Assembly: GCF_000955905.1 (NCBI RefSeq) | Contig: NZ_CP011097.1 | Span: forward strand, 383,957-447,956 | From: Candidatus Nitrosotenuis cloacae | GTDB lineage: Archaea; Thermoproteota; Nitrososphaeria; Nitrososphaerales; Nitrosopumilaceae | Direction of reading: 5' to 3' | Length of the DNA stretch: 64,000 bases | In this document: piece by piece, positions 1-64,000 of the stretch | Numbering within the stretch: position 1 is the stretch's first letter | Layout: every line of letters starts with the position of its first letter | Program-made: the position numbers and the translations under genes | Notes under the pieces: generated by a model | Databases searched by the model: none | What the model was told of the DNA's origin: nothing | What the model saw: the letters and a program-made list of their open reading frames with translations, nothing else

Positions 1-234
1 TCTACCGTATTTGGACAATTGGGACCAAACTATGACCCATTGTTCTATGATGTCATGGTCTACATCTTTGGCACAATCATGTTTACTGTGTTCCTTCTAG
101 GAATCATATCATATTGGCTAAGAGTACATGGCTGGTCATACAAAGACAACCGCGAAAGATGGGTTGACGAGTTAGACAGACACTTTGAAAGAGAAGGTAT
201 CGGTTTGATACCAGACAACGGCAAGTACTGGTAA
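1..234 (+). CDS. small membrane protein, 3' part only (possible extra AMO subunit)
   Basis: Frame 1 is open from the first base of the window, so the 77 visible residues are the C-terminal part of a gene that begins outside it. A TTG at 19 is inside the open frame and is probably not the start. One membrane segment is visible (about residues 24-42 of the visible part), followed by a charged tail rich in Arg, Glu and Asp that ends in GKYW. It lies upstream of amoB on the opposite strand. AmoX, AmoY and AmoZ have been proposed as extra subunits of archaeal ammonia monooxygenase. A short single-span protein beside amoB could be AmoY or AmoZ, but this is inference from position and topology. I do not recognise a specific motif. 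Confidence 0.7.
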   Translation, partial: STVFGQLGPNYDPLFYDVMVYIFGTIMFTVFLLGIISYWLRVHGWSYKDNRERWVDELDRHFEREGIGLIPDNGKYW

Positions 235-321
235 AAAACCTCTTTTTTCATTCTTTTTAGTTTTCTTTAATCTGGATTCTGCAGTCGTTGTTTTTCGGAC
301 TTTGATTATTTCTGACTGGTG

Positions 322-858
322 TTATTGTGGTGGTAAAAAGTCATGTTCGCTGGCTTCGTCATAGTTCTTTGTGAAGAATTCTGCTCTATAGTGAGCCCCA
401 TCAACTAGCGGTTCTCGGATAAGACTTCCGGTTTCTTTGCCGTCCACAAATACCTTTGATCTAGATTCATCCATGTCTCGCATTGGGAATCCGTTCTCGT
501 GATATGTCGTCCAAGTCCACAGGAAATGCCCAATCTCAAATGGATATTCGTGCTTCCACTCTGCATGAATCACACCATCATTTGTCAAGGTGTACAATGA
601 ATGCCTACAGTTCTCATTGTTTCCAATGTTTGCGGGGATCTCTATTTTCTGCTTGTCCACGTATAGTTCCAAGGTTGCCGAGATCTTGTAGTCGGACTCG
701 ATATCGTTGATGCATACCCTTAGTGGGTTGTCCATGTTTAGCCACTGTTGGATGAATATGCTGGCAGTTCCAACAGATATGGCAATTACTGCCGTAATTA
801 TCAGGTAGCGTATGGTGCCCTTTCTTTTGGCAGGGTTGCCCAAGCCAGGCCAATTCAT
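322..858 (-). CDS. hypothetical membrane-anchored extracytoplasmic protein
   Basis: The 178-residue product has a basic N terminus (Lys/Arg at residues 11-17), one hydrophobic segment at about residues 19-36, and then a soluble domain of about 140 residues predicted to face the outside. The soluble part contains two cysteines (Cys-49 and Cys-84) that could form a disulfide, and many Trp/Tyr/His residues around positions 100-120. It is the next gene downstream of amoB on the same strand, 76 bp away, so the two may be co-transcribed. No family is recognised. A role linked to ammonia oxidation is suggested only by position. Confidence 0.75.
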   Translation of the reverse strand: MNWPGLGNPAKRKGTIRYLIITAVIAISVGTASIFIQQWLNMDNPLRVCINDIESDYKISATLELYVDKQKIEIPANIGNNENCRHSLYTLTNDGVIHAEWKHEYPFEIGHFLWTWTTYHENGFPMRDMDESRSKVFVDGKETGSLIREPLVDGAHYRAEFFTKNYDEASEHDFLPPQ

Positions 859-934
859 AGCCCAGACTTGATTCCTATAGGATAAAGTCGTTTCTCTAAG
901 TCAATATAATAAAATGAAAAGAGAGGGTGTTGGT

Positions 935-1501
935 TTAGATTACTTGCCAGGGGCGAGTTGCAAATGTGATTACATATCCAACGCCAATAATGATTGATTG
1001 GTACATGATGTTGGTATATGGAATTGGTTTGAGTATTGGCTCGCCAGTTACTACTACTGTTTGTCCTGGGCCTAATCCTGGTCCAACTTGCGCAACGTTT
1101 AGCTGAGTGTGTACGTGGTATACGCCTGGCTCTAGTGCCTTTGCTCGAATTTCATAATCGAGTACTGCGTTACCTGGGATTTGAAAGACGTTTCCTGGTG
1201 GGGTTCTTGCAAGAATTTCCCATCTGTTACCTGCGTTGGTGGACTCTGAGAATATAGAGTTCCATCCTCTGAGGTCTCTTTCAACAAGACTTACGAACTT
1301 GCCTGATAAGACTAGTTCTTCACCGGTTTGCAGTGATTGTCTGTTGAAAGACTCATCTTCAATCTTTACGAAACGACTCTGGAGTTGTGCTTGAACACCG
1401 TGTGCTTCTGCAGTCTGGACCATTTGGGCCAAGTTTGGACCGAATGTGCCGAGTGCTAAAATCACTCCGAGTGCTACTACGAATACTTTCTTGTCGACCA
1501 T
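935..1501 (-). CDS. amoB: ammonia monooxygenase subunit B (archaeal)
   Basis: AmoB is the mostly extracytoplasmic subunit of the copper membrane monooxygenase that oxidises ammonia to hydroxylamine. The 188-residue product has an N-terminal hydrophobic segment (about residues 5-25) directly followed by AEAHGVQAQ. In this family, the His after the signal region is a copper ligand. A cupredoxin-like domain follows, with a HVHTQ motif near residue 130 and a C-terminal membrane segment at about 168-185. It is much shorter than bacterial AmoB/PmoB because it lacks the second cupredoxin domain, as is normal for archaea. It is divergent from amoC across a 280-bp region. A TATA-like ACATATATC lies about 40 nt upstream, so it may have a short 5' leader. 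Confidence 0.96.
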   Translation of the reverse strand: MVDKKVFVVALGVILALGTFGPNLAQMVQTAEAHGVQAQLQSRFVKIEDESFNRQSLQTGEELVLSGKFVSLVERDLRGWNSIFSESTNAGNRWEILARTPPGNVFQIPGNAVLDYEIRAKALEPGVYHVHTQLNVAQVGPGLGPGQTVVVTGEPILKPIPYTNIMYQSIIIGVGYVITFATRPWQVI

Positions 1502-1781
1502 AGTTATCCCGTTAATTAATCATCGACCTACATAGAATGATATATGTTTTACCGTTTTAATCAGTAGTGAAACTTAAAACCGCACGCACAAATTTTGATC
1601 TAATAGCTCAACATCAATGTTGAACATAGAAACCGACACTTTTCTCAACTGTAAAATCTCATATTCTAATATGATTATGCAAATTTTATAGGATTTTTAG
1701 ATGTATTTTTTATAATTATTTCAAGAAATTTTGCTGAAAATAAACTCATGTTTTATATATTCAAATTCTCCATGTGGTATC
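1502..1781. promoter_or_regulatory. divergent amoB / amoC control region
   Basis: This 280-bp AT-rich region separates the divergently transcribed amoB and amoC genes and holds no convincing gene. On the + strand a strong TATA box (TTTTATATATT, 1751-1761) sits about 26 nt before the amoC ATG, which implies a leaderless or nearly leaderless amoC transcript. On the - strand a TATA-like element lies near 1540-1550 for amoB. A short inverted sequence, CAACATCAATGTTG, is at 1609-1622 and could be a regulator site. No direct evidence of binding can be seen from sequence alone. Confidence 0.6.
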
Positions 1782-2345
1782 ATGGCACAGATGCCGGCAT
1801 TAATCCCAAAAGAAGTTGAGATCCAGAGACTAAAGAAAATCTGGCTCATCGTTATTGCAATGGGATCCACAGCAGCATCCGTGGAAGTAGATAACTTCGT
1901 AGATGGTTCCTTACATCAAACCTCTATCAGAGACTCTGCATTCACACCAGCACACTGGTGGCTTTACTCTCACTTTGTGGCACTACCACTAGGTTGGGGT
2001 TCAGTTGCAATCTATGATAGAAAGGTCCCAGTACTCAGAGGTCCAAACAACTCCATGAACACAGGTCTAAAGATGACCATTCTAGGTTACCTAGCAACCA
2101 TGTTCACAATCGGAGTCAATGAAATGTGGCACTTCTGGTTCGTAGAGGAGATCTTCGCAGTTCCAAACCACTGGATGTTTAACATGGGTGTAGTTGTAGC
2201 ATTCATGGGTGCACTTGCATATGTCGTAAGAGTATACGCAAGACTTGTCGAACTAGGTGCAGAAACACCAGGTGAGAACCCATATGTTGCAGAAATGTAC
2301 AAGATGGCTCTAGAGGGCAAACTGTACAGCAGAGCAATCCCATAA
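1782..2345 (+). CDS. amoC: ammonia monooxygenase subunit C (archaeal)
   Basis: AmoC is an integral membrane subunit of archaeal ammonia monooxygenase and carries a proposed metal site. An in-frame TTG lies further upstream at 1731, but I chose the ATG at 1782. The product from there is 187 residues starting MAQMPAL, and a TATA box lies 26 nt upstream. Several membrane segments are visible. Conserved features include the D-N-F-V-D run near residue 40, the HWWLYSH segment near 65-70 and the HFWFVEE segment near 126, which hold likely metal-binding Asp/His residues. The following amoX and amoA are on the same strand, each with its own TATA-like element. Confidence 0.97.
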   Translation: MAQMPALIPKEVEIQRLKKIWLIVIAMGSTAASVEVDNFVDGSLHQTSIRDSAFTPAHWWLYSHFVALPLGWGSVAIYDRKVPVLRGPNNSMNTGLKMTILGYLATMFTIGVNEMWHFWFVEEIFAVPNHWMFNMGVVVAFMGALAYVVRVYARLVELGAETPGENPYVAEMYKMALEGKLYSRAIP

Positions 2346-2372
2346 AACTCTCTTTTTCTCTTATTTTTACTC
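2346..2372 (+). terminator. T-rich terminator after amoC
   Basis: Directly after the amoC stop there is a pyrimidine tract with repeated T runs (CTCTTTTTCTCTTATTTTTAC). T-tract termination without a hairpin is normal in archaea. Similar tracts follow amoX and amoA, which supports a shared termination signal. Confidence 0.5.
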
Positions 2373-2436
2373 CAGATCGGCGCTAGGCTGAGATTTTAAG
2401 AAAGACTTAAAAGCCATTTATCGATTACAAATTCAA

Positions 2437-2799
2437 ATGACTCTACCAAAAGGATTTGGTTCAGGCGGCTCCGGCGGAGCATCAAGCGCTGATGTAGAGA
2501 AGATGATTGGCAGACGTGTCGAAAACATGACTGGCATAATCACCATATCATACATTGCAGCTTGGCTAGCAACCTTTGGCGGAACAGCAGCTGGATACTT
2601 CTATTATCCATGGGCTTATCCAACACCAAGCGGTCACTATGCTTTCATAGTCCTGACACTAGTCGAAGCAATTGGCTATCTCTTCTGTGTTAAAGTAATG
2701 GAAGAAGGTACCAAAAAGAAGAGCAACGGAATCATCGGCGCAACATTAGGCGCAACCGCTGCTGGAACAATATTCATCTCTCTGTTCGTTGGAACGTAG
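2437..2799 (+). CDS. amoX: AmoX, small membrane subunit associated with archaeal AMO
   Basis: The product is 120 residues with a Gly/Ser-rich N terminus (GSGGSGGASS) and three hydrophobic segments at about 34-55, 67-84 and 99-118. Position between amoC and amoA, size and topology match the conserved archaeal ORF called amoX, which is proposed to be an additional subunit of the archaeal enzyme. A TATA-like CTTAAAAG about 27 nt upstream of the ATG suggests its own leaderless promoter, so the gene need not depend on amoC read-through. No catalytic motif is visible. Confidence 0.9.
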   Translation: MTLPKGFGSGGSGGASSADVEKMIGRRVENMTGIITISYIAAWLATFGGTAAGYFYYPWAYPTPSGHYAFIVLTLVEAIGYLFCVKVMEEGTKKKSNGIIGATLGATAAGTIFISLFVGT

Positions 2800-2842
2800 A
2801 GAAAGTTCCTGACTTTTTCTTATTTTCATTTTTCATTCCTCC
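2800..2842 (+). terminator. T-rich terminator after amoX
   Basis: A run of T-rich blocks (ACTTTTTCTTATTTTCATTTTTC) follows the amoX stop. It lies before the separate amoA TATA box and resembles the tracts after amoC and amoA. Confidence 0.45.
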
Positions 2843-2891
2843 TTAGGGAAATCCTGATCGGCTCATTAACGATCTCAGTAATTGTCTAAAA

Positions 2892-2901
2892 TTTTATATA
2901 C
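2892..2901 (+). promoter_or_regulatory. TATA box of amoA
   Basis: TTTTATATAC centred about 27 nt before the amoA ATG, the spacing expected for an archaeal promoter producing a leaderless transcript. The 22 nt between box and start contain a short CCCTAA tandem. Confidence 0.65.
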
Positions 2902-2923
2902 TCACCCTAACCCTAACCGTTTA

Positions 2924-3574
2924 ATGGTCTGGCTTAGACGATGTACGCACTACTTATTCATAGTAGTCGTTGCAGTCAACTCAACCCTGCTTACAATCAA
3001 CGCAGGAGACTACATCTTCTACACTGACTGGGCATGGACTTCATTTGTCGTGTTCTCAATATCACAGACATTGATGTTAGTCGTAGGTGCAACTTACTAT
3101 CTAACATTCACTGGAGTTCCAGGAACCGCAACGTACTACGCGCTTATTATGACCGTGTATACATGGATCGCAAAAGGCGCATGGTTCGCACTAGGTTACC
3201 CATATGACTTCATTGTTACACCAGTTTGGTTGCCATCAGCAATGTTGCTTGATCTGGCATACTGGGCAACAAAGAAGAACAAGCACTCACTGATACTCTT
3301 CGGTGGTGTACTGTGTGGAATGTCACTGCCATTGTTCAACATGGTCAATCTAATTACCGTGGCTGATCCATTGGAGACTGCATTCAAATATCCAAGACCA
3401 ACTTTGCCTCCATACATGACTCCTATAGAACCCCAAGTGGGCAAATTCTATAACAGTCCAGTTGCACTCGGTGCAGGCGCAGGTGCTGTATTAGCATGTA
3501 CCTTCGCCGCTCTCGGATGTAAGCTGAACACATGGACGTACAGATGGATGGCAGCTTGGTCCAAGTGGGACTAA
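2924..3574 (+). CDS. amoA: ammonia monooxygenase subunit A (archaeal)
   Basis: AmoA is the marker subunit of archaeal ammonia monooxygenase. From the ATG at 2924 the product is 216 residues beginning MVWLRRCTHYLF, the classic archaeal AmoA start and length. An upstream in-frame TTG at 2882 is rejected because it precedes the TATA box (TTTTATATAC, 2892-2901). That box sits about 27 nt before the ATG and implies a leaderless mRNA. The protein has several membrane segments and the conserved NAGDYIFYTDW, GYPYDF and SLPLFNMVNL stretches, ending AAWSKWD. Some substitutions (for example Cys in GGVLCGMS and ACTFAALG) may help in phylogenetic placement. Confidence 0.98.
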   Translation: MVWLRRCTHYLFIVVVAVNSTLLTINAGDYIFYTDWAWTSFVVFSISQTLMLVVGATYYLTFTGVPGTATYYALIMTVYTWIAKGAWFALGYPYDFIVTPVWLPSAMLLDLAYWATKKNKHSLILFGGVLCGMSLPLFNMVNLITVADPLETAFKYPRPTLPPYMTPIEPQVGKFYNSPVALGAGAGAVLACTFAALGCKLNTWTYRWMAAWSKWD

Positions 3575-3612
3575 AACCCTACAACCCTCTTTTCTCTTGT
3601 TTTTTACTTGTC
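3575..3612 (+). terminator. T-rich terminator after amoA
   Basis: Pyrimidine-rich tract CCCTCTTTTCTCTTGTTTTTTAC follows the amoA stop and resembles the tracts after amoC and amoX. Confidence 0.5.
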
Positions 3613-3703
3613 CTAGCCGATAGGCTTTGATTAAAAAATATTGCACAGCTTGTGATCTTTTGTTGTCTTGTGATGGGATATGATTTTGTAGAATCTTGTA
3701 TTA

Positions 3704-4558
3704 TTGAGCCAGCACCAGATACTCTCAACTGAACCAAAACCGTTTGTCAAGTGGGCCGGAGGAAAGCGACAGCTAATCCAGACCATTGATAGGCACATTC
3801 CTGTGCAGTTTGGTACATACTTTGAGCCATTCCTGGGAGGGGGTGCGGTATTACTTCATTTGCTGGGCAAAAATCCAGAAATGAAATGCCGTGTATCTGA
3901 TCTGAATTCTGATCTTGTGTTATCTTATGTTACAATTAGGGATAGAGTGGAGGAGCTAATCACATCACTGCAAACCCATGCAAAAAACTATCACAAAAAT
4001 CCAGACTCTTACTATTATGGTGTAAGAGAAAGCGAGCCAAAAAGCCAGATAGAAAAGGTATCGCGACTGTTGTTTTTGAATCGTACCTGCTTTAATGGAT
4101 TGTACCGAGTAAACAGCAAAGGAAAATTCAATGTTCCACTTGGCAGGTATTCAAACCCAAACATTGTCAATGAGGAAAATCTACTTTCTGTGAGTAGGGT
4201 TTTACAATCAAAAAAGATCCAAATAATCTGCCGTGACTTTGCAGCAGTACTCTCTGATGCCAAAAAAGGCGATTTTGTGTATTTTGATCCGCCATATCAG
4301 CCAGTAAGCAAAACTGCAAGCTTTACCAGCTATACAAACAAGGACTTTACCTACGAAGACTTGGCAAATCTGGTAGATGTATCCGAAAAACTATCGGACA
4401 AGGACTGCAAGGTACTACACTCCAATTCAAACTCCAAAGAAGTAAGGGATCTGTTCTCAAAGGAATGGAAGATAGTCGAGGTTGCTGCAAACCGCTCCAT
4501 AAACTCGGATTCCACAAAACGAACCGGACAAAAAGAACTCTTGATTAAAAATTACTAG
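3704..4558 (+). CDS. dam: DNA adenine methylase, Dam / D12 class (orphan)
   Basis: The 284-residue protein is an N6-adenine DNA methyltransferase of the D12 (alpha) class, related to Dam and the DpnM group that modify GATC. Visible motifs in the expected order are FVKWAGGKRQL at residues 14-24, the AdoMet motif FLGGGA at 43-48, and the catalytic DPPY near residue 195. The best start is the TTG at 3704. No restriction endonuclease gene is adjacent; the next gene is a tRNA. It therefore appears to be an orphan methylase. Its position between the amo locus and a patch with a transposase remnant suggests acquisition by transfer, but that is inference. GATC specificity is assumed from the family. 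Confidence 0.9.
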   Translation: MSQHQILSTEPKPFVKWAGGKRQLIQTIDRHIPVQFGTYFEPFLGGGAVLLHLLGKNPEMKCRVSDLNSDLVLSYVTIRDRVEELITSLQTHAKNYHKNPDSYYYGVRESEPKSQIEKVSRLLFLNRTCFNGLYRVNSKGKFNVPLGRYSNPNIVNEENLLSVSRVLQSKKIQIICRDFAAVLSDAKKGDFVYFDPPYQPVSKTASFTSYTNKDFTYEDLANLVDVSEKLSDKDCKVLHSNSNSKEVRDLFSKEWKIVEVAANRSINSDSTKRTGQKELLIKNY

Positions 4559-4563
4559 AAAAA

Positions 4564-4636
4564 GCTTCGAACGGGATCCGAACCCGCGACCTTTACCTTA
4601 CCAAGGTAACGCTCTACCAGGCTGAGCTATCGAAGC
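4564..4636 (-). tRNA. tRNA-Thr (GGT)
   Basis: The - strand folds into a cloverleaf. Acceptor GCTTCGA pairs with TCGAAGC, the D arm is GCTC/GAGC, and the anticodon stem TTACC/GGTAA encloses the loop TTGGTAA with anticodon GGT. The T arm is GCGGG TTCGGAT CCCGT. No intron is present. It sits between dam and tRNA-Leu. A second tRNA-Thr (CGT) is at 33877. Confidence 0.95.
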
Positions 4637-4727
4637 ATGATTTTTTTCTATTCAAATCCTAATTATACTTAAGGAAAGTTTTGCAAAAACACTAACTGTT
4701 AAATTTCAGCCAAAATCTAGCTATTTC

Positions 4728-4849
4728 GCAGGAGTAGCCGAGCCTGGCCAAAGTAAGCAAAAATTGCTTTTGGATGCGCGGGACTTAAGATCTAATAATG
4801 GGTGATCCCGTCTCTTAGGGGTTCGTGGGTTCAAATCCCACCTCCTGCA
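4728..4849 (+). tRNA. tRNA-Leu (TAA) with two introns
   Basis: Acceptor GCAGGAG pairs with CTCCTGC, and the T arm is GTGGG TTCAAAT CCCAC. A continuous cloverleaf forms only if two segments are removed. The first, about 22 nt at 4754-4775, lies in the D arm. Removing it restores the D-stem pair GCC/GGC. It can form a bulge-helix-bulge with CAAA/TTTG as central helix and AGCAA/TTGCT as inner hairpin. The second, 15 nt at 4790-4804, is at the canonical site after position 37. Its removal gives anticodon stem CGGGA/TCCCG and loop CTTAAGA with anticodon TAA. A long variable arm supports Leu. Exact splice points may shift by a base or two. Confidence 0.9.
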
Positions 4850-4855
4850 CCTTTT

Positions 4856-5242
4856 TTATTTCGGGTGTTTAATTCCGCGAGAATTCAAAACTTCGTAAAC
4901 GTCTGGAAGAGAAAAGACAAATCCGACATGAACACAGTCCTTTTCCTCACAAAGCTGACAAAAGAGTTCTCCCTTTTGGATTGCAACCTCGGCAATTCTG
5001 TTTTTGATATTGTCCTTTAGTACAACTCGGTCATCATCAACTGCAACTTTCTCAATCTTTGGAGCATATCTTGCAAAGGTCTTGTCCTTTTGCATCATCT
5101 CCTCTAACATGTATGTGACATAACCTGAAAAGCTGTTGATGCCTTTCATTACAAGTTCTGGTTTGTTCTTCTCAAATACATCAAAGAACTTGTCGTATAC
5201 TTGTTCAGATACTGTGATTGATTTGAAACCTGCTTTTGGCAT
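4856..5242 (-). CDS. hypothetical small protein with ribbon-helix-helix-like N terminus and Cys motif
   Basis: The 128-residue product starts MPKAGFKSITVSEQVYDKF, a pattern seen in small archaeal proteins with a ribbon-helix-helix-like N terminus. A helical, Lys/Glu-rich middle follows. Near the C terminus CQLCEEKDCVHVG (about residues 95-107) contains three cysteines and a histidine and could bind zinc. It could be a DNA-binding regulator, but no family is recognised with certainty. Its 3' end lies 6 bp from the tRNA-Leu gene. Its start faces the repeat-rich promoter of the divergent membrane gene at 5388, so it is a candidate regulator of that gene. That link is inference. Confidence 0.75.
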   Translation of the reverse strand: MPKAGFKSITVSEQVYDKFFDVFEKNKPELVMKGINSFSGYVTYMLEEMMQKDKTFARYAPKIEKVAVDDDRVVLKDNIKNRIAEVAIQKGELFCQLCEEKDCVHVGFVFSLPDVYEVLNSRGIKHPK

Positions 5243-5314
5243 TTTACTTACCTGTTACCGTACTTTAAGGTACTCTACTATTTAACGTTTTTTGTAAATG
5301 GTTCTGTGTAGTTA

Positions 5315-5357
5315 TAGGTTGAAAATTATCGCTGTTACCTGTAGGTTGAAAATTATC
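5315..5357. repeat. 16-bp direct repeat upstream of the gene at 5388
   Basis: TAGGTTGAAAATTATC occurs twice, at 5315-5330 and 5342-5357, 27 bp start to start. The second copy abuts the TATA-like CTTATAAG at 5357-5364. A shorter match, TGGTTGAAAAA, follows inside the next gene. Spacing and position suggest tandem regulator binding sites. Confidence 0.75.
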
Positions 5358-5364
5358 TTATAAG

Positions 5365-5386
5365 TATGATATTTCCATATATCATA
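5365..5386. promoter_or_regulatory. inverted repeat between TATA box and start codon (candidate operator)
   Basis: TATGATAT (5365-5372) and ATATCATA (5379-5386) form a perfect 8-bp inverted repeat with a 6-nt spacer. It lies between the TATA element and the TTG start at 5388, where a bound repressor would block transcription initiation. Confidence 0.55.
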
Positions 5387-5387
5387 T

Positions 5388-5930
5388 TTGTTGGTTGAAA
5401 AAAAAGATAGAATATTACTAGTAATTGGCATAATGGCAGGAGCCTTTATTGCATTATTTGATGATCTCTTTGAATATTTGCTTACATTGATAATCCCTCC
5501 AGAAGCAAATCTAATTCCTCTCACAAAGACAGCGGCAGGTTTACTTGCCATTGCTTGTGGTTTGGTGCTTCTTCTTCCATTTGTTAAACGGAAAGAAAAG
5601 CATAAAGAAAATCATAGTTCTGAATCTCAACTCACAACTGAAAGCAATAATTCAAAAAATAAGTTTAGAAAATTCTTGGAATCAGAAAGAAATAACATGT
5701 TCATATTGTTGGGTGCTGGCGCTGCTTTAACCATTAGTACAACATCTATCGAATTTTCATGGAAATTTGGTAGTGGATTAGTGGCTTCTGGTTTGTTTAT
5801 TTTTGCTATTTTTAGACGAGCAAAGTCTAACTATGGTGTACAGACACAGATCGATAAACTACGAAGTGATATTGATGAGTTAAAAAGAAAATCAGGAAAT
5901 AGCAACGATTCTAAATTAGATGATCAATAA
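5388..5930 (+). CDS. hypothetical membrane protein with four predicted spans
   Basis: The product is 180 residues. Hydrophobic segments are visible at about 9-34, 46-65, 102-123 and 128-140, with a Lys/Ser/Asn-rich linker between the second and third and a charged C-terminal helix that may form a short coiled coil. The likely start is TTG at 5388, because a TATA-like element sits about 27 nt upstream. Direct repeats and a palindrome in this promoter point to specific regulation. No family is recognised. It lies between a Cys-motif protein and a transposase remnant, so it may be accessory DNA. Confidence 0.7.
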   Translation: MLVEKKDRILLVIGIMAGAFIALFDDLFEYLLTLIIPPEANLIPLTKTAAGLLAIACGLVLLLPFVKRKEKHKENHSSESQLTTESNNSKNKFRKFLESERNNMFILLGAGAALTISTTSIEFSWKFGSGLVASGLFIFAIFRRAKSNYGVQTQIDKLRSDIDELKRKSGNSNDSKLDDQ

Positions 5931-5992
5931 CCATCAAGGCTATCTTGAAACCTAGCCTAGTCAATCGTTTTACTGTTTGCTTGCGTTCTAAA

Positions 5993-6113
5993 TCACCGTA
6001 TCCATTTGTTGTCTCCCTCGATCTCAACTCCACAGGCTTCGGCAGGAGTTTTCCCTTTCAAGCCCATGTGTGGCCCAAAGTAATCGTGATAGATTTGGCA
6101 TCCGTCAAACATA
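5993..6113 (-). pseudogene. C-terminal fragment of a DDE transposase / integrase
   Basis: On the - strand an open stretch encodes residues such as FDGCQIYHDYFGPHMG followed by LKGKTPAEACGVEIEGD and NKW, then a stop at 5993-5995. The pattern YHxYxxPHMGLxGxTPAEACG is typical of the end of IS transposases with an integrase core. Only about 40 codons remain and no catalytic D-D-E part is nearby, so this is a decayed insertion sequence. A stop lies upstream in frame near 6150. Confidence 0.75.
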
Positions 6114-6173
6114 AAACCTGATTTACAAATCAATGATAGCCTAAATAATTAGCCACAATAACAAAAAGCATCT

Positions 6174-7055
6174 TTGGCAAGGGGCTATCAATCAGAAGAT
6201 GTGCAAGAAAAACTAATCGAGGTTTTATCCGAATCCAAGACCGGACTCTCCGGTGTAGAAATTGCAGAAAAGCTTGGAATCAACAGGGCAACGATGGCAA
6301 AATATCTCAATGTCTTTGCAGCAGAGGGAATCATACAGCAAAAAAATATTGGCAATGCAAATCTGTGGTTTGTAGAATCCGGCACCGAAAAGCTACAATT
6401 CCCAGCAGATTATTTTCATGTAAAAGAAAAATTCCTGGAATGTCTGATTGCAAACCAGCAACACCAAGCGTATCACCTGATAAGAAATGCGTTCCATTCT
6501 GGGGCAAACACATCAAAAATTATCACTGAAGTGATCTTGCCTGCAATTGTATCACTTGAAGATCTTTACCTGAAAGCAAAAATCGGCAAATCCGAGGCAA
6601 AAATGCTTCGTGGAATTATCTCCAATTCAATTCAGATTCTAAATCCGCAAAATGAGCCAGATCCAAAAAGAAACGTAGTCGTCCTGTCAGCTGATTCACA
6701 AAGCATCCTGTATGCTCAGGCCGCATCATGTTCTTTGTCAGATAAGGATTGGCAGGTCTGGCAGCTAGGAGACATGTCGGATGCAATAGATGTCTTGTAT
6801 GATCTGGACCTGCAAAAGTTTGTTACAAAAATTTGGAAGCAAAAGACCGGAATCCTAGTAATTGCAATATTTTCAGCAACCGATGAGGGCACAAAGTTCT
6901 TCTCAGAGTCTGCAAATGCAATAAAGCCAAAGTTTGGCAAAAACCTGCATATCACGGTTCACTCTAGGGCACAAAAACAAAGTACCAAGGCAGAATTTGT
7001 TAGCGATAATTTTGAGTCCATATTACAGTGGATTGAATCTATTTCTGGTTTGTAA
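6174..7055 (+). CDS. winged-helix regulator with B12-binding-like domain
   Basis: The 293-residue protein has an N-terminal winged helix (about residues 8-68, with SGVEIAEKLGINRATMAKYLN as helix-turn-helix). A helical region at about 80-155 resembles the cap of cobalamin-binding modules. A Rossmann-like domain (about 165-290) starts with VVVLSADSQSILYAQ. This architecture matches B12-domain transcription factors. The usual lower-ligand motif DxHxxG is replaced by DSQSI, with no His, so cobalamin binding in the base-off mode seems lost. It may sense another ligand or bind B12 differently. The TTG at 6174 is the start. Function and target are unknown. Confidence 0.75.
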   Translation: MARGYQSEDVQEKLIEVLSESKTGLSGVEIAEKLGINRATMAKYLNVFAAEGIIQQKNIGNANLWFVESGTEKLQFPADYFHVKEKFLECLIANQQHQAYHLIRNAFHSGANTSKIITEVILPAIVSLEDLYLKAKIGKSEAKMLRGIISNSIQILNPQNEPDPKRNVVVLSADSQSILYAQAASCSLSDKDWQVWQLGDMSDAIDVLYDLDLQKFVTKIWKQKTGILVIAIFSATDEGTKFFSESANAIKPKFGKNLHITVHSRAQKQSTKAEFVSDNFESILQWIESISGL

Positions 7056-7060
7056 AATGG

Positions 7061-7151
7061 TGGGCCGAGAGAGATTCGAACTCTCGACCTTTCGATGTCT
7101 GAAAGGTTGTTTTATCAGTCGAACGCTCCAGCCAAGCTGAGCTACCGGCCC
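7061..7151 (-). tRNA. tRNA-Ile (GAT) with a 16-nt intron
   Basis: The acceptor GGGCCGG pairs with TCGGCCC (one G-T pair) and the T arm is GAGAG TTCGAAT CTCTC. The anticodon stem is TTCGA/TCGAA with loop CTGATAA, anticodon GAT. A 16-nt intron (7097-7112) sits after position 37. It makes a strict bulge-helix-bulge: central helix CTGA/TCAG with 3-nt bulges TAA and ACA, cut between their second and third bases. Confidence 0.95.
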
Positions 7152-7189
7152 TAAAAAAATCCAATTACTACGGTCTTAAAAGTGTGTGG

Positions 7190-7753
7190 TCAGTTCTTCC
7201 ACTTTATTGAACAACCAATTGAAGGATCAAAATCTTTTGCCAATGGTTGGCCTGCAAGTAATTTTTCCACAACTCCAATCATTGTTTTCTCTGTTGCCTT
7301 GTCTTCAGGCTTCATCGCATTGTCTATCTTTCCATGAAAGACCAACTTGCGATCCTTGTTAAACAGAAATGGGTCGGGGGTGCAGACTGCTCCATATTTT
7401 TTTGCAATCTGCTGCGTTTCATCCACTAAATATGAAAATACAATTCCTCGCTCTTTTGCAAATTCCTTCATGCTATCAAAACTGTCATCTGGATATGCAA
7501 CTGCGTCGTTGCTGTTTATGCCAATCACTGCCAACTTGCCTTTGAACTCGTTTTGAATCTCGTTGATTGCATCAACTTTTGCCTTAACGTATGGACAGTG
7601 GTTGCACATGAAAATTACCAAAACTGCATCATGGTCTTTGTAGCTTGCAAGTGAGTGTTTTTTGTCGTCCACTCCCAAAAGCTCAAAGTCAGGTGCCAAA
7701 TCGCCCTTTTTGAGGACTACTTGGGATTCCATTACGACCATGTTTTGCGCCAC
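7190..7753 (-). CDS. thioredoxin-fold redox protein (AhpC/TSA-like)
   Basis: The product of up to 187 residues has the peroxiredoxin/TlpA-type opening KKGDLAPDFEL. The active-site motif CNHCPYV is at residues 50-56, a CxxC at the start of a helix as in thioredoxins. The conserved cis-Pro region CTPDPFLF is near 123-130. The FHGKIDN region is typical of a thioredoxin-family subgroup often annotated as alkyl hydroperoxide reductase/thiol-specific antioxidant. The likely role is cytoplasmic thiol-disulfide exchange or peroxide defence, since there is no signal peptide. The GTG at 7753 is the longest start, but the ATG at 7741 is equally possible. Confidence 0.88.
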   Translation of the reverse strand: MAQNMVVMESQVVLKKGDLAPDFELLGVDDKKHSLASYKDHDAVLVIFMCNHCPYVKAKVDAINEIQNEFKGKLAVIGINSNDAVAYPDDSFDSMKEFAKERGIVFSYLVDETQQIAKKYGAVCTPDPFLFNKDRKLVFHGKIDNAMKPEDKATEKTMIGVVEKLLAGQPLAKDFDPSIGCSIKWKN

Positions 7754-7827
7754 TTATTTTACAAATAAAAATTCTTGCCTGATGTGAGGACAACAATTAA
7801 AATCTGCGCATCAAAGCCATTCTCTGA

Positions 7828-7899
7828 GGGCTGATAGTTCAGTGGTAGAATGCCCGCCTTGCACGCGGGAGGTCAGGGGTTCAAGTCCCCTTCAGTCCA
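7828..7899 (+). tRNA. tRNA-Ala (TGC)
   Basis: Acceptor GGGCTGA/TCAGTCC, anticodon stem CCCGC/GCGGG with loop CTTGCAC (anticodon TGC), and T arm AGGGG TTCAAGT CCCCT. There is no intron. Confidence 0.95.
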
Positions 7900-7971
7900 C
7901 TTACATCGATCTTTTGCAAGTTTGAATCCAAGAGATGGATTTAAATATGATATTTAGAGTGAAAAATTGGA

Positions 7972-8088
7972 ATGGCAGCACCATCATACGTAGCAGAATC
8001 CATCGCAGTATGGATACCAATGATTGTCGGTTTAGCACCAGGATTAGTATACTGGTTTGTAATCACCGGCATGCGAAATAGAAAATAA
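7972..8088 (+). CDS. 38-residue single-span membrane peptide
   Basis: A 38-codon ORF starts at ATG 7972 and begins MAAPSYVAESIAVWIPMIVG. One membrane helix (about residues 10-31) is followed by the short basic tail MRNRK. A good TATA-like TTAAATATGA is at 7941-7950, about 27 nt upstream, which fits a leaderless transcript. A T-rich tract follows the stop. Size, topology and promoter spacing support a real gene. It could be a small subunit of a membrane complex, but nothing identifies which. Confidence 0.7.
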   Translation: MAAPSYVAESIAVWIPMIVGLAPGLVYWFVITGMRNRK

Positions 8089-8198
8089 CCATTCATTTCT
8101 TATCTTTTATTCTTAATTTTTGTAAAACCTTCTAGTCCACATTGTTTACAATATGAAATTCCTTATGTGATTAATGCCGCCTGTGTAGCAAAGATACG

Positions 8199-9281
8199 AT
8201 GAAACGCCTACTTGCGGTATTTGCCTTATTGTTCTTACTATTCCCTATTTCTCAGACTCTGGCACAGGTAACTGACACACAATCCACACTTGGAGTAAAA
8301 CTAACAAACACAGCACCGTTCATCTACAAAGATTCTGAGGGATACACCGTTGTGATTGGCGAGGTAGAGAACACCAAGAGCTTTCCTGTGAATAATGTCA
8401 AAGTCTGGGTAGGATTCTTTTCTGGAGATGCCTCTGGCTCTGCAGGAGAATCCCCACTCGAAACAGTAACTGGTACTAGTTTACTTGCGGTGATTCCTGC
8501 AAAAGGCAAGTCCCCATTTATCATAACCTCACAAACACCGGATCCTGAAATCTCCGAAGTCACAATTAACATGCTTGGCTTTAACTCGGCAACGCAAAAA
8601 CAGCAGGTTCTGGAAATCATTCCGGATGTGCTGTTGATTGGCGAGACAGTTACCGTTGACGCCAAAATAACAAATTCTGGCTCAGACAAGGCAGCAAACG
8701 TAAAGGCTCATCTGATTGGATATGATTCTTTCAGTCCACCACGAATAGTTGGAATTCAAAGCATTTCAGTAGATGATATCTCATCAAAGAAGGGTGCAGA
8801 CATATCGTTTGATGCTGCAATGGATCCACGTGCATCATCATTTAAGATAATTGCAGAATCGGACAACTATCAATCCAAGATGACAAACATTGACAAAGTA
8901 TCATTGGATGCGCCAACCAAGCTCATCACAATAAATGATGTTGAAGTATTGGACTCTGATGGAGTGCGTATTTCTGAAATAAAACTAGGTGACACTGTGG
9001 ATATTACAAGTGATCTGTCAATCCAGTTCTCTGCGGTAAATGGGCCATCACAACAATACGTGTACTATGCACAAGTAAAGCAGTTTGGTGAGAAAGCACC
9101 GGTGGAATTTTTGGGAGTCTCAGAAGGCGAGTTTGACTCAGCAGAACCACAAACCGCAACAGTAAGCTGGACACCAGAACATGAAGGCGGATTCTTCATA
9201 GAGACATATGTTTGGGACCAAAATGCAATAGCACTTGCAGCTCCAAGCAAAACCATTTCTGTTATTTTGGTAAGTCCATAA
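8199..9281 (+). CDS. secreted protein with Ig-like / CARDB-like domains
   Basis: The 360-residue product starts with a clear signal peptide (MKRLL followed by a hydrophobic core, cleavage probably after LAQ near residue 23). The rest is beta-rich. A segment at about 45-130 and a second at 140-220 (GETVTVDAKITNSGSDKAAN) look like CARDB-type Ig-like domains. A third domain covers about 240-358. No catalytic motif is seen. It is likely a cell-surface or adhesive/structural protein, a class common in ammonia-oxidising archaea. The Ig-rich protein at 58857 shares this general style. Confidence 0.8.
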   Translation: MKRLLAVFALLFLLFPISQTLAQVTDTQSTLGVKLTNTAPFIYKDSEGYTVVIGEVENTKSFPVNNVKVWVGFFSGDASGSAGESPLETVTGTSLLAVIPAKGKSPFIITSQTPDPEISEVTINMLGFNSATQKQQVLEIIPDVLLIGETVTVDAKITNSGSDKAANVKAHLIGYDSFSPPRIVGIQSISVDDISSKKGADISFDAAMDPRASSFKIIAESDNYQSKMTNIDKVSLDAPTKLITINDVEVLDSDGVRISEIKLGDTVDITSDLSIQFSAVNGPSQQYVYYAQVKQFGEKAPVEFLGVSEGEFDSAEPQTATVSWTPEHEGGFFIETYVWDQNAIALAAPSKTISVILVSP

Positions 9282-9306
9282 ATCCCTCATCTCATAGTAT
9301 TGTATA

Positions 9307-9771
9307 ATGGCAAAGTTTCGTCTGGTTGCAATGGGTGGTACATTTGATATCATTCACAAAGGACACCTCACATTGTTAGAGGGCGCATTTTCGGTTTCCT
9401 CCAAAGTGATAATTGGATTGACCAGTGACGAGCTAGCGGCAAAAAAAGGCAAAAATCTGAATCACAACTATTCACAGCGATTTGACACACTAAAGCAAAC
9501 AGTTGAGAAAAAATTCCCAAACCATGATTTTGTAATCAGTAAGCTGGACAATGATTTTGGGCCTGCGGTTCTTGAGGCAGATGTACAAGCATTGGTGGTA
9601 AGTGGTGAAACGGAATCACAGGGAGATGCATTAAACAAGCTTCGGGCGCAAAAAAACCTCTCACCAGTTGAGATAGTAATAATTCCAATGGTTTTGGCAA
9701 AAGATGGCACCAGAATCTCCACTACCAGAATCCGAAACTCTGAGATCGATTCTCAGGGAAACTTGTTATAA
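9307..9771 (+). CDS. coaD: phosphopantetheine adenylyltransferase (archaeal type)
   Basis: This enzyme transfers AMP from ATP to 4'-phosphopantetheine, giving dephospho-CoA, the penultimate step of CoA synthesis. The 154-residue protein belongs to the nucleotidyltransferase superfamily. GGTFDIIHKGH at residues 10-20 carries the HxGH motif, and ISTTRIR near 138-144 is the second ATP-binding motif. Length and the GLTSDELAAKK segment match the archaeal/eukaryotic PPAT group rather than bacterial CoaD. CoA demand is high in organisms using the 3-hydroxypropionate/4-hydroxybutyrate cycle. Confidence 0.92.
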   Translation: MAKFRLVAMGGTFDIIHKGHLTLLEGAFSVSSKVIIGLTSDELAAKKGKNLNHNYSQRFDTLKQTVEKKFPNHDFVISKLDNDFGPAVLEADVQALVVSGETESQGDALNKLRAQKNLSPVEIVIIPMVLAKDGTRISTTRIRNSEIDSQGNLL

Positions 9772-9837
9772 GTTGACAAAGTGCTTGCCTATCTTTGAGT
9801 CATCCAAATAAAACAAAAATTCCAAAACATACCACGC

Positions 9838-10167
9838 TTGACTCTGATTAACCATCTATCAAAAAAATTCACAAACAATGTAACTGGACTCCAAGAGGGA
9901 CTACATCCTGAAAGCTTGGCATTTTGGTACTCTCAAATAATAAAGGAGGCAAAAGATATGGCGCCTGCCTGGCTTGTGGATAAGATTAACGTAAAGCAAG
10001 ATCCAATCCTGCCAATGAAGTTCAACTTGGATATATCAAAAAGAGCAGTACGATATTTCATGATGGCAGTAGATGATAATCTAGTAAAAATGCCAAGCTC
10101 AACTAGGCTGTATTTTCTCAAAGTTCAAGAGACTCTATCTGATGAAATGGACAAATCTCTTGTCTAG
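9838..10167 (+). CDS. hypothetical conserved small protein
   Basis: The 109-residue soluble protein probably starts at TTG 9838. It is mostly helical, with a HPESLAFWYSQI segment near residues 23-34 and basic stretches. There is no signal, membrane segment or metal motif. It converges on the gene at 10164 with a 4-bp overlap of 3' ends. Function is not recognised. Confidence 0.65.
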   Translation: MTLINHLSKKFTNNVTGLQEGLHPESLAFWYSQIIKEAKDMAPAWLVDKINVKQDPILPMKFNLDISKRAVRYFMMAVDDNLVKMPSSTRLYFLKVQETLSDEMDKSLV

Positions 10168-10445
10168 TCCTTGACTATTTCTACAATTTCAGAAATTGTT
10201 TTTGTATCAATTATCTTGTTTACGTTATCCAAAACAGACTGGATGAAGTCAACAAAAATGTCAACCTGATCCGTGTCTTTGAGTACAATGGAATGAGCGG
10301 ACTTGTCCTTTAGTGAGATGACTACCTCGTTTTCGTATACATTCAAGATTGATGAAATGTATGTTTCTTTTCCATCCTTGATAAAGATCAAGCTTGCAAG
10401 CTTGGTTGCCTCGTATTTGTCTTGACAAATCACTTGAATTTTCAT
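10164..10445 (-). CDS. hypothetical small protein upstream-coupled to trpS
   Basis: The 93-residue acidic protein has alternating beta and helical patterns (IQVICQDKYEATKLASL at the start). Its ATG overlaps the end of trpS by 4 bp, so it is likely translated from the same mRNA as the second gene of a trpS operon. No domain is recognised. Confidence 0.75.
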   Translation of the reverse strand: MKIQVICQDKYEATKLASLIFIKDGKETYISSILNVYENEVVISLKDKSAHSIVLKDTDQVDIFVDFIQSVLDNVNKIIDTKTISEIVEIVKD

Positions 10446-11554
10446 TGGTCTTGATACAAGAATTTCTCTATCTGGTCTTTTGCTTTTTCGCGTCTTTGTT
10501 GGTGTGCTACTAGGAACTCTGTTACCTTTTCAATAAGAATTGCTTTTAGCTCACCCGTGAGCATTTTGCCTGATTTGTAATCATCGTATATTGTCTTTAA
10601 TTTCTTGTCGTCCGGCTCAAAAAAGATTCTCAGATATTGGTATGATACATCAATGTCTGGATTGCCGCCTATCTTTCTGTGGTCCTCAACAGTTGCCTGG
10701 CCGCCAGAAAATGCATATTTGTTTATCTTCTTTTTTATCATCTCTGGTGAATCCGTTGTGTATATTGTACCGCTTTCCTCGGATGCCGACATTTTTCCAC
10801 CAGGACCTGATAGCGATGGGATCATAATATTGTGAATTAGCGCTGGCTTTTCTCTGCCTATTTTTGGTGCGACATCACGAGTTACCCTAAAGTGGGGATC
10901 TTGGTCTACGCCAAGCGGAATCAAAACAGGCCTGTCCTCAATAAAACAAGGAGCAGATTGGAGCGAAGTATAAAAAATCATACCAATGTTTGTCTCACCG
11001 GTAAAGCCAAAGACTGCCTTTGTGTTTGAGAAATTGATCTTTTTTGCTACCTGCGCGGCAATTGGGTATAGGGTTTTGATGTTTTTTGTGTTGATTATTA
11101 TTTTTGTTTTCTCTGGCTTGAAGCCAAGTGCAATAAAGTCCAGTGCATTCTCATATGCAAATTTGCTTGTCTGCTCTAGTGTTAGGTCCTGCTTTGCGTA
11201 AAATTTTTCATCATCTGTTAGCTGAAAATACAGATTTGTATCGAATTTTTCCTGCAACCATTTTGTGAACACCCATGGAACCAGGTGTCCAATGTGTGTG
11301 TGGCCAGAAGGACCCCGTCCTGTATACAAAAAGAATTTTTTGCCCTTTTGATAGTCATCCAATATTCTTACCAGTTCTCTGTGTGAGAAGAACACGCCTC
11401 GTCTTAGCATAAAGTGAGTCTCACCTGTTGTTTTTTCGATTTTTTTTAGAACATCCGGTGTGATCTTTTCGGTGCCAAACTGTTTGATGAGCTTGTCATA
11501 GTCAATCTCTCCTTCTACATGCCATGGAGTGACAATGAATTCATCAGAAGGCAT
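10442..11554 (-). CDS. trpS: tryptophanyl-tRNA synthetase
   Basis: Charges tRNA-Trp with tryptophan; the matching tRNA-Trp gene is at 19559. The 370-residue class Ic enzyme has the HIGH motif as HTHIGH at residues 85-90 within GRGPSGHTHIGHLVPW and the KMSKS motif as KMSAS at 254-258. This is the archaeal/eukaryotic TrpRS type. The ATG at 11554 lies about 26 nt from a central TTTAAA element that seems shared with divergent pheS. A small hypothetical gene follows with a 4-bp overlap. Confidence 0.96.
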   Translation of the reverse strand: MPSDEFIVTPWHVEGEIDYDKLIKQFGTEKITPDVLKKIEKTTGETHFMLRRGVFFSHRELVRILDDYQKGKKFFLYTGRGPSGHTHIGHLVPWVFTKWLQEKFDTNLYFQLTDDEKFYAKQDLTLEQTSKFAYENALDFIALGFKPEKTKIIINTKNIKTLYPIAAQVAKKINFSNTKAVFGFTGETNIGMIFYTSLQSAPCFIEDRPVLIPLGVDQDPHFRVTRDVAPKIGREKPALIHNIMIPSLSGPGGKMSASEESGTIYTTDSPEMIKKKINKYAFSGGQATVEDHRKIGGNPDIDVSYQYLRIFFEPDDKKLKTIYDDYKSGKMLTGELKAILIEKVTEFLVAHQQRREKAKDQIEKFLYQDQ

Positions 11555-11576
11555 TCATGATCAAGTCAGGTTAAGG

Positions 11577-11582
11577 TTTAAA
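11577..11582. promoter_or_regulatory. symmetric TATA element shared by trpS and pheS
   Basis: The palindrome TTTAAA is centred about 26 nt from the trpS ATG (- strand) and about 28 nt from the chosen pheS TTG (+ strand). No other TATA-like sequence fits either gene, so one symmetric box may serve two leaderless aminoacyl-tRNA synthetase transcripts. Confidence 0.5.
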
Positions 11583-11606
11583 AAGTCTTTTCGGGTCGTT
11601 TTGCTG

Positions 11607-13013
11607 TTGTCTCAAGTCCTACATCCAATTGAGAAAACAATGATCAAATTATTACAGTCTGAAAAAAATCTCACAGAACAACAAATCATAGAAAAAACCG
11701 AACTCTCACCTGATCAAATCCGACGTGGAATAGAATGGCTCAAACTAAAGAATCTAGCACTTGTAATGGAATCTGAAAAATTCTTTTTGTCGCTTGGCAA
11801 AAACGGACTTGCGGCAAAACAAGATGGTTTGCCTGAGCGTAAACTAGTGAATCTTGTAGCAAACGGCCCAGTACCGTTTGATGATCTAAGAAAAAAACTA
11901 CTCGAGGACATGAATGTGGCAATTGCAAATGCCAAAAAAAATAACTGGATTGAGATCACAAAAAATGAATCCACAAGCATTGTATCGCTAAAGCAAAAGC
12001 CAGATCAAACAAGCGAGGAAAAGATTCTGGTACAAATTGGTGAAGGAAAAATACCACAAGACCAAGTCAGTGACCAATCCGCACTGGAATCACTCAAAAA
12101 AAGACCAGACTACATCATACTGGAATCAATAAAGACAAAGACTTTGGCTCTATCCGAGCATGCAAAATCAATTGATGTGGAATCTGCAGATTCCGGCGCA
12201 ATAGATGTAGAAGCAGATGTGCCACGAGTATATGCCGCAAGGACTCATCCATTAAAGGACACAATTAACGAAATTCGCGAAGTCTTTGTCAGCCTCGGAT
12301 TCTCAGAGATCTCTGGAAACTTTGCACAACCGAGCTTTTGGAATTTTGATGCATTATTCACACCACAGGATCATCCCGCAAGAGAAATGCAAGACACATT
12401 TTACATCAAAGACAAGCTCGCACAAGGCTTTGCCACTCCATCTCAGATAAAGCAAGTTTCCGATTCTCACAAAAAAGGCTGGAAGTATTCCTGGAGCCAA
12501 GACACTGCAAAGAAGATGGTTCTTCGAACACACACCACATGTGTCACAATAAAGTATTTGGCGGAAAACAAGCCAAGTGAGGCGCGAGTGTTTTCACTTG
12601 GCCGAGTATTCCGCAATGAAAAAGTAAGCTACAAGCATCTAGTCGAGTTTAATCAGGTAGAAGGAATCGTAGTTGGAAAGAATGTGTCACTGCGAGACCT
12701 GATGGGAATTCAAACCGAGTTTTACAAAAAGATGGGCCTAAACAAAATAAAGTTCTGGCCTACATTTTTCCCATACACAGAACCATCACTGCAAACAATG
12801 GTGTACAATGATCGTCTGCAAAAATGGGTTGAGCTCTTTGGAATGGGAATATTCCGACCAGAGGTGACAAAGCCATTTGGTATCACAAAGCCCGTGCTGG
12901 CATGGGGTGGAGGAATTGAAAGAATTGCAATGCTAAAGTACGGACTAGATGACGTGCGAGAGTTCTACAACAACAACCTGAATTGGTTGAGGAATGTTCC
13001 AAAATGCCAGTAG
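11607..13013 (+). CDS. pheS: phenylalanyl-tRNA synthetase alpha subunit
   Basis: The catalytic alpha subunit of the heterotetrameric class II PheRS. The longest frame starts at 11529 inside trpS. I prefer TTG 11607, giving MSQVLHPIEKT and 468 residues, because a TTTAAA box lies about 28 nt upstream. N-terminal winged-helix modules (about residues 1-170) precede the catalytic core, with the class II motifs near HPAREMQDTFY, RVFRNEKV and GWGGGIER-like AWGGGIERIAML. The last 10 bp overlap pheT in another frame, indicating translational coupling. Confidence 0.95.
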   Translation: MSQVLHPIEKTMIKLLQSEKNLTEQQIIEKTELSPDQIRRGIEWLKLKNLALVMESEKFFLSLGKNGLAAKQDGLPERKLVNLVANGPVPFDDLRKKLLEDMNVAIANAKKNNWIEITKNESTSIVSLKQKPDQTSEEKILVQIGEGKIPQDQVSDQSALESLKKRPDYIILESIKTKTLALSEHAKSIDVESADSGAIDVEADVPRVYAARTHPLKDTINEIREVFVSLGFSEISGNFAQPSFWNFDALFTPQDHPAREMQDTFYIKDKLAQGFATPSQIKQVSDSHKKGWKYSWSQDTAKKMVLRTHTTCVTIKYLAENKPSEARVFSLGRVFRNEKVSYKHLVEFNQVEGIVVGKNVSLRDLMGIQTEFYKKMGLNKIKFWPTFFPYTEPSLQTMVYNDRLQKWVELFGMGIFRPEVTKPFGITKPVLAWGGGIERIAMLKYGLDDVREFYNNNLNWLRNVPKCQ

Positions 13014-14641
13014 TCACTCTATATCTTTCAAGGCTGCAAAAAATAATCGGCAAGACAAACAAAAACAAGATAATTGATGCTTTACCGTTTTTGGGACTCG
13101 ACATTGAGGAGCAGACAGACCAATACATTCGAGTAGAGTACAGTCCTAATCGACCCGACTATGCAACAGATGTCGGAATTGCAGCAGGCCTACAGGGCTT
13201 GCTTGGAATCAAAAAAGGAATCTCAAAACTAGACATAAAAAAGCAAAAAGACAAGTCGTTTCTGATTAAAACAAGTCCTGCAGTAAAAAAAATCCGCCCC
13301 CACGTCTTGGGGTTGGTTGCCAAGGGCTCTAATCTTGATGATGAGGCAATCAGGCAACTAATTGCACTGCAGGAAGACCTTCACTTTGGAGTGGGGAGAA
13401 AACGAAGAAAGGCCTCAATTGGAATTCATGACTTTGATGCAATAAAACTACCACTACAGTACACCGCAGTATCAAAAGATCACAAGTTTGTTCCACTAGC
13501 AACACAAAATGAAATGTCAGTAAAACAAATTCTAGAAGAAACCGGTACTGGGCAAGACTATTCTGGAATACTTGGCACGGGGCACAATGTTCCAATGATT
13601 TTAGACGCTAATGGAAATACAGTATCATTCCCACCAATTATCAATTCTGCACTGACTACCATATCAACAAAAACAAAGAATCTGCTGATTGAGGTTACTG
13701 GCAATGATCAAAGCGCAGTGGCAGATACGCTCTCTGTTGTTGCCTCTGCCTTGCAAGGCTTGGGATTTACTCTATATGATTTCAAGACTGATCTGAAAAG
13801 CTCTTCAGATTATCTAAAAACAAGAACCATTCTCTTGGATCCTATTCTAGTAAACCAAACACTTGGCTTGCAGCTATTGCCATCACAAATTTGTATGATG
13901 TTGCAAAAATGTAGGCTGGATGCAACCGCAAAGGGCAAAAAAATCACATGTGTGATTCCGAGATTTAGATTTGATATTTTTGGTCCAATGGATCTAGTAG
14001 AAGAAGTTGCACTGGGATTTGGAATTCAAAATCTTGGGCCAACCCTACCGGCATCAGTCAGTGTTGGACAAAAAAGTAAAACTACGCTAGAATTGGACAA
14101 GCTAAGTCAAATTCTAGTAGGTCTTGGCTTTACAGAGGCGCTCAACTCATCACTTACTAGCAAGCAGGTTCTGTATGATCACACAAATCGAGACTCACAA
14201 AATCTAATCGAAGTGGCAGAATCAAAAAGCCAAGAATACACCATACTGCGTGATTCCATATTGCCTGGATTACTTGAGAATCTGTCTCGAAACATACACG
14301 AAACATATCCACAAAAACTCTTTGAGACTGGAACTGTTTTCTCAAAAGGCAACCCAATCAAGGAATCGATTTGCCTTGCATGTCTTAGCGCACACAAAGA
14401 CGCAGGCTATACTGAGATCAAATCCATACTACAATCACTACTAAAGACTGATTCAAACATTGAATGTAAAACAAAAACAGCGGAAAGTCCAATGTTTGCA
14501 AAAGGCAAAACAGCTGATATCGTGATCAATGATAAAAAAATAGGCATAATTGGTGAGATTGATTCACAAGTAATTGATAATTTCAAAATACGCGTTCCTG
14601 TAAGCGGATTTGAGATAATCCTGTCTGGTTCTGTCTTGTGA
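13004..14641 (+). CDS. pheT: phenylalanyl-tRNA synthetase beta subunit
   Basis: The beta subunit forms the (alpha-beta)2 PheRS and carries the B3/B4 editing and B5 domains. The start is ATG 13004 (MPVVTLYLSRL), inside the end of pheS; the longer frame at 12983 is rejected. The product is 545 residues, the archaeal/eukaryotic length. Visible parts are the N-terminal B1 region with SPNRPDYATDVG near residue 46, the GIHDFD region of the B3/B4 editing domain, and the B5-type CVIPRFRFDIFGPMDLVEEV stretch near 311-330. Confidence 0.95.
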   Translation: MPVVTLYLSRLQKIIGKTNKNKIIDALPFLGLDIEEQTDQYIRVEYSPNRPDYATDVGIAAGLQGLLGIKKGISKLDIKKQKDKSFLIKTSPAVKKIRPHVLGLVAKGSNLDDEAIRQLIALQEDLHFGVGRKRRKASIGIHDFDAIKLPLQYTAVSKDHKFVPLATQNEMSVKQILEETGTGQDYSGILGTGHNVPMILDANGNTVSFPPIINSALTTISTKTKNLLIEVTGNDQSAVADTLSVVASALQGLGFTLYDFKTDLKSSSDYLKTRTILLDPILVNQTLGLQLLPSQICMMLQKCRLDATAKGKKITCVIPRFRFDIFGPMDLVEEVALGFGIQNLGPTLPASVSVGQKSKTTLELDKLSQILVGLGFTEALNSSLTSKQVLYDHTNRDSQNLIEVAESKSQEYTILRDSILPGLLENLSRNIHETYPQKLFETGTVFSKGNPIKESICLACLSAHKDAGYTEIKSILQSLLKTDSNIECKTKTAESPMFAKGKTADIVINDKKIGIIGEIDSQVIDNFKIRVPVSGFEIILSGSVL

Positions 14642-14710
14642 TAGTTTCTATCATTCATTCAAAATTGTATTGATTTTCAGGTCTGAATTAATATTTGAGG
14701 GATTCTCAGC

Positions 14711-14876
14711 GTTTTTGCCCTAACAAGGCACACAGACGGACTGGAATGACTATGATGCTAAAACATGATTTTCGGGTCCACCCAGGTGTGCGACATGGGG
14801 CTACCCCGGACACAGAGCATGTTTGAGGAAATAGGCTAATTACCTGTGAGAATGTGTGAGTCAGTGCCGGGGTACA
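14711..14876 (+). ncRNA. candidate structured RNA, tandem H/ACA-like guide
   Basis: This gene-free region is more GC-rich than its surroundings and has two strong hairpins, each followed by ACA. Hairpin 1 has a lower stem GCACAC/GTGTGC (14728-14733 with 14786-14791), an internal loop, and an upper stem GGAC/GTCC (14738-14741 with 14776-14779). ACA is at 14793-14795, 14 nt after the upper stem, the classic pocket-to-ACA spacing. Hairpin 2 has TACCCCGG/CCGGGGTA (14802-14809 with 14867-14874), extended by CAC/GTG, with ACA overlapping its end at 14874. GA-rich apical loops could be kink-turns. A TATA-like TTAATATTT lies near 14689. Archaeal H/ACA RNAs guide pseudouridylation. The class assignment is inference. 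Confidence 0.4.
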
Positions 14877-14922
14877 TCATTTTAAGCAAAAATTATTAGA
14901 TTTGCAAAGTTGGTATCATACA

Positions 14923-15333
14923 ATGGCAAATTATTGGCTGTGCAAGCAAGAGCCAAGCACATACAACATTGAGCAGCTAAAAAAAGAAAAAACCACTGTC
15001 TGGGATGATGTCCACAATAATTTGGCGCTAAAGCACATGACACAGATGAAAAAAGGCGATCTGGCATTTTTCTATCATACCGGCGATGAAAAACAAGTCG
15101 TAGGTATTATGGAAATAATATCAAACCCATATCCAAACCTGAAAGAAAAAAACCCAAGGTTTGTTGTAATGGATGTCAAATACAAAAAACATTTGGATAA
15201 TCCTGTTACTCTTACTCAAATAAAGACAAACAAGAAATTCAAGGACTGGGAGTTGTTGAGAATCTCAAGACTCTCCGTTATGCCGGTTCCATCCCAAATC
15301 TGGGAAGAAATACTCAAAATTTCCCAAAAATAG
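14923..15333 (+). CDS. EVE domain protein
   Basis: The 136-residue product is a single EVE domain, a PUA-like fold thought to bind modified bases in DNA or RNA. Family features are the opening YWLCKQEPSTYNIEQL, then TTVWDDVHNNLALKHM, and MKKGDLAFFYHTGDEKQVVGI. I chose ATG 14923 over an upstream TTG at 14902 because the alignment to the family begins at MANYW. EVE proteins often sit with modification-dependent restriction or RNA modification systems. Here the upstream neighbour is the candidate H/ACA RNA, but no functional link can be shown. Confidence 0.9.
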   Translation: MANYWLCKQEPSTYNIEQLKKEKTTVWDDVHNNLALKHMTQMKKGDLAFFYHTGDEKQVVGIMEIISNPYPNLKEKNPRFVVMDVKYKKHLDNPVTLTQIKTNKKFKDWELLRISRLSVMPVPSQIWEEILKISQK

Positions 15334-15381
15334 AAACTGCCAATAGGTTTATTGATATATCCCGAGGTGTATACGTTAATC

Positions 15382-15621
15382 ATGGCAACAGCATACGTTT
15401 TGATAAACTGTGAACTCGGTTCAGAAGAAGCCATCATTAAGCAACTCAAGTCACTTGATGGCGTAAAAGAGGTTCACGGCACATTTGGTGCATATGACAT
15501 TCTGGCCAAAATAGAGTCTCCAACAGTTGAGGCATTACGTGAAACCATAACTTGGAAGATTCGTAAAATCGAGAAAATCCGATCTACATTAACCCTGATG
15601 GGTATTGAGGGTCAATCTTAA
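15382..15621 (+). CDS. stand-alone Lrp/AsnC ligand-binding (RAM) domain protein
   Basis: From ATG 15382 the product is 79 residues and corresponds to the RAM (Lrp/AsnC C-terminal) domain alone. Its order is a beta strand AYVLINCELG, a helix EEAIIKQLKSL, then DGVKEVHGTFGAYDILAKIE. No DNA-binding helix-turn-helix is present. Such proteins probably oligomerise with each other or with full Lrp factors and bind amino acids. An upstream TTG extension to 15352 is less likely because it overlaps a TATA-like region. Confidence 0.9.
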   Translation: MATAYVLINCELGSEEAIIKQLKSLDGVKEVHGTFGAYDILAKIESPTVEALRETITWKIRKIEKIRSTLTLMGIEGQS

Positions 15622-15642
15622 ACACTCTCTTTTTCTTGTGTC

Positions 15643-16206
15643 ATGCTCTTGCATTTCATATTCTTGGTAACTAGAGATGATCTAGACCAAAGAGTCCGAG
15701 AATTTGAGTACATACAACAAATGAGCCAGTTTTACAAAAAATGGATTCATGATACTTTTTCTCTTGATGTTGATGTGCAGTGCGATGAAATGATAGTGCC
15801 AAAACAGAGTATTTTGCGAAGGTTGGACACGGCTGTTTTGGTTGAGGACCACAAGAATCGTGACCCAAATGTTTTTCATTTCTATTTGTGCAATTTCAAT
15901 CCCCTGTGGACTGATTGCACGTGTGAAGGATACTATGCAGAAAACTTTGCAATGACTCTGTGGAAGAAACCAAAGGACGATAATTTTCTTGCAGACTGCC
16001 AAAAAAACTGCACCGTCGTATCCCATGAGTTGTCGCATGAATTGCTAAGACAAAAAAAATTCAAAAAACAATACGAAAAAGTACATGATATTTGGTCAAA
16101 GCACACCTTCAATGATTTACCATATGAGCAATATGGAGAAAATTTTGAGCCCACAAAGAGTGATCCGTATTTTCTAACCCTTGATGCATCAGAGTTTCGG
16201 TCATAA
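15643..16206 (+). CDS. putative zinc metallopeptidase-like protein (HELSHE)
   Basis: The 187-residue protein contains VVSHELSHELLRQ. The HExxH motif (His-128, Glu-129, His-132, then Glu-133) is the signature of zincin metallopeptidases. A Cys-rich stretch (LCNFNPLWTDCTC, about residues 82-94) lies before it, with more Cys at 119-123. There is no signal peptide or membrane segment, so it is probably cytoplasmic. The overall sequence does not match a peptidase family I know, so the enzyme assignment rests on the motif alone. Confidence 0.65.
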   Translation: MLLHFIFLVTRDDLDQRVREFEYIQQMSQFYKKWIHDTFSLDVDVQCDEMIVPKQSILRRLDTAVLVEDHKNRDPNVFHFYLCNFNPLWTDCTCEGYYAENFAMTLWKKPKDDNFLADCQKNCTVVSHELSHELLRQKKFKKQYEKVHDIWSKHTFNDLPYEQYGENFEPTKSDPYFLTLDASEFRS

Positions 16207-16251
16207 TATAATCACCAGCCGTTTTAATCTGTATGATATCCAAATTCATTG

Positions 16252-16470
16252 ATGCTAGTCTGCAAGGGTTACTGCAAAACAAAATACAAAGAATTTCTTG
16301 GTGATCTATCTCTAAAATATAATGGACAAAAGCGATGTGGTGTCTGTGACGTTTATCTAAAATGGAATGGTATCAAATGTCCATGCTGCAAATCTATTTT
16401 GCATGTTAGGCCAAGACACTCTCGTGCAAAGACAAAATATTATGAACGTGAGAGTGTACAGTGGATTTAG
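16252..16470 (+). CDS. small zinc-ribbon protein
   Basis: The 72-residue basic protein starts at ATG 16252 (a TTG one codon upstream is also possible). It has cysteines in pairs: CKGYC near the start, CGVC near residues 29-32 and CPCC near 43-46, consistent with one or two zinc ribbons. The basic C-terminal tail (RPRHSRAKTKYYER) suggests nucleic-acid contact. A TTTTAAT element is about 27 nt upstream. Its 3' end overlaps the convergent gene at 16467 by 4 bp. Confidence 0.75.
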   Translation: MLVCKGYCKTKYKEFLGDLSLKYNGQKRCGVCDVYLKWNGIKCPCCKSILHVRPRHSRAKTKYYERESVQWI

Positions 16471-17102
16471 CTGCACTTGGTAACAGAGTAAATTCTGTTC
16501 TCAAAGTTTGCTGTTTTGATTTCTAGTCTGTTCTCGGCATCTGCCTTTCTTGATTTGCTGAGTTTTTCCAACTCTACTAGGGAATCACCCTTGAAGCCAA
16601 CAGACGTTCCAAAGATTGCATCTGTTAGCATTGTACCGTGGTCTCCCTTTTTGACATCTTCTACTATGCCGTAAAATTTGATTGCCTCTCTTTTTTGCAC
16701 TGGAGTTCCGGTGGATTTGTTAAACGCAACTGCAATGTACATGCCGTTGTTTTTGACTGCGACTGGAACTTTGTGGTTTTTGCCAGAGGCACCAGGGATT
16801 GATTCGTTTATCAAAATATCACACTTGTGGTACATGCTTGCAACATATGCATAAAATCTATAGTCGGCAAATTTGCCATCAGAGTCACTTTCACAATCAA
16901 TAAAAATTCGATGCAGGGTTGTCAGTGATGTGTCATTCATGCTTTGTAGTCTGTCATCAAGACGACCGCGCTCCAAAAGACTGGAGCCACATTCTTTTGC
17001 AATTTTTTTCAAAATAAAATCAGGCAGATTATAGTTTTTCAGTGCGGCAATGTACGAACCTGCTTGCGACATGCCAAAGGTTGGAAATCCTTTATTGACC
17101 AT
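16467..17102 (-). CDS. hypothetical protein, possibly nuclease-like
   Basis: The 211-residue product starts at ATG 17102 (MVNKGFPTFGMSQAG). The longer frame to 17195 adds an unlikely Cys/Trp-rich leader. The first 90 residues are mostly helical, and the second half is beta-rich with CDILINESIPGASGKNHKVPVAVKNNGMYIAVA. The order of Asp/Glu followed by VAVK is weakly like a PD-(D/E)XK nuclease core, but I would not rely on it. No membrane segment is present. Function unknown. Confidence 0.7.
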   Translation of the reverse strand: MVNKGFPTFGMSQAGSYIAALKNYNLPDFILKKIAKECGSSLLERGRLDDRLQSMNDTSLTTLHRIFIDCESDSDGKFADYRFYAYVASMYHKCDILINESIPGASGKNHKVPVAVKNNGMYIAVAFNKSTGTPVQKREAIKFYGIVEDVKKGDHGTMLTDAIFGTSVGFKGDSLVELEKLSKSRKADAENRLEIKTANFENRIYSVTKCS

Positions 17103-17285
17103 GCAGATGGACCTCCACAAACATATCAAACACCATAACTCGCACCATATACAATAAAGCTGGTTTTTGCTTATAACTGTTAGGAATAAACACACAATTC
17201 CAATATTAATTGGACATCAAAACCAAAAATTCCTGATACGATTTATAACTAATCGATGAGGTATGATCATCTACAGTGATGATTC

Positions 17286-19556
17286 ATGGAAATTGAAACA
17301 ACACCAAACCTTGTGGCAAATGTCTACAAAAAACTAGAGCAAAACATTTCCAAGTTTCGCAAAATAGTGAATCGTCCATTAACACTAAGCGAAAAGATTC
17401 TTGTGGGACACTTGGCAGAATTTGATGGTAAAGAGTCCGAGCGTGGAAAGAGCTATGTATTTTTGAAACCTGATCGAGTTGCACTGCAGGACGTAACGGG
17501 ACAAACCGTAATGCTGGAATTCATGCAGGCGGGCCTAAAACAAGTCAGCCTGCCGACAACCGTACACTGTGATCACCTGATCCAGGCAAAGATTGGAGCA
17601 AAAGAAGACACCAAGCTTGCAATTTATGAAAATAATGAGGTTTACACATTCTTGGAATCTGCTGCCAAAAAATTTGGTGCGGGATTCTGGAAACCGGGTG
17701 CTGGAATCATACATCAGGTAGTGCTAGAAAATTATGCATTCCCAGGCGGATTGATGATTGGAACCGACTCTCACACCCCAAACGCTGGAGGCCTTGGGAT
17801 GATTGCAGTAGGTGTTGGAGGAATGGATGCCGCAGAGGTAATGGTTGGTATGCCTTGGGAGCTATTGTATCCAAAAAGAATCGGAGTTTATCTTAAAGGC
17901 TCGCTAAATGGCTGGACCGCACCAAAAGACATCATACTGTATGTTGCGGGACAGCTTACCGTCTCTGGTGGAACAAATGCAATAATTGAGTACTTTGGGC
18001 CTGGAGCAAAAACAATTAGCTGTACCGGCAAGGCAACCATAACAAACATGGGTGCAGAAATTGGCGCAACCTGTTCTGTCTTTGAGTATGATGAAAAGAT
18101 GGCAAACTATCTTAGAGCAACCGGACGTGGCGAGCTTGCAGACTTGGCAAATCAGCACAAAGAACTACTAATCGAAGATGAAGATGTAGAAAAAAACCCG
18201 GGCAAATATTTTGATAAAGTCATAGAAATTGATCTATCAAAACTAGAACCACACATAGTGGGCCCACACACGCCAGATTTGGCAAGACCAATTTCCAAGC
18301 TTGCAGAAGATGTGAAAAAAAATGGCTACGTCGATGAGATATCAGTTGCACTAATTGGAAGCTGTACCAACTCTTCATACGAAGACATGTCTCGCGCAGC
18401 AAGTGTGGCAAAGCAAGCAAAACAAAAAGGGATCAAAGCAAAAATCCCACTACTTGTAACGCCGGGATCTGAGCTGGTGCGTGCAACAATAGAACGTGAT
18501 GGACAGATGCAAATGCTTGATGATATCGGAGCTACTGTTCTTGCAAACGCATGCGGCCCATGCATCGGCCAGTGGAGCAGACCTGAGCTGAAAAATGACA
18601 ACCCAAATACCATAATCACATCGTTTAATCGAAATTTTCCTGGACGCAATGATGGAAAAAGAAACACAATGAACTTTATTGGAAGCCCAGAACTGATCAT
18701 CGCATTATCAATTGGTGGGAGATTGTCCTTCAATCCAATTACTGATGAGCTGACTGCGCAAGATGGAACAAAGTTCAAACTGTCTCCACCGGAAATCGCA
18801 CCTGATGTGCCACAGTCTGGCTTTAAGGCAGGCCTTGATGTCTACGTTGCACCGTCATCTGATCCTGACTCTGTGCAGGTTCTAATTGATCCAAACAGCA
18901 CCAGATTACAAAAACTCGAGCCGTTTGCACCATGGGACGGCAAAGACTATTCAGATCTGCCAATAATGGTCAAGGCAAAGGGCAAATGCACAACTGATCA
19001 TATTTCGCCTGCAGGTGCCTGGCTGTCGTATCGTGGACATTTGGATAGGTTAAGCGATAATCTGTTGCTTGGTGCAGTAAATGCGTTCTCTGGCGATGTA
19101 GGCAAGGGCAAAAATGTGCTAACTAATTCCGTAGAATCATTCCCAAGTATCGCACGTCAATACAAGGCAAAGGGGCTAAAATGGGTAATCATAGGTGATA
19201 CCAACTACGGCGAGGGAAGCAGCAGAGAGCATGCCGCCCTGACCCCAAGATTTCTTGGCTGTGGCGCAGTGATTGCGAAATCATTTGCAAGAATCCATGA
19301 GACAAACCTCAAAAAGCAGGGCCTATTGGCACTGACATTTTCAAATCCTGCAGATTATGACAAGATCCAAGAAACCGACAAGCTCAGCTTTTTGGATTTG
19401 AATAAACTGGAACAAGGAAAGCCGATAAAATGTGTGATAACTCATTCCAATGGAGCAAAAGAAGAGATCCTACTATCTCACACATTCAACTCTTCACAAA
19501 TTGATTGGTTCAGACAGGGATCTGCACTAAACGTTTTACGAAACAAGAACAAGTAA
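17286..19556 (+). CDS. acn: aconitate hydratase (mitochondrial-type)
   Basis: Interconverts citrate and isocitrate in the oxidative branch of the incomplete TCA cycle. The 756-residue protein has the 4Fe-4S cluster cysteines in GSCTNSS (one Cys) and ACGPCIGQW (two Cys), the GTDSHTPNAGGLG substrate region, and the swivel domain with GEGSSREHAAL near the C terminus. Length and motifs match the mitochondrial aconitase (AcnA-like) group seen in thaumarchaea. A TATA-like ATTTATAAC lies about 45 nt upstream of the ATG, suggesting a short leader. The tRNA-Trp gene follows in the opposite direction after 2 bp. Confidence 0.96.
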   Translation: MEIETTPNLVANVYKKLEQNISKFRKIVNRPLTLSEKILVGHLAEFDGKESERGKSYVFLKPDRVALQDVTGQTVMLEFMQAGLKQVSLPTTVHCDHLIQAKIGAKEDTKLAIYENNEVYTFLESAAKKFGAGFWKPGAGIIHQVVLENYAFPGGLMIGTDSHTPNAGGLGMIAVGVGGMDAAEVMVGMPWELLYPKRIGVYLKGSLNGWTAPKDIILYVAGQLTVSGGTNAIIEYFGPGAKTISCTGKATITNMGAEIGATCSVFEYDEKMANYLRATGRGELADLANQHKELLIEDEDVEKNPGKYFDKVIEIDLSKLEPHIVGPHTPDLARPISKLAEDVKKNGYVDEISVALIGSCTNSSYEDMSRAASVAKQAKQKGIKAKIPLLVTPGSELVRATIERDGQMQMLDDIGATVLANACGPCIGQWSRPELKNDNPNTIITSFNRNFPGRNDGKRNTMNFIGSPELIIALSIGGRLSFNPITDELTAQDGTKFKLSPPEIAPDVPQSGFKAGLDVYVAPSSDPDSVQVLIDPNSTRLQKLEPFAPWDGKDYSDLPIMVKAKGKCTTDHISPAGAWLSYRGHLDRLSDNLLLGAVNAFSGDVGKGKNVLTNSVESFPSIARQYKAKGLKWVIIGDTNYGEGSSREHAALTPRFLGCGAVIAKSFARIHETNLKKQGLLALTFSNPADYDKIQETDKLSFLDLNKLEQGKPIKCVITHSNGAKEEILLSHTFNSSQIDWFRQGSALNVLRNKNK

Positions 19557-19558
19557 CG

Positions 19559-19711
19559 TGGGGCCGACCGGAGTTGAACCGGCGATCTACAGGTCACTGC
19601 AGCTCCAAACTCACATCATCTTGTGAAATCAGTTTGGATTGTATTACTTCTGGAGCCTCTAGCGATGACTTTGTGAATCATAGTCGCCTTGCCAGGCTGG
19701 GCTACGACCCC
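19559..19711 (-). tRNA. tRNA-Trp (CCA) with two introns
   Basis: Acceptor GGGGTCG/CGGCCCC, T arm GCCGG TTCAACT CCGGT, and the diagnostic anticodon loop CTCCAGA. Removing 24 nt (19659-19682) and 55 nt (19595-19649) gives a perfect 74-nt cloverleaf with anticodon stem ACAGG/CCTGT and variable loop AGATC. The 55-nt intron is at the canonical site after position 37. The 24-nt intron lies inside the 5' anticodon stem, between positions 28 and 29. It forms a bulge-helix-bulge with central helix GCGA/TCGC and bulges CTA and TAG. The large intron contains CTGA and GATGATG, reminiscent of box C/D elements. Confidence 0.92.
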
Positions 19712-19792
19712 ACAGATACCAAGAATCCAGACTTGGATTTATTCTAAGTGGTGTCTTGGCAAAACCTAGATTTATTATAAATCAAAAATTTC

Positions 19793-20341
19793 ATGAACAT
19801 CATACAAATGGCAAGACCTATTCTGATAATTGCAGCGTCCATACCTGTAATTCTGGCGGCTATGATTGCCATACCGATGATTAGTAATCCACAGATTCCG
19901 TTTTCTGCAGCAAATGCAGATGACAAAATTGCAATTGAGCTGATAAAATATGATCTAAAAAAGATCTCATTAGGAGTTACTGATAGGCTGACTCCTCAAA
20001 AATCGGAAACCCTGAGCATATCTGATGATGGCTCACTAAAGTATGTCTTCTCCACACCAAATTCTGAGCCCATACAGAAATCAATGATGCTGGAAAAATC
20101 ACAGATAACCAAGCTCACAGCACTAGTCAAAGAAACCGGATTTATGCAACTGCCAATTGACTCTATTCCAGCAGATGAAACCAAGACTGAGTTCACAAAA
20201 TTCTCACTCAAAGTAACGCTAAATGGAAAAACAAAGCACATCCAGTGGCCTGAGCAAAATGCAACATCAGAGTTTATTCCGCCTTTGGTATCAAACGTAG
20301 AGTTTGAGCTTGAAAAGCTAATCAACCAGACAAAGAATTGA
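19793..20341 (+). CDS. membrane-anchored or secreted hypothetical protein
   Basis: The 182-residue product has an N-terminal hydrophobic segment (about residues 8-30) followed by an extracytoplasmic beta-rich domain with repeated Lys/Thr/Ser stretches. There are no cysteines in the mature part. The ATG at 19793 is the longest start; ATG 19808 (MARPILI) is also possible. A TATA-like TTTATTATAA is near 19769-19779. The stop overlaps the start of the NnrS-like gene by 4 bp (TTGA), so the two are co-translated and may work together. Confidence 0.8.
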   Translation: MNIIQMARPILIIAASIPVILAAMIAIPMISNPQIPFSAANADDKIAIELIKYDLKKISLGVTDRLTPQKSETLSISDDGSLKYVFSTPNSEPIQKSMMLEKSQITKLTALVKETGFMQLPIDSIPADETKTEFTKFSLKVTLNGKTKHIQWPEQNATSEFIPPLVSNVEFELEKLINQTKN

Positions 20342-21570
20342 GCGTAATCAACTATTCTCCTGTAAGCAAGCCGTTTTTGATGACTGGTGTGATTTTGTCC
20401 TTTATTGGCACCACAATTGGCTCGATTTGGATGATTTCATTTTTTGGAATATCAATGCCTGAGCAACTTACATCGATATTTCAGACACACAGAATCCTTC
20501 AGCTAAATGGATTTGTCACATTAATGATAATGGGAATTGGCTACATGATCATACCCAGGATGAGAAATCAACTCACCCCATCTGGCAAACTGGCAAAGAT
20601 CTCTTATCTTTTTGTGATATGTTCTATTGGTGTTGATTTTGTAGGCAGTATAATTTCTGATGATTATTCTAAAATTGCAACCACACTTAGATTGATTGGC
20701 GTTTCAATATTTGGAGGGCTGATGTTTTACATGTTGCGTATAGTCCCAAAACTATTAAGAGAATCAGATTATTTCATTGCAATTTCCATCACACTGCTAA
20801 TTGCATCCCAACTGGTATCGTTGTTTGATGTGCAGCAAAACACGTTGATTCAAAAACAAATGTGGCTGTTTTTCCCAATTTTGATGATCTTTGCAATAGA
20901 ATACAAGACATTACCGTCATTTCTTGGGTTTATTCGGCCAAAGAGAAAACTAGTCACCACCTCAATCATTTTGGCAGTCTTGTCTGGAATAATGGGAATT
21001 GTAGGCACAATAATTCCATACATGTTGCTAGATATTGCGTTTAATCTTGGCATGATTTGTACAGTATTGTGTTTTGCATTGTCTTTGTACATATTTGGAG
21101 GATTTGACAATACGGAAATTCTCAAGCTCATATCTGGTGAGAAAAAGAAAAGATATCACACCATAATACTTCACACGAGAATTGCTTTTGGATTTTTGCT
21201 TGCAGGATTGCTTCTTGGAACACTGCATGCTGCAAATCTATCTGTATTTGCAACATATGATCTTACCATACACTATATCGCAATTGGATTCATTGGAGTG
21301 ACAATAATGCTATACCTGCCAATCATGATTCCACCAATTCTTGAAAAATCAATTAGGTTCTTGGACTTTAATCACATTCCGCTGACACTTGTACTAGCTG
21401 CACTTGCAATCAGGACGATTGGTGATGTGATTTTGAGCTCCTCATTTAATGAGCAGTTTGGTGTGATCTTTGGAATCTCTGGATTTATCATACTCGCGGG
21501 GATGTTTTTGTTTGTGAGAATGATTCATCGAGCAATGAAAAACACCAATTCGGAATTGTCTCTTGTCTGA
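20338..21570 (+). CDS. NnrS-like multi-span membrane protein
   Basis: The 410-residue protein has about twelve hydrophobic segments. The FQTHRILQLNGFVTLMIMGIGYMIIPR region near residues 46-73 resembles the conserved helix of NnrS-family proteins, which are heme- and copper-containing membrane proteins tied to nitric-oxide stress. Further His residues are in later helices (HTRIAFGF, LHAANL, IHYIAIGF). NO is relevant because ammonia-oxidising archaea produce and need it. The start is TTG 20338, overlapping the upstream gene. NnrS assignment comes from motif pattern and topology and was not verified by search. Confidence 0.72.
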   Translation: MSVINYSPVSKPFLMTGVILSFIGTTIGSIWMISFFGISMPEQLTSIFQTHRILQLNGFVTLMIMGIGYMIIPRMRNQLTPSGKLAKISYLFVICSIGVDFVGSIISDDYSKIATTLRLIGVSIFGGLMFYMLRIVPKLLRESDYFIAISITLLIASQLVSLFDVQQNTLIQKQMWLFFPILMIFAIEYKTLPSFLGFIRPKRKLVTTSIILAVLSGIMGIVGTIIPYMLLDIAFNLGMICTVLCFALSLYIFGGFDNTEILKLISGEKKKRYHTIILHTRIAFGFLLAGLLLGTLHAANLSVFATYDLTIHYIAIGFIGVTIMLYLPIMIPPILEKSIRFLDFNHIPLTLVLAALAIRTIGDVILSSSFNEQFGVIFGISGFIILAGMFLFVRMIHRAMKNTNSELSLV

Positions 21571-21629
21571 GTTTTTAGGAGCAACAATCTGTCGCGTATT
21601 ATAAATATGCAAATTCAACTATTGCTTCT

Positions 21630-22598
21630 ATGATTCCACTTTCTGGAGATCTGCCAAACGCAAAGGGTAGAATTAATGAAAAAATCGGCTCTTTTTCTAC
21701 AATGCGAGGAACCTCAACACTAAAGCGAGGATTTGCACACATGCTAAAAAATGGTGTAGTAATGGATGTCACCACTGTGGAGCAGGCTCTAATTGCAGAA
21801 GAGGCAGGTGCGGTCTCTGTTATGGTTTTAGATAAACTACCGTCCGATGTCAGAAAAGCAGGCGGCGTTGCAAGAACTGCAAGCATTCGAGTAATTGAAG
21901 AAATAATGGATGCAGTAACCATCCCAGTCATGGCAAAATGCAGAATCGGTCACGTCTATGAAGCTCGTGTATTGGAAGAGACAAACGTGGATATGATTGA
22001 TGAATCCGAGGTACTAACGCCAGCTGATGAAACACATCATATCTGGAAATGGGACTTTACCACACCATTTGTAAATGGCGCAAGATCACTTGCTGAAGCC
22101 CTGAGAAGAGTGGAGGAGGGTGCTGCAATGATTAGAACCAAAGGAGAACCAGGAACTGGAAATGTTGCAGAGGCAGTCACACACATCAAAAAAGTAAATG
22201 ATGAATTACGATTAATCAAATCAGTTTATGATTCCGGGGACCACCAGGATTTAGTAAGAATTGCACGAGAATTCAAAGTTTCATATGATCTAGTAGAGCA
22301 GACTGCCAAAATTGGCCGACTACCTGTTGTGAATTTTGCAGCAGGTGGAATTGCAACGCCTGCCGATGCGGCTTATCTGATGTCGCTTGGATGCGATGGA
22401 ATCTTTGTCGGCTCTGGCATATTCAAGGCAGAAGATGCAAAAGAGCGTGCACGTGCAGTTGTATTGGCTACCACCTTCTGGGAGGATGCAGACAAAGTCA
22501 AAGAGGCGCAAAGAATGATTGATGAGCGACAATCTATGCTAGGCCTTGATGTCAAGAACTTGGAACTAAGAATGCAGGAGCGGGGCAGCACGGCATGA
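21630..22598 (+). CDS. pdxS: pyridoxal 5'-phosphate synthase subunit PdxS
   Basis: PdxS is the synthase subunit of the DXP-independent PLP pathway. It combines ribose 5-phosphate, glyceraldehyde 3-phosphate and ammonia. The 322-residue (beta-alpha)8 protein has [31 protein letters not shown] with the first catalytic Lys, and the [15 protein letters not shown] and GIFVGSGIF phosphate-binding loops. A TATA-like TATTATAAAT at 21597-21606 lies about 28 nt upstream of the ATG. Its end overlaps pdxT by 4 bp, matching the usual 12:12 PdxS/PdxT complex. Confidence 0.97.
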
Positions 22599-23221
22599 GT
22601 GTTAACATTGGAGTTTTGGGAATGCAGGGAGATGTTGCAGAAAACATTGCGGCTACTCGCACAGCACTAGCAAAGGCAGGAATGAAGGGAACTGTAAAGC
22701 AAGTCAAGACTCCGTCTGAGATCTCAAAGCTTGATGGATTGATCATTCCAGGCGGAGAGAGCACAATGATTGGACAGATGTCCTTGGTAAATGGTGCAAT
22801 CAAAACAATAAAGGACAAAATTCAGAAAGGAATGCCTGTTTTTGGAATATGCGCAGGCTTGATTCTATTATCCAAGAATGCCAAGGACAGAGTAGTAGGT
22901 AAAATGGACCAGCCGCTCTTGGATCTGCTGGATGTGCGAGTTGAGCGAAACTCTTTTGGTAGACAACGTGATTCTTTTGAAGCAGAAATAACTGCACAAC
23001 CGCTTGGAATTGTAACATCTAGAGGTATATTCATCCGCGCACCATCCATTGAAGGAATGGGAAAAGATGTACAAACAGTATCAAAATTCAATGAAAAAGT
23101 AGTTGCAGTAAAACAAGGAAACATTTTGGGTGTTGCATTTCACCCAGAGCTGACCAGCGATGTATCGTGGCACAAATATTTTGTTTCCATGATTAAACCA
23201 GCAAAAAAGCCACAAAAATAA
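22595..23221 (+). CDS. pdxT: pyridoxal 5'-phosphate synthase glutaminase subunit PdxT
   Basis: PdxT hydrolyses glutamine and channels ammonia to PdxS. The 208-residue class I glutaminase has [11 protein letters not shown] at the N terminus, the GGEST motif near residue 50, the nucleophile Cys in [10 protein letters not shown] near 85, and the His/Glu pair in FHPELTSD near 182. It overlaps pdxS by 4 bp (ATGA), so the pair is translationally coupled. Confidence 0.97.
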
Positions 23222-23240
23222 TTCGATTCTATACTAATAC

Positions 23241-25559
23241 TTAGTTTGTAATCTTGTGCATTGGTATCAGATCACTAGAAAATTGTTTTAGTGATTCTGG
23301 GATCTCAATTGATATGGAGTCCTTTAACGATAATCCGTTTGATTTCTTTTCATTCCAGACTTTGGAGTTGAATTCCTCGATTTCTTTTGTGTATTGACTC
23401 ATGTCGGCTAGATTTTCTGGTCTTGGATGTCTTTGCTTGTGGATTGTCTCTTTAGAGTATAACTCTAGCCACATGTAGTCTGTAATGAATGGGGAAATTG
23501 GCGCAAGCAAAAGCAAAATGGTAGACAAGACCTTGTGCAGTGTGTATATTGCAGCATTTTTTTCATCTTCTGTAAATCCTTCGCCATACGCACGAGCCTT
23601 TACCATCTCGATATAATGTGCAGCAAACAAGTTCCAAGTGAACTCACGAATTGCAATTGCAGGCACAAAAAAGTTGTATTCCAAATAGCCTTTTTGACAT
23701 TCTGCAATGACTCTGTCCAACTCAGATAGAATCCATTTGTCTGTAGCAGTTGGGTTTGCTTTTTCTATGGTGGGATAGCTAGAGATGAATCTGGATACAT
23801 TCCAAAGTTTTGACAAAAATTTCTTGGTTGCCTCTATTTTCTGCTCAGAGCATCTAAAGTCGTATCCGTGATTAATCTCAGATGCACTCCAGAATCGAAA
23901 AGTATCTGCACCAAACTTTTCAATTACAGGTAATGGATCAACTGCGTTGCCTTTGCTCTTTGACATCTTCATTCCTTTTTCATCAAGACCATATCCCATA
24001 ATCCAGGCCTCAGACCATGGACTAGCACCTGTCAGCTGCTCACATCGCAGTATGGTGTAATATAGCCAGGTTCGAACAATGTCTTTTGCTTGTGGTCGAA
24101 GTGTTGCAGGATAAGTCTTTTTGAAAAACTCTGGGTCCTTGTTATACTTTGATATGAATAGTGGCGATACACTGGAATCCATCCAAGTGTCAAACGTTCT
24201 GGTCTCACCGACAAATTCCTTGGCTCCACACTTTACGCATTTCTCAAATGGTGCTAGGTCTGTCCATGGCTTGTAGTATTTTCCAGGCTCTGGAACATGT
24301 GGTTCTGAGCAATCTTTGCAATACCATATTGGAATCTCGGTTCCATAGTATCTGCGCCTTGATATTGGCCAGTCAATAGAAATTGAATCCAACCAGTTCA
24401 TCAGAATCTGCTTGTGCATGTCTGGATGGAATGTGATTTTTTGGCCCAAAGCCCGAATCTTTTCAATAGAGTCAATCTGCTTTACGTAATATTCCTCCAT
24501 TGGTATTATTTCAATTGGAATTTTGCTGCGCTCAGAAATAGGCGTACGGTGCGTGATTTCTTCGACTTTTTCTAACAGTCCTGCATTTTGCAAGTCTTCG
24601 ATTATCTTGGTTCTTGCCTGCTTTACTTTGAGGCCTGCATATGCACCGGCTGCTTCTGTCATCAAACCGTTCATCCCTATTGCAACAATTTCTTCTAGCT
24701 TCATTTCTCGGAATAATGCGACGTCGTTCTGATCACCATACGAGCAAACCATCACAGCACCTGAACCAAATTCCATTTGTGCAGAGTGATGAGTCCTGAT
24801 GGTGACCTCTCTGCTTATTACTGGAACGATGATTTTTTTGCCAACCACACCTGCGTATCTTGAATCGTCTGGATTTACTATGATGGTCTGGCATGCACAT
24901 AACAGCTCAGGTCTTGTACTAGCTATGATTATTGTTCTGTCCGAGTCCTTTATTTTGAATTTCATATAGACAAGCTTTGTCTGAATGTCTTGATATTGGA
25001 TTTCGGCATCAGCTATTGTGGTGCCGGATACCCAGTCGTAGTTGTTTGGACGTGTTGCCTTGTATATGGTTCCACGTTTCCACAGTTCAATGAATGTAGA
25101 TTGGGTTAGGATTCGATATTCCTCAGAATCCGTCCTGTAATAGTTTGAAAAATTACCAGACAGTCCAAGGCTTTTCATTATTTGTAGCATTTCTGCTTCT
25201 AAATCGTCCAGGGAACTTCGGCACAATTCCAGGAATTTGCTTCTCTCAGTTTCTTGCATGCGGATGTTGTGCTTTTTTTCCGTGTACAGTTCTACTGGTA
25301 GGCCATTCCGATCAATTCCTATTGGAAAATACACATGATTCCCATTCATTCGTGCAGTTCGAGCAATCATGTCTATTTGGGAATAATGTGCTGCAGCTCC
25401 AATGTGCCACGGTCTCCCAGATGGATATGGAGGAGGCGTGTCTATGACAAAGTTCTTGTTTTCAGGCACGAAATCATACAATCCGGAGTCAACCCATTGC
25501 TTTAGGATCTTTGCCTCCAGCTCTGGATTCCACGCAGTCTCTTTTATTTTTGGTTCCAT
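23241..25559 (-). CDS. valS: valyl-tRNA synthetase
   Basis: Class Ia synthetase of 772 residues that charges tRNA-Val. The HIGH-type motif appears as PPPYPSGRPWHIGAAAH near residues 43-59. The KMSKS motif is at about residue 530 (KGMKMSKSKGNAVDP). The TFDTWMDSSVSP stretch is typical of ValRS. The CP1 editing domain has TTIADAEIQYQ and STRPELL. A zinc-type Cys cluster (WYCKDC and CVKCGAKEF) is present. The first gene downstream on the + side is convergent pdxT. Confidence 0.93.
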   Translation of the reverse strand: MEPKIKETAWNPELEAKILKQWVDSGLYDFVPENKNFVIDTPPPYPSGRPWHIGAAAHYSQIDMIARTARMNGNHVYFPIGIDRNGLPVELYTEKKHNIRMQETERSKFLELCRSSLDDLEAEMLQIMKSLGLSGNFSNYYRTDSEEYRILTQSTFIELWKRGTIYKATRPNNYDWVSGTTIADAEIQYQDIQTKLVYMKFKIKDSDRTIIIASTRPELLCACQTIIVNPDDSRYAGVVGKKIIVPVISREVTIRTHHSAQMEFGSGAVMVCSYGDQNDVALFREMKLEEIVAIGMNGLMTEAAGAYAGLKVKQARTKIIEDLQNAGLLEKVEEITHRTPISERSKIPIEIIPMEEYYVKQIDSIEKIRALGQKITFHPDMHKQILMNWLDSISIDWPISRRRYYGTEIPIWYCKDCSEPHVPEPGKYYKPWTDLAPFEKCVKCGAKEFVGETRTFDTWMDSSVSPLFISKYNKDPEFFKKTYPATLRPQAKDIVRTWLYYTILRCEQLTGASPWSEAWIMGYGLDEKGMKMSKSKGNAVDPLPVIEKFGADTFRFWSASEINHGYDFRCSEQKIEATKKFLSKLWNVSRFISSYPTIEKANPTATDKWILSELDRVIAECQKGYLEYNFFVPAIAIREFTWNLFAAHYIEMVKARAYGEGFTEDEKNAAIYTLHKVLSTILLLLAPISPFITDYMWLELYSKETIHKQRHPRPENLADMSQYTKEIEEFNSKVWNEKKSNGLSLKDSISIEIPESLKQFSSDLIPMHKITN

Positions 25560-25563
25560 GGTT

Positions 25564-26385
25564 CTAGGATTTTGAAATCTTGGAAATTAGATGTGCGCCT
25601 TTGTTGTATCCTTCGTAAACATATACTCCCACTGCTTCGATATTTTTTGGCAGTCTTGGAACTAGGAGCTTGATTATCTCAGTTGATAGGTTCTCAACGG
25701 TTGCCTCACCTTCCAGAAGAAATGTTGTGTGCTTTGGTACTTGCATATCAAACATTCCCTTTGGTCCTTCAAACGATATTCTAAAGTGTGATTCGTCTTC
25801 GGTTTTTAGATATTTTTTGTTTATGAAGAATTTGTGATCCAAAATTCCAATTACTTCTTTGATGATCTTCTTTGCCTCACCAAAATCAATTAGCAAGTTA
25901 TTTTTCATATCGCCAACCAATTCTACTAGAACAGTTGATGTGTGGCCGTGTAAAATCGAACATTTCTCCACTAACGGCAAGATATGTGCATAGTCAAATG
26001 CAAATGATGGATCCTCTATGAATATTGAACCGGATTGCGCGTCTTTGGTATCGTAGAACACTATTTCATCTAGTTCTTTGAGCTTTGCAGCAAACTGTGG
26101 ATGGCCTATTGCCATTATGGGCTGATTGTCGGATTTTAATTCCTTGTATTTTAGAATATCAGAATCTGAGTCAATCACTTCGATTAGTTTTCCATCACTT
26201 GTCTTGAAATCAACTGATATGGTTTTACCATTTGATAGTGTGATTTTATGTTCATATTGGTATGATAATCCCAAAAATGATAGCATCTGGGCAATTGATA
26301 ACTCGGTTCTTGATTTTAGCAATGTTCCGTTTTTGTCAATGTATCTGAAATCAGAATCCAATATGGCAGAGTTTGTTAGTGTCAT
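25564..26385 (-). CDS. fusion: nuclease-like N-terminal domain plus QueD / 6-pyruvoyl-tetrahydropterin synthase domain
   Basis: I place the start at ATG 26385 (MTLTNSAILD, 273 residues) because a TATA box (ATATATA, 26411-26417) lies about 27 nt upstream, leaving no room for the longer frame to 26421. Residues 22-110 look like a PD-(D/E)XK nuclease fold: Glu-28 in SRTELSIAQ, Asp-59 in SVDFK, Glu-69 in GKLIEV. Residues 128-273 are a QueD/PTPS domain with His-134 (FDYAH) and CSILHGH (Cys-142, His-146, His-148), the expected zinc ligands and catalytic Cys. QueD works in 7-deazaguanine synthesis. The adjacent pterin dehydratase gene suggests a pterin link instead. Confidence 0.75.
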   Translation of the reverse strand: MTLTNSAILDSDFRYIDKNGTLLKSRTELSIAQMLSFLGLSYQYEHKITLSNGKTISVDFKTSDGKLIEVIDSDSDILKYKELKSDNQPIMAIGHPQFAAKLKELDEIVFYDTKDAQSGSIFIEDPSFAFDYAHILPLVEKCSILHGHTSTVLVELVGDMKNNLLIDFGEAKKIIKEVIGILDHKFFINKKYLKTEDESHFRISFEGPKGMFDMQVPKHTTFLLEGEATVENLSTEIIKLLVPRLPKNIEAVGVYVYEGYNKGAHLISKISKS

Positions 26386-26410
26386 TTGCAAATTTGCTCT
26401 GTTTTCTGCA

Positions 26411-26417
26411 TATATAT
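26411..26417 (-). promoter_or_regulatory. TATA box of the nuclease-QueD fusion gene
   Basis: ATATATA on the - strand about 27 nt before the ATG at 26385. It decides the start codon of the fusion gene, because an upstream in-frame start would precede the promoter. Confidence 0.6.
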
Positions 26418-26439
26418 TCAATAGAGATTTGAGCCTAGA

Positions 26440-26733
26440 TTAAATCGTGGATTCTATGAATTTTGCAAGCTCGACATCATTTGATGTGATACCGCCTGCA
26501 TCATGTGTCGTCAGGTCTATTGTGACTCTATTGTATACGTTGAACCATTCTGGATGATGATTCATTTTTTCTGCATGTAGTGCTACTTTGGTCATAAACG
26601 AAAACGCTCGCACAAAATCCTCAAATGTGATCTCTCTGTGTAGTTTTCCGTTTTGTATACTCCAATTATTTAGTGATTTTAGTTCTGTTCGGATCTGTTC
26701 TTCAGTTAGGCCAATGGGTCTCATGAGTCCCAT
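26440..26733 (-). CDS. phhB: pterin-4a-carbinolamine dehydratase (PCD/DCoH family)
   Basis: Dehydrates 4a-hydroxytetrahydropterin to quinonoid dihydropterin. The product of 97 residues (from ATG 26733; ATG 26724 also fits a TATA-like ACTATTAT near 26750) has the family motif [19 protein letters not shown] followed by [10 protein letters not shown]. Length is typical. It sits just upstream of the QueD-like fusion gene on the same strand. In thaumarchaea PCD proteins may also act in molybdopterin metabolism, so substrate is not certain. Confidence 0.93.
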
Positions 26734-26811
26734 ATGGTGAGTTTGGATAATAGTTTTACCTATCACACCAAAGACAGTAACTTCTTTGTATGGGATTTGA
26801 GTGAAGAAAAC

Positions 26812-27561
26812 ATGAATCTTGATGCATTACTAGAAAAAATTCAAAATGCAATATCTCAAAATATATCAAGCAAGAAAATCGGCGTCGCATTTTCGGGCGG
26901 TGTTGACAGCACTTTGATTGCTAAATTGTGTCATCAGATGAATTACGATGTTGTATTGTTAACTATTGGGTTTGTCGATTCTCATGACATAAGATTCTCA
27001 AAACAAGTAAATGATCTGCTAAAGATGCCTCATCACATTTTGGAAATTAATCCTGACGAATTTGATTCGATTTCTACAAAAATTCACAATACAATACAAA
27101 CAGACAATCTCTCTTGGAATGAAAATAGCATTGCGTTTTACCATGTAGCAAAACTAGCACAAAGTCTAGGGCTAGATACTGTGGTAACGGCAAATGGGAT
27201 TGATGAGCTGTTTTGTGGCTATAATGGATATCGTGATGCGATAAAGCAAGGCAATGATGCTGTCATGGAACTAATGAATGCAAAACTAGACAATGAAATC
27301 AAGATGATGAAACAAATCAACCATGTCTGCTCAGAATTTGGCATCAAAATAGTCCAACCCCTACTATCTGAGGAATTCATCAAATATGCAAAAACCATAC
27401 CTATAGATCAAAAAATAACTGATTCAGATGATCTGCAGAGAAAACACATCATAAGAAAACTTGCAATCAAAATTGGTGTGCCAGAACTGTCTGCAAATGC
27501 AAGAAAAAAAGCACTCCAGTACGGCTCTATGATTCACAAAACATTGCTAAAGTCTAGATGA
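26812..27561 (+). CDS. asparagine synthase-like PP-loop ATPase without glutaminase domain
   Basis: The chosen ATG 26812 gives 249 residues; the frame is open back to ATG 26734, which abuts the start of the divergent PCD gene. [15 protein letters not shown] (about residues 23-37) is the PP-loop of N-type ATP pyrophosphatases. Together with [17 protein letters not shown] it matches the C-terminal half of asparagine synthase B. The N-terminal glutamine amidotransferase domain is missing, so it would use free ammonia or act on another carboxyl or amide substrate. Ammonia is plentiful in this organism. The product is unknown. Confidence 0.82.
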
Positions 27562-28915
27562 ATTTCTTGCAGACACGATTTACAGAATTGTTGACGTTTG
27601 TGATTATCTGAGGGGCTGCACCCAAGTGACTCTTTGGTGTGAATATTTTGTCAATTTCATCATCTGTGAGTTTTGATGATATTGATTTATCGGCCTTTAT
27701 TGCATCAGAATAATCCATGCCTTTGTCATGTGCTTCAAAGGCGACTCGCTGAACATCTCTGTATGCAACAAACCTTGGCACTCCTTTTTTGATTAGAGCT
27801 TCCAGTACAAATTCTGCAAAGATCTGGCCCTTTGTAATATACAGATTCTGCTCTATTTTCTCAACATTTACACGTAGTCTGTCAATTATTCTCAGCATCG
27901 TTTCTAACATTTCATCTAGCAAAATGGAACACATTGGTATTGTGAATCGTTCATTTGCGGAATTTGATAAATCGCGCTCATGCCATAATGGAATATTCTC
28001 AAATGATGCGCTCATTTGACTGCGCAATAGTTTTGATAATGAGGAAATTCTTTCACTTTTGATTGGGTTTCGCTTTACTGGCACTGCACTGCTCCCCATC
28101 TGACCCTCCTTGAAATGCTCTGCGACTTCGGCAATCTCGGTTCTTTGCAGATTTCTTATCTCTATTGCAATTTTTTCCAGCGTACTACCAGTCAGGGCAA
28201 GCTGAAAAACATACTCTGCATATCTTTCCCGCGGTATGATCTGCGTGGTGACCTCTGCTGGGAATAGATTCAGTCTTTTTGCCACTCTTTTTTGGACCTC
28301 TATTGCTTTGGCACCCATCAAAGAACCAGTACCAACAACACCTAATGTTTTGCAAATGAGGATTCTTTTTTTGATCTCCTCGATTCGCTCTACATGTTTT
28401 TCCATCTCAGAGGCCCAGTTTGCAAATTTCAATCCAAATGAAATGATACTTGCATGCTGTCCATGAGTTCGGCCAACTGCAGGAACATCCCTGTATTCAA
28501 CTGCTTTTTTTGCCAACAATATTCCGAGTCTTGCGACCTTGGGCTCTATTATTGAGAGTGCATCCCTCATCTGCATTGAGGTGCTAGTATCCACCAAGTC
28601 ATTGCTAGTCAAACCATAGTGAATCCAAGGCCTTGCACTGGTTTGACATTTCTCACTTAGTGCTTCTACCAGTGCTGCAGTATCGTGATCTGATTTTGCC
28701 TCTAACTGTTTTACTCTACTTACAGATATTTTGCCAGACTTTGAGGTAGAGAAAATGTTTTGGGCCGATTTTTTTGGAATCATACCTATTTCTCCCTGTG
28801 AGATGGCGGCAGCTCCCTCGATTTGCAGTTGATAATCTATCTTTTTTTGGTCATCAAAGATGGCAAGCATTTCTTTTGTGCCATATCTGCCTCCATCAAT
28901 TGGTAAAATTGGCAA
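27554..28915 (-). CDS. purB: adenylosuccinate lyase
   Basis: Acts twice in purine synthesis: SAICAR to AICAR and adenylosuccinate to AMP. The 453-residue fumarase/aspartase-superfamily protein has the signature GSSAVPVKRNPIKSE near residue 275. It also has HYGLTSNDLVDTS and GRTHGQHAS, where the His residues act as general acid/base. The start is TTG 28915. PurA, which makes adenylosuccinate, is at 43202. Its 3' end overlaps the asparagine synthase-like gene by 8 bp. Confidence 0.96.
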   Translation of the reverse strand: MPILPIDGGRYGTKEMLAIFDDQKKIDYQLQIEGAAAISQGEIGMIPKKSAQNIFSTSKSGKISVSRVKQLEAKSDHDTAALVEALSEKCQTSARPWIHYGLTSNDLVDTSTSMQMRDALSIIEPKVARLGILLAKKAVEYRDVPAVGRTHGQHASIISFGLKFANWASEMEKHVERIEEIKKRILICKTLGVVGTGSLMGAKAIEVQKRVAKRLNLFPAEVTTQIIPRERYAEYVFQLALTGSTLEKIAIEIRNLQRTEIAEVAEHFKEGQMGSSAVPVKRNPIKSERISSLSKLLRSQMSASFENIPLWHERDLSNSANERFTIPMCSILLDEMLETMLRIIDRLRVNVEKIEQNLYITKGQIFAEFVLEALIKKGVPRFVAYRDVQRVAFEAHDKGMDYSDAIKADKSISSKLTDDEIDKIFTPKSHLGAAPQIITNVNNSVNRVCKKFI

Positions 28916-28988
28916 TACTTGACTTTGGAATCATATCAAAAATAAATCTACTTATGATTTAAATTGCATCTAGGACGGCTAACCGATA

Positions 28989-30437
28989 ATGTCATCTATT
29001 ACCCCAAAAAAAATCAGCGACCAAGTGTATAGAATTGATGCTGATCCAAGTAGAGGAATGAAGGTTCCAGTTACGATTTATGCCGACGAAGGATTGCTCT
29101 CAAAAATGATGACAGATAGAACATTATCTCAAGCAATGAATGTTGCAACATTGCCTGGAATACAAGGAACTGCCGTTGTATTGCCTGATGGGCATGAGGG
29201 GTATGGCTTTCCAGTCGGAGGGGTTGCGGCAATGGATGCAGAGGAAGGAATGATCAGCCCTGGAGGTGTTGGTTATGATATCAACTGCGGTGTGCGATTA
29301 TTACGATTGAATCTATCTGAAAAGGAGGCAAGGCCAAAACTAAAAGAACTGGTAACGGATCTTTTCAATTCAATTCCGTCTGGCGTGGGGTCGGAAGGTG
29401 CAATCAAACTAAACTACTCACAATTAGATGAGGTCCTAGTCCGGGGGGTCAACTGGGCAATTGATCATGGTTATGGTACAAAAGATGATGCGAATGTATG
29501 TGAAGAAAACGGACAAATAAAAAATGCAGACCCCAACAAAGTTTCAAACACTGCTAGAAAGCGAGGAGCACCACAACTTGGAAGTCTTGGCTCTGGAAAT
29601 CACTTCCTTGAGGTACAAAGAATTGAGAAGATTTACGATGAAGAAGCAGCAAAGAGAATGGGAATTCAAGAGGGAAATGTTACCGTTTTGATCCATTGTG
29701 GCTCAAGAGGCTTTGGCCATCAGATCTGCTCTGATTATTTGCGGGTGTCTGAGCAGGCGCTAAAAAAATACAACATCAATTTGCCTGATAGGGAATTAGC
29801 ATGCGTGCCAAACACATCAGAGGAGGGTGAATCATACCGTAAAGCAATGTTTGCTGCACTAAACTTTGCATGGAGCAATAGACAGATGATCACACACTGG
29901 ACTCGAAAATCATTTGAGCGTGTATTTAAAAAATCGGAATCTGATCTTGACATGAAACTAGTGTATGATGTTGCACACAATATTGCCAAGGTTGAAAAAC
30001 ACAAAATCGATGGCAAGGAAAAATCAGTTGTGGTTCACCGCAAAGGTGCAACACGTGCGTTTCCAGCAAACCGAGATGAAATCCCACTAAAGTATCGTGA
30101 TCTGGGGCAGCCGGTATTGATTCCGGGCTCGATGGGAACTGGAAGCTGGATTTTACTTGGCAAGTCCAATTCCATGAATCTCAGCTTTGGCTCTACTGCT
30201 CACGGTGCTGGAAGAATGATGTCTCGCTCAAAGGCACGACGTGATTTCACAGAAGAACAAGTAAAAAAATCACTAACTGATAAAGGAATTTTCATAAAAT
30301 CATTGACTAGGGATGGGGTGGTCGAGGAGACACCGGAGGCATACAAGGATGTGGACGCAGTGGTAAATGTATCGCATGAGCTTGGAATAGCAACCAAGGT
30401 AGCAAAGCTTGTCCCAATTGGCGTGATTAAAGGTTGA
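28989..30437 (+). CDS. rtcB: RtcB RNA ligase
   Basis: The GTP- and manganese-dependent ligase joins 2',3'-cyclic phosphate (or 3'-phosphate) and 5'-OH ends, and is the archaeal tRNA-splicing ligase. The 482-residue protein has PDGHEGYGFPVGG, GGVGYDINCGVRLL with a metal-binding Cys, LGSGNHFLEVQ, VLIHCGSRGFGHQ and the HGAGR motif with the GMP-accepting His. It is full length with no intein. It is likely needed for the intron-bearing Leu, Ile and Trp tRNAs in this window. It overlaps the PDCD5-type gene by 4 bp. Confidence 0.97.
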   Translation: MSSITPKKISDQVYRIDADPSRGMKVPVTIYADEGLLSKMMTDRTLSQAMNVATLPGIQGTAVVLPDGHEGYGFPVGGVAAMDAEEGMISPGGVGYDINCGVRLLRLNLSEKEARPKLKELVTDLFNSIPSGVGSEGAIKLNYSQLDEVLVRGVNWAIDHGYGTKDDANVCEENGQIKNADPNKVSNTARKRGAPQLGSLGSGNHFLEVQRIEKIYDEEAAKRMGIQEGNVTVLIHCGSRGFGHQICSDYLRVSEQALKKYNINLPDRELACVPNTSEEGESYRKAMFAALNFAWSNRQMITHWTRKSFERVFKKSESDLDMKLVYDVAHNIAKVEKHKIDGKEKSVVVHRKGATRAFPANRDEIPLKYRDLGQPVLIPGSMGTGSWILLGKSNSMNLSFGSTAHGAGRMMSRSKARRDFTEEQVKKSLTDKGIFIKSLTRDGVVEETPEAYKDVDAVVNVSHELGIATKVAKLVPIGVIKG

Positions 30438-30847
30438 GCGACGAAGACAAAGAACTAGAAGCACTCAAGGCAAAACGCCTAGCGGAAATGAAAAAAAACC
30501 TCACATACCAATCACAAAAAGAAGAGGAAAAACAACAAACCAAAACTCCACCATCGTACCGAGAGATAGTAATTTCTCATCTTGGATACCGTGGAATGGA
30601 AGTATTGCAAAATGCAGAATCTCAATTTCCAAATGAGACAAAGATGATAATTGACAGGCTCGGACAATTGTTTCATTCTGGTGAAATCAATGAAGAAATT
30701 GATGGTGGCCAACTCTTGGCATTATTCAGATCAGTTGGAATTCATGTCCGCATGCAGACAAAAATAAACATAGAACAAGATGGAAAATTTGTCTCACTCT
30801 CTGATAAGCTAAGCAAAACAGACTCTGATGAAAATGAAAATCTTTGA
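30434..30847 (+). CDS. PDCD5 / TFAR19-family DNA-binding protein
   Basis: The 137-residue protein begins DKELEALKAKRLAEMKK, the hallmark N-terminal helix of the PDCD5-related family. A three-helix bundle follows (about residues 44-112), with LAxLFRSVG-like ALFRSVGIHVR at its end. Archaeal members bind DNA and are linked to ribosome or transcription genes. The TTG at 30434 overlaps the rtcB stop, so it is translated with rtcB. Confidence 0.9.
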   Translation: MSDEDKELEALKAKRLAEMKKNLTYQSQKEEEKQQTKTPPSYREIVISHLGYRGMEVLQNAESQFPNETKMIIDRLGQLFHSGEINEEIDGGQLLALFRSVGIHVRMQTKINIEQDGKFVSLSDKLSKTDSDENENL

Positions 30848-31145
30848 AGTAAGCTCCACTGATTTTTTGGAAGACAAACGCCTCATCAATAATGCATTAT
30901 CCGATATGGCATCGCAATTTAGAATGCAAAATGATTTCACATTTGGTGAGCCAGTATCCAGATTTGGCTGGACCTTTTTCAAACTATGGATAAAACCACA
31001 TCTGCAAGATGCAATAATTCAGAAATTTAACGACATGATAAGAAAATCCAAAGGTGCCAACCCTGATGAGAAATTTACCAGCTTTATGTCAGATTATTTT
31101 CAATCAAAGGGTTGTAAAACTAAAATCAAAATGATAGAAGTTTAG
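30828..31145 (+). CDS. hypothetical small protein coupled to the PDCD5 gene
   Basis: The 105-residue soluble protein starts within the last 20 bp of the PDCD5 gene (ATG 30828; ATG 30834 also possible). It is helical with a basic tail ([12 protein letters not shown]). It shows no metal site or membrane segment. Its end overlaps the convergent S11 gene by 4 bp. Co-translation with rtcB and PDCD5 suggests a role in RNA or chromatin, but no family is recognised. Confidence 0.75.
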
Positions 31146-31540
31146 ACTCTTCTTCCTCTCTTTCCACCCTTCTTTCGTGTGGTGTCGTGAGGAATTGGTG
31201 TAACATCATCAATTCTTCCTATTTTGAATCCTCCTCTTGCAAGTGCTCGAATAGCTGCTTGTGCCCCTGGTCCTGGGACTCTGGAGCCTACGCCGCCAAC
31301 TGCTCTCACTCTGATGTGAAATGCAGTAAAGCCCTTTGCCTTTGCTGCCTCTACTACTGCATTTGATGATTTCATTGCAGCAAATGGAGATGATTCGTAT
31401 CTGTCAGCAGTAACATGCACACCACCGGAACTAATTGCTACGGTTTCTGCACCAGTGAGATCTGTCATGTGTACTATGGTATTGTTGTAACTGCTATAGA
31501 TGTGAGCAATGCCCCACTTTTCTACTTGTTCTTCTGACAT
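31142..31540 (-). CDS. rps11: 30S ribosomal protein S11 (uS11)
   Basis: From ATG 31540 ([16 protein letters not shown]) the 132-residue protein matches uS11 of the small-subunit platform, with [12 protein letters not shown], the [24 protein letters not shown] core and the basic tail ending [10 protein letters not shown]. The longer frame to 31552 adds only four residues before a good Met. It is not in a large ribosomal operon here. Confidence 0.97.
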
Positions 31541-31599
31541 TGGATACCACAAGTTTGGTGGGGTTAAAAAGCTATGGCGATTTTTGTGCGGGATTTTGG

Positions 31600-32547
31600 C
31601 TATGAAAAATGAGTCCAGCCTTTGTCTTTGACTCTGGTTTGTTTTTTCCCATGCTGGAACAATACACCTTTGCCGTTTTCCACATGACCTATCTGGATTA
31701 GATTGATCTTTTTGGCTTTGGCAATTTTTTTTATTTTTTCAATATTTTTTGGCGAAATGGTTGCAACGATTTCATATTCCTCACCGCCATTGAACACGAG
31801 ATCTACTGCATTGAGATGATTGTCTTTTGAAAACTCGTCTAATTCTACATCTTTTGGGACTTGTGTAATGATGAATCTTTTCTTGCTTGCTGCTGACATT
31901 TGTGTTAGGGTGGTTGATAGACCATCGCTTGAATCCATTGATGAGCTAAAGTATTTTGCAGCCAAGACCCCAAACTCTAGTCTTGGTTTTGGAAGTAAAA
32001 CTGAATTTGTTGCAAGTTTTCTGAATTTTTCAGGTGATCTATTTTTGTGCAATAATATGCCCAATCCAGCGCTGGTTCTGCCAAAATTACCTGTAGTCAC
32101 TATGATGTCTCTTTGTTTTGCACCACTTCTTGCTGTGATCCTGCTGGCAATTCCGAACAACATTACCGAAATTACGATCTCTTTTGCCTCATTTGTATCT
32201 CCGCCAAGAATTTTGACTCCAAATTGTCTTGATGTATCTTTGAATCCTTTTGCTAGGCTGATAAGTTTTGATCTTGGATATCCACGTGGCAATGAAATAG
32301 AGATTATTCCGTGCCTTGGTTTTACCCCTTTTGATGCAAAGTCGCTTAGTGGTGCAACCATGCTTTTTCTTGCAATTTGCTCTGGTCTCATTTGTGGTGG
32401 GACATCAGTGCTTTCTACCAATGTGTCTGTCTTTATGACACCAAATTTTTTTCCTAATCTGAATATCTCAACATCTTCATGATGATTGTCTTTGACTAGT
32501 TTTTTTTGAAAAATGTCAATGATTTTTCTCTCATCTAGCTTGTTCAT
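31600..32547 (-). CDS. thiL: thiamine-monophosphate kinase
   Basis: Phosphorylates thiamine monophosphate to the active cofactor thiamine diphosphate. The 315-residue PurM/AIR-synthase-fold protein has [39 protein letters not shown] and [13 protein letters not shown], which line the Mg-ATP site. Its start overlaps the end of the phosphohexomutase gene by 17 bp, so the two form an operon. Confidence 0.92.
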
Positions 32548-33832
32548 GGCTTTGCTTTACTAGGGTGGTTATCTGCTTTTGAATCTGTTGTGCTTTTTGC
32601 AAGTTGTCTGATTCTACTGAAATTCGAATAATGTCTTCGGTATTTGATTTTCTGACCAGTGCCCAAGTGTCATCATCAATTATTATTTTTACTCCATCCA
32701 GTGTGATTATTTCACTGGACTCACTCTTTAGTTTTTGAACTAGTTTGGAGAGTGTTTTGTCGTGAAGATCTGATTCAACATCAATCTTTGTTCTTAGCTG
32801 GTGATAATTTGATACAAATTTTATCATCTCATCAATTATTTTTTTTCCAGTCATTGCAGCAATTAGTCCTGATGTTAGTATTCCATCACGACACATGTTG
32901 AATTCTGGCAGTATGAATCCGCCACTACTTCCCTCACCACCTGCTTGACATTTTTCTTTTAACATCGTATCTATGACGTTTGCCTCGCCTACCTTTGAGC
33001 GAACAACTCTTCCTCCGTGATCTTTGATGTATTTCTCAACTGCAATACTTGTGTCCATGCTGAGACAGAACTTTTTGTATCCTAGTTCTAGTGCCTTGAT
33101 TGTACCTAGTGCTAGTGTGGTGTCTGGTGATTGTTTTTTGCCGTCCTTGACAACGACTACTCTGTCCCCATCCAAATCAAAGGCAAAACCAATGTCGTAT
33201 CTTTTGCTGTTTAATACAAGCTTGGTAAGTTTGTCTGCAGTTGGGTCTGGCCCACGACTTGATATGCTTTGATTAATAACATCCACATGGCAACCAAGTT
33301 TTCTTAATAATTGAGGTGCAACAAAAGATGCAGCTCCTCCTCCCACATCAACTAGTATTTTTGGCTCATGCCTCATCTTTCCAATTATTTTTGTGGCATC
33401 ATCAACATAGTTGGATGTGGCAGCGTATTCTGTACCAAACTTTGTCTGTTGCGTCTGTTTTTCTTTTAAAATGTGAGCAAACTCTTTCTCATTTGGGCCT
33501 CGGCCGTTTATAATGAATTTAAGACCATTCCACGGCAATGGATTATGTGATGATGTGATAATTAGTCCTGCACCACACTTTCTTGCCTCTCTGAACATGA
33601 CTGGCGTTGGCACCGTTCCGAAATTGTACACATCAATTCCTTGCTCTAGTAATGCCGCAACTGCTACTTCTCTTATCATTTCATTTGATGGTCTGGTATC
33701 GTTCCCTATTGCACATTTTTTTGATTTGATTACTGGAGCAAAATTTCGACAAAAACGCAAAACATCATCTAGTTTGAGATCCTCTCCAACAATTCCACGA
33801 ATTCCGGAAATGGATTTTTTCAATTGTACCAA
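32531..33832 (-). CDS. glmM: phosphohexomutase (phosphoglucosamine / phosphomannomutase family)
   Basis: Interconverts hexose (or glucosamine) 1- and 6-phosphates for nucleotide-sugar synthesis, needed for archaeal surface glycans. The 433-residue protein has SISGIRGIVGEDL at the N terminus, the phosphoserine loop ITSSHNPLPWNG near residues 91-102, the metal loop FDLDGDRVVV near 217-226, and GEGSSGGFILPE for sugar binding. The archaeal GlmM-like group fits best, but substrate cannot be fixed. thiL follows with overlap. Confidence 0.88.
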   Translation of the reverse strand: MVQLKKSISGIRGIVGEDLKLDDVLRFCRNFAPVIKSKKCAIGNDTRPSNEMIREVAVAALLEQGIDVYNFGTVPTPVMFREARKCGAGLIITSSHNPLPWNGLKFIINGRGPNEKEFAHILKEKQTQQTKFGTEYAATSNYVDDATKIIGKMRHEPKILVDVGGGAASFVAPQLLRKLGCHVDVINQSISSRGPDPTADKLTKLVLNSKRYDIGFAFDLDGDRVVVVKDGKKQSPDTTLALGTIKALELGYKKFCLSMDTSIAVEKYIKDHGGRVVRSKVGEANVIDTMLKEKCQAGGEGSSGGFILPEFNMCRDGILTSGLIAAMTGKKIIDEMIKFVSNYHQLRTKIDVESDLHDKTLSKLVQKLKSESSEIITLDGVKIIIDDDTWALVRKSNTEDIIRISVESDNLQKAQQIQKQITTLVKQSHEQAR

Positions 33833-33876
33833 AACCTGAAATGCTTTTTATAAACTCTGATAACACTGCGTTTCAT

Positions 33877-33950
33877 GCCTCGATAGCTCAGCCTGGTAGA
33901 GCGAAAGTTTCGTAAACTTTAGGTCGTGGGTTCAAATCCCATTCGAGGCT
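33877..33950 (+). tRNA. tRNA-Thr (CGT)
   Basis: Acceptor GCCTCGA/TCGAGGC, D arm GCTC/GAGC, anticodon stem AAAGT/ACTTT with loop TTCGTAA (anticodon CGT), and T arm GTGGG TTCAAAT CCCAT. There is no intron. Confidence 0.95.
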
Positions 33951-33971
33951 TTAACAATCAAAAACAGCTTT

Positions 33972-34049
33972 TTATTCTTCTAGGGCTTCGATGTCAACTT
34001 GAAGTTCTTTGGCGAGTCCTTCCCACCATTTGTTGATCTGTTCTGACAT
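33972..34049 (-). CDS. possible 25-residue acidic microprotein
   Basis: An ATG at 34049 opens 25 codons beginning MSEQINKWWEGLAKELQ and ending with an acidic tail. The sequence is amphipathic and helix-like. TATA-like elements lie upstream (ATTTTATGAT about 20-25 nt before the start). Its amino-acid make-up is more protein-like than random, but so short a frame needs conservation to be accepted. Confidence 0.4.
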   Translation of the reverse strand: MSEQINKWWEGLAKELQVDIEALEE

Positions 34050-34123
34050 ACTCCCCAAAAAATATCATAAAATGCTCCTTTATAGATCTGTCGGTTTGAA
34101 ATTAGCTCAGCTGGCCTAACTGA

Positions 34124-34297
34124 TCAACTAGCTTGTTTTCGTTTTCGCATGGTTCGATTGTATATGATGATTGCAAGTGCACCACCGGCACATCCCCAAA
34201 ACACTGGCCATCTTAGTGGATCGTTTGTCATTCCAAGAAAAGAATAGATCGTACCGCCAACCAGCGCAAAGCCAATCAGTTCTAGGATCTTGCTCAT
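34124..34297 (-). CDS. small two-span membrane protein
   Basis: From ATG 34297 the 57-residue product has hydrophobic segments at about 3-22 and 30-48 and a basic tail (RTMRKRKQAS) that would stay in the cytoplasm. The longer frame to 34423 crosses the promoter and is rejected. An ATATAT element about 26 nt upstream appears shared with the divergent gene at 34349. Function unknown. Confidence 0.7.
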   Translation of the reverse strand: MSKILELIGFALVGGTIYSFLGMTNDPLRWPVFWGCAGGALAIIIYNRTMRKRKQAS

Positions 34298-34319
34298 GCT
34301 TACACCAAATATTCGAAAA

Positions 34320-34327
34320 GATATATT
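34320..34327. promoter_or_regulatory. symmetric TATA element shared by two small membrane genes
   Basis: GATATATT is centred about 26 nt from both the ATG at 34297 (- strand) and the GTG at 34349 (+ strand). One AT palindrome placed exactly midway suggests a bidirectional promoter, as at 11577. Confidence 0.5.
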
Positions 34328-34348
34328 GTTTGTTTGTAGCGTTAAATC

Positions 34349-34531
34349 GTGGACAAATACCTTCTGATAATGCTGATAGTTTTGATAATGGGAATGGCCT
34401 TTTCTGTTTTCAAAGACATACAAAACCCAGATCTAGTATTGTTCTATGCACAACTTGCGGGTGCAATAATAATAATCGGTTACTCTACATTCAAAAATCG
34501 TAACAACAGAAAAAACGCAAAGAAACGCTAG
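34349..34531 (+). CDS. small two-span membrane protein
   Basis: The GTG at 34349 gives 60 residues: a hydrophobic segment at about 4-20, a short loop (KDIQNPDLV), a second span at about 31-46, and a strongly basic Asn/Lys/Arg tail. It mirrors the divergent gene at 34124 in size and topology and shares its TATA element. The two may be functionally paired. Its stop abuts the convergent winged-helix gene. Confidence 0.68.
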   Translation: MDKYLLIMLIVLIMGMAFSVFKDIQNPDLVLFYAQLAGAIIIIGYSTFKNRNNRKNAKKR

Positions 34532-34813
34532 TTAAAGATCTAGACCGAATCCTTCTGCCAAGTCGTGGAATCGTTTGTATGATTCTAGGTATTGCTTGCC
34601 TTTTGATGTGATGACATAGGTGTTTTTTCCATCAAATTCGATTTTGTTGATTAGTCCAGCGCCTGTCAAGTTCTCAATGAATTTGGCAAGTCTAGAGTGT
34701 GAAAGATTTGCTTGTGTTAGCAGGCTTGTTACCTTGATTCCTTCTTGTCCACACTGGTCAGTAGCTACTAGTAGATCTGCTACAATCTGCATACTTGTAC
34801 GATATGTGGCCAT
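34532..34813 (-). CDS. winged-helix transcriptional regulator
   Basis: The 93-residue protein is a compact winged helix: YRTSMQIVADLLVAT, a recognition-helix region LTQANLSHSRLAKFIENL near residues 32-49, and a wing KNTYVITSKGKQYLES. The C-terminal helix ends AEGFGLDL. It is a paralogue of the gene at 41041, sharing YRTxMxIxxDxL, ANLSHxRLxKxxxxL and FxxxAxxFGL patterns. Small proteins of this kind are numerous in thaumarchaea. Targets are unknown. Confidence 0.85.
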   Translation of the reverse strand: MATYRTSMQIVADLLVATDQCGQEGIKVTSLLTQANLSHSRLAKFIENLTGAGLINKIEFDGKNTYVITSKGKQYLESYKRFHDLAEGFGLDL

Positions 34814-34899
34814 TTACTAATCGAGTGTAATTCTGAGATATAAGGGTATTAACCTTTCTCACGATTGCTTAATAACCGAACGCTGACTTTGAATCAAAA

Positions 34900-35466
34900 G
34901 TGTCTGGCGCTTCAATTCCATGGTATGATGACTTTCTTGGCGTGGCCTATAGATATTTTGATCTCAGAATGAATGCGGTTCCACTGTTTTCCGATCGAAA
35001 AAAGGCAACTGATCTGTGGAATGAAAATGTTCACTGGTGGGGAGATCATGACATAAAGATGAGATTTGTGGAAACCGGCGACCAATATTGGTTTATTGTG
35101 GCATCAGAAACAAGGAGGCCTGATCACAACCTGGGATTTTTCAAACTATTGCCAAAGTCCGAGCATTATACTAGATTCAAAAAGGGACATCTCGGCGAGG
35201 CATATCTGAGATTTGCAACATATGCACCAAAAGAGGAAAAAGACGTCAAAGGTGACGCTGTATGCAACTGTACTCACACAAAAGATGATCATGATGGCAA
35301 GTGTCGTCATGAGAGTTGTAATTGTATAAAATTCACAACATTTGAGCTCAGACTGTTAAAGAAAAAGAAAACCATAACTGACATCAAATTCCTGGAAGAA
35401 AAAGATGTCAAAGATGATTCGGTGTCTTGGAATTGTCTTTATGTAAACAAGTACAAAAACGCTTGA
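34900..35466 (+). CDS. hypothetical protein with Cys/His cluster
   Basis: The 188-residue protein starts at GTG 34900. Its first 115 residues are rich in Trp, Tyr and Phe (IPWYDDF, WNENVHWWGDHD). A cluster CNCTHTKDDHDGKCRHESCNC at about residues 121-141 contains five Cys and three His, and probably binds one or two zinc ions. No enzyme family is recognised. The start is supported by TATA-like ATAAGGGTATTAACC sequence near 34850, though the spacing is not ideal. Confidence 0.7.
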   Translation: MSGASIPWYDDFLGVAYRYFDLRMNAVPLFSDRKKATDLWNENVHWWGDHDIKMRFVETGDQYWFIVASETRRPDHNLGFFKLLPKSEHYTRFKKGHLGEAYLRFATYAPKEEKDVKGDAVCNCTHTKDDHDGKCRHESCNCIKFTTFELRLLKKKKTITDIKFLEEKDVKDDSVSWNCLYVNKYKNA

Positions 35467-35468
35467 TG

Positions 35469-35636
35469 CTATTTTTTATCTAGGTTCACTCGAACATGCT
35501 CGCCTGGATAGTGCTCAAAGAGTTTCTTTGAATAACATTTGCTACACAACACGCCCTTGATGTTCCATTCCTTCATTGCAGCATACTTGTATACTGCCGG
35601 ACCATTGCACAAAACGCATTTTTCTCCTTCAGCCAA
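35469..35636 (-). CDS. small zinc-ribbon protein
   Basis: A 55-codon gene from TTG 35636 encodes MAEGEKCVLCNGPAVYKY and later VLCSKCYSKKLFEHYPG. CVLC and CSKC form a treble-clef or zinc-ribbon pair. A strong TATA element (TATATAGA on the - strand, 35659-35666) lies about 26 nt upstream and supports this start and leaderless transcription. Its 3' end nearly abuts the gene at 34900. Function unknown. Confidence 0.8.
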   Translation of the reverse strand: MAEGEKCVLCNGPAVYKYAAMKEWNIKGVLCSKCYSKKLFEHYPGEHVRVNLDKK

Positions 35637-35793
35637 GCAATCTGAGGTTTTTTATGTCTATATAAAAATCATGGCCATTTTTTGTAGCTGTAAAAATTTG
35701 TTAAATAATGGTATGTATCAGAAAAAGCTGCGGTAGATTGTCTGGCCATTGTAAATCTCCTGCAATTTTTACGTGGCTTGACAGCTATCGCAC

Positions 35794-37548
35794 TTACAAT
35801 AAACTGTTTACCAGCTTCTTAATGCTCTCGATTTCCTCTTCTTCTTGGCGTATCTTCTTGTCTACTACTCGAAGCATTGCCTCATTCCAGACATGATGCG
35901 AGAAGAAATTGTGTTTTGTGTTTGCAAGATCAATTTCATCTTCAACTACGGTATCCTCAAGAAATCTTGTAGCGACACCGTCTGCAAGCCTGAGAATGCG
36001 TTCATTTAGCTTGTAACTCTTAAAGATCGGCTCTAGTTTTGTAATGTCTTCCTTAAAGTCTCCTTTTGTTCCAAGAATGCTTTTGTGTATTATTCTAAAA
36101 TACACTGCAACAAAGAACAATGTTGCATATCTTTTTGTTTTGTGCCCTCCTCGTTTTCCATACCCTAGTGATTTTTTTGCATATTCTTTTACTAAATATG
36201 GATAAAGAAGCAATCTGTAATCATCTCTTAGGTTTTCATTAAAGACATCATCATACTTGCTTCCACGCGGCAAAAACTGTGCGGGTGAACTGTATGATTC
36301 AGTCGGCCTCTGCTCGATTCCTGCAACAAGTACCTGTATGGCGTCTTTTGCGACAATTACTTTTTTGTGATTGTCTGGAAGATATCGATTGTAAATTGTG
36401 TCTCCCTTGAATTCAGTTTGCTGGGATTTTGCTTTACTATCAAAGGAGCCTGCCTGAATTTCATAGAAATACCCATAGTTTTCAAGCTGGGACTTGACTG
36501 ACTTGTGAAAGTCCATCAAGGACACAAGGTCTTTTCCGCGGACTGAGTTCTGCGAGTTTCTATATTTTGTAATGTTGTTTTGGTCATGCTCATCGTCTGC
36601 CTTGATTATTGTAACTGTGATGCTTCCATCCAAGTTGTTGGTTCTCTTTGCGTGATCCACTATGGAATTTGATGTCTGCGCGCCATTGACAATTTGTGGC
36701 GCATGCAAAATCAAACTGTTGTCTTCAAGCACCTCAAAATCGCTTACTACTATGGTGATTCCATTGTTATAGTAAAAGAATTTGTCAGGCGAACTGTGCA
36801 GAGTATCACGAATTCCCTTGTTTACGTTTGTTTTGAACTGCATCCATTGTCTGATGTTTGACTCAAACACATAGTCGCGGTTCTTTGTCACAAAATCTGT
36901 TAGCTCCCTTAGCTTCAGTATACCTAAAACCGTATTTTTGTATCTGATTCGCTCTTCTAGTCTTATCTTTGATTTTTTCCCAGCCGCCGGTTTTTTTATT
37001 CGATCCCAAAGATTTTTGATGATTTTGTTTATGTCCATTATCTCGATTGTATCGTCTCCATCATAATCGACTGGCTGGTTTGTTACATAACAACACTCTA
37101 CTTTGAGATTCTTTTCCTGAATTTTTGTAACCAGATTTGCAAGCTCGGGTCTCATCTTGGTTATGTCTTTGCTTAGCAATCGTCTAACATCTTCTTTGAA
37201 TTTGATGATTGCTTCATTAGAGTGCGCAGTTCCGTACTTTGATTGGAACAGTCTTATCTTGTTATCAGAAAAATCAACCGGCAAATACGCATCAATTCCA
37301 AGATCGTTTGCACCATCCACTATGGAATCCGCAGCATCGTCCTCTGTTGCCTCAAATACGCGTGTCAGTACCCAATGAAGAAAATTGTATCCCTTCTCGA
37401 CGTCGCTTTTTGCGTCCTCAGCATACTCTGTTATGCTGTCTTTGATGTTCTCAGAAAACCCCTCTAGTGGCTGATCTGCCTTTTTTTGAATCAAAAGCGA
37501 CTGTGAGCCTGGAATAAATTCTAGTAATCCATTACCTCTTTCTGCCAT
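35794..37548 (-). CDS. AIPR-family (abortive infection phage resistance) protein
   Basis: The 584-residue protein matches the AIPR family, whose members include abortive-infection proteins in bacteria. The core signature is FFYYNNGITIVVSDFEV (about 257-273) followed by PQIVNGAQTSNSI (284-296). The N-terminal part looks like a PD-(D/E)XK nuclease: DGANDLGIDAYL with Asp-86, then IRLFQSKYG with Gln-102 and Lys-104. The protein would cut or block invader nucleic acid, but this is known only for relatives. A TATA-like TAAATATACC lies about 26 nt upstream. It stands alone with no modification gene, consistent with a single-gene defence locus. Confidence 0.85.
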   Translation of the reverse strand: MAERGNGLLEFIPGSQSLLIQKKADQPLEGFSENIKDSITEYAEDAKSDVEKGYNFLHWVLTRVFEATEDDAADSIVDGANDLGIDAYLPVDFSDNKIRLFQSKYGTAHSNEAIIKFKEDVRRLLSKDITKMRPELANLVTKIQEKNLKVECCYVTNQPVDYDGDDTIEIMDINKIIKNLWDRIKKPAAGKKSKIRLEERIRYKNTVLGILKLRELTDFVTKNRDYVFESNIRQWMQFKTNVNKGIRDTLHSSPDKFFYYNNGITIVVSDFEVLEDNSLILHAPQIVNGAQTSNSIVDHAKRTNNLDGSITVTIIKADDEHDQNNITKYRNSQNSVRGKDLVSLMDFHKSVKSQLENYGYFYEIQAGSFDSKAKSQQTEFKGDTIYNRYLPDNHKKVIVAKDAIQVLVAGIEQRPTESYSSPAQFLPRGSKYDDVFNENLRDDYRLLLYPYLVKEYAKKSLGYGKRGGHKTKRYATLFFVAVYFRIIHKSILGTKGDFKEDITKLEPIFKSYKLNERILRLADGVATRFLEDTVVEDEIDLANTKHNFFSHHVWNEAMLRVVDKKIRQEEEEIESIKKLVNSLL

Positions 37549-37651
37549 GACATACAGAATACGTGGTATATTTAGAAAAGCTGGTAATTATACAATAACT
37601 ACCTCTAGTTTCGCGCGTAGGCAAAAATACAGTATCTGATCAGCTCAACCT

Positions 37652-38056
37652 ATGAACAAATTCCTAATTTTGATCGGAATTGGGGTTTCTATTGTGATCA
37701 TTGGCCTAGTCCTGGGAACTACAAGTGATATCGATACGCCTGATCAAACATCACAGATTCCCCCACAACATTTGGTTGCAATAGCAATGTCTTCTTCAAG
37801 GCCTGGATGTGAATCAACAGGATGTTACCTACCGACCCAGATACAAATCAAAACACATGAAACCATATCTTGGATAAACGAAGATAGAGGATTTCATACC
37901 GTTACCACTGGATATTATGATACACCAGATGGAATGATAGAAAGTGAACAAATTGCACCAACTGAACAGTTCTCATTTACTTTTGCAGAATCCGGAGAGT
38001 TTCATTATTACTGCAGATTGCACCCATGGATGGAAGGAACCATAATTGTAAGTTAA
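37652..38056 (+). CDS. membrane-anchored cupredoxin (plastocyanin-like)
   Basis: Single-domain blue copper protein of 134 residues. An N-terminal membrane anchor (about 4-22) is followed by a Pro/Thr linker and the copper domain. The type 1 copper ligands are visible as His-82 (GFHTV), Cys-121, His-124 and Met-127 in YYCRLHPWMEG. An extra disulfide is possible between Cys-53 and Cys-58. Ammonia-oxidising archaea use many such proteins in place of cytochrome c as outside electron carriers. It ends 1 bp before the tRNA-Cys gene, which is on the other strand. Confidence 0.95.
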   Translation: MNKFLILIGIGVSIVIIGLVLGTTSDIDTPDQTSQIPPQHLVAIAMSSSRPGCESTGCYLPTQIQIKTHETISWINEDRGFHTVTTGYYDTPDGMIESEQIAPTEQFSFTFAESGEFHYYCRLHPWMEGTIIVS

Positions 38057-38057
38057 G

Positions 38058-38130
38058 AGGTGAGGAAGGGATTCGAACCCCTATAAAATTCGCTTTGCAG
38101 GCGAACGCATAACCGCTCTGCCACCTCACC
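38058..38130 (-). tRNA. tRNA-Cys (GCA)
   Basis: Acceptor GGTGAGG/CCTCACC, anticodon stem TTCGC/GCGAA with loop CTGCAAA (anticodon GCA), and T arm AGGGG TTCGAAT CCCTT. There is no intron. Confidence 0.95.
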
Positions 38131-38169
38131 GACAGAAAAAAACCAAATCTAACAGAATTAAACTCTTAC

Positions 38170-38388
38170 TTATTTGATGAATGTCTTTGATGCAAGCTTG
38201 ACGTCTTCACCTCGAATTGTTTTGCGTCCTGCGTGGTTTGACATGTCTACTGCGCTCTTGGCTATGGTAGTGGCAATCTCTTCTAGGACTCGCCTTAACT
38301 CGTCTGCCGACTCGTCGCTTACCCGATCGGCTCCTGCCTTTTTTAATATCCTGTACATAGCAGATAGTCCCAACTCGGATGACTTCAT
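38170..38388 (-). CDS. archaeal histone
   Basis: The 72-residue histone-fold protein dimerises and wraps DNA. The fold is visible as GLSAMYRILKKAGADRVSD, the long central helix ADELRRVLEEIATTIAKSAVDM, and the loop-helix RKTIRGEDVKLASKTF. Arg and Lys in the first and last loops are the DNA contacts. There is no tail, as usual for thaumarchaeal histones. Confidence 0.96.
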   Translation of the reverse strand: MKSSELGLSAMYRILKKAGADRVSDESADELRRVLEEIATTIAKSAVDMSNHAGRKTIRGEDVKLASKTFIK

Positions 38389-38496
38389 TCAAAATGGAAT
38401 TGATTTTCTTATATGATAAAGGATTATGAGCTAAAAAATTCCACACACTAATGGATTTCTGCACACTTAAGTAGGAACAAAAATCCACAAAAAACG

Positions 38497-39246
38497 ATGC
38501 TCTATGACGCGCACATTCACCTATCTGATATAGAATACCAAAATGATATCGACCTTGTCATAAACTCGATGCAAAAAACCGACATCAAAGCATGTGCAGT
38601 GTCTATGGATAACCAAACCTCAAAGACCACTCTGGATCTGGCACACAAAAGCAATCATATACTTCCATTCATTGGAATTCATCCAGAAAAGGCATCTGAT
38701 GATCTGGATTTGATGTTGGATCTGATTAAACACAATGCAAACAATATTTCTGGGATTGGTGAAATTGGGCTTGATAAGACATACACCAAAAATAATGAAG
38801 ATCTTGCAAGGCAAAAACTAGTCTTTACAAAACTATTAGAATCAGCAGAAAAACTGCACAAGCCAGTCTCTGTTCATTCTCGCACAACCTTAGATGAAAT
38901 ATTTGAGATATTTCCATCCTATAACATATCTGGATTTTTGTTGCACTGGTTTGCTGGAAGCAAAAAACAGCTTAGAGTTGCAATGGATCTTGGATGCTTT
39001 GTTTCGTATGGTCCTGTCGCAGTGTACTCGCAGGACAAACAAGTTCTGATATCAAACACCACACCAGACAAAATTCTAGTTGAGACTGATGGTCCGGTAA
39101 GATTTTCTCGATGCTTTGATATGAAGTCTGCACATCCAGTGTTCATCCCAAGTGTTGTTTTTTGTGTATCAAAAATACTTGGCAAATCATATGATGAGGC
39201 TGAATTATTATTGGAAGCAAATTCAAAAAGATATCTTGGAATATAG
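38497..39246 (+). CDS. TatD-family metal-dependent hydrolase
   Basis: The 249-residue TIM-barrel protein has the metal motif DAHIHLSD at residues 4-11, IGIHPEKA, GEIGLDK (with the bridging Glu), PVSVHSRTT and ETDGPVRF near the end, all typical of TatD DNases. Known relatives are 3'-5' exonucleases or D-aminoacyl-tRNA deacylase-like enzymes, so the substrate is not settled. No signal peptide is seen. Confidence 0.92.
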   Translation: MLYDAHIHLSDIEYQNDIDLVINSMQKTDIKACAVSMDNQTSKTTLDLAHKSNHILPFIGIHPEKASDDLDLMLDLIKHNANNISGIGEIGLDKTYTKNNEDLARQKLVFTKLLESAEKLHKPVSVHSRTTLDEIFEIFPSYNISGFLLHWFAGSKKQLRVAMDLGCFVSYGPVAVYSQDKQVLISNTTPDKILVETDGPVRFSRCFDMKSAHPVFIPSVVFCVSKILGKSYDEAELLLEANSKRYLGI

Positions 39247-39276
39247 GTATAATATACCCCCAAAATAATTCTCACC

Positions 39277-39576
39277 GTGGATAGAATAAAGAGACTTTCA
39301 ATGGAGGTTCTCGACCAACATAAAGACAAATTCACAATTAGTTTTGCAGATAACAAAAAGCTTCTAGATCAACTGGCTGTTGTGCGCTCAAAGGGGCTAA
39401 AAAATGAGATGGCAGGCTACATTACAAAACTAATCAAGCGCGAACAGGACACAATCGAGTCCAAGGAATCTGATGTGGAAGAGGAAGAAATCGAGGCAGA
39501 AGTAGAAGTCAAAGAAACCCAAGAAGCCGAGGTCCCACAAGAAATAACCATAGAGTCCAGCGAAGAAACTAACTAA
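39277..39576 (+). CDS. rps17e: 30S ribosomal protein S17e with acidic C-terminal extension
   Basis: The first 62 residues match eS17 (RIKRLSMEVLDQHKDKF, RSKGLKNEMAGYITKLIKRE). A Glu-rich tail of about 37 residues follows, with no basic residues after residue 71 except one Lys. Normal archaeal eS17 ends soon after the KLIKRE region, so the tail is an unusual addition for an RNA-binding protein. The GTG at 39277 is the start. It is 11 bp upstream of the ubiquitin-like/Cgi121 gene and likely co-transcribed with it. Confidence 0.92.
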   Translation: MDRIKRLSMEVLDQHKDKFTISFADNKKLLDQLAVVRSKGLKNEMAGYITKLIKREQDTIESKESDVEEEEIEAEVEVKETQEAEVPQEITIESSEETN

Positions 39577-39587
39577 ATAATTCTAAA

Positions 39588-40358
39588 TTGATTGTAATCA
39601 AGCTTTTAGGCGGAGCAAAAAAATCCTTTGGTAAAGACATAATTCAGACAGATCATGATGGTGTAACAATTTCACAATTACTGGAATATCTTTTGTCAAT
39701 CAAGCCGGCAGACACCATCACACTGGACACAAAAAATCTCCTAATTGCTGTAAATGGAGCGGACTCGTCTGCTTTGTCTGGACATGATACTGTTATACAT
39801 TCTGGCGATGTTGTAAGCATAATTCCTGTGATTCATGGGGGTGCAAGATCACAACTAAAGATCGGCTCTATTCATGTCGAGTTGTTTGATGTTCGGAATC
39901 AAAAAGGGAAAAACTATCAATTCTTGGATCACACCAGATCAAAATTCCCAAGTCTTGTGCTTACTGGGTTATCGTCCAAAAGCCTGGCAAGCGTATCTCA
40001 TGCAAAAAAGATAGTTTCACTATCATTGTATGCAAAAAAACATGGGCTGCTGCTCTCAAAAAAGCTTGAAACCGACATTTTGCTAAGATTTGCGGCAACT
40101 ACTCAGATCTCAGATGCAATCAAAAGTCTGGGAATTGAGCAGCAAAATGAATTTATCATAATAGCAATTGGCAAAAAATCATCACTGGATAAATTGTACC
40201 GTTCCATTACGCCAAATCTGACATTAATCGATTATGCCTCAAACATTATTCCAATCAAAAAACGATTCAAGATATCACAAAAATATCTGTCTGCAGTGGA
40301 TTCTGAATTTCCACTGGAAGACATTCTGGCAGAAAAGGCAGCAATCCTAGTCCAGTGA
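39588..40358 (+). CDS. fusion: ubiquitin-like (MoaD/ThiS) domain plus KEOPS subunit Cgi121
   Basis: The 256-residue protein joins two domains. Residues 1-86 form a beta-grasp MoaD/ThiS-like domain: a first strand MIVIKLLGGA, NLLIAVNGAD, then HSGDVVSIIPVIHGG, with Gly-84/Gly-85 where the C-terminal GG of a free sulfur carrier would be. Residues about 93-256 match Cgi121: HAKKIVSLSLYAKK, then LETDILLRFAATTQISDAI and KSLGI, ending LEDILAEKAAILV. Cgi121 is the tRNA-binding subunit of KEOPS, which makes t6A37. TTG 39588 is the start, just after rps17e. The fusion could be cleaved after GG, or the domain may be only a scaffold. Confidence 0.82.
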   Translation: MIVIKLLGGAKKSFGKDIIQTDHDGVTISQLLEYLLSIKPADTITLDTKNLLIAVNGADSSALSGHDTVIHSGDVVSIIPVIHGGARSQLKIGSIHVELFDVRNQKGKNYQFLDHTRSKFPSLVLTGLSSKSLASVSHAKKIVSLSLYAKKHGLLLSKKLETDILLRFAATTQISDAIKSLGIEQQNEFIIIAIGKKSSLDKLYRSITPNLTLIDYASNIIPIKKRFKISQKYLSAVDSEFPLEDILAEKAAILVQ

Positions 40359-40868
40359 ACCGCGTTTTTCTCGCTCTACGCTGAGAATATCGGAATCTTT
40401 GAGCACAGAAACGCCAGTAATTGCGCCTAAAATCTCTACTAGTACTATCCAATCGTATTTTTCGAGTGAGACCTTGTTTGGTATGCCGTTTGCAATTTGA
40501 GTTATTATCTCACCAGACGAAATATTCGAGTTTCTTTTCTCTATTGTGATTCGATATGTGTCATCTTGGTGTAGTGTTTTTGCTTGCTTTATTGCGGCCT
40601 CTGTGATCTGTGTTATGTCTGTTTTTGTTATATCGTACATTGGGATTGCCCTTGATGTGTAGCGAATCTCCCATGGCTCGTCTTCCAGTTTCTGTCGGAT
40701 TTTTTTTATCACATCTAGCGGGTTGACAGTTGTACTAACGGAAAGAATTCCGGAAAACTCGGTAATTGTGATTTGTGGGCTTTGATCCCCACACTCTTGG
40801 ATTATGGTAGTGATCTCGCTTTTTGTATCGTCTTCAAAGTGTCTTGTACATGTAATGATAAGATTCAC
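40347..40868 (-). CDS. THUMP-domain protein (TAN1 / THUMPD1-like)
   Basis: The 173-residue protein contains a THUMP domain (about 70-165), with YRITIEKRNSNISSGEIIT and YDWIVLVEILGAITGVSVL as hallmark strands. It resembles archaeal Tan1-like proteins that bind tRNA and assist N4-acetylcytidine formation. The N-terminal half (ITCTRHFEDDTKSEI) is a ferredoxin-like extension. Its 3' end overlaps the convergent Cgi121 fusion gene by 12 bp, placing two tRNA-modification genes back to back. Confidence 0.88.
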   Translation of the reverse strand: MNLIITCTRHFEDDTKSEITTIIQECGDQSPQITITEFSGILSVSTTVNPLDVIKKIRQKLEDEPWEIRYTSRAIPMYDITKTDITQITEAAIKQAKTLHQDDTYRITIEKRNSNISSGEIITQIANGIPNKVSLEKYDWIVLVEILGAITGVSVLKDSDILSVEREKRGSLD

Positions 40869-40954
40869 TAATCAATGGAATGATTCCAGTACATATTTAG
40901 CTTGATTGCGAGGTTTTAAAAAAATTAAATAAACAAAACCATACACCATACACC

Positions 40955-41044
40955 ATGAGTGCTGAACCTAATCTGGAAAATGACTTTGAAGATGACTTTG
41001 ATGATCTAGAGGGTGAAGAAATAGAAGACGAGGACTTTGATTAG
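40955..41044 (+). CDS. 29-residue highly acidic microprotein
   Basis: ATG 40955 opens 29 codons: MSAEPNLENDFEDDFDDLEG followed by more Glu/Asp, with no basic residue at all. An AT-rich TATA-like ATTAAATAAAC is about 28 nt upstream. The stop codon overlaps the stop of the convergent winged-helix gene at 41041 by 4 bp. A D/E-only peptide could mimic DNA and bind a DNA-binding protein such as the adjacent regulator, but this is speculation. Confidence 0.6.
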   Translation: MSAEPNLENDFEDDFDDLEGEEIEDEDFD

Positions 41045-41328
41045 ATAGTCAGCCCAAAGCTGTCTGCAAATCGATTAAATGTATTGTATGCTTGCAGAAA
41101 CTCTCTACCTGTGTGGCTTATTTTGTACTTGCATGCGCCATCAGAGCTTGTCTGCTCTAACAGTCCTTGGGAAACCAAAGTACTCAGAATCTTGGATATT
41201 CTGCCGTGTGAGATGTTTGCCTTTCTTATCAGATATGTGATGCTTGCTCCCTGCTCATCTGGCAGCTCATCACGTGTTGTGGTCAGAATATCGCCAATTA
41301 TTTTCATGTGTGTCCTATAGACTTGCAT
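41041..41328 (-). CDS. winged-helix transcriptional regulator, paralogue of 34532
   Basis: The 95-residue winged helix shows VYRTHMKIIGDILTTT, the recognition region YLIRKANISHGRISKIL, the wing ACKYKISHTGREFLQAY and a C-terminal helix ending ADSFGLTI. It is clearly paralogous to the gene at 34532. TATA-like sequence upstream is AATATATTG near 41360 on either strand. Target genes are unknown. Confidence 0.85.
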   Translation of the reverse strand: MQVYRTHMKIIGDILTTTRDELPDEQGASITYLIRKANISHGRISKILSTLVSQGLLEQTSSDGACKYKISHTGREFLQAYNTFNRFADSFGLTI

Positions 41329-41422
41329 TTTTGAACAAAATACTGGTCGGTTAATTCTTCAATATATTGGCGGGATAAAATTTTTTGACAAATAATATTG
41401 TTGGACTTGGTCTAGGCGTGAA

Positions 41423-42064
41423 TCAGAGCTGCTCATCGAACTTTATCTTGGTTAGTGGCACCTTGGTTACTGGTATGAACAAAAGGACCAGACCTGCTAT
41501 TTTTGTTGAAATCGATATTATGTTCAAAATGGATTGGGGGAACACGAAATAATACCACCCAAGAAACTCGCCAAATGCCAGTGCCCCAAGTCCTGCAGCT
41601 ACAAAAATCGCAGTCTTTCGCTTGCTCTCAAAATATGACATTATTGTCTCAATTGCGCCATACACTAGCAAGATAAACGAAATAGACCTGATTATGTTTT
41701 CAATTGAAATAAATGAAATCAAAAACAACGGCACAGCACCGATTGATCTTAGGTAATTTGATTTTGGGAAAAACGACTTGATGGTGTGAGAGAATGCAAT
41801 GAAAAAATATCCTAGTGTTTGTGCTGCAATGCCGAGTGTTTGAATCCATCTTTGTGGCTCACCTGTCTTGTAGACGAACATGTCAAGCGTTAGGCCAAGC
41901 CACATGATCATAAATCCGATTCCAATTGAAAAAAACGCAAGCGTTAGGCGAAACAGTGTTGGGCTGCCGGTATTTCTAAATCCAATGTATGATATTATGC
42001 CAATTACAATTCCTACTGCAAATCCTACTAGATTCAAAATGCTTTCAAGAAAAAACTCGGCCAT
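41423..42064 (-). CDS. multi-span membrane protein (about seven helices)
   Basis: The 213-residue protein has hydrophobic segments at about 9-28, 37-61, 76-96, 105-122, 125-141, 150-170 and 178-199. Short charged loops include KTGEPQRW and ESKRKT. The seven-helix pattern resembles archaeal membrane sensor domains, but there is no attached signalling domain and no retinal Lys in the last helix. It could be a partner sensor or a small transporter. Not recognised further. Confidence 0.75.
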   Translation of the reverse strand: MAEFFLESILNLVGFAVGIVIGIISYIGFRNTGSPTLFRLTLAFFSIGIGFMIMWLGLTLDMFVYKTGEPQRWIQTLGIAAQTLGYFFIAFSHTIKSFFPKSNYLRSIGAVPLFLISFISIENIIRSISFILLVYGAIETIMSYFESKRKTAIFVAAGLGALAFGEFLGWYYFVFPQSILNIISISTKIAGLVLLFIPVTKVPLTKIKFDEQL

Positions 42065-42097
42065 TTACTATAATGTGCGATGTGTTGATTTTAAAAC

Positions 42098-42307
42098 TTA
42101 GTCCCACTCATCCAGTGTTCCGGCAGTCTGGCCTTCAGTGGATCCTGCGTAATCGCCCAAAATATCGGAATATGTTACATCATTGTGTGCTACATATTTT
42201 ACATATTCGCCATATGACATCTCTAAATCACAATCATTACACTTGACCAAGCTAAAGTCAGATTCTAATTCTGCAGCCCCTTTGCATTTTGGGCACTTGA
42301 TCTTCAC
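42098..42307 (-). CDS. small zinc-ribbon protein with acidic tail
   Basis: The 69-residue protein begins MKIKCPKCKGAAELES and continues VKCNDCDLEMSYGEY, so CxxC-x16-CxxC forms one zinc ribbon. The tail (about 40-69) is acidic and ends DEWD. It may be an RNA-polymerase- or ribosome-associated adaptor, but no family is certain. Confidence 0.82.
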   Translation of the reverse strand: MKIKCPKCKGAAELESDFSLVKCNDCDLEMSYGEYVKYVAHNDVTYSDILGDYAGSTEGQTAGTLDEWD

Positions 42308-42381
42308 ACGAATTATTGTGATTTTGTGTTATTATTCATTGCCAAAAAAAGAATAAATGGACAACAAAAACCATCCACACC

Positions 42382-42660
42382 ATGGCAAGAACCTGCACAA
42401 AATGCAAACTGGAAATTCCTGACTCTGAGCAGCTTGATGCCGTAGGTGGAACATATCCATGCTGTGCCAAGTGCTGGGAGGAATGGAAGACCTATAGAAT
42501 AATGGTAATGAATGAGCTAAGGCTGGATATGTCATTGCCGGACCATCGAAAACTACTCAAAAAGAACGAAAAGATCTTCGTAGGCGTCTTGACGCCTCAG
42601 GGAGATGTAGTCGACTTTTCAAATGAAGACAATCGTAAGCCAGACAAGCCGCAGGCCTAA
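42382..42660 (+). CDS. YggX-like Fe(2+)-trafficking protein with N-terminal zinc ribbon
   Basis: The 92-residue protein starts with TCTKCKLEIPDSEQ and CCAKCWEEW, a Cys-rich module. It continues with EEWKTYRIMVMNELRLDMSLPDHRKLLKKNEKIF, which resembles the helical core of bacterial Fe(II)-trafficking protein YggX (pattern WxxWxxxxxMxxNExxLxxxxxxxRxxL). It may help iron supply or protect iron-sulfur proteins such as aconitase. The assignment is from pattern memory and was not verified. Confidence 0.7.
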   Translation: MARTCTKCKLEIPDSEQLDAVGGTYPCCAKCWEEWKTYRIMVMNELRLDMSLPDHRKLLKKNEKIFVGVLTPQGDVVDFSNEDNRKPDKPQA

Positions 42661-43124
42661 AGCCCCAGTCTGAGTTTTGCATCTTGGGGAATTATCAAAA
42701 ACAACTGCCTTTTCTGATTATCAGATAACTTTGATACTATTGTGCCAATAGAGCCCGCAATTGCATCCTGACTGGTCTTGTCTAGTGAGATAAAGATCTC
42801 CAATATGCCATCCAGATTAAACAGGATGAGTTTTTGCGGATTTCGTAGTATTTCTGAGATGTATGCCAAAACGAGGGCGACTCGCTTTTCTTCCGGCATC
42901 GCGCCCAATATCTCAAGCCATGTGGCAAAGAGCTTGGCAAAGTTTGGAAATGGTATTGTGGGCCCAGCTTCTAGGGCATTATTGATTACCTCCAGTCGAT
43001 CTGGCTCTGACAGTGAAAAGAACTCTTCCATTCTCTTTTTCAGAATTGGCTTTCTGAGAAAGTCTGGCAGGTTTGCCAAATTTACTATGATGTTTCCTGC
43101 AAAGTTTGGATGAGACACGTCCAT
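42657..43124 (-). CDS. hypothetical helical protein
   Basis: From ATG 43124 the product is 155 residues, almost entirely helical with leucine-rich amphipathic repeats (LPDFLRKPILKKRMEEFF, FATWLEILGAMPEEKRVAL, DGILEIFISLDKTS). Repeat-like helices suggest a HEAT- or armadillo-type scaffold, but length allows only a few repeats. No catalytic residues are visible. The frame continues to 43202, overlapping purA's start, and is rejected. Confidence 0.7.
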   Translation of the reverse strand: MDVSHPNFAGNIIVNLANLPDFLRKPILKKRMEEFFSLSEPDRLEVINNALEAGPTIPFPNFAKLFATWLEILGAMPEEKRVALVLAYISEILRNPQKLILFNLDGILEIFISLDKTSQDAIAGSIGTIVSKLSDNQKRQLFLIIPQDAKLRLGL

Positions 43125-43201
43125 ACCACAATACTTGGGGATTAAAAATTTAGATCGATTTATGATACCTTGGCTTAAATTAAAGCTCCAAATCTCATCC
43201 A

Positions 43202-44206
43202 ATGATGCCTTCGACTGTAGTAGTTGGTGGATTTTTTGGAGATGAAGGAAAAGGCAAAATCATCTCATATTTGGCACAAAAAGACAACCCAAGCATTGTT
43301 GTAAGGGGAGGTGCAGGACCAAATGCTGGTCACACAATAGAGGATGGCAATAAAAAATACAAGGTGCGAATGCTTCCAAGTGGATTCCTAAACAAAAATG
43401 CCAGACTGATGGTAGGCCCAGGAGTTGTGGTAAATCCAGAAGTATTGCACAAGGAAATTGACGAATTTGGAGTATCGAATAGATCGTTTGTTGATTACAA
43501 TTGCGGAATTATAGAAAAGACACACACCGATGCGGATTCAGGTGGAAGACTAAAAGAAAAGATTGGCAGCACAGGATCTGGGACAGGTCCTGCAAATTCT
43601 GATAGAGCCATGCGTACACTAAAAATGGCAAAAGAGATTCCATCACTTCAGCCATATCTGATTGATGTGGCAGGAGAACTACATGCAGCACTGGATGCAG
43701 ACCAAAACGTACTAGTCGAGGGCACCCAAGGAACCTTTCTGTCCTTGTGGCATGGGACATACCCATTTGTGACCTCAAAGGACGTTACTGCCTCTGGAAT
43801 ATGCGCAGACATTGGGCTTGGGCCAAAAAATGTCGATGATGTAATGGTTGTCTTCAAGTCCTATGTTACACGCGTGGGTACAGGCACGCTTGAAAATGAG
43901 CTACCAATGGATGAGGTGGCCGCTCGTGGCTGGTCTGAGGTAGGCACGGTAACTGGAAGGCAAAGGCGTGCGGCGGAATTTAATTTTGAGCTTGCCAAGC
44001 GTGCAGTCATGCTAAATAGTGCAACCCAGATTGGTCTGACAAAACTAGATGTGTTGTTTTCTGATTGTGCGCACAAAAACTCGTTTGACGACTTGAGTAA
44101 TGCTGCAAAACAATTCATCACAAAAATAGAAGATGCACTGGATGTGCCTGTCACGCTCATTGGTACAGGCCCAGGCGTAGATGACATCATTGATCTGCGG
44201 CAATAA
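43202..44206 (+). CDS. purA: adenylosuccinate synthetase (short archaeal form)
   Basis: Joins IMP and aspartate using GTP; PurB at 27554 completes AMP synthesis. The product is 334 residues, shorter than the bacterial enzyme of about 430, as in many archaea. Motifs are GDEGKGK near residues 13-19 (phosphate loop with catalytic Asp), RGGAGPNAGHT with the catalytic His, GSTGSGTGPA, VEGTQGTFLSL, and TGRQRRAAEF. ATG 43202 or 43205 (MPST) are both possible. Confidence 0.96.
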   Translation: MMPSTVVVGGFFGDEGKGKIISYLAQKDNPSIVVRGGAGPNAGHTIEDGNKKYKVRMLPSGFLNKNARLMVGPGVVVNPEVLHKEIDEFGVSNRSFVDYNCGIIEKTHTDADSGGRLKEKIGSTGSGTGPANSDRAMRTLKMAKEIPSLQPYLIDVAGELHAALDADQNVLVEGTQGTFLSLWHGTYPFVTSKDVTASGICADIGLGPKNVDDVMVVFKSYVTRVGTGTLENELPMDEVAARGWSEVGTVTGRQRRAAEFNFELAKRAVMLNSATQIGLTKLDVLFSDCAHKNSFDDLSNAAKQFITKIEDALDVPVTLIGTGPGVDDIIDLRQ

Positions 44207-44259
44207 TTGTTTGAATTATTTTTGCTAAACTTTATTTTGCCAATCGTTTTATCCGACTC

Positions 44260-44919
44260 GTGGAAAAACCAAAATCTCCAAAATACATTCAACTAGCCTC
44301 ACAATTAGAATTCTCACGCCTAGTTGCCGCCCTTGAGCGCACACCACGCGTATCATTTCAGCACGAGCATGATGGCAAAAAAATACTCTCAATTCAGATG
44401 GATTTGCTCAAGGCACGACCTGTAATTTACTATGTACCACTGGACAAAAACGGTCACTATCTATCATATGGATTCAAAAACGGCAAGGAGGAATCCATCA
44501 TAGTTGATGCAGTGTCTGAATCAACCAAACTGTACTCACCTATAGTCAAAATAAAGGAACTTCCACCATCGCTCAGACAATATCAGGACGAGCAGCTTGA
44601 AAAATACGAATTACTGGAGCTAGAAGACTTGGCAAGCCTTGCAAAAATAAGCTATGGATATGATGAAGCACCATTCCCATTGTTTTCATTTCCACACAAA
44701 GACAAGTGGCTAATTGGAGTCTTTATGAACTTCAATGAAGACGGACCGTCATATTTCTGCCATGTTGCACTGGATTCAGAGCCAACACAGCCGTTTCTCA
44801 AATATGCAATGTATACTAGTAATGTACCAGTATTTACTGACAACCTAAATGATCATGGATACTCTTACATCAAAATAATAAAACTAATTGAGACTCATCC
44901 ACTAATTCACTATGAATAG
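44260..44919 (+). CDS. hypothetical protein coupled to pyrF
   Basis: The 219-residue soluble protein from GTG 44260 has mixed alpha/beta pattern, with VIYYVPLDKNGHYLSYGFKN near residues 51-70 and an aromatic stretch (FPLFSFPHKDKWLIGVFMNF) near 139-158. It has one isolated Cys (FCHVAL) and no metal cluster. It overlaps pyrF by 8 bp, so the two are co-translated. Function not recognised. Confidence 0.75.
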   Translation: MEKPKSPKYIQLASQLEFSRLVAALERTPRVSFQHEHDGKKILSIQMDLLKARPVIYYVPLDKNGHYLSYGFKNGKEESIIVDAVSESTKLYSPIVKIKELPPSLRQYQDEQLEKYELLELEDLASLAKISYGYDEAPFPLFSFPHKDKWLIGVFMNFNEDGPSYFCHVALDSEPTQPFLKYAMYTSNVPVFTDNLNDHGYSYIKIIKLIETHPLIHYE

Positions 44920-45649
44920 CTTCAAAGAGCGAATACGAAAATTAGCTGCACAAAAAAGTCCGCTCATACTTGCAAATGACTATGATGACCACAAAAATCT
45001 AGAATCTCGAACCATACAAAACATCAAAACACTACATCCATATCTTTGCGCAATCAAATTTAACTTTCATGTCTTGCTCCCATTGGGAGAAAAACAAATC
45101 CTCAAAATCACCAAGACTGCTCATGAGTATGGCCTCCAAACAATTGCCGATATCAAGCTAAACGACATTGGCAATACGAACTTTGTTGCAGCCCAAACGT
45201 TGTGGAACTTGGGGTTTGATGGAATAATAGTAAATCCAATGATGGGACCTGCCAGTCTGGAAAAACTAGTTAGTCTATCTCACAAGAACAAAAAAGGTGT
45301 CATATCATTGTGCCACATGAGTGCCCCCGAGGCACGCGTAACCTATGAGCTAGGCGTCAAAATGGGCTCAAAGAGCACACAAATCTACAAACTATTTCTA
45401 GAGTGGGCAATCAAAATGTCAACAGACGGAATAATCGTTGGCGCAACATTTCCTGATATCATCCAGTACTGCAAAAGCAAGAGCCGTACCCTGAATGTCT
45501 ATTCGCCAGGAATTGGAACGCAAGGAGGTGATATCAACAGTACACTATCTGCGGGATCTGACTATCTTATAGTTGGAAGAACAATACTGAGTGCCAAGAA
45601 TCCAAAGAGGGTGGCGCAGGAATTATTCGAGTCAGCTCGCAAACACTAG
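44912..45649 (+). CDS. pyrF: orotidine 5'-phosphate decarboxylase
   Basis: Converts OMP to UMP, the last step of pyrimidine synthesis. The 245-residue TIM barrel shows AIKFNFHVLL, the catalytic array TIADIKLNDIGNTN (Lys and Asp residues around 80-90), NPMMGPASLEKL, and GIGTQGGDINSTL for phosphate binding. This is the longer archaeal subgroup. Its end overlaps the convergent Nudix gene by 18 bp. Confidence 0.95.
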   Translation: MNSFKERIRKLAAQKSPLILANDYDDHKNLESRTIQNIKTLHPYLCAIKFNFHVLLPLGEKQILKITKTAHEYGLQTIADIKLNDIGNTNFVAAQTLWNLGFDGIIVNPMMGPASLEKLVSLSHKNKKGVISLCHMSAPEARVTYELGVKMGSKSTQIYKLFLEWAIKMSTDGIIVGATFPDIIQYCKSKSRTLNVYSPGIGTQGGDINSTLSAGSDYLIVGRTILSAKNPKRVAQELFESARKH

Positions 45650-46054
45650 CTTCTTTGATTTACTAAGCAAGTCTTTGGCGTTTTGGTATGTTGTTTTGGA
45701 AAACGCATCATCGTACTCTAACCAAACATGATCCAAATGCTCATCAGATAGCGTGACATCTTTGGTTTTTGTCTTTGCTAGGAAAAATATCACCTCCTTT
45801 CTGACTCGCTTGCCGCCATACTGGTATGTGTATTGGATCTTTTCTTCAAACCCATCAATGAATTCGATATCTGTGATGCCAGTTTCTTCTTTGGATTCGC
45901 GTAGAGCTGCTTCTTTTAGCTGCTCATTTTTTTCTATTCTGCCCTTGACAAAATCCCAGTGGCCTGATGGATAGTGCAAGAGCAAAAACAATTTCTTGTT
46001 GCCATCCTCTCTGAACAAAACTATTCCAGATGATCTCTCTGTTATTTCTTGCAT
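45632..46054 (-). CDS. Nudix hydrolase (diadenosine tetraphosphatase-like)
   Basis: The 140-residue protein has a full Nudix box at residues 38-60 (GRIEKNEQLKEAALRESKEE then TGI), with Gly-38, Glu-44, Arg-52, Glu-53, Glu-56 and Glu-57 in place. The preceding HYPSGHWDFVKG is typical of the asymmetric Ap4A hydrolase group, which removes dinucleotide polyphosphates made by aminoacyl-tRNA synthetases. Its start overlaps the stop of uppS by 1 bp, so it is probably in the DUF373-uppS operon. Confidence 0.92.
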   Translation of the reverse strand: MQEITERSSGIVLFREDGNKKLFLLLHYPSGHWDFVKGRIEKNEQLKEAALRESKEETGITDIEFIDGFEEKIQYTYQYGGKRVRKEVIFFLAKTKTKDVTLSDEHLDHVWLEYDDAFSKTTYQNAKDLLSKSKKLVFAS

Positions 46055-46842
46055 TATTTTCCAATTCTCCTGTTTCTTCTCTGAAATGTTCTGATTGCTC
46101 GCAGAAGATCAATCTTTCTAAATTCCGGCCACAAAATATCCATGAAAATCAACTCACTATATGCTCCCTGCCAGAGCAAAAACCCGCTCATTCGCTGCTC
46201 GCCTGACGTTCTCAGTATCAAATCTGGTGATTGTTGTGGCAAGTGGGCAGTGTATAGGTTTGCTTCAATTACATCCTTGCTGATGTCATTGACCTCGATG
46301 CTTCCATCCTTGACTCTGGTTGCTATTTTTTTTATCGCATCGACAAGCTCATTTTGGCCGCCATATGCAATTGCTATGTTCAGATAGTGATTGTCGTATC
46401 CCTTTGTTGCATCATCTAGTCTTTTTAGCACATCATTTATGGCGTCTGGTAGGAGCTCAGTTCTACCCATTGCTTTGACGCGCATCTTGTTTTTGTGAAT
46501 TCTTGGATCGGAATAGAGCTTTTCGAGTCTCTGTCGAATCAGCTCGTACAAATATTCCAACTCATTGTCTTTTCTGTCCAGATTTTCAGTGGATAAAACG
46601 TATAATGTGATTATTTTGATGTCTAGTTCCTCACACCAATCCAAAAAATTCTCAACTGCATCAGCTCCCTTGAAGTGGCCGTTCTTGCTCATGGTTAGTG
46701 CTTTTTTTGCCCACCTTCTATTGCCGTCCAAAATGACAGCTATGTGGTTTGGTATGGTTCCACGTTTGATCTCTTTTTCTAATTTCTGAGTGTAAAATTT
46801 GTAAAAATAAGCGAGGTATGGTGCCGCTTTTTCTATTCCGAT
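46054..46842 (-). CDS. uppS: undecaprenyl / polyprenyl diphosphate synthase (cis-prenyltransferase), non-standard start
   Basis: Makes long cis-polyprenyl diphosphates for archaeal glycan lipid carriers. Motifs include VILDGNRRWAKK, GHFKGADAVENFL, LYVLSTEN and the C-terminal DLILRTSGEQRMSGFLLWQ. The only standard codon in the frame is TTG 46731, inside the catalytic VILDGNRR. That start would delete the conserved IPNHIAVI lead strand. The reading frame runs open and family-like further upstream (GIEKAAPYLAYFY, then KRGTIPNHIAVI) into the end of the DUF373 gene. An AUC at 46842, nine bases after GGAGG, or AUA at 46836 is the likely start. A -1 frameshift fusion with DUF373 is an alternative. 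Confidence 0.8.
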   Translation of the reverse strand: MGIEKAAPYLAYFYKFYTQKLEKEIKRGTIPNHIAVILDGNRRWAKKALTMSKNGHFKGADAVENFLDWCEELDIKIITLYVLSTENLDRKDNELEYLYELIRQRLEKLYSDPRIHKNKMRVKAMGRTELLPDAINDVLKRLDDATKGYDNHYLNIAIAYGGQNELVDAIKKIATRVKDGSIEVNDISKDVIEANLYTAHLPQQSPDLILRTSGEQRMSGFLLWQGAYSELIFMDILWPEFRKIDLLRAIRTFQRRNRRIGK

Positions 46843-47993
46843 AAGACTTCTCCTCCCTTCTTTTTCCTGTATTTCCGGAATAAGAAGGTGGCAGATATCA
46901 GTGTTATTGCAAGGCCTGCCAAAAATGGCGGAATCAAGGTAAATGAGCTCTCATCATTGATTAGCAGATTCGTAAACTGGTATACGGTTGGGTATAGAGA
47001 AACAAGCACAATCATTCGTAAAACGTCTGTAATCTGCCTGAGGCTTCCCTTTAGCCAGTTGCTAAGTAAAATTCCACCAAAAATGGCACCCATTCCAATC
47101 CACAAAAACGGTATTGCGCCTGCAATGAACTGTCCAAACGTTACCCTGTCTGAGAGAATGTTTGGAACGCCGGTTCCTATAACTTGGGGATCCAAAATGT
47201 TTGTGTGAATTGCAGAAAATCCTGACAGAATAGAAGCAAGGCCGATTATTACGCCTGTCACCATTGTGAACATTCTGATCAGGCCTGCGGGTGTGGGCTT
47301 GGACCAGTTGGCCCAGGCCCTGTCCACATCAAATGCACGAATCAAAAATGCACCACCCAAAATACTAACCAGTACTGCAAAGATTTCTTGTGTATAACCT
47401 GATATTGTTCCAATTCCGCCAATCAAAAGCAAGATTCCTGGAACTCCCAAAAAGAATTTAGAGTATTTGGAATCATATGCAATCATCTTTAGGTATTTTC
47501 CAAAGACTGCGTAAGAATACTCGACGCTTCGACTAACCTTCATTACGCATCGCTGAACCGAAACTATTGGAACTACATTTTGTATGATTGGAATTACGCT
47601 CTCATCGTCTTCGCCGTCTGATACAATTACTGCGCCATTTGCTGAAAAACTAGATAATACTGATTTTACCTCACGGATTATTTTTTCGTCTGCTTGTACA
47701 CCTCTGTCGCCAACTCCTGCAACGACAATTACTTCGGCCTGATAGCCCTTACTGACTAGATCCTCATATGTCTTTATTGCAAAGAAAATAGAATTTGCAT
47801 CTGCGTCCTCTGGGTCTTGCAATGCGAGCTTTTGTGCAGCCCCAATGCAAGAGTCTCTTCCTACCACTGGTGTTAGAACACCTGCTTTATCCCCAACATC
47901 ATTATCCCTATCTACACAAATTACTAGCAGTCTACTTGTCAGCGGGGTGTCTAGTTTCTTTTCCATCTTGGAATCCTTAAGGGACAATACCAC
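46833..47993 (-). CDS. DUF373-family membrane protein
   Basis: The 386-residue protein (GTG 47993; ATG 47966 also plausible) has an N-terminal soluble domain with LLVICVDRDNDVGDKAGV, AINSIFF-like NSIFFAIKTYEDL and VVAGVGDRGVQADEKI, typical of archaeal DUF373. Four to six membrane segments follow in residues 170-380, and the tail is basic (FRKYRKKKGG). Function is unknown. The last bases overlap the family-like frame of uppS, and conserved neighbourhood with uppS suggests a role in envelope or isoprenoid metabolism. Confidence 0.9.
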   Translation of the reverse strand: MVLSLKDSKMEKKLDTPLTSRLLVICVDRDNDVGDKAGVLTPVVGRDSCIGAAQKLALQDPEDADANSIFFAIKTYEDLVSKGYQAEVIVVAGVGDRGVQADEKIIREVKSVLSSFSANGAVIVSDGEDDESVIPIIQNVVPIVSVQRCVMKVSRSVEYSYAVFGKYLKMIAYDSKYSKFFLGVPGILLLIGGIGTISGYTQEIFAVLVSILGGAFLIRAFDVDRAWANWSKPTPAGLIRMFTMVTGVIIGLASILSGFSAIHTNILDPQVIGTGVPNILSDRVTFGQFIAGAIPFLWIGMGAIFGGILLSNWLKGSLRQITDVLRMIVLVSLYPTVYQFTNLLINDESSFTLIPPFLAGLAITLISATFLFRKYRKKKGGEVLSE

Positions 47994-48064
47994 TTTGTCT
48001 TGCGAAATTGCCTATTAACGATTTCCAACGATTGAAAATATTACAAATAGGAATCTAGGCGTGA

Positions 48065-48562
48065 TTAGGCTGGGCGGGCTGAATTGGATGTGGATATGGA
48101 TTCTTGTGTTTGTGCCAGATACTGGTCAAGCTTTGTTTGCTCCTCTGAGATGTCTGCTGCTGGGTCTGCCTTTAGCTTTTCCGCAACAACTACTGTCTCT
48201 CTGAGATATGTGTTGTATGCGCGCAAGGCCTCGGCAAGCGCTGAATAGCTTGCTAACCATTCTTGGGAGGTATTTGGCTCTGTAATACTAATTATCATTG
48301 CGCGAATTTGTGATGAGGACACCTCTGCAATCATGGCATAGTTGTCTGGTGTGATCTGGCCTGAAACCATTTTTTCAAACTCTTCCTTGTCTGACGCTGC
48401 AATGGTTTTTTGCTGATCAATCAATGCATCAAGCTCGTCTTTTGGATTTGAGATGATTATCTTGGTTTGGGTGTCTTGTGGTATGAACCAAATCGAAAAG
48501 CTTGCCGCAGTGATTGCTGCAAGAACTGCCGCCGTTATGACAAAGCCTTTTTTTGATTTCAA
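48065..48562 (-). CDS. membrane-anchored hypothetical protein
   Basis: I choose TTG 48562 (165 residues starting MKSKKGFVITAAV) because a TATA element (ATTATAA on the - strand, 48589-48595) is about 29 nt upstream. The longer frame to 48706 crosses it. One membrane segment (about 6-27) precedes an outward helical domain rich in Ala, Glu and Ser (FEKMVSGQITPDNYAMIAEV, LASYSALAEALRAYNTYL) that may be a coiled-coil bundle. No family known. Confidence 0.75.
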   Translation of the reverse strand: MKSKKGFVITAAVLAAITAASFSIWFIPQDTQTKIIISNPKDELDALIDQQKTIAASDKEEFEKMVSGQITPDNYAMIAEVSSSQIRAMIISITEPNTSQEWLASYSALAEALRAYNTYLRETVVVAEKLKADPAADISEEQTKLDQYLAQTQESISTSNSARPA

Positions 48563-48789
48563 TCTGATCTGGTAGGAAAAAATGCTGCTTATAATGCAAT
48601 TGCAGTTTTGTGTGATGGTTTTGAAGAAATACTGTGTTTTGTGTAGTAATTTGGCAAAACCTGAAATTGTTCCAAATTGCGTCGAAATCCGCAATGTAGC
48701 CAGCATTGCAAATGTAGACTCGTCAATACTATAGTGAAATAATTTTTACCGCTTCTTGCTAAATACACGCACACTGTAAACCAAACATC

Positions 48790-48933
48790 ATGGCTACAGC
48801 TTACTGTGTAAAATGCAGAGCAAAACGGGAAATTAAAGATCCTAAAGTGACAAAGCTAAAGAATGGTCGTCCAGCTGTAAAAGGCGTTTGCCCAAAATGT
48901 GGAACTAACGTCTTTAGAATCGGCGCTCCTTAA
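48790..48933 (+). CDS. DUF5679-like zinc-ribbon protein
   Basis: A 47-codon gene from ATG 48790: MATAYCVKCRAKREI near the start and GVCPKCGTNVFRIG near the end, with the pattern YCVKCxxKxxI...GRPAxxGxCPxCGTxxFRIG known from DUF5679. It is basic and likely folds around one zinc ion. It precedes the translation-factor operon by 50 bp, and a role with ribosome or RNA is plausible. Confidence 0.9.
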   Translation: MATAYCVKCRAKREIKDPKVTKLKNGRPAVKGVCPKCGTNVFRIGAP

Positions 48934-48983
48934 GCTAAACCACTCTTTCTTTTTGACTTAAGCTCATATAGGCAGACCTGTCT

Positions 48984-49415
48984 ATGTCAGCATTGACCAA
49001 ATCTGAATACGAAAGCCTACTGAAGAGAATTCAAGACAAGATTTCCGCAAAAAAGACAGATACTGGCGAGAGATTTGAGCTTCCATCACCAGATGTGATG
49101 TGGGAAGGCCAGCGTACCATTCTGAGAAACTTTATGGATTTTGCAAAAAAACTTCGACGAGACCCAGACAAGGTCCTGCAGTATCTGGCAAAGGAATTCG
49201 CAACTCCGGCTGAGCGAAGCGGAGACAAGGCAATCTTTGTTGGAAGGCGAGAGCCACATGACTTTGTGAGCTTGCTCTCAATTTACGTCAAGGACTATCT
49301 TGAATGTCCAACCTGCAAGAGCCCCGATACCAAAGTAGAGCGAGAAAATAGAATTACATTTTTGGTCTGCGAGGCATGCGGCGCCAAATCATCACTTAAA
49401 GGTAAATACGCATAA
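48984..49415 (+). CDS. translation initiation factor aIF2 beta subunit
   Basis: The 143-residue protein is the beta subunit of heterotrimeric aIF2, which brings Met-tRNAi to the ribosome. It has an N-terminal helix, the alpha-beta domain (DVMWEGQRTILRNFMDFAKKL, DKVLQYLAKEFAT) and the C-terminal zinc ribbon CPTCKSPDTKVERENR with CEACGAKSSLK. Its stop overlaps the next ATG by 1 bp, starting a tightly packed operon. Confidence 0.96.
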   Translation: MSALTKSEYESLLKRIQDKISAKKTDTGERFELPSPDVMWEGQRTILRNFMDFAKKLRRDPDKVLQYLAKEFATPAERSGDKAIFVGRREPHDFVSLLSIYVKDYLECPTCKSPDTKVERENRITFLVCEACGAKSSLKGKYA

Positions 49416-49711
49416 TGCGATTCTTTGTTAGAACATCGAACTATCAAAACAGCAACATGCTGAACATGTGCGATGAAGAACTACTTGGCAGAATAGTAAA
49501 AAATGGCAATCTGCAAATCAACATCAGCAAAAGCTACTACGGACAAAGACTGGTGGAAAAAGCCGAAGCTGAAACACTGATGAAAAACAGCTCCGTTCTG
49601 AATTTGGTCGGCAAGCAAACAATTGAAATGTCAGTTGAGCTAAACATCGGATCGAGACAAGGAGTAAAAACAATTGATGACGTTCCTTTTCTGATTGTTT
49701 TCAAAATGTAA
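49415..49711 (+). CDS. DUF424 family protein
   Basis: The 98-residue protein matches DUF424 (MLNMCDEELLGRIVKNG, YYGQRLVEKAEAETLMKNS, SVLNLVGKQTIEMSVEL). This family is found next to aIF2-beta in many archaea and is thought to act in translation, but its function is not established. It overlaps aIF2-beta by 1 bp. Confidence 0.92.
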   Translation: MRFFVRTSNYQNSNMLNMCDEELLGRIVKNGNLQINISKSYYGQRLVEKAEAETLMKNSSVLNLVGKQTIEMSVELNIGSRQGVKTIDDVPFLIVFKM

Positions 49712-49750
49712 AGCACACAATTATATACAAAAATTCTACTATCTTAGTGA

Positions 49751-50062
49751 TTGGGAAAGCGTAAGGTTCTAAATGAAAGTGAGCTAAAAGACATTCAGCT
49801 GCCACAACAAGGCGAATTGTTGGGTAGAGTCATCAAGCTCCTCGGAAGTGATCAAGTTTTAGTAAAATGCACCGATGAGAAAACCCGACGCGGCAGAATC
49901 CGAGGAAAACTAAAGCGAAGAATTTGGATTAGAGACAATGATGTTGTAATTATTGCACCATGGGATTTCAAGCAAGACGACCGTGGTGACATCACTTGGA
50001 GATTCACACTGTCCCAAGTGGACTGGCTCAAGGCCAATGATCACCTGCCAAAAGATTTCTAA
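49751..50062 (+). CDS. translation initiation factor aIF1A
   Basis: Single OB-fold protein of 103 residues starting at TTG 49751. Recognised by GELLGRVIKLLGSDQVLVKC, RRGRIRGKLKRRIWIRDNDV and IIAPWDFKQDDRGDI. It promotes scanning-type start selection and subunit joining in the archaeal small subunit. A TATA-like TTATATACA lies about 28 nt upstream, so it may start a new transcript within the cluster. Confidence 0.96.
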   Translation: MGKRKVLNESELKDIQLPQQGELLGRVIKLLGSDQVLVKCTDEKTRRGRIRGKLKRRIWIRDNDVVIIAPWDFKQDDRGDITWRFTLSQVDWLKANDHLPKDF

Positions 50063-50082
50063 TTGTAATATAATGGAAGAAA

Positions 50083-50877
50083 TTGTCATCTGATGATTTT
50101 TCCGGACTGGAAAACTTTGAGGACTTTGAGTCCAGATTTCGCAATGTAGCGCCAAAACAAAGAAAACATACTCCGGAGGATGGGTTCAACAAAAACAAGG
50201 TCGTCAATCAAGTTCTTGACAAATCTACGATGTTTACAATGTATGAGATGATCAATGCAAGGATAATCGCATATGTCAATGGCATAGTAAAGGCAGGCAA
50301 AGAGTCTGTCTTGTTCTGGGCAGTAGACCCAAAGGGAAAAGATGTGGCACTAAAGGTATATCTGACTAGTACTTCGAGCTTCAAAAATCGAGCCCAATAC
50401 ATAGTAGGGGACCCAAGATTCTTGCACCTCAAAAAGGGAACAAGAAATCTGGTGTATCTTTGGGCAAAAAAAGAATTCAGGAACCTGGTTCAATGTGAAA
50501 AAAAAGGAATTCCTGCTGTTAGGGCAATCCATGTCTCAAAAAATGTACTTGCAATGGACTTTGTTGGAACAAATGGGGTTCCAGCACCAACACTACACGA
50601 AACAGAAGTAGATGAAAATGACTATCACCAACTGATCCAACTAATCATAGATCTATACAAAAAAGCAAAACTCGTTCATGGCGATCTCTCGGAATATAAT
50701 GTGTTCAAGACCGAAAACGGATTAATTCTGTTTGACTTTGGGTCTGCAGTTGACACAATGCACCCAAATACTCAAAACTTTCTCGAAAGAGACATTAAAA
50801 ATGTGTCTTACTTTTTTGCAAAAAGAGGACTAACAGTTGAGAACCCAGCTGACATCCTTGCCAAAATAATATCATGA
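50083..50877 (+). CDS. rio1: Rio1 atypical serine protein kinase
   Basis: The 264-residue RIO kinase acts in late 40S/30S maturation. Motifs are the flexible loop GKESVLFWAVDPKGKDVALKVY with the ATP-binding Lys, the catalytic HGDLSEYN near residue 199, and DFGSAV near 218. The TTG at 50083 is the start. It overlaps the KH-domain gene by 4 bp. Rio1, the KH protein and initiation factors in one operon point to small-subunit biogenesis. Confidence 0.96.
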   Translation: MSSDDFSGLENFEDFESRFRNVAPKQRKHTPEDGFNKNKVVNQVLDKSTMFTMYEMINARIIAYVNGIVKAGKESVLFWAVDPKGKDVALKVYLTSTSSFKNRAQYIVGDPRFLHLKKGTRNLVYLWAKKEFRNLVQCEKKGIPAVRAIHVSKNVLAMDFVGTNGVPAPTLHETEVDENDYHQLIQLIIDLYKKAKLVHGDLSEYNVFKTENGLILFDFGSAVDTMHPNTQNFLERDIKNVSYFFAKRGLTVENPADILAKIIS

Positions 50878-51443
50878 GCTTTGAGAAAATAGTAAGAATT
50901 CCAGTAGACCGTGTAGGTGCACTTATTGGAAAAGCTGGAAAAGTAAAGTCGCAAATAGAAAAAGCATGCTTTGTCAAATTAGAAATCGATAGTGAAACGG
51001 GCGAGGTCGAAATAGTTGTCGACGGATCGGTAAATCAAATCCAACCATTCAAGGCAACCGAACTAGTATCTGCAATTGGCAGGGGATTTTCGCCGGAGAG
51101 TGCAATGAAACTACTAAAAGAAGAATATGTTTTGCATGTAATGGATCTTAGGGACTTTGCTGGCAAATCACCACAACAAATTGAAAGGATAAAAGGAAGA
51201 ATAATTGGAGAGGGAGGTAGGGCGAGAGTAAACATGGAGAACCTTACCAATACTAATATCTGCGTTTATGGAAAAACTGTCTCAATCATTGGCGAGCCAA
51301 TCCAAATAAAGTTGGCAGTCTCTGCAATTTCTTCAATTTCTAGCGGCAGTAGACATGGCTCTGTTTATGGAAAACTTGAGGCAAACAAGAGAAAGCAAAA
51401 GATGGACAGAATGAAGCTGTGGGAAGATAGAGATGTCGCTTAA
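50874..51443 (+). CDS. KH-domain RNA-processing protein (Dim2/Pno1-like)
   Basis: The 189-residue protein has two KH domains. The first has VRIPVDRVGALIGKAGK (residues 7-23), and the second has RIKGRIIGEGGRARVNME near 105-122. Both keep the GxxG loop. It resembles archaeal Dim2/Pno1, which binds the 3' end of 16S rRNA during maturation. It overlaps rio1 by 4 bp and top6B by 11 bp. Confidence 0.95.
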   Translation: MSFEKIVRIPVDRVGALIGKAGKVKSQIEKACFVKLEIDSETGEVEIVVDGSVNQIQPFKATELVSAIGRGFSPESAMKLLKEEYVLHVMDLRDFAGKSPQQIERIKGRIIGEGGRARVNMENLTNTNICVYGKTVSIIGEPIQIKLAVSAISSISSGSRHGSVYGKLEANKRKQKMDRMKLWEDRDVA

Positions 51444-53274
51444 GGAAACATTCAGCCAGATATCGCCTAGTGAGTTTTTTTATAGAAACCGAGACCTTGC
51501 CGGATTTTCAAATCCTACGCGTTCGCTATATACTGCAGTAAGAGAATTTGTGGAAAATGCACTTGATGCCTGTGATCAAAGGGGAATCCTGCCTGATGTT
51601 CACCTAATAATCAAAGCAGTTGATCCTGAAAAACCAGACCCAAAACCGTACATACTGACCGTAAAGGACAACGGACCTGGAATGGATTCAAAGCAAATTC
51701 CTCTGGCATTTGGAACCGTTCTATATGGTTCCAAGTTCGGCCTAAAGCAGGCAAGGGGAATGTTTGGCCTTGGTGCCACAATGGCAATACTGTACGGACA
51801 GATCACTACAAACAAGCCAGTGGTGGTGTCAAGCTCCGTCGATGGCAAGGACTCTCACGAATATTCAATGATGCTTGATATCCAAAAAAACAAGCCAGTC
51901 ATAATGAAGCACACCACCAAAGAGACCGGCAAAAAGGGACTCAATGTTAGCATTACACTAGAGGGTGACTACTCCAAGGCTGGCGCAAAAATCCGTGACT
52001 ATGTGTATCAGACCTCACTGATTACGCCGTATGCCACCATAACATTTGATGATCCAAAGGGCGAAAAATTCCACTACAAAAGAATAGTTGATACAATGCC
52101 GGCACCGCCAACCATAATCAAACCGCACCCGCACGGAGTGGATGTTGAGACCATTCGCAGAATGATAGTTGACACTCATTATGAGATTCCAACACTGGAT
52201 AATTTCATGATTGAAAAGGTTCGAAAAGAACTGGGTCTTGCAAAAAAGAATCTCAACTTTGAGGGAATTATGCAAAGAGCAGAAAAAAAATGGGCTTCAC
52301 TATCCAGACCCGTCCGAGTTATAATTGCGCTAATGTCGTTTTTGCAAATGGACTTTGACAAAGTAATGAAGATACGAATCGACGATGTGGATTTGGCAAA
52401 CAAGCACCTTACATACTGGGACTTTGGGGAATCAAAATCTGTAATGGTGGACATGCCAAAATCAAGCCAATACTATAAGCAACTTGCAAATACTGTTGCG
52501 GGAGAATCGCTTGCGACATTTCTTACAAAACGATTCCAAAGAATTGGACCATCCACGGCAAACAAGTTTTCGGAGTTTGCCAGCCTAAAGCCAGAGAAAA
52601 GAATCGGCTCTTTTACCAACGATGAGCTTGTACAACTCAGTGACTCACTCCAAAAATATGAGGACTTTTTGTCTCCGGATCCGACCTGCCTTGCACCATT
52701 GGGCGAAGAACCACTCCGCAAAGGAATTCAGCAGTTCTTCAAGCCTGACTTTTTTGATGTCATACAAAGAAGTGCATCCGCATATTCTGGCTTTCCGTTT
52801 GTAGTGGAGATGGGAATTGCCTATGGAGGCGAGATCTCATCTGGTAAAATCAATGTCTTTAGGTTTGCAAACAGAATTCCGCTGTTATATGATGAGGGAA
52901 GCGACGTTGTCTTACAGGTGGTAAATGAGACGGACTGGGGCAGATACAAGATAAAAAACGACTCACCATTGGTGATAGTTAGCCATATCTGCTCCACTAG
53001 AATTCCATACAAAACGGTAGGCAAGGAAAATGTGGCGGACAGGCCAGAAATTGAAAAAGAACTAAAGCTAGCACTGCAGTTTTTACTAAGAAAGCTCTCT
53101 GCATACATGTCAAAGCGAGGCCTAGCAGAGGCAGAAAAGAAGAGAAGCAACCTATACCAGAAATATCTACCACTAATTGCGCAATTTGCAACAGAGCTGG
53201 CGAGAAAGAGTAAAGAACCAGACTACAAAAAGATGATCAAGGATTTGGGAACAAATGTCGAAGCCAAAGAATAA
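51433..53274 (+). CDS. top6B: DNA topoisomerase VI subunit B
   Basis: ATPase subunit of type IIB topoisomerase, which relaxes and decatenates DNA. The 613-residue protein has the GHKL ATPase motifs EFVENALDACD (Glu-38/Asn-42 area), VKDNGPGMD, and GMFGLGATMA. A helix-two-turn-helix and a transducer domain with a conserved switch Lys near 420-440 follow. It overlaps top6A by 20 bp, and the pair is co-expressed with the Rio1/KH genes. Confidence 0.97.
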   Translation: MSLKETFSQISPSEFFYRNRDLAGFSNPTRSLYTAVREFVENALDACDQRGILPDVHLIIKAVDPEKPDPKPYILTVKDNGPGMDSKQIPLAFGTVLYGSKFGLKQARGMFGLGATMAILYGQITTNKPVVVSSSVDGKDSHEYSMMLDIQKNKPVIMKHTTKETGKKGLNVSITLEGDYSKAGAKIRDYVYQTSLITPYATITFDDPKGEKFHYKRIVDTMPAPPTIIKPHPHGVDVETIRRMIVDTHYEIPTLDNFMIEKVRKELGLAKKNLNFEGIMQRAEKKWASLSRPVRVIIALMSFLQMDFDKVMKIRIDDVDLANKHLTYWDFGESKSVMVDMPKSSQYYKQLANTVAGESLATFLTKRFQRIGPSTANKFSEFASLKPEKRIGSFTNDELVQLSDSLQKYEDFLSPDPTCLAPLGEEPLRKGIQQFFKPDFFDVIQRSASAYSGFPFVVEMGIAYGGEISSGKINVFRFANRIPLLYDEGSDVVLQVVNETDWGRYKIKNDSPLVIVSHICSTRIPYKTVGKENVADRPEIEKELKLALQFLLRKLSAYMSKRGLAEAEKKRSNLYQKYLPLIAQFATELARKSKEPDYKKMIKDLGTNVEAKE

Positions 53275-54358
53275 CGCAGAAAAGGTCGCAACCGCAAAGC
53301 GTGACTCGTTAATGGAGTTGCTCAAAATGGAAGGATCAAAAATCTACAATGATCTGGAAAAGGGACAGTTCCCGCAGTTCTATGTGCCAAGCAGATCCGT
53401 TAGCAATATTGTATATGATAAGAAACTACGTCAATACATACTTGGGAAATCTGCTGGATTGCGCAGCTCTAGAAACATGGCACAGCTTCGATCGTTTACC
53501 CAGCTTATTTGGTTGGCGTTTTTTGCAAACCGACTAATTCAGGAAAAAAAATCATCAACGCTCAGAGACATCTATTATTCATCCCAAGCATTTGCAATTG
53601 ACTTTGAAGACCAGCCGGAATCTGATAATATCATAGTGGATTTAGAGGCAGTGCTTGCAAGACCAAGAGAAGACCTACACATATTCCCAGAGGAGCGAAG
53701 CAGCGTCTTTGGTGATCTTACAATTGAGTATACAGTACCGGGATATGAAGGAAGACGAACAAACCTATCAGATCATCCAGACGGATATCTGATTGGGCCC
53801 AGTCTTAGTACTGCAGAACTTGTGGACACTAGTGCAGAGCTAGTAATTGCAATCGAAAAAGGTGGACTGTTCACCAGATTCGTTGAAGAAAAGGTAGACA
53901 AGAAATTCAAGGCAATCATCATTGATACTGCAGGCCAAGCCCCACGTTCCACTAGAAACTTGCTAAAAAGACTAAACACACAGATGAAACTACCTGTAGT
54001 CATACTGACTGATGGGGACGTCTATGGGGAACATATTGCAATGGTCATTAAATCCGGCTCGGCAAATGCTGCCCACCTAAGGGAGCTGACGGTTCCTGAT
54101 GCAAAATGGGTCGGCGTATGGGCATCTGATATTGAAAAATACAAACTACCAACCATCCCAATGACTGAATCCGACATTAAAAGAATCTATGATTTGCAAA
54201 AAGACCCTCGATATCAAGAGGGAATTTGGAAAAAGGAACTAGAGATATTTCTTAAAATCAAGCGAAAGGCAGAACTTGAGGCCTTCTCAAAATATGGACT
54301 GACAAACATCACAGACAAGTATCTTCCAGAAAAACTAGAACTAGCTAAGTCGATGTAG
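53255..54358 (+). CDS. top6A: DNA topoisomerase VI subunit A (Spo11-like)
   Basis: Catalytic subunit with a winged-helix (5Y-CAP) domain and a Toprim domain. The 367-residue protein shows RDIYYSSQAF, where the first or second Tyr (about 107-108) is the nucleophile. The Toprim acidic residues are in IEKGGLFTRFVE and LTDGDVYGEHI. ATG 53255 lies inside the end of top6B. Its 3' end overlaps the convergent Hsp20-like gene by 14 bp. Confidence 0.97.
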   Translation: MSKPKNNAEKVATAKRDSLMELLKMEGSKIYNDLEKGQFPQFYVPSRSVSNIVYDKKLRQYILGKSAGLRSSRNMAQLRSFTQLIWLAFFANRLIQEKKSSTLRDIYYSSQAFAIDFEDQPESDNIIVDLEAVLARPREDLHIFPEERSSVFGDLTIEYTVPGYEGRRTNLSDHPDGYLIGPSLSTAELVDTSAELVIAIEKGGLFTRFVEEKVDKKFKAIIIDTAGQAPRSTRNLLKRLNTQMKLPVVILTDGDVYGEHIAMVIKSGSANAAHLRELTVPDAKWVGVWASDIEKYKLPTIPMTESDIKRIYDLQKDPRYQEGIWKKELEIFLKIKRKAELEAFSKYGLTNITDKYLPEKLELAKSM

Positions 54359-54818
54359 TGGCTTTGCTGATTCGTAGTGTTAGAACACCGTTTCTGTATT
54401 TGAAATCAGATATCTGCATTCCAGATGATCCTTCAACTGGAACTTCCTTTGAAAAACTACCAGAGCCGCGAATGTACAATACGCCCTCGACTAGTCTTAC
54501 CATGATCTTATCATCTGGTCCTGGGACCTCGGCTACAAACACTATCTCGTTTTCACCTTTTATTACATCATAAACCCAGTTTTTGCTTTCTGCCTCACGC
54601 GCAGTGTACTTTGGCTTTTCTGTTTTTGTCATCTTTTTGATTACAAAGCCCCAATAAACCATGGTCGCAGCTGCAATTCCAATCAGAATGAAGCTGATTG
54701 CACCCTGTCCATATCGTAGTGACATGATGTACACTATACCCAAAAACAAAATTATCATGATTGGGATTATGAAATTAATCGACTGCTCATTGGAGTATGT
54801 TCTTTTGTAGCTTGCCAA
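54345..54818 (-). CDS. membrane-anchored Hsp20 / alpha-crystallin-like protein
   Basis: The 157-residue protein has two membrane segments (about 15-33 and 39-59) followed by a beta-sandwich domain. The latter has ENEIVFVAEVPGPDDKIMVRL, VEGVLYIRGSGSFSKEVPV and FKYRNGVLTLRISK, the classic end of an alpha-crystallin domain. Normal small heat-shock proteins are soluble, so a two-span membrane form would guard membrane proteins or the inner leaflet. The usual C-terminal I-x-I motif is absent. Confidence 0.8.
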   Translation of the reverse strand: MASYKRTYSNEQSINFIIPIMIILFLGIVYIMSLRYGQGAISFILIGIAAATMVYWGFVIKKMTKTEKPKYTAREAESKNWVYDVIKGENEIVFVAEVPGPDDKIMVRLVEGVLYIRGSGSFSKEVPVEGSSGMQISDFKYRNGVLTLRISKATTST

Positions 54819-54866
54819 CTTGATTATACCCAGTTGCGTTTTACTAAATATAAAGCAACTATGCGT

Positions 54867-56063
54867 CTAGGCTGGCAGGGAGATGGTAAATGTGGTGGGC
54901 TTGTTTGATACACTTATCGTACCACTGTGTTGCTCTATAATGTTCTTGCAGCTTGCCAACCCTAGTCCGGTTCCTTCCTGCTTTGTGGTAAACAATGGCT
55001 CAAATATCTTGTCAAAGATCTGATCCGAAATTCCGAGACCTGAATCTTCTATTCTTATCTCAACGTGATTTTGTTTCTTTTTGGTTCTGATGTTAATGGT
55101 TCCCTTGGTTGCACCTATTGCCTGAATAGAGTTTAGTATCATATTTGAGAAGACAATTTGCATTTTGTGTGAATCACACAATATTATGATGTCGTCTTTT
55201 GGAAAATTGATGGTAATATTTGTTGGAATGAGCAGTGTCTGCAAAGCCGAAATTATTGTTTCATTTAGTGAAGATGGCTGGTTTTTTACAAGAGGTGTTC
55301 CTTTCACATAGTCTAGGACACCGTCAATTTGATGAGTCATCCTAAAGATTGCTCGCTCTATTATCTCGATTCGCTTTAGTGTGAGCTCATCCAGATTCTT
55401 GTTTGTTACTTTGATTAGCTGAGTAGTTCCCTTTACTGCAGAAAGTGGGTTTTTGAGATCATGTGCCAGTCTTGATGCAAGCTCCCCAATCGCTGATAAT
55501 CGTTCTGCTTGGATTAGACTTTCAGTCTTTTTTCTAACTTCGGATTCCAAAACTAGTTTTTGATCCTTGAGGCTTTTTTCCAAGTTGTTGAATTTTTTGA
55601 GGTTTTGCTCCAGCATTCTTCTGAATTCATCAGAGTTTCTTTTTTCCTCTTGAAGCTGACTCTCAAGCACCATTATTTTATTTTGGACCTGTTTTTCCAC
55701 AATCTTTGTGATGTCTGCTATGATTTTGTCTGATTCGAATTCCTTTCCAAGTGTTTCAAACTCTGTCTTGTTGGTTTGAATTGGAATTGGTTGTTCTTCC
55801 TGAGTCAGAACATTCAATTCCTTCTCAAAGTCACTCTGCAATTTCTTTATGGTGTCGATTTTTGATTTTTGATTGGCAATATGCTTACTTAGTGAGCCGA
55901 TGTACTTGTTGACCTCTTTAATGTCGCCTCCAAGTTCTGAAAACTGTCCCTCGGTAGAGTTTTGCGCCGGATCTTTTTCAAAAAAGACCTCCTTTTCATT
56001 CTTATCAAATATGTCAGCTTCCTTGTTTTTGTCATCATCCCGATTCAGATATTTTCTATTCAT
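54867..56063 (-). CDS. cytoplasmic histidine kinase with long coiled coil
   Basis: The 398-residue kinase has an N-terminal charged and coiled-coil region (residues 20-185) and no membrane span. The phosphoacceptor box is AERLSAIGELASRLAHDLKNPLS with His-201. The ATPase domain has N-box FSNMILNSIQA, G1 IEDSGLGIS, F-box FEPLFTTKQEGTGLGL and G2. No response regulator is adjacent, so it is an orphan kinase. The sensed signal is probably cytoplasmic or reaches it through a partner. Confidence 0.93.
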   Translation of the reverse strand: MNRKYLNRDDDKNKEADIFDKNEKEVFFEKDPAQNSTEGQFSELGGDIKEVNKYIGSLSKHIANQKSKIDTIKKLQSDFEKELNVLTQEEQPIPIQTNKTEFETLGKEFESDKIIADITKIVEKQVQNKIMVLESQLQEEKRNSDEFRRMLEQNLKKFNNLEKSLKDQKLVLESEVRKKTESLIQAERLSAIGELASRLAHDLKNPLSAVKGTTQLIKVTNKNLDELTLKRIEIIERAIFRMTHQIDGVLDYVKGTPLVKNQPSSLNETIISALQTLLIPTNITINFPKDDIIILCDSHKMQIVFSNMILNSIQAIGATKGTINIRTKKKQNHVEIRIEDSGLGISDQIFDKIFEPLFTTKQEGTGLGLASCKNIIEQHSGTISVSNKPTTFTISLPA

Positions 56064-56186
56064 TAGATAAGCTAGTTTCCGACTTTGTGAAATTAAGTTG
56101 CCATTTGTTCGAATCGAACAAAACTCACAATGAATCTGTATAAGTTCAAATCTTGATTTTTATTATCGCAGGCAAAAAATGTACAT

Positions 56187-56405
56187 GTGGACAAGAGCAA
56201 ACCCAGTCCAACAAAGGGCATATTCCTAAAGGGCTCGATCATTGGCGCAATAATTACAATTCCGTCATTAATTGCGTTCTTTGTGTCATGGCTTGTTACT
56301 GGCGATAAGATAATGTCACTAATAGTTGGAATAGTGGCTCATTTCATCGGCATGGGCTTTTCGCTAAAACTATCAAAAAAACTTTTCAAGATAAAATCGG
56401 ACTAG
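56187..56405 (+). CDS. small two-span membrane protein
   Basis: The GTG at 56187 gives 72 residues: a basic N terminus, hydrophobic segments at about 12-36 and 43-60, and the basic tail KLSKKLFKIKSD. A TATA-like TTTTTATTATC lies about 27 nt upstream. The gene is divergent from the histidine kinase. No family recognised. Confidence 0.75.
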   Translation: MDKSKPSPTKGIFLKGSIIGAIITIPSLIAFFVSWLVTGDKIMSLIVGIVAHFIGMGFSLKLSKKLFKIKSD

Positions 56406-56438
56406 TTCAGATTTAATTATTCATTGATGTGATATGGT

Positions 56439-56795
56439 ATGATGAATCTGAATAAAATAGAGTATGACCTAATTCATGAAGTCAAGCTCAATTCTATTGA
56501 GGCAAAAATGTTTCTGCTTCTTACCACAAAAGGCAAAATGAACACAACTCAAATCGCGCAGGAATTAGGCCTAGCTTTAGATGATGCGGCAAAGACTGCA
56601 AAAAACCTCGTAACCCTTGGGGGATTCATTGACATGTCGGAAACAGAGTTTGAGGCCATGCATCCGAGATTCACTGCGGTAAACATGTATCGAAAAATGT
56701 GCAATCGAGAAAATGTTGAATTTAAAAAAAATCTAATAGTCGATAACATTGGTGTTGCCTTGGAAATCTACTATGATCGTGCAAGAACTAAATAG
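56439..56795 (+). CDS. TrmB-like winged-helix regulator
   Basis: The 118-residue protein has an N-terminal winged helix (LNSIEAKMFLLLTTKGKMNTTQIAQELGLALDDAAKTAKNLVTLG, about 17-61), similar to TrmB-type regulators, and then a helical dimerisation part with HPRFTAVNMYRKMCNRENV. The sugar-binding C-terminal domain of full TrmB is absent. The next ATG overlaps in another frame downstream. Confidence 0.8.
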   Translation: MMNLNKIEYDLIHEVKLNSIEAKMFLLLTTKGKMNTTQIAQELGLALDDAAKTAKNLVTLGGFIDMSETEFEAMHPRFTAVNMYRKMCNRENVEFKKNLIVDNIGVALEIYYDRARTK

Positions 56796-56817
56796 TACCT
56801 TTTTGCGCAAAAGTGCA

Positions 56818-57216
56818 ATGAGCCAGGACACAGAAACCTGTACACATCAGATAGTTTACTTTGGAGTCACCAACGTAAACATAGATGAGCGCACAATAGG
56901 TTCTGTAGACATTTGGAGATGTGCAATTTGCAAAAAAAGATTTTGCGAAGAAAAACAGCTAGGAATTGACTCCATAGTGGATTATGTTGGAATGCCAAAA
57001 ATAGATCCTGACGAAAAATGGGCAATCTTAGTTCGCAAATTGTTCAAAGGAAAAGACCGATGGAAGCTTGTTCGCCTAAAGCAGAACGGAACTCTAAAGG
57101 TTGAAAACCCAGATGATAAGGTAGTCGAGATTCCGGTGAATAACTTTCAAGTCACTGATCCACAGCACGCTAGTTTTCTAATTGATGACCATGTCAACAA
57201 GGCAATAGAGATCTAG
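56818..57216 (+). CDS. hypothetical protein with CxxC...C motif
   Basis: From ATG 56818 the product is 132 residues starting MSQDTETCTHQIVYFGV. Cysteines at 8 (CTH), 37 and 40 (CAIC), and 45 (FCEE) could bind zinc. The second half has basic stretches (KLFKGKDRWKLVRLKQNG). It follows the TrmB-like gene by 22 bp and likely shares its transcript. Not recognised. Confidence 0.72.
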   Translation: MSQDTETCTHQIVYFGVTNVNIDERTIGSVDIWRCAICKKRFCEEKQLGIDSIVDYVGMPKIDPDEKWAILVRKLFKGKDRWKLVRLKQNGTLKVENPDDKVVEIPVNNFQVTDPQHASFLIDDHVNKAIEI

Positions 57217-57510
57217 GTGCAGGGCTTGGAGATTGCGGTTTTTATCAATAATGTAAAAGGCACGACCATGGCTGCCAAAATTACCGGCACCTTTACCATA
57301 AGTAATAACACATTCAAGTTTTCGGCAATCGCATTTGGAAGAATTGGCGGGCACAACATTGGCGCAAAAATATCAAAAACAACTGAAAAGGCACTGCAAA
57401 AGCTAGGCTATGACGTAAATGAGGTAATTGACATTCTGCAAAGAAATCTGGTCTCTGGAAATATCACATTACCTGAAGGACTAAGCAGAGAATCGTTTGC
57501 CGATTCCTAG
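57217..57510 (+). CDS. hypothetical small protein
   Basis: The GTG at 57217 immediately follows the upstream stop, giving 97 residues. ATG 57268 (MAAKI) is an alternative. The protein has a beta-rich first half ([27 protein letters not shown]) and a helical C-terminal half ([19 protein letters not shown]). The 3' end overlaps convergent mtnP by 4 bp. Function unknown. Confidence 0.68.
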
Positions 57511-58295
57511 AATTGTGCTTCCTCTAGTGCTTTGGCACAAGAGCAGCCACGATGTTCTGGAATTGAGTCTGGAATCGATGTGAGCAGTCTTTTTGTATTT
57601 TCTACATTTTTGTGCAGAGTCTCAATTACCTCTTTTGCGGTAACTGGTTTTTCTGCCCAAACATCATAATCTGTTACAGTGGAAATTGATGCATAGCACA
57701 TTTGTGCCTCTCTTGCTAGCTGGCACTCTGGGACTAGTGTCATACCAATAATGTCCGCACCAGTTGATTTGTAGAATCTTGATTCTGCCTTTGTTGAGAA
57801 TCTGGGACCTTCAATGCAGACATAGGTGCAGTTTTTGTGCACATTGATGTTTTGCGTTTTCGCTGCCGCCAATATTGCTGATTGTAATTCGGGACAGAAT
57901 GGATCTGCAACGGAAATGTGAATCACTTTACCCTCATCAGAAAATGTTCCCTTGCGTGATTTTGTAAAATCAATAAACTGGGTTGGCAAAACAAAATGTC
58001 CCGGAGCTAGTTCTTCTTTGAGGCTGCCTACCGCAGATGGCGCAATGATTCTTTTTATGCCCATTTCCTTGAATGCCCAAATGTTTGCTCTATAGTTGAT
58101 TAGGTGTGGCGGTATGGTGTGCTTTTTTCCATGTCGTGGCATGAATGCAACTTTTTTTCCTTTAAAGATTCCAACTGTTATAGAATCAGATGGCTTGCCG
58201 TATGGCGTGTCTATTGTTACTTCCTTTGCCTCAGTCAAAAGACCAGAATCATAAATTCCAGTTCCTCCAAAGATCCCAATGTCTGCTTGTTCCAC
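57507..58295 (-). CDS. mtnP: S-methyl-5'-thioadenosine phosphorylase
   Basis: Splits methylthioadenosine into adenine and methylthioribose-1-phosphate. The 262-residue trimeric MTAP-type enzyme has [32 protein letters not shown] (phosphate and substrate site), [14 protein letters not shown] and TDYDVWAE with the catalytic Asp. The stop of apt overlaps this start by 1 bp. Adenine released here would be salvaged by Apt, so the pair makes metabolic sense. Confidence 0.96.
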
Positions 58296-58807
58296 TAGTA
58301 TCTCACCAAGGACTCTGTTCTGTATTTTGATATCTTCTTGATTCCATTCAATTCTGTTAATTCTACTACAAATGCAAATCCGGTTACTGCTCCGCCAATG
58401 CGCTCAATTAATTCGGCTGCTGCCTTTGCCGTGCCTCCGGTTGCTAGTAGATCGTCACAAATCACCACTTTTTGATCCTTGTTGATTGCGTTTTTTTGAA
58501 TTTCCATTGTTGCCTTGCCATATTCTATGGTATATGATCTTTTTACTGTAACACCTGGAAGCTTTCCTTGTTTTCTAATCATTATCATGCCCTTGTTGTA
58601 TCGTAGTGCCATTGCACATGCAATTGGAAAGCCACGGGACTCGATTCCGGCAAAAATATCAACATCGTTTATGTGATATCGTTTTGCGAATTCATCCACA
58701 CAATGCGTCATTGCTGATGGGTTTTTTAAAATCGGACTAATGTCTCTGAATAAGATTCCTTTTTTTGGAAAGTCTGGATATTCTGTGATGATGTTTTGTA
58801 GATTCAC
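58295..58807 (-). CDS. apt: adenine phosphoribosyltransferase
   Basis: Converts adenine and PRPP to AMP. The 170-residue type I phosphoribosyltransferase has [15 protein letters not shown] at the N terminus, [15 protein letters not shown], and the PRPP loop [17 protein letters not shown] near 111-127. It is directly coupled with mtnP, forming an adenine-salvage operon. Confidence 0.96.
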
Positions 58808-58856
58808 AAATTTGTGGGTTTGGCAGAGTAATAAAAAGGGTTCCTAGCTTTTTGTT

Positions 58857-60971
58857 CTACTGCAAATCAAATGTGGTCTCTGCAGTTTCTCCACCAACTG
58901 TTGCCTTTATGTTGTATTTACCAGGCTCCATTCCTGATGGAACAGGCCACAATGTCTGGAAGCTTCCCTCCTTGGTTGAGCTCATTGTAAGGTCTGTTAT
59001 CTCATTGTTCTTTGAATCAAGAATCTTGATTACTACTGTCTGTGTCTTTCCTCCACCAGTACCGATTATTGTCATGTAGTCCCCACTGCGGTATGCTGTG
59101 GTCTTGTCTGTCTTTACTGAGAATGTTTTTGTTATTGTACCTGATACAGTGAACTTTGCATCTGCGCTGTTTGATCCGCTCTTTGCCTTTATCACCCATG
59201 GACCTTGCTTTGCATCACTTGGAACTCGGAATGTTCCCTCGGAGAACTTGCCTTCTTTGTCCGAGAAGATGTCTTTTTTCTTGAGTACCTTTCCATCAGG
59301 ATCTAACATTTCCAAACTTAGTAGTACGTTTACATTGGTAGAACCTAACACCAGAACGCTGTCGCCTGGAAGATATTCTTGTTTTGTTGCTTGCATCAAG
59401 ATTGGACCCGATGATTGCTGTAATCCAACTGAGAAGACTAACTGGGCCTCAGACTTGGTATGTTTTATGACTGCGGTGTATACGCCTGACTTGTATCCAT
59501 CCAGTACCAAGTCGTGAACCTTGCTACCATCAAGACCTAGTGTAACTGTCTCTGTCAGCTTGACTTTGTCACCGGGATCAATAATTAGAATGGAAATGTT
59601 TGCCTTGGCTGGACCCTCAATTGTTATCTTTGCAGTCTCTGATGATGCATAGTTTAGCTTGTCAAACTTGGCAATGATTTGCGGGCTGGGCAACTCACCA
59701 AGACCGACTCGAACTATCTCGGTTTCGCTCCCCTGGGTTGCAATCACCGCATAGGTTCCCTTGGTGGACGTGGCCGCAGTCTGATATTCGAAGCTTATCA
59801 CGCCAGTCGAGTCAAGCTCTAATATGTCAGAGAAGATCTCCTTTCCAATTGGATCATTAATCACAACTTGTAGTGATTGGTCTGGCTTGGCAGTACCATT
59901 AAAGACGAATTTGTCGCCTGGGTTGTATTTTGTAGCAGATGAGCTTATGTTGATTGTTTTTGATATAGAGACACTAAATGATCTTGTGATTGTGTCCAAT
60001 CCGTCACTGAACTCGACTTGCCTTGTTCCAAGTGGTGCATCAAGTGGGACGACTGTTTCATGTGACCAATTTCCCTGATTATCAACTGGGACGACTGCTT
60101 CATACAATTTAACTCCTGTTGGATCTTTGGCAGTGATCTTAATTGATGATCCTGGTTTACCTGTTCCTTTTGCTGAGATCTTCTCTCCTGGTTCTGCTAT
60201 TGAGGTACCCTGATCAACTGTGAGTTTTTTGGTGTTTTGTGGGGCAGCTACTTGCTCTGCTTGTGTGATTCTAATGCTGATTGTCTTTTTGTTTCCTTGA
60301 TTGTCAACTAGAGAAAACTCGACTCTGTCTGCTTGCTTTGTGATTGGAATTTTGGCAGTTCCGCTTACATGGCCTTTCTCGTCTGTTTGAATGTCTTCTA
60401 GTGGCTGATCATCGATTGTAAACTTGAATACTGTCTTTGGCGGGAATCCATCACCTACAATTCTTACCGTATCGCCTGTCTTTGGTGATTCTGGAATTAC
60501 TCTGAATGTTGCACCGTCCATCTTTGGTGTTGGTATGACGGTGTTGTCTTGTGGTGGAGGTGGTGGAGGAGCTGATGTTTGGCCTGGCAGTACCTTTCCT
60601 ACGGCAAGCTCGTTTCCTGTAGCATCTACTGTTTTCCAGTTTATGCCAGGACCTTCTACCTCGGTTTTAATTCCAAACTTGACGGACTCGCCAGAGTTTA
60701 GTGGATCACTGGTGGAAAAAACCAGCACTCCTTGTGGTGTCTTGGTTCCAGTCCAGCCCTTTTCTGATTTGAATGACTTGAACTCACCCGAGTCCTTTCC
60801 AAGCCACATTCGCACCGTTTGGATCTCAGATGCGTCATTGTTTGTAAACTCAACTAGGGTTGTTTTCTCAAAGTTTGTGCTTTTTGCACTTGTTTCAGCG
60901 CTTGCAATGCCTGATATTGAAAATATGGAAACGGCAAAAATTCCAAGAATCATTAATGTGGAGTAATTCAC
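58857..60971 (-). CDS. large exported Ig-repeat surface protein
   Basis: The 704-residue protein has a signal peptide (about residues 1-25, ending ASA) and a Pro-rich hinge (APPPPPPQDN) near residue 134. Six or more beta-sandwich repeats of about 90 residues each follow, marked by phrases such as PGDTVxI, GKPGSSIKI, PDQSLQVVI and PSGMEPGKYNIKATVGG. The repeats resemble macroglobulin MG2/Ig-like modules. No C-terminal anchor or LPXTG-type signal is present. It probably forms part of the cell surface or a biofilm matrix. Confidence 0.88.
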   Translation of the reverse strand: MNYSTLMILGIFAVSIFSISGIASAETSAKSTNFEKTTLVEFTNNDASEIQTVRMWLGKDSGEFKSFKSEKGWTGTKTPQGVLVFSTSDPLNSGESVKFGIKTEVEGPGINWKTVDATGNELAVGKVLPGQTSAPPPPPPQDNTVIPTPKMDGATFRVIPESPKTGDTVRIVGDGFPPKTVFKFTIDDQPLEDIQTDEKGHVSGTAKIPITKQADRVEFSLVDNQGNKKTISIRITQAEQVAAPQNTKKLTVDQGTSIAEPGEKISAKGTGKPGSSIKITAKDPTGVKLYEAVVPVDNQGNWSHETVVPLDAPLGTRQVEFSDGLDTITRSFSVSISKTINISSSATKYNPGDKFVFNGTAKPDQSLQVVINDPIGKEIFSDILELDSTGVISFEYQTAATSTKGTYAVIATQGSETEIVRVGLGELPSPQIIAKFDKLNYASSETAKITIEGPAKANISILIIDPGDKVKLTETVTLGLDGSKVHDLVLDGYKSGVYTAVIKHTKSEAQLVFSVGLQQSSGPILMQATKQEYLPGDSVLVLGSTNVNVLLSLEMLDPDGKVLKKKDIFSDKEGKFSEGTFRVPSDAKQGPWVIKAKSGSNSADAKFTVSGTITKTFSVKTDKTTAYRSGDYMTIIGTGGGKTQTVVIKILDSKNNEITDLTMSSTKEGSFQTLWPVPSGMEPGKYNIKATVGGETAETTFDLQ

Positions 60972-61056
60972 GTTCTATCTACCTGATTTCACAAATATTG
61001 TTTATTTACTCTTTTTGAGCGTTGGTGATAACTCGTGCGTAAAATACTTTAAACAG

Positions 61057-63144
61057 CTATCGTGGCTTGCTTCGCTGAAACTTGGTCAGACCCACATGTG
61101 CTGTAAGGTTTTGGTGCTGTCTGATTCGTTCTGCCATCAATCTGAATAATCCTCGGAATTGGTCCTTGGTCTTGTCTGATAAGAATTCGGCCTCCTTTAG
61201 TGCGATTTTTTCGCAAATATATCTTGCAATCTCTTCTATATCAAAATCATTCCAGCCATCGTCTCTGTGTTCATACCAAATGTCTCGCAGCGAATCGATG
61301 ATTCCTTTTCTGTTTCTTGCAAGAACTTCTTCTTTGGATAGGTTTCGGAATCCCTCCTTTCTCAGCTTGATTTCATAAGTCTGGTTTACTGCATGAAGAT
61401 AGTCCTCTGTTAGTATGAGATCTTCAATTGACTCGATTGATTTTCCTCCTTGCTCTAGGTAAATGATTTGCATGTCGGTAAACTCGTTTGCCTTTAGTTG
61501 CTCGGCTATTTTCTTTGATTCTAGCGTATTATCCAATATGACAAAGACATTGTGACCGTGGTTCCTATAGAAGATGGCAAGTGGAAGTGTCGAGTTTTTG
61601 CTGTATGATGCAACCACATTTAGTGGATTCATGGAGATGTTTGGATCTTCTAGGAACTTGTCAAATGAATTAAGATACATTGCATCCGACATTGTCTCTA
61701 CTATTATGACTGGCCTCGAGTTTGTTCCAATTTCCCTGTCTACGATTGACTCTACCAATCCCCTTGATAGTCCATACAAAATTGGAATCAGCGTTGCATC
61801 ATCTGCATTCCAGTAATCATAATGTATTCTGGAGAGGTGCTTGCGCTTGTCAAGCTCTACCACGAGAAGATTTCCTGGAGTATAGTCAAATATCATAAAT
61901 GGCGAGTGTGTTGCGTACAAGACTTGGTTGGAGCCTGCCAGATTTTTTAGCAGATCCGAGATTCCCATTTGCTGTGCTGGATGAAGATTCCTTGCAGGCT
62001 CATCCAACAGTAGGATTGCTTCTTTTAGCTCCGCTCGTTGTGTTTCTGCTGCAAAGTTTACAATAAATGAAAATGTCCACTTGAATCCCTCTGCACGTCT
62101 GCTCAAGAGTCCAGTGTTGGTTACTGTTCCATCTCGGTGCACATCAGAAATTACTACACTCATTATGTTTCCAGGATTATATCTCAAGTCCACATGGATT
62201 GGGTCACCCTTCCACGCTGGATTTAGTCTGTCGGTGAGTCGTCTGCTTGCGCTGTTTAGCAGCTTGATTAGTTTTGGTGGACTGTTTTTGTATTCTTCTA
62301 GCTTCTCAGTGTCAAGTTCTGCCAGATAAAACAAATTTCTGACAGTCTCTGCTTTGTCAAACTCTTCATAGTCTATGCCTTCTGGTCGCTGCACCTCCTT
62401 GAGGTATTCATCCAGATTGATGTTGCCATAGATCTTTTTGTAATCGGAAAAGTACACAAATCTTGGATGCAAGTGCTCCAAGATGAAATTCTCAAGCGCT
62501 GTCTTTTCTGTTGCTCCAACTAACAGCTCATCGTATGTCTTCTCTCGCTCTTGGTAGAATCTTGCCCACTCTGCCAAAATATGGTGCTCATCTGATGCAA
62601 GCATGTTCAGTGAATTATTAAAGACTGTCATCTCGCTGAGGAACTCGTCTTTACTTTTTGGTGGCGGCCCCTCAAAGAACTTGGTGTCAAACTGGATTCG
62701 AATGTGGTTTGGAACCGTAGAGACAAAGTTTAGGATCTTTTCAGCATAATTCTCCCAAGAGTTTAGCGCCCTGTCCTTTTCCTCGCTTAGCTTTACTGAA
62801 CCAAAGTCATATTGGACTTGGACATACTTGTTTGATCTAAAAATTCGTACATTGTTAATTTCCGGTAAATGCGGGAATCTCTCCTTTATTATCTTGGTTT
62901 CCTTTGGAGTTAGCTGAAAATCGCCCTCGACTAGGGTTACTTCTGATTTTAGCTCCTCGGTCATCTCATCACACAAGTCAAGCTCTGAGACCCGCTCTTC
63001 CTTGTTTAGAAGGGTTAGCGCTTGCAGTATGGTGGTCTTGCCGCTCTCGTTTCTTCCAACAAATGCAGCTAGGTCTCCAACTTTGATTTCGCCAGAATCA
63101 TGAATGCATCGATATGCACGCACTCGGAATTTTCTTAATCGCAT
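61057..63144 (-). CDS. OLD-family ATPase-nuclease (AAA-ATPase plus TOPRIM)
   Basis: The 695-residue protein begins with an SMC/RecF-like ATPase: Walker A GRNESGKTT at residues 30-38, long helices, and Walker B AILLLDEPARNLHP with the D-loop and switch His in LYATHSPFM. The C-terminal part is a TOPRIM nuclease domain of the OLD kind, with VETMSDAMYL as the acidic first motif and VILDNT as the second. OLD proteins act in phage defence (class 1 lone genes, or with UvrD-like GajB in Gabija). No helicase gene is beside it, so it is class 1-like. The protein could also serve DNA repair. Confidence 0.88.
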   Translation of the reverse strand: MRLRKFRVRAYRCIHDSGEIKVGDLAAFVGRNESGKTTILQALTLLNKEERVSELDLCDEMTEELKSEVTLVEGDFQLTPKETKIIKERFPHLPEINNVRIFRSNKYVQVQYDFGSVKLSEEKDRALNSWENYAEKILNFVSTVPNHIRIQFDTKFFEGPPPKSKDEFLSEMTVFNNSLNMLASDEHHILAEWARFYQEREKTYDELLVGATEKTALENFILEHLHPRFVYFSDYKKIYGNINLDEYLKEVQRPEGIDYEEFDKAETVRNLFYLAELDTEKLEEYKNSPPKLIKLLNSASRRLTDRLNPAWKGDPIHVDLRYNPGNIMSVVISDVHRDGTVTNTGLLSRRAEGFKWTFSFIVNFAAETQRAELKEAILLLDEPARNLHPAQQMGISDLLKNLAGSNQVLYATHSPFMIFDYTPGNLLVVELDKRKHLSRIHYDYWNADDATLIPILYGLSRGLVESIVDREIGTNSRPVIIVETMSDAMYLNSFDKFLEDPNISMNPLNVVASYSKNSTLPLAIFYRNHGHNVFVILDNTLESKKIAEQLKANEFTDMQIIYLEQGGKSIESIEDLILTEDYLHAVNQTYEIKLRKEGFRNLSKEEVLARNRKGIIDSLRDIWYEHRDDGWNDFDIEEIARYICEKIALKEAEFLSDKTKDQFRGLFRLMAERIRQHQNLTAHVGLTKFQRSKPR

Positions 63145-63244
63145 CTAGCGCCCATTTGGGTGGCAACGATTTAACTTATTCGACATTGTCATACGCACAG
63201 ATTTTGCTATAGATATAAAAACACAAGACGCCAAGAAAAATTAA

Positions 63245-63682
63245 ATGGCATCAAAAGGCATTGCACTTTTTGTAATTCCAATAATCTTCTCGTTTGTATA
63301 TGGTGGATTGGTTCTTGGCTCTGCAATGCAAGGACCTAGAGTAGATTCCATGACAACACACCAGTCCAGCACACTGGAGATTTTAGATCTGCAAGGATCA
63401 TATGCAAGTGGTGAGCGAGTCGGCGTTCAGATATCCGTTAGTGATGCATCATATGATTGCGGTGATCTGTACATTACGGTGTATGATGTTGCCGGAGGAG
63501 CAAAAAAGGCAGTCAAACAAGGTGCATTCTTTGATCAATGTTATGGAACATCTGGGACATTACCAATCTCTGAAAAATTTTCAGAAAACTTTGATGCAGG
63601 ACAATACTCACTAGAGGCACAATTATTTGATAAAACCGGGGACAAGTTTTTGAGTGCGACTCAGAAATTTAGTGTCCAATAA
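63245..63682 (+). CDS. exported or membrane-anchored hypothetical protein
   Basis: The 145-residue protein has an N-terminal hydrophobic segment (about 6-26) and an extracytoplasmic beta-rich domain (EILDLQGSYASGERVGVQISV...). Two cysteines, in SYDCGD and DQCYG, could form a disulfide. A TATA-like GATATAAAAA lies about 30 nt upstream of the ATG. It resembles a single Ig-like module. Function unknown. Confidence 0.82.
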   Translation: MASKGIALFVIPIIFSFVYGGLVLGSAMQGPRVDSMTTHQSSTLEILDLQGSYASGERVGVQISVSDASYDCGDLYITVYDVAGGAKKAVKQGAFFDQCYGTSGTLPISEKFSENFDAGQYSLEAQLFDKTGDKFLSATQKFSVQ

Positions 63683-63728
63683 TGCGATGTTATATATTGC
63701 AAACATAGTAAAACACACGTGATTTATC

Positions 63729-64000
63729 ATGGCAAAAAAAGCTGCTGAAAAAGATTCTAAAAAAGACAAGAAAAAAGAAGACAAAAAGGCAGCAAAGGAA
63801 AAGCCAACCAAAGCAGACAAAAAGACACCCAAAGTCGACAAAAAGCCAACCAAAGCAGACAAGAAAGCAAGCAAAGAAGACAAGGCAAAGGAAAAAGCCG
63901 ACAAAAAGGCAGCAGCAAAGGAAGAAAAAAGGAAAAAGAAGGAAGAGGAATCAGAAAGAACACTAGAAGAACAATTAGAAGAAGAACTAACCGATGAGGA
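63729..64000 (+). CDS. lysine/alanine-rich N terminus of a protein running off the window
   Basis: ATG 63729 opens a frame that continues past the end. The visible 90 residues are extremely Lys-rich (MAKKAAEKDSKKDKKKEDKK), with repeats of AKADKK-type units up to about residue 60, then an acidic stretch (EEESERTLEEQLEEELTD). Such low-complexity tails are found on archaeal ribosomal or chromatin-related proteins. The domain that would identify it lies outside. A TATA-like GTTATATATTG near 63689 is about 35 nt upstream. Confidence 0.75.
   Translation, partial: MAKKAAEKDSKKDKKKEDKKAAKEKPTKADKKTPKVDKKPTKADKKASKEDKAKEKADKKAAAKEEKRKKKEEESERTLEEQLEEELTDE

Follow-up and report, generated by a model that had tools for sequence, protein, structure and literature searches.

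The closest described systems to the RNA considered here are archaeal H/ACA guides of the Thermococcales and the halophiles. Pab40 is the same RNA as HgcG, and motifs of the Pa40.3 type target L2016 (PMC4652768, excerpted text); the adjacent stems II and III of HgcG correspond to the hairpins that serve 2586 and 1915/1917 in halophiles, according to the accessible part of PMC2584109. The same part of that paper gives 2586 as an established pseudouridine of archaea for which halophiles have a proposed H/ACA guide, equates Psi2621 of H. marismortui, assigned to a guide hairpin, with E. coli 2586, and lists U1915 and U1917 as known archaeal pseudouridines. Productive archaeal guides combine an ACA spacing of 13/14 nt with a 10-nt GA stem, as stated in the available portion of PMC4652768. 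Our searches of an open-access library turned up no account of H/ACA guides from Thaumarchaeota.

We analyzed a 64,000-nucleotide stretch of DNA (the window) from Candidatus Nitrosotenuis cloacae, whose genome is a 1.62-Mb archaeal chromosome. A candidate RNA gene occupies window positions 14717-14876 on the plus strand, in the gap between pheT, which ends at 14641, and an EVE-domain gene (both names come from an earlier note on this window and from recognizable sequence rather than from a family scan). Judging from sequence, we put the probability at about 0.87 that this interval is a tandem double-hairpin H/ACA guide RNA, in which hairpin 1 would target U2586 and hairpin 2 would target U1921 of 23S rRNA (E. 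coli numbering).

Layout of the candidate RNA

The earlier note had proposed two hairpins side by side, each followed by ACA, at 14711-14876. Both hairpins and both boxes lie where it put them and the 3' end holds; the start, however, moves to 14717. The elements run in the order helix P1 5' strand, hairpin 1, ACA, helix P1 3' strand, hairpin 2, ACA:

14688..14696, plus strand: TATA-box-like element TTAATATTT, starting 29 nt before the RNA; putative promoter
14717..14722, plus strand: helix P1, 5' strand GCCCUA, covarying with 14796-14801
14728..14733, plus strand: hairpin 1 lower stem, 5' strand GCACAC, a covarying helix
14735..14739, plus strand: pocket 1, 5' guide GACGG, complementary to CCGUC of 23S at E. 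coli 2590-2594
14740..14749, plus strand: hairpin 1 GA stem, 5' strand, ending in a K-turn-like GA (from GA spacing in relatives)
14766..14777, plus strand: hairpin 1 UGAU of the K-turn with the GA stem 3' strand (fold, alignment, covariation)
14780..14785, plus strand: pocket 1, 3' guide ACCCAG, complementary to CUGGGU of 23S at E. coli 2579-2584
14786..14791, plus strand: hairpin 1 lower stem, 3' strand GUGUGC (covariation)
14793..14795, plus strand: ACA box 1, at constant spacing in family RNAs
14796..14801, plus strand: helix P1, 3' strand UGGGGC, covarying with the 5' strand at 14717-14722
14804..14809, plus strand: hairpin 2 lower stem, 5' strand CCCCGG (fold and alignment)
14814..14816, plus strand: pocket 2, 5' guide AGA, conserved in the alignment, complement of 23S UCU, E. 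coli 1923-1925
14817..14826, plus strand: hairpin 2 GA stem, 5' strand GCAUGUUUGA (by eye from fold and alignment)
14848..14857, plus strand: hairpin 2 K-turn GA with the GA stem 3' strand (by eye from fold and alignment)
14860..14864, plus strand: pocket 2, 3' guide GUCAG, complementary to CUGAC of 23S at E. coli 1916-1920
14867..14872, plus strand: hairpin 2 lower stem, 3' strand CCGGGG (fold and alignment)
14874..14876, plus strand: ACA box 2, at constant spacing in family RNAs

The lower stem proposed for hairpin 1, GCACAC/GTGTGC, is found at 14728-14733/14786-14791 and covaries among relatives. The note's 14 nt from internal loop to ACA is about right: in our model the box follows the A of ACCCA by 13 nt and the pair that closes the GA stem by 15 nt. 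The 8-bp GC-rich stem described for hairpin 2 is present; as drawn, it overlaps the ACA box and its basal pair is unusable.

The spacing of the ACA boxes was examined in relatives. A blastn match was obtained in 79 of 151 family genomes, and loci from 70 of these 79 were used; two were then dropped (L012, where a contig end cuts hairpin 2, and L033, where hairpin 2 extends into the next gene), leaving 68 family RNAs. ACA box 1 stands 13 nt past the A of ACCCA in 68/68 of them and ACA box 2 stands 14 nt past the G of GUCAG in 68/68, the hairpin-2 pattern allowing 12-14 nt in this set. Among distant RNAs, position +13 of hairpin 1 holds ACA in 20 of 21 cases and AUA in one, and position +14 of hairpin 2 holds ACA in 28 of 29 and AUA in one, with a hairpin-2 pattern that fixes the +14 spacing. 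In the phylum set, ACCCA followed by A.A at +13, a spacing to which the pattern is limited, and preceded by ACGG with G or A before it, occurs in 35 of 39 loci; hairpin 1 is absent from L337, L351, L371, and L372, and L339, L347, L352, and L370 were parsed from a neighboring ACGG. The spacing of the second hairpin, which had been called less ideal, is thus exactly 14 nt from GUCAG. Measured by eye from closing pair to ACA, the window has 15 nt in hairpin 1 and 16 nt in hairpin 2, within the 14-16 nt to ACA (ANA) taken as the criterion for archaeal H/ACA RNAs.

Kink-turns for L7Ae had also been suggested. Archaeal H/ACA RNAs are expected to have a K-turn or K-loop some 10 bp above the pocket. 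Scored as a sequence motif only, GACGG is followed at a distance of 8 nt by a K-turn-like GA in 41 of the 46 RNAs (the exceptions are L136 and L138, parsed from the wrong GACGG, and L141, L152, and L161), and the corresponding element of hairpin 2 was recognized by eye; the suggestion is consistent with these motifs. This placement of GA indicates that GACGG is pocket rather than stem and that the GA stem is 10 nt long. In the proposed particle, L7Ae would bind the K-turn of each hairpin, and the Cbf5-Nop10-Gar1 enzyme would sit on the lower stem and ACA box. Cbf5 is encoded in the genome (371.5 bits); the Gar1 match, at 28.6 bits, falls just below its cut-off of 29.3.

Predicted targets in 23S rRNA

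GACGG is present in all 70 family loci examined and also in distant relatives. Together, ACCCAG and GACGG are complementary to 23S CUGGGU-UUAGA-CCGUC, E. coli 2579-2594 by alignment; the E. coli 23S record is numbered one below standard, and the +1 shift that we applied agrees with the 1915/1917 and 2586 positions in the accessible part of PMC2584109. This target is identical in 40/40 genomes read, with 3 of 43 not covered. Archaeal H/ACA guides usually leave 2 target nucleotides unpaired; hairpin 1 pairs with its target over 6 + 5 bp and leaves 5 nt (UUAGA) between the duplexes instead. The distance of 14 nt to ACA puts the top of the pocket opposite U2585, and U2586 is therefore the predicted site. 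In this arrangement, GACGG and ACCCAG would pair on either side of uridines of the peptidyl transferase center and U2586 would be converted to pseudouridine. The pattern CUGGGU-N2..5-CCGUC occurs once in rRNA and 0 times in 128 kb of window sequence; for a shorter core form, 0.035 occurrences are expected in rRNA.

Hairpin 2 fits CUGAC-U-C-UCU in helix 69 with 2 unpaired nucleotides. GUCAG would pair with 1916-1920 and AGA with 1923-1925, so placing U1921 for conversion to pseudouridine, with U1923 possible too. The pattern CUGACU-N-UCU is found once in rRNA and twice in 128 kb, with 0.07 expected in rRNA. GUAACUCUGACUCUC is present in 38/38 genomes read (5 of 43 not covered), and position 1921 is U in all 38 of these Nitrososphaeria genomes; the Rfam archaeal consensus, GUAACUaUGACCCuCuUAAgG, has C there. 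Positions 1921 and 1923 correspond to yeast 25S Psi2264 (snR3) and Psi2266 (snR84) in the portion of PMC8307265 available, the yeast/E. coli offset being taken from the 2258=1915 pair in the accessible part of PMC2584109. As a separate observation, the 23S genes of several relatives carry an insertion just after the predicted hairpin-2 target (L081, L082, L092, and L093, from G050, G034, G057, and G058; also L177/L189 and L180/L190, from G206 and G228), seen as split matches and interrupted GUAACUCUGACUCUC reads (UUAAGGUA); it is probably an intron.

In the window, GUCAG alone forms a weak duplex (-4.7 kcal/mol); many distant RNAs have GUCAGAG, which pairs with 1914-1920 at -9.2 kcal/mol. The same RNA might instead direct hairpin 2 to U1923, with GAGUCAG on 1916-1922, or to U1917, with GAGU on 1913-1916, and we regard this as a substantial possibility at somewhat less than even odds. 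Positions 14858-14859 of the window together with GUCAG do read GAGUCAG, a duplex of 7 bp and -9.2 kcal/mol, and GA precedes GUCAG in 59 of the 68 family RNAs, which fits U1923; U1917, on the other hand, is among the known archaeal pseudouridine positions U1915 and U1917 (PMC2584109, accessible part), and hairpin 2 of other phylum classes, which has GUGUUAGU or GGUUAC with GAGAGA, fits U1917 by eye. However, both sites require 16 nt rather than 14 from the top of the pocket to ACA, the 2 nt before GUCAG vary in distant Nitrososphaeria although GUCAG itself is kept in 26 of 29 RNAs, and the GAGU duplex for U1917 is weak (-2.1). From these sequence features, U1921 is the most likely target of pocket 2, ahead of U1923 and U1917. 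If the other classes do direct hairpin 2 to U1917, then Nitrososphaeria shifted the target.

A pocket scan against 16S and 23S rRNA had been proposed as a check. A free scan over many offsets did not exceed shuffled guides, with a best score of 28.5 for hairpin 1 against a shuffled-guide median of 27.5 and a best of 25.0 for a hairpin-2 variant against 25.0; narrower patterns, chosen after the invariant pocket letters had been seen, hit the U2586 and helix 69 sites. The assignment of targets thus rests on pocket invariance, spacing, and known pseudouridine sites rather than on the strength of the duplexes by itself. The target sequences are invariant, so guide-target covariation is not visible.

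An H/ACA-shaped RNA could also act as a chaperone of rRNA folding or processing rather than as a pseudouridylation guide. In eukaryotes, snR30-type RNAs are such chaperones. The 5-nt gap between the hairpin-1 target duplexes, in place of the usual 2, would suit this role, as would the position of both targets in the ribosome core and the closure of P1 over ACA box 1. We nevertheless consider it improbable, since the exact 13/14-nt ACA spacing and the 10-nt GA stem are typical of productive guides (PMC4652768, excerpted text) and 2586 is a known pseudouridine in halophiles (PMC2584109, accessible part).

Conservation, setting, and covariation

Covariance model R1, built from 25 sequences, matches 226 of 350 class genomes, and the broader model R2 matches 126 of 398 phylum genomes, families outside the class included. 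Carriers among the matches listed include Nitrosopumilus, Nitrosarchaeum, Nitrosotalea, and Marine Group I records. A pattern scan of genome contigs gave at least 119 stretches, which were then checked for ACA and hairpin 2; the genuine stretches among the matches listed belong to Thaumarchaeota, and pattern matches in Thermococcus (L232), Methanorbis (L191), and a Euryarchaeota record (L245) have no ACA and were set aside as chance. Seven loci of family f3 (L144, L146, L148, L156, L159, L160, and L162) and L155 (G004) keep hairpin 2 and are without the GACGG/ACCCA guide; there, the 2586 guide has apparently been lost, or another RNA replaces it. These loci indicate that the two units evolve separately. 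In G188, an inserted stretch splits hairpin 1 from hairpin 2, giving two matches (L147/L163).

The RNA lies in a gene gap, and PheT coding sequence is present in its flank at 65 of 69 loci of the family, at 24 of 30 distant ones, and at 18 of 40 in the phylum set. This setting would accommodate a cis-acting element, either a pheT 3' untranslated region or a leader of the EVE gene. We find that explanation very unlikely: the RNA is retained in many relatives, among them several genera, in which the EVE gene is missing from the gap (e.g., L013-L017, L019-L031), PheT was not found in the flank of 6 of the 30 distant loci, and a TATA-like element keeps its distance, with TTAATAT starting 29 or 30 nt ahead of 43 of the 68 family RNAs. 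The putative role of this element as promoter of the RNA is suggested by its sequence and position. In many relatives, TTAATATTTGA (window 14684-14699) also forms the last PheT codons (GLIFD-stop, by eye). PheT of the window stops earlier, at 14641, and the distance from element to RNA is unchanged, which fits a promoter role. A scan for bacterial-type promoters and terminators returned nothing on the plus strand. Transcription of the guide RNA would probably start at a promoter of its own, directly downstream of pheT.

Folding of the window RNA alone gives z = -1.94, with 7 of 200 shuffles equally good, and the opposite strand has no structure signal (z = -0.43). Although the window value is modest, chance hairpins in a gene gap are refuted by conservation, covariation, and fixed spacing. 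Relatives fold far more distinctly (L334, z = -6.86; L141, z = -5.62; 0/200 shuffles each). We measured covariation on 36 model-aligned sequences (35 distinct), an alignment fitted to the structure and hence leaning toward it: 98.1% of cells are paired vs. 95.5% after shuffling (0/500), pairing falls to 27-60% when the 3' partners are slid, and double-change cells number 30 vs. 11.0 in shuffles (0/500), so that the check across relatives that the earlier note had proposed came out in its favor. Both the lower and the upper stem of hairpin 1 covary clearly; the lower stem of hairpin 2 is near-invariant in this set, with 6 of 7 pairs never varying. The sequence of the upper stem is replaced in distant relatives, whereas GACGG (AACGG in three) and ACCCA are retained. 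The comparative evidence is much stronger than the single-sequence fold. Together, the ACA spacing, covarying stems, invariant pockets, GA motif, and 23S complementarity support the double H/ACA reading.

Comparison of relatives adds a feature to the earlier reading, the outer helix P1 (GCCCUA/UGGGGC), which covaries and encloses hairpin 1 together with ACA box 1. P1 lies outside the covariance model and was tested separately. The best helix joining the two flanks is longer when both come from one genome than when they come from different genomes, 6.83 vs. 4.46 (n = 26; 0/2000 permutations), and in a second set 6.77 vs. 5.36 (n = 35; 0/2000 permutations). Taken singly against shuffled flanks, 16 of 46 family members exceed the 95% level; P1 is too short to beat shuffled flanks in many members, and the claim therefore rests on the permutation tests. 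Examples are GGCUUUCGUC/GACGAAAGCC in L141 and GUCCCUAUC/GAUAGGGAC in L150. The textbook H/ACA layout has a free ACA tail; an ACA box inside a closed helix is unlike it and is an unusual feature of this RNA. Closed over hairpin 1 and ACA box 1, P1 may have a part in protecting the RNA or in its processing. Hairpin 2 and its ACA are likewise surrounded by an outer helix in other classes (L334, L335, L350, L361), an analogous 10-bp helix in the fold of L334 and arms of the AGGUGAAGUGA/UCACUUCACCU type, by eye, in L350 and L361.

Relation to known RNA families

Rfam gave no significant match for the window RNA, and the match to another known family that would have spoken against the H/ACA reading did not appear. 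Scores on the window region for snoU13 (15.8 bits vs. 46, E 0.49) and Bacilli-1 (12.9 bits) were taken as chance. RNase P RNA (RF00373) and archaeal SRP RNA (RF01857), for which exclusion had been proposed, each have a single match elsewhere in the genome, at 1074413-1074693 and 121160-121470, respectively. Elsewhere in the window, 7058-7151 on the minus strand is called by ARAGORN as a tRNA of undetermined anticodon (Rfam tRNA 7061-7151) and probably contains an intron. In the phylum set, minus-strand tmRNA-like matches in archaeal genomes (L335 557-732, L350 597-757, L361 623-794) score 27.3-30.1 bits against a gathering score of 47, with E down to 1.6e-8, and may be tRNA-like genes with introns.

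The only Rfam family that matches relatives at the RNA itself is RF00064, HgcG (Pab40), always below threshold: 17.6 bits in L139 (E 0.81) and 20.9 bits in L369 (E 0.069 among 14 loci, 0.00053 alone). Its gathering score of 77 bits was not reached; the window has no match, and 20.9 bits is the best among relatives. On sequence grounds, we take the RNA to be a divergent relative of stems II-III of Pab40; descent is not proven. A fuller proposal, which we hold tentatively and just short of even odds, is that a phylum-wide relative of the Pab40 tandem, absent from Rfam, carries an H/ACA unit, ACA box included, inside P1 and has had hairpin 2 retargeted from U1915/U1917 to U1921 in Nitrososphaeria. 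Rfam misses the RNA throughout the loci tested. The targets assigned here predict pseudouridines in the peptidyl transferase center and in helix 69 for archaea that are abundant in the ocean and in soil, and the enclosed ACA box bears on the assembly and processing of H/ACA particles. If true, the helix 69 shift would allow the retargeting of a guide to be traced, at a position that is modified in eukaryotes and is C, not U, in the archaeal consensus.

Compared with Pab40/HgcG/Pf7 of Thermococcales (Pyrococcus), which has three hairpins, the RNA has two. In hairpin II of HgcG, which has AACCC, the A of ACCC precedes ACA by 13 nt (by eye), as in hairpin 1 here; hairpin III has GUGUUAC, and there ACA comes 14 nt past the G of GUUAC (by eye), the distance found in hairpin 2. 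The Nitrososphaeria hairpin 2 has GUCAG instead of GUUAC, and a different helix 69 uridine is predicted. The part of the HgcG structure that is shown has no enclosing helix drawn, whereas P1 is present here. HP1/HP2 of Haloferax volcanii (Hvo1/Hvo2) have the same proposed targets, 2586 and helix 69 (accessible parts of PMC2584109 and PMC4652768); the halophile hairpins are separated by a long spacer, whereas those described here are adjacent, and the two are likened by published description. The yeast RNAs snR3 and snR84 are eukaryotic H/ACA snoRNAs that modify the equivalents of 1921 and 1923 (PMC8307265, available portion); the likeness lies in the target, shared by prediction only, and eukaryotes pseudouridylate the 1921-equivalent site with a different guide. 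Set beside these systems, the RNA is ordinary in kind and new as a family; what is unusual about it is the enclosed ACA box and the predicted retargeting within helix 69.

Follow-up and report, generated by a model that had tools for sequence, protein, structure and literature searches.

An internal Gly-Gly between a ubiquitin-like domain and the KEOPS subunit Cgi121 in Candidatus Nitrosotenuis cloacae: a predicted precursor cleavage site

Introduction

In the ThiS-type superfamily, adenylation requires the exposed C-terminal glycine of the ubiquitin-like (Ubl) protein, with its carboxyl group free. A gene of Candidatus Nitrosotenuis cloacae (family Nitrosopumilaceae), found within the 64,000-nucleotide stretch analysed here (the window; NZ_CP011097.1, positions 383,957 to 447,956), encodes a domain of this kind in which the Gly-Gly end is continued directly into Cgi121, a subunit of KEOPS. 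The question raised by this locus is what a Gly-Gly end does in the middle of a chain.

The first-pass annotation of the locus offered three options, namely a precursor cut after the Gly-Gly, a tether of the Ubl to KEOPS, and a fixed scaffold. The evidence presented below clearly favours the first of these, while the novelty that the annotation implied is not supported by the literature. Both the Ubl-Cgi121 fusion and its linkage to S17e are already known, having been published in 2010 (PMC2948915). In that paper, as far as its accessible part goes, Makarova and Koonin describe the fusion as conserved throughout the thaumarchaeal genomes sequenced by that time and apparently co-transcribed with S17, and propose SAMPylation of KEOPS or a coordinated function (PMC2948915). 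No experimental follow-up of the fusion was found in the open-licence literature, and subscription papers may exist.

The fusion gene and its neighbours

The fusion gene is a single open frame on the plus strand (39588-40358) with a TTG start, 256 codons for amino acids, and no internal stop. Matches to it occur in 186 of the 200 family genomes searched, covering all 22 genera, and in 117 of the 119 that are of good quality; among the matches listed, nearly all family orthologs are an end-to-end single open frame. The first-pass annotation had called for a survey of the same fusion and had considered that a frame error could have joined two separate genes. The recurrence of the full-length frame in all 22 genera rules out both a frame error and an assembly artefact.

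Upstream, on the same strand, lies the gene of ribosomal protein S17e (39277-39576, plus strand; Pfam Ribosomal_S17e, 2.2e-15), which ends 11 bases before the fusion gene. Downstream, a THUMP-domain protein is encoded on the minus strand (40347-40868; Pfam THUMP, 1.3e-7), converging on the fusion gene and overlapping its 3' end by 12 bases (40347-40358). S17e is found in 148 of 154 family loci, and the THUMP gene in all 154. Both neighbours named in the first-pass annotation are therefore real, but the THUMP gene, being convergent and on the opposite strand, falls outside the operon of the fusion gene. The S17e protein of the window carries a long and acidic C-terminal tail, and the median length of S17e is ~111 residues across the family versus 77 in deeper relatives.

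Domain structure of the protein

The N-terminal part, residues 1-85 (39588-39842, plus strand), is an Urm1/SAMP-like beta-grasp domain of the ThiS/MoaD superfamily. Residues 6-85 match Pfam ThiS (1.8e-10, 41.6 bits, cut-off 22.5), the AlphaFold2 model shows the beta-grasp fold, and the Foldseek search with this part retrieves Urm1 (2k9x, 3.4e-4), with SAMP1 and MoaD also matched. Residues 86-256 and the stop codon (39843-40358, plus strand) make up the Cgi121 domain, which scores above the cut-offs of both Pfam CGI-121 (residues 130-233; 1.4e-7, 32.1 bits, cut-off 25) and NCBIfam NF011465 (1.8e-31, 109.4 bits, cut-off 40). Its fold is that of Cgi121, as judged by the Foldseek matches to 4ww5 (2.0e-8) and to the tRNA-bound Cgi121 7kjt (1.1e-7). 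As a Cgi121 it would be expected to bind Bud32 and the 3' end of tRNA. The succession of a MoaD/ThiS-type beta-grasp domain and Cgi121 in one frame, as first read from the letters, is thus borne out by the profile searches and the structure prediction that had been suggested for both halves.

At the level of strict equivalogs the Ubl domain stays under the thresholds, with 23.7 bits against a cut-off of 70 for the NCBIfam Urm1-like model and 17.7 bits against a cut-off of 60 for SAMP1, so homology does not fix its pathway. It may be called Urm1-like by its fold and its HGG end only.

The AlphaFold2 model of the whole fusion, built on 45 orthologs, has a mean pLDDT of 91.1. The sole segment with pLDDT below 50 is the His-Gly-Gly of residues 83-85, which lies between the two folded domains.

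Conservation of the Gly-Gly junction

The H83-G84-G85 motif is encoded at 39834-39842 (plus strand), in agreement with the first-pass placement of the Gly-Gly at residues 84-85. As is usual for domains of the ThiS/MoaD/Urm1 type, it forms the C-terminal end of the domain, here internal in the primary translation product. All three residues are invariant in 117 distinct fused proteins of the family, in which only 15 of the 256 columns do not vary (these include G8, N56, D74, P80, and the HGG itself). The residue at position 86 is mostly Ser or Ala in the same sequences, and past the motif the linker, A-R-S-Q-L in the window (39843-39857, plus strand), differs among orthologs in both sequence and length, according to the entropy and length counts. 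A small residue following a conserved junction Gly-Gly is the pattern of precursors of the MoaX and pro-SAMP type. Together with the low pLDDT of the motif and the ends of the free Ubl proteins in relatives (see below), its invariance points to a cleavage site after G85. An internal start that would yield a separate Cgi121 was considered and is not general, as an in-frame ATG occurs within 27 codons after the Gly-Gly in 30 of 117 sequences (ATG only; GTG and TTG were left uncounted).

When the set of fused proteins is widened, a single departure from HGG is observed, the HCS of genome G339 (locus L040, family f13). Neither an E1 nor a JAMM protein was detected in this draft genome (82% complete). 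With its small draft genome, G339 is a candidate for a natural loss of the pathway.

Separate genes and repeated fusion in relatives

Elsewhere in the order and class, 74 genomes of other families have one gene for the Ubl and another for Cgi121, the two being mostly adjacent or overlapping, which reveals the gene pair from which the fusion derives. The idea that the fusion is universal across the class is ruled out, since most of the other families have separate genes. The free Ubl ends with HGG immediately before the stop codon or carries a short tail, for example HGGMVGV, HGGCL, or HGGAQ. In the f3 genus g24 (loci L054, L297, and L310, for example) it is encoded away from Cgi121 and ends exactly at HGG. 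In several genomes of this genus the Cgi121 match is located elsewhere in the genome. All these genome lists are samples, and draft genomes can miss genes.

The fused arrangement occurs in families f1, f13, and f22, in part of the f3 genus g28, and in two genera of f20, with the Gly-Gly kept in those of f1, g28, the two f20 genera, and f22. Within g28, some species have the fused gene and others the split pair. In G346 (family f15; locus L049, frame 1474-2331, plus strand), a phosphoribosyltransferase takes the place of Cgi121 as the fusion partner, HGG being followed by Thr, and Cgi121 is the next gene; in G209 (family f16; locus L067), a phosphoribosyltransferase gene stands between the free Ubl and Cgi121. 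These two cases indicate that the Ubl was fused to whichever gene stood downstream, with retention of the Gly-Gly. Fusion appears to have arisen several times, once to the phosphoribosyltransferase, the origins being judged by family and genus membership and not from a dated tree.

The reverse event is apparent in G034 (locus L016), from the genus of the window, in which a TGA codon directly follows HGGA and is succeeded by a TTG codon and an intact Cgi121 frame. This looks like a natural fission at the predicted cut, although it is a single case in which a base-call error is possible.

Ubl, E1, and NcsA proteins of the family

Exactly two ThiS-family Ubl domains are found in each of the 17 family genomes tested, that of the window included, and both lie inside long fused frames, one with Cgi121 and the other with an E1 as the partner (the census used one Pfam family, so the counts cover the ThiS family only and other types of Ubl are possible). 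The genome of the window encodes one MoeB/ThiF-type E1, the partner enzyme that the first-pass annotation had proposed to look for. This E1 (G000:C1:1337376-1338698; locus L171, frame 877-2199, minus strand) itself begins with a MoaD/SAMP1-like Ubl domain, which has a conserved internal AGG with Ser or Ala after it. Ubl-E1 fusions in general retain the Gly-Gly at the junction, with Ser or Ala mostly as the next residue. Because no ThiS-family Ubl is free-standing and adenylation needs a free glycine carboxyl, activation is expected only if the fusions are cut.

An NcsA-type tRNA thiolase is encoded in the genome as well. As a discriminating partner it proved uninformative, because all 35 genomes tested have one. 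NcsA is present even in G205, a genome with no ThiS-family Ubl match at all, which makes the link between NcsA and the Ubl weak.

JAMM proteases

The genome of the window encodes two JAMM proteins, JAMM1 (a frame of 136 residues in locus L173) and JAMM2 (locus L172), in both of which the HSHP..S..D motif is intact, so that candidate proteases occur in the same genome as the predicted precursor. JAMM1 scores 76 bits with the desampylase model (below the cut-off of 130) and also matches PfJAMM1, while JAMM2 matches AfJAMM. The two belong to separate clades, the assignment being made by score and checked with a tree of about thirty sequences.

The distribution of JAMM1 largely follows that of Ubl proteins extended beyond the Gly-Gly, either by fusion or by a tail. 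Of the 47 genomes in which the Ubl is extended in this way, 44 have JAMM1; the three without a match are G339, in which the Gly-Gly is lost, and the drafts G264 and G325 (91% and 84% completeness). Among genomes whose Ubl proteins end exactly at Gly-Gly, with no Ubl-E1 fusion among the matches listed, 14 of 45 have JAMM1 (Fisher p 2e-10 for the association, ignoring the relatedness of the genomes). The same pattern is seen within family f18, where G214, with a tailed Ubl, has JAMM1 and three genomes with exact ends are without it. A strict rule that JAMM1 occurs only with extended Ubl proteins was rejected because of the 14 exceptions. Some of these probably have Ubl-E1 fusions outside the matches listed, and the occurrence of JAMM1 where Ubl proteins end exactly at Gly-Gly implies that the enzyme has other work.

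A precursor cut after Gly85

The comparison of genomes makes it probable that the protein of the window is a Ubl precursor cut after Gly85. The internal Gly-Gly is invariant and the separate genes of relatives end at it, repeated fusions to different partners keep it, no free ThiS-family Ubl was found in the family genomes tested, and a JAMM protease almost always accompanies extended Ubl proteins. The enzyme that cuts the fusion is most likely the desampylase-like JAMM1.

Following this reading, the chain would be translated and then cut after Gly85 by JAMM1, encoded elsewhere in the genome, which would expose the Gly-Gly carboxyl end of the Urm1/SAMP-like Ubl. The freed Cgi121, starting at Ala86, would join KEOPS, and the only MoeB/ThiF-type E1 of the genome, which is likewise synthesised with a Ubl domain attached, would adenylate the freed Ubl. 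The activated Ubl could then carry sulfur for the 2-thiolation of tRNA (with an enzyme of the NcsA/TtuA type), modify proteins, or do both, roles that are suggested by the Urm1-like fold and the HGG end. In this manner the fusion would link production of the Ubl to production of a subunit that serves tRNA modification. It is the cleavage, the protease, the activation, and the target pathway that we infer here.

A related reading, which overlaps with the precursor and which we consider rather unlikely in its own right, is a regulated switch in which both forms matter. Here the uncut form would deliver the Ubl to KEOPS or keep KEOPS blocked, and the cut would activate KEOPS and the Ubl together. 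There is a precedent in Haloferax, in which linkage of SAMP1 to MoaE inhibits MPT synthase and JAMM cleavage reactivates it (PMC4443979), and joint conservation throughout a family could reflect regulation. However, relatives with separate genes need no such switch, and the apparent fission in G034 abolished it within the same genus. Still less probable is a fixed scaffold, where the fusion stays uncut, the Ubl acts as a permanent KEOPS domain for docking partners, and the Gly-Gly is a flexible hinge. Every genus of the family does keep the two domains joined, with conserved S17e-Ubl-Cgi121 synteny, and one Foldseek match, the MoaD-related 1v8c of T. thermophilus, is a longer chain of 165 residues with a MoaD-like domain. 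A hinge, though, needs no exact H-G-G in 117 distinct sequences beside a freely varying linker, nor would a KEOPS scaffold explain why the Gly-Gly persists with a phosphoribosyltransferase or an E1 as the partner and why relatives have separate genes. Finally, a passive fusion by loss of a stop codon, with the Ubl domain disused and merely still attached, would fit the repeated joining to whatever gene lies downstream but is very improbable given the strong conservation of that domain, with its invariant G8, N56, D74, P80, and HGG.

The precursor reading can be extended, tentatively, to the whole of the Nitrosopumilaceae. It is possible, though less likely than not, that both ThiS-family Ubl proteins are never made free in this family (one arising fused to a KEOPS subunit, the other to their E1), that the JAMM cut is an obligatory gate tying Ubl supply and activation to the production of the t6A machinery, and that the uncut form may couple t6A37 formation with 2-thiolation on the same tRNA.

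The fusion has been without a mechanism since 2010, and the comparison provides a prediction of one bond, one candidate protease, and two products. If it holds, a very abundant archaeal group obtains its ThiS-family Ubl proteins solely by precursor processing, like eukaryotic ubiquitin, and couples their supply to tRNA modification. The retention of JAMM proteins in compact genomes in which no free ThiS-family Ubl was found would then also be explained. Annotation as 'Cgi121' or 'ThiF' hides these Ubl domains.

Comparison with known systems

Eukaryotic ubiquitin is made as an N-terminal fusion to ribosomal proteins, so that there, likewise, a Ubl is placed at the N-terminus of a protein of the translation apparatus. 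The Ubl family, the partners, and the proteases are different, and the resemblance is a functional analogy and not a homology of the fusions. To Urm1 the domain of the window is linked by structure and sequence matches and by the shared HGG end, but it scores under the Urm1-like cut-off and is not free-standing.

The fused MoaD-MoaE protein MoaX of Mycobacterium tuberculosis is cut between Gly82 and Ser83, which is required for its activity (PMC4326299). Like the fusion described here, it has an N-terminal ThiS/MoaD Ubl and an internal Gly-Gly with a small residue after it; unlike here, the partner is MoaE, the Ubl's own enzyme partner, and not a KEOPS subunit (PMC4326299). The protease is not named in that work.

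In archaea, HvJAMM1 cuts a SAMP1-MoaE fusion after the Gly-Gly in vivo, and deletion of the Gly-Gly abolished detectable cutting in the assay used (PMC4443979); the diglycine was not required in earlier in-vitro work, according to a later citing paper (PMC8832034). CsJAMM processes the SAMP precursors of Caldiarchaeum (PMC6043591). Archaeal JAMM proteins thus cut precursors of Ubl proteins after Gly-Gly (PMC4443979; CsJAMM and CsRpn11, PMC6043591), and the window's genome has a homologous JAMM1. Those studies used short precursors or a fusion made by engineering as substrates, whereas in the window a complete protein follows the Gly-Gly.

Set against the original description of the fusion, again as far as the accessible part of that paper extends (PMC2948915), the present work adds the separate genes ending at Gly-Gly, the predicted precursor cleavage, the other fusion partners, and the tie to JAMM. 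Where that description covered all Thaumarchaea sequenced by then, the much larger sample used here places the fusion in family f1 and only some further lineages, and not in the whole class.
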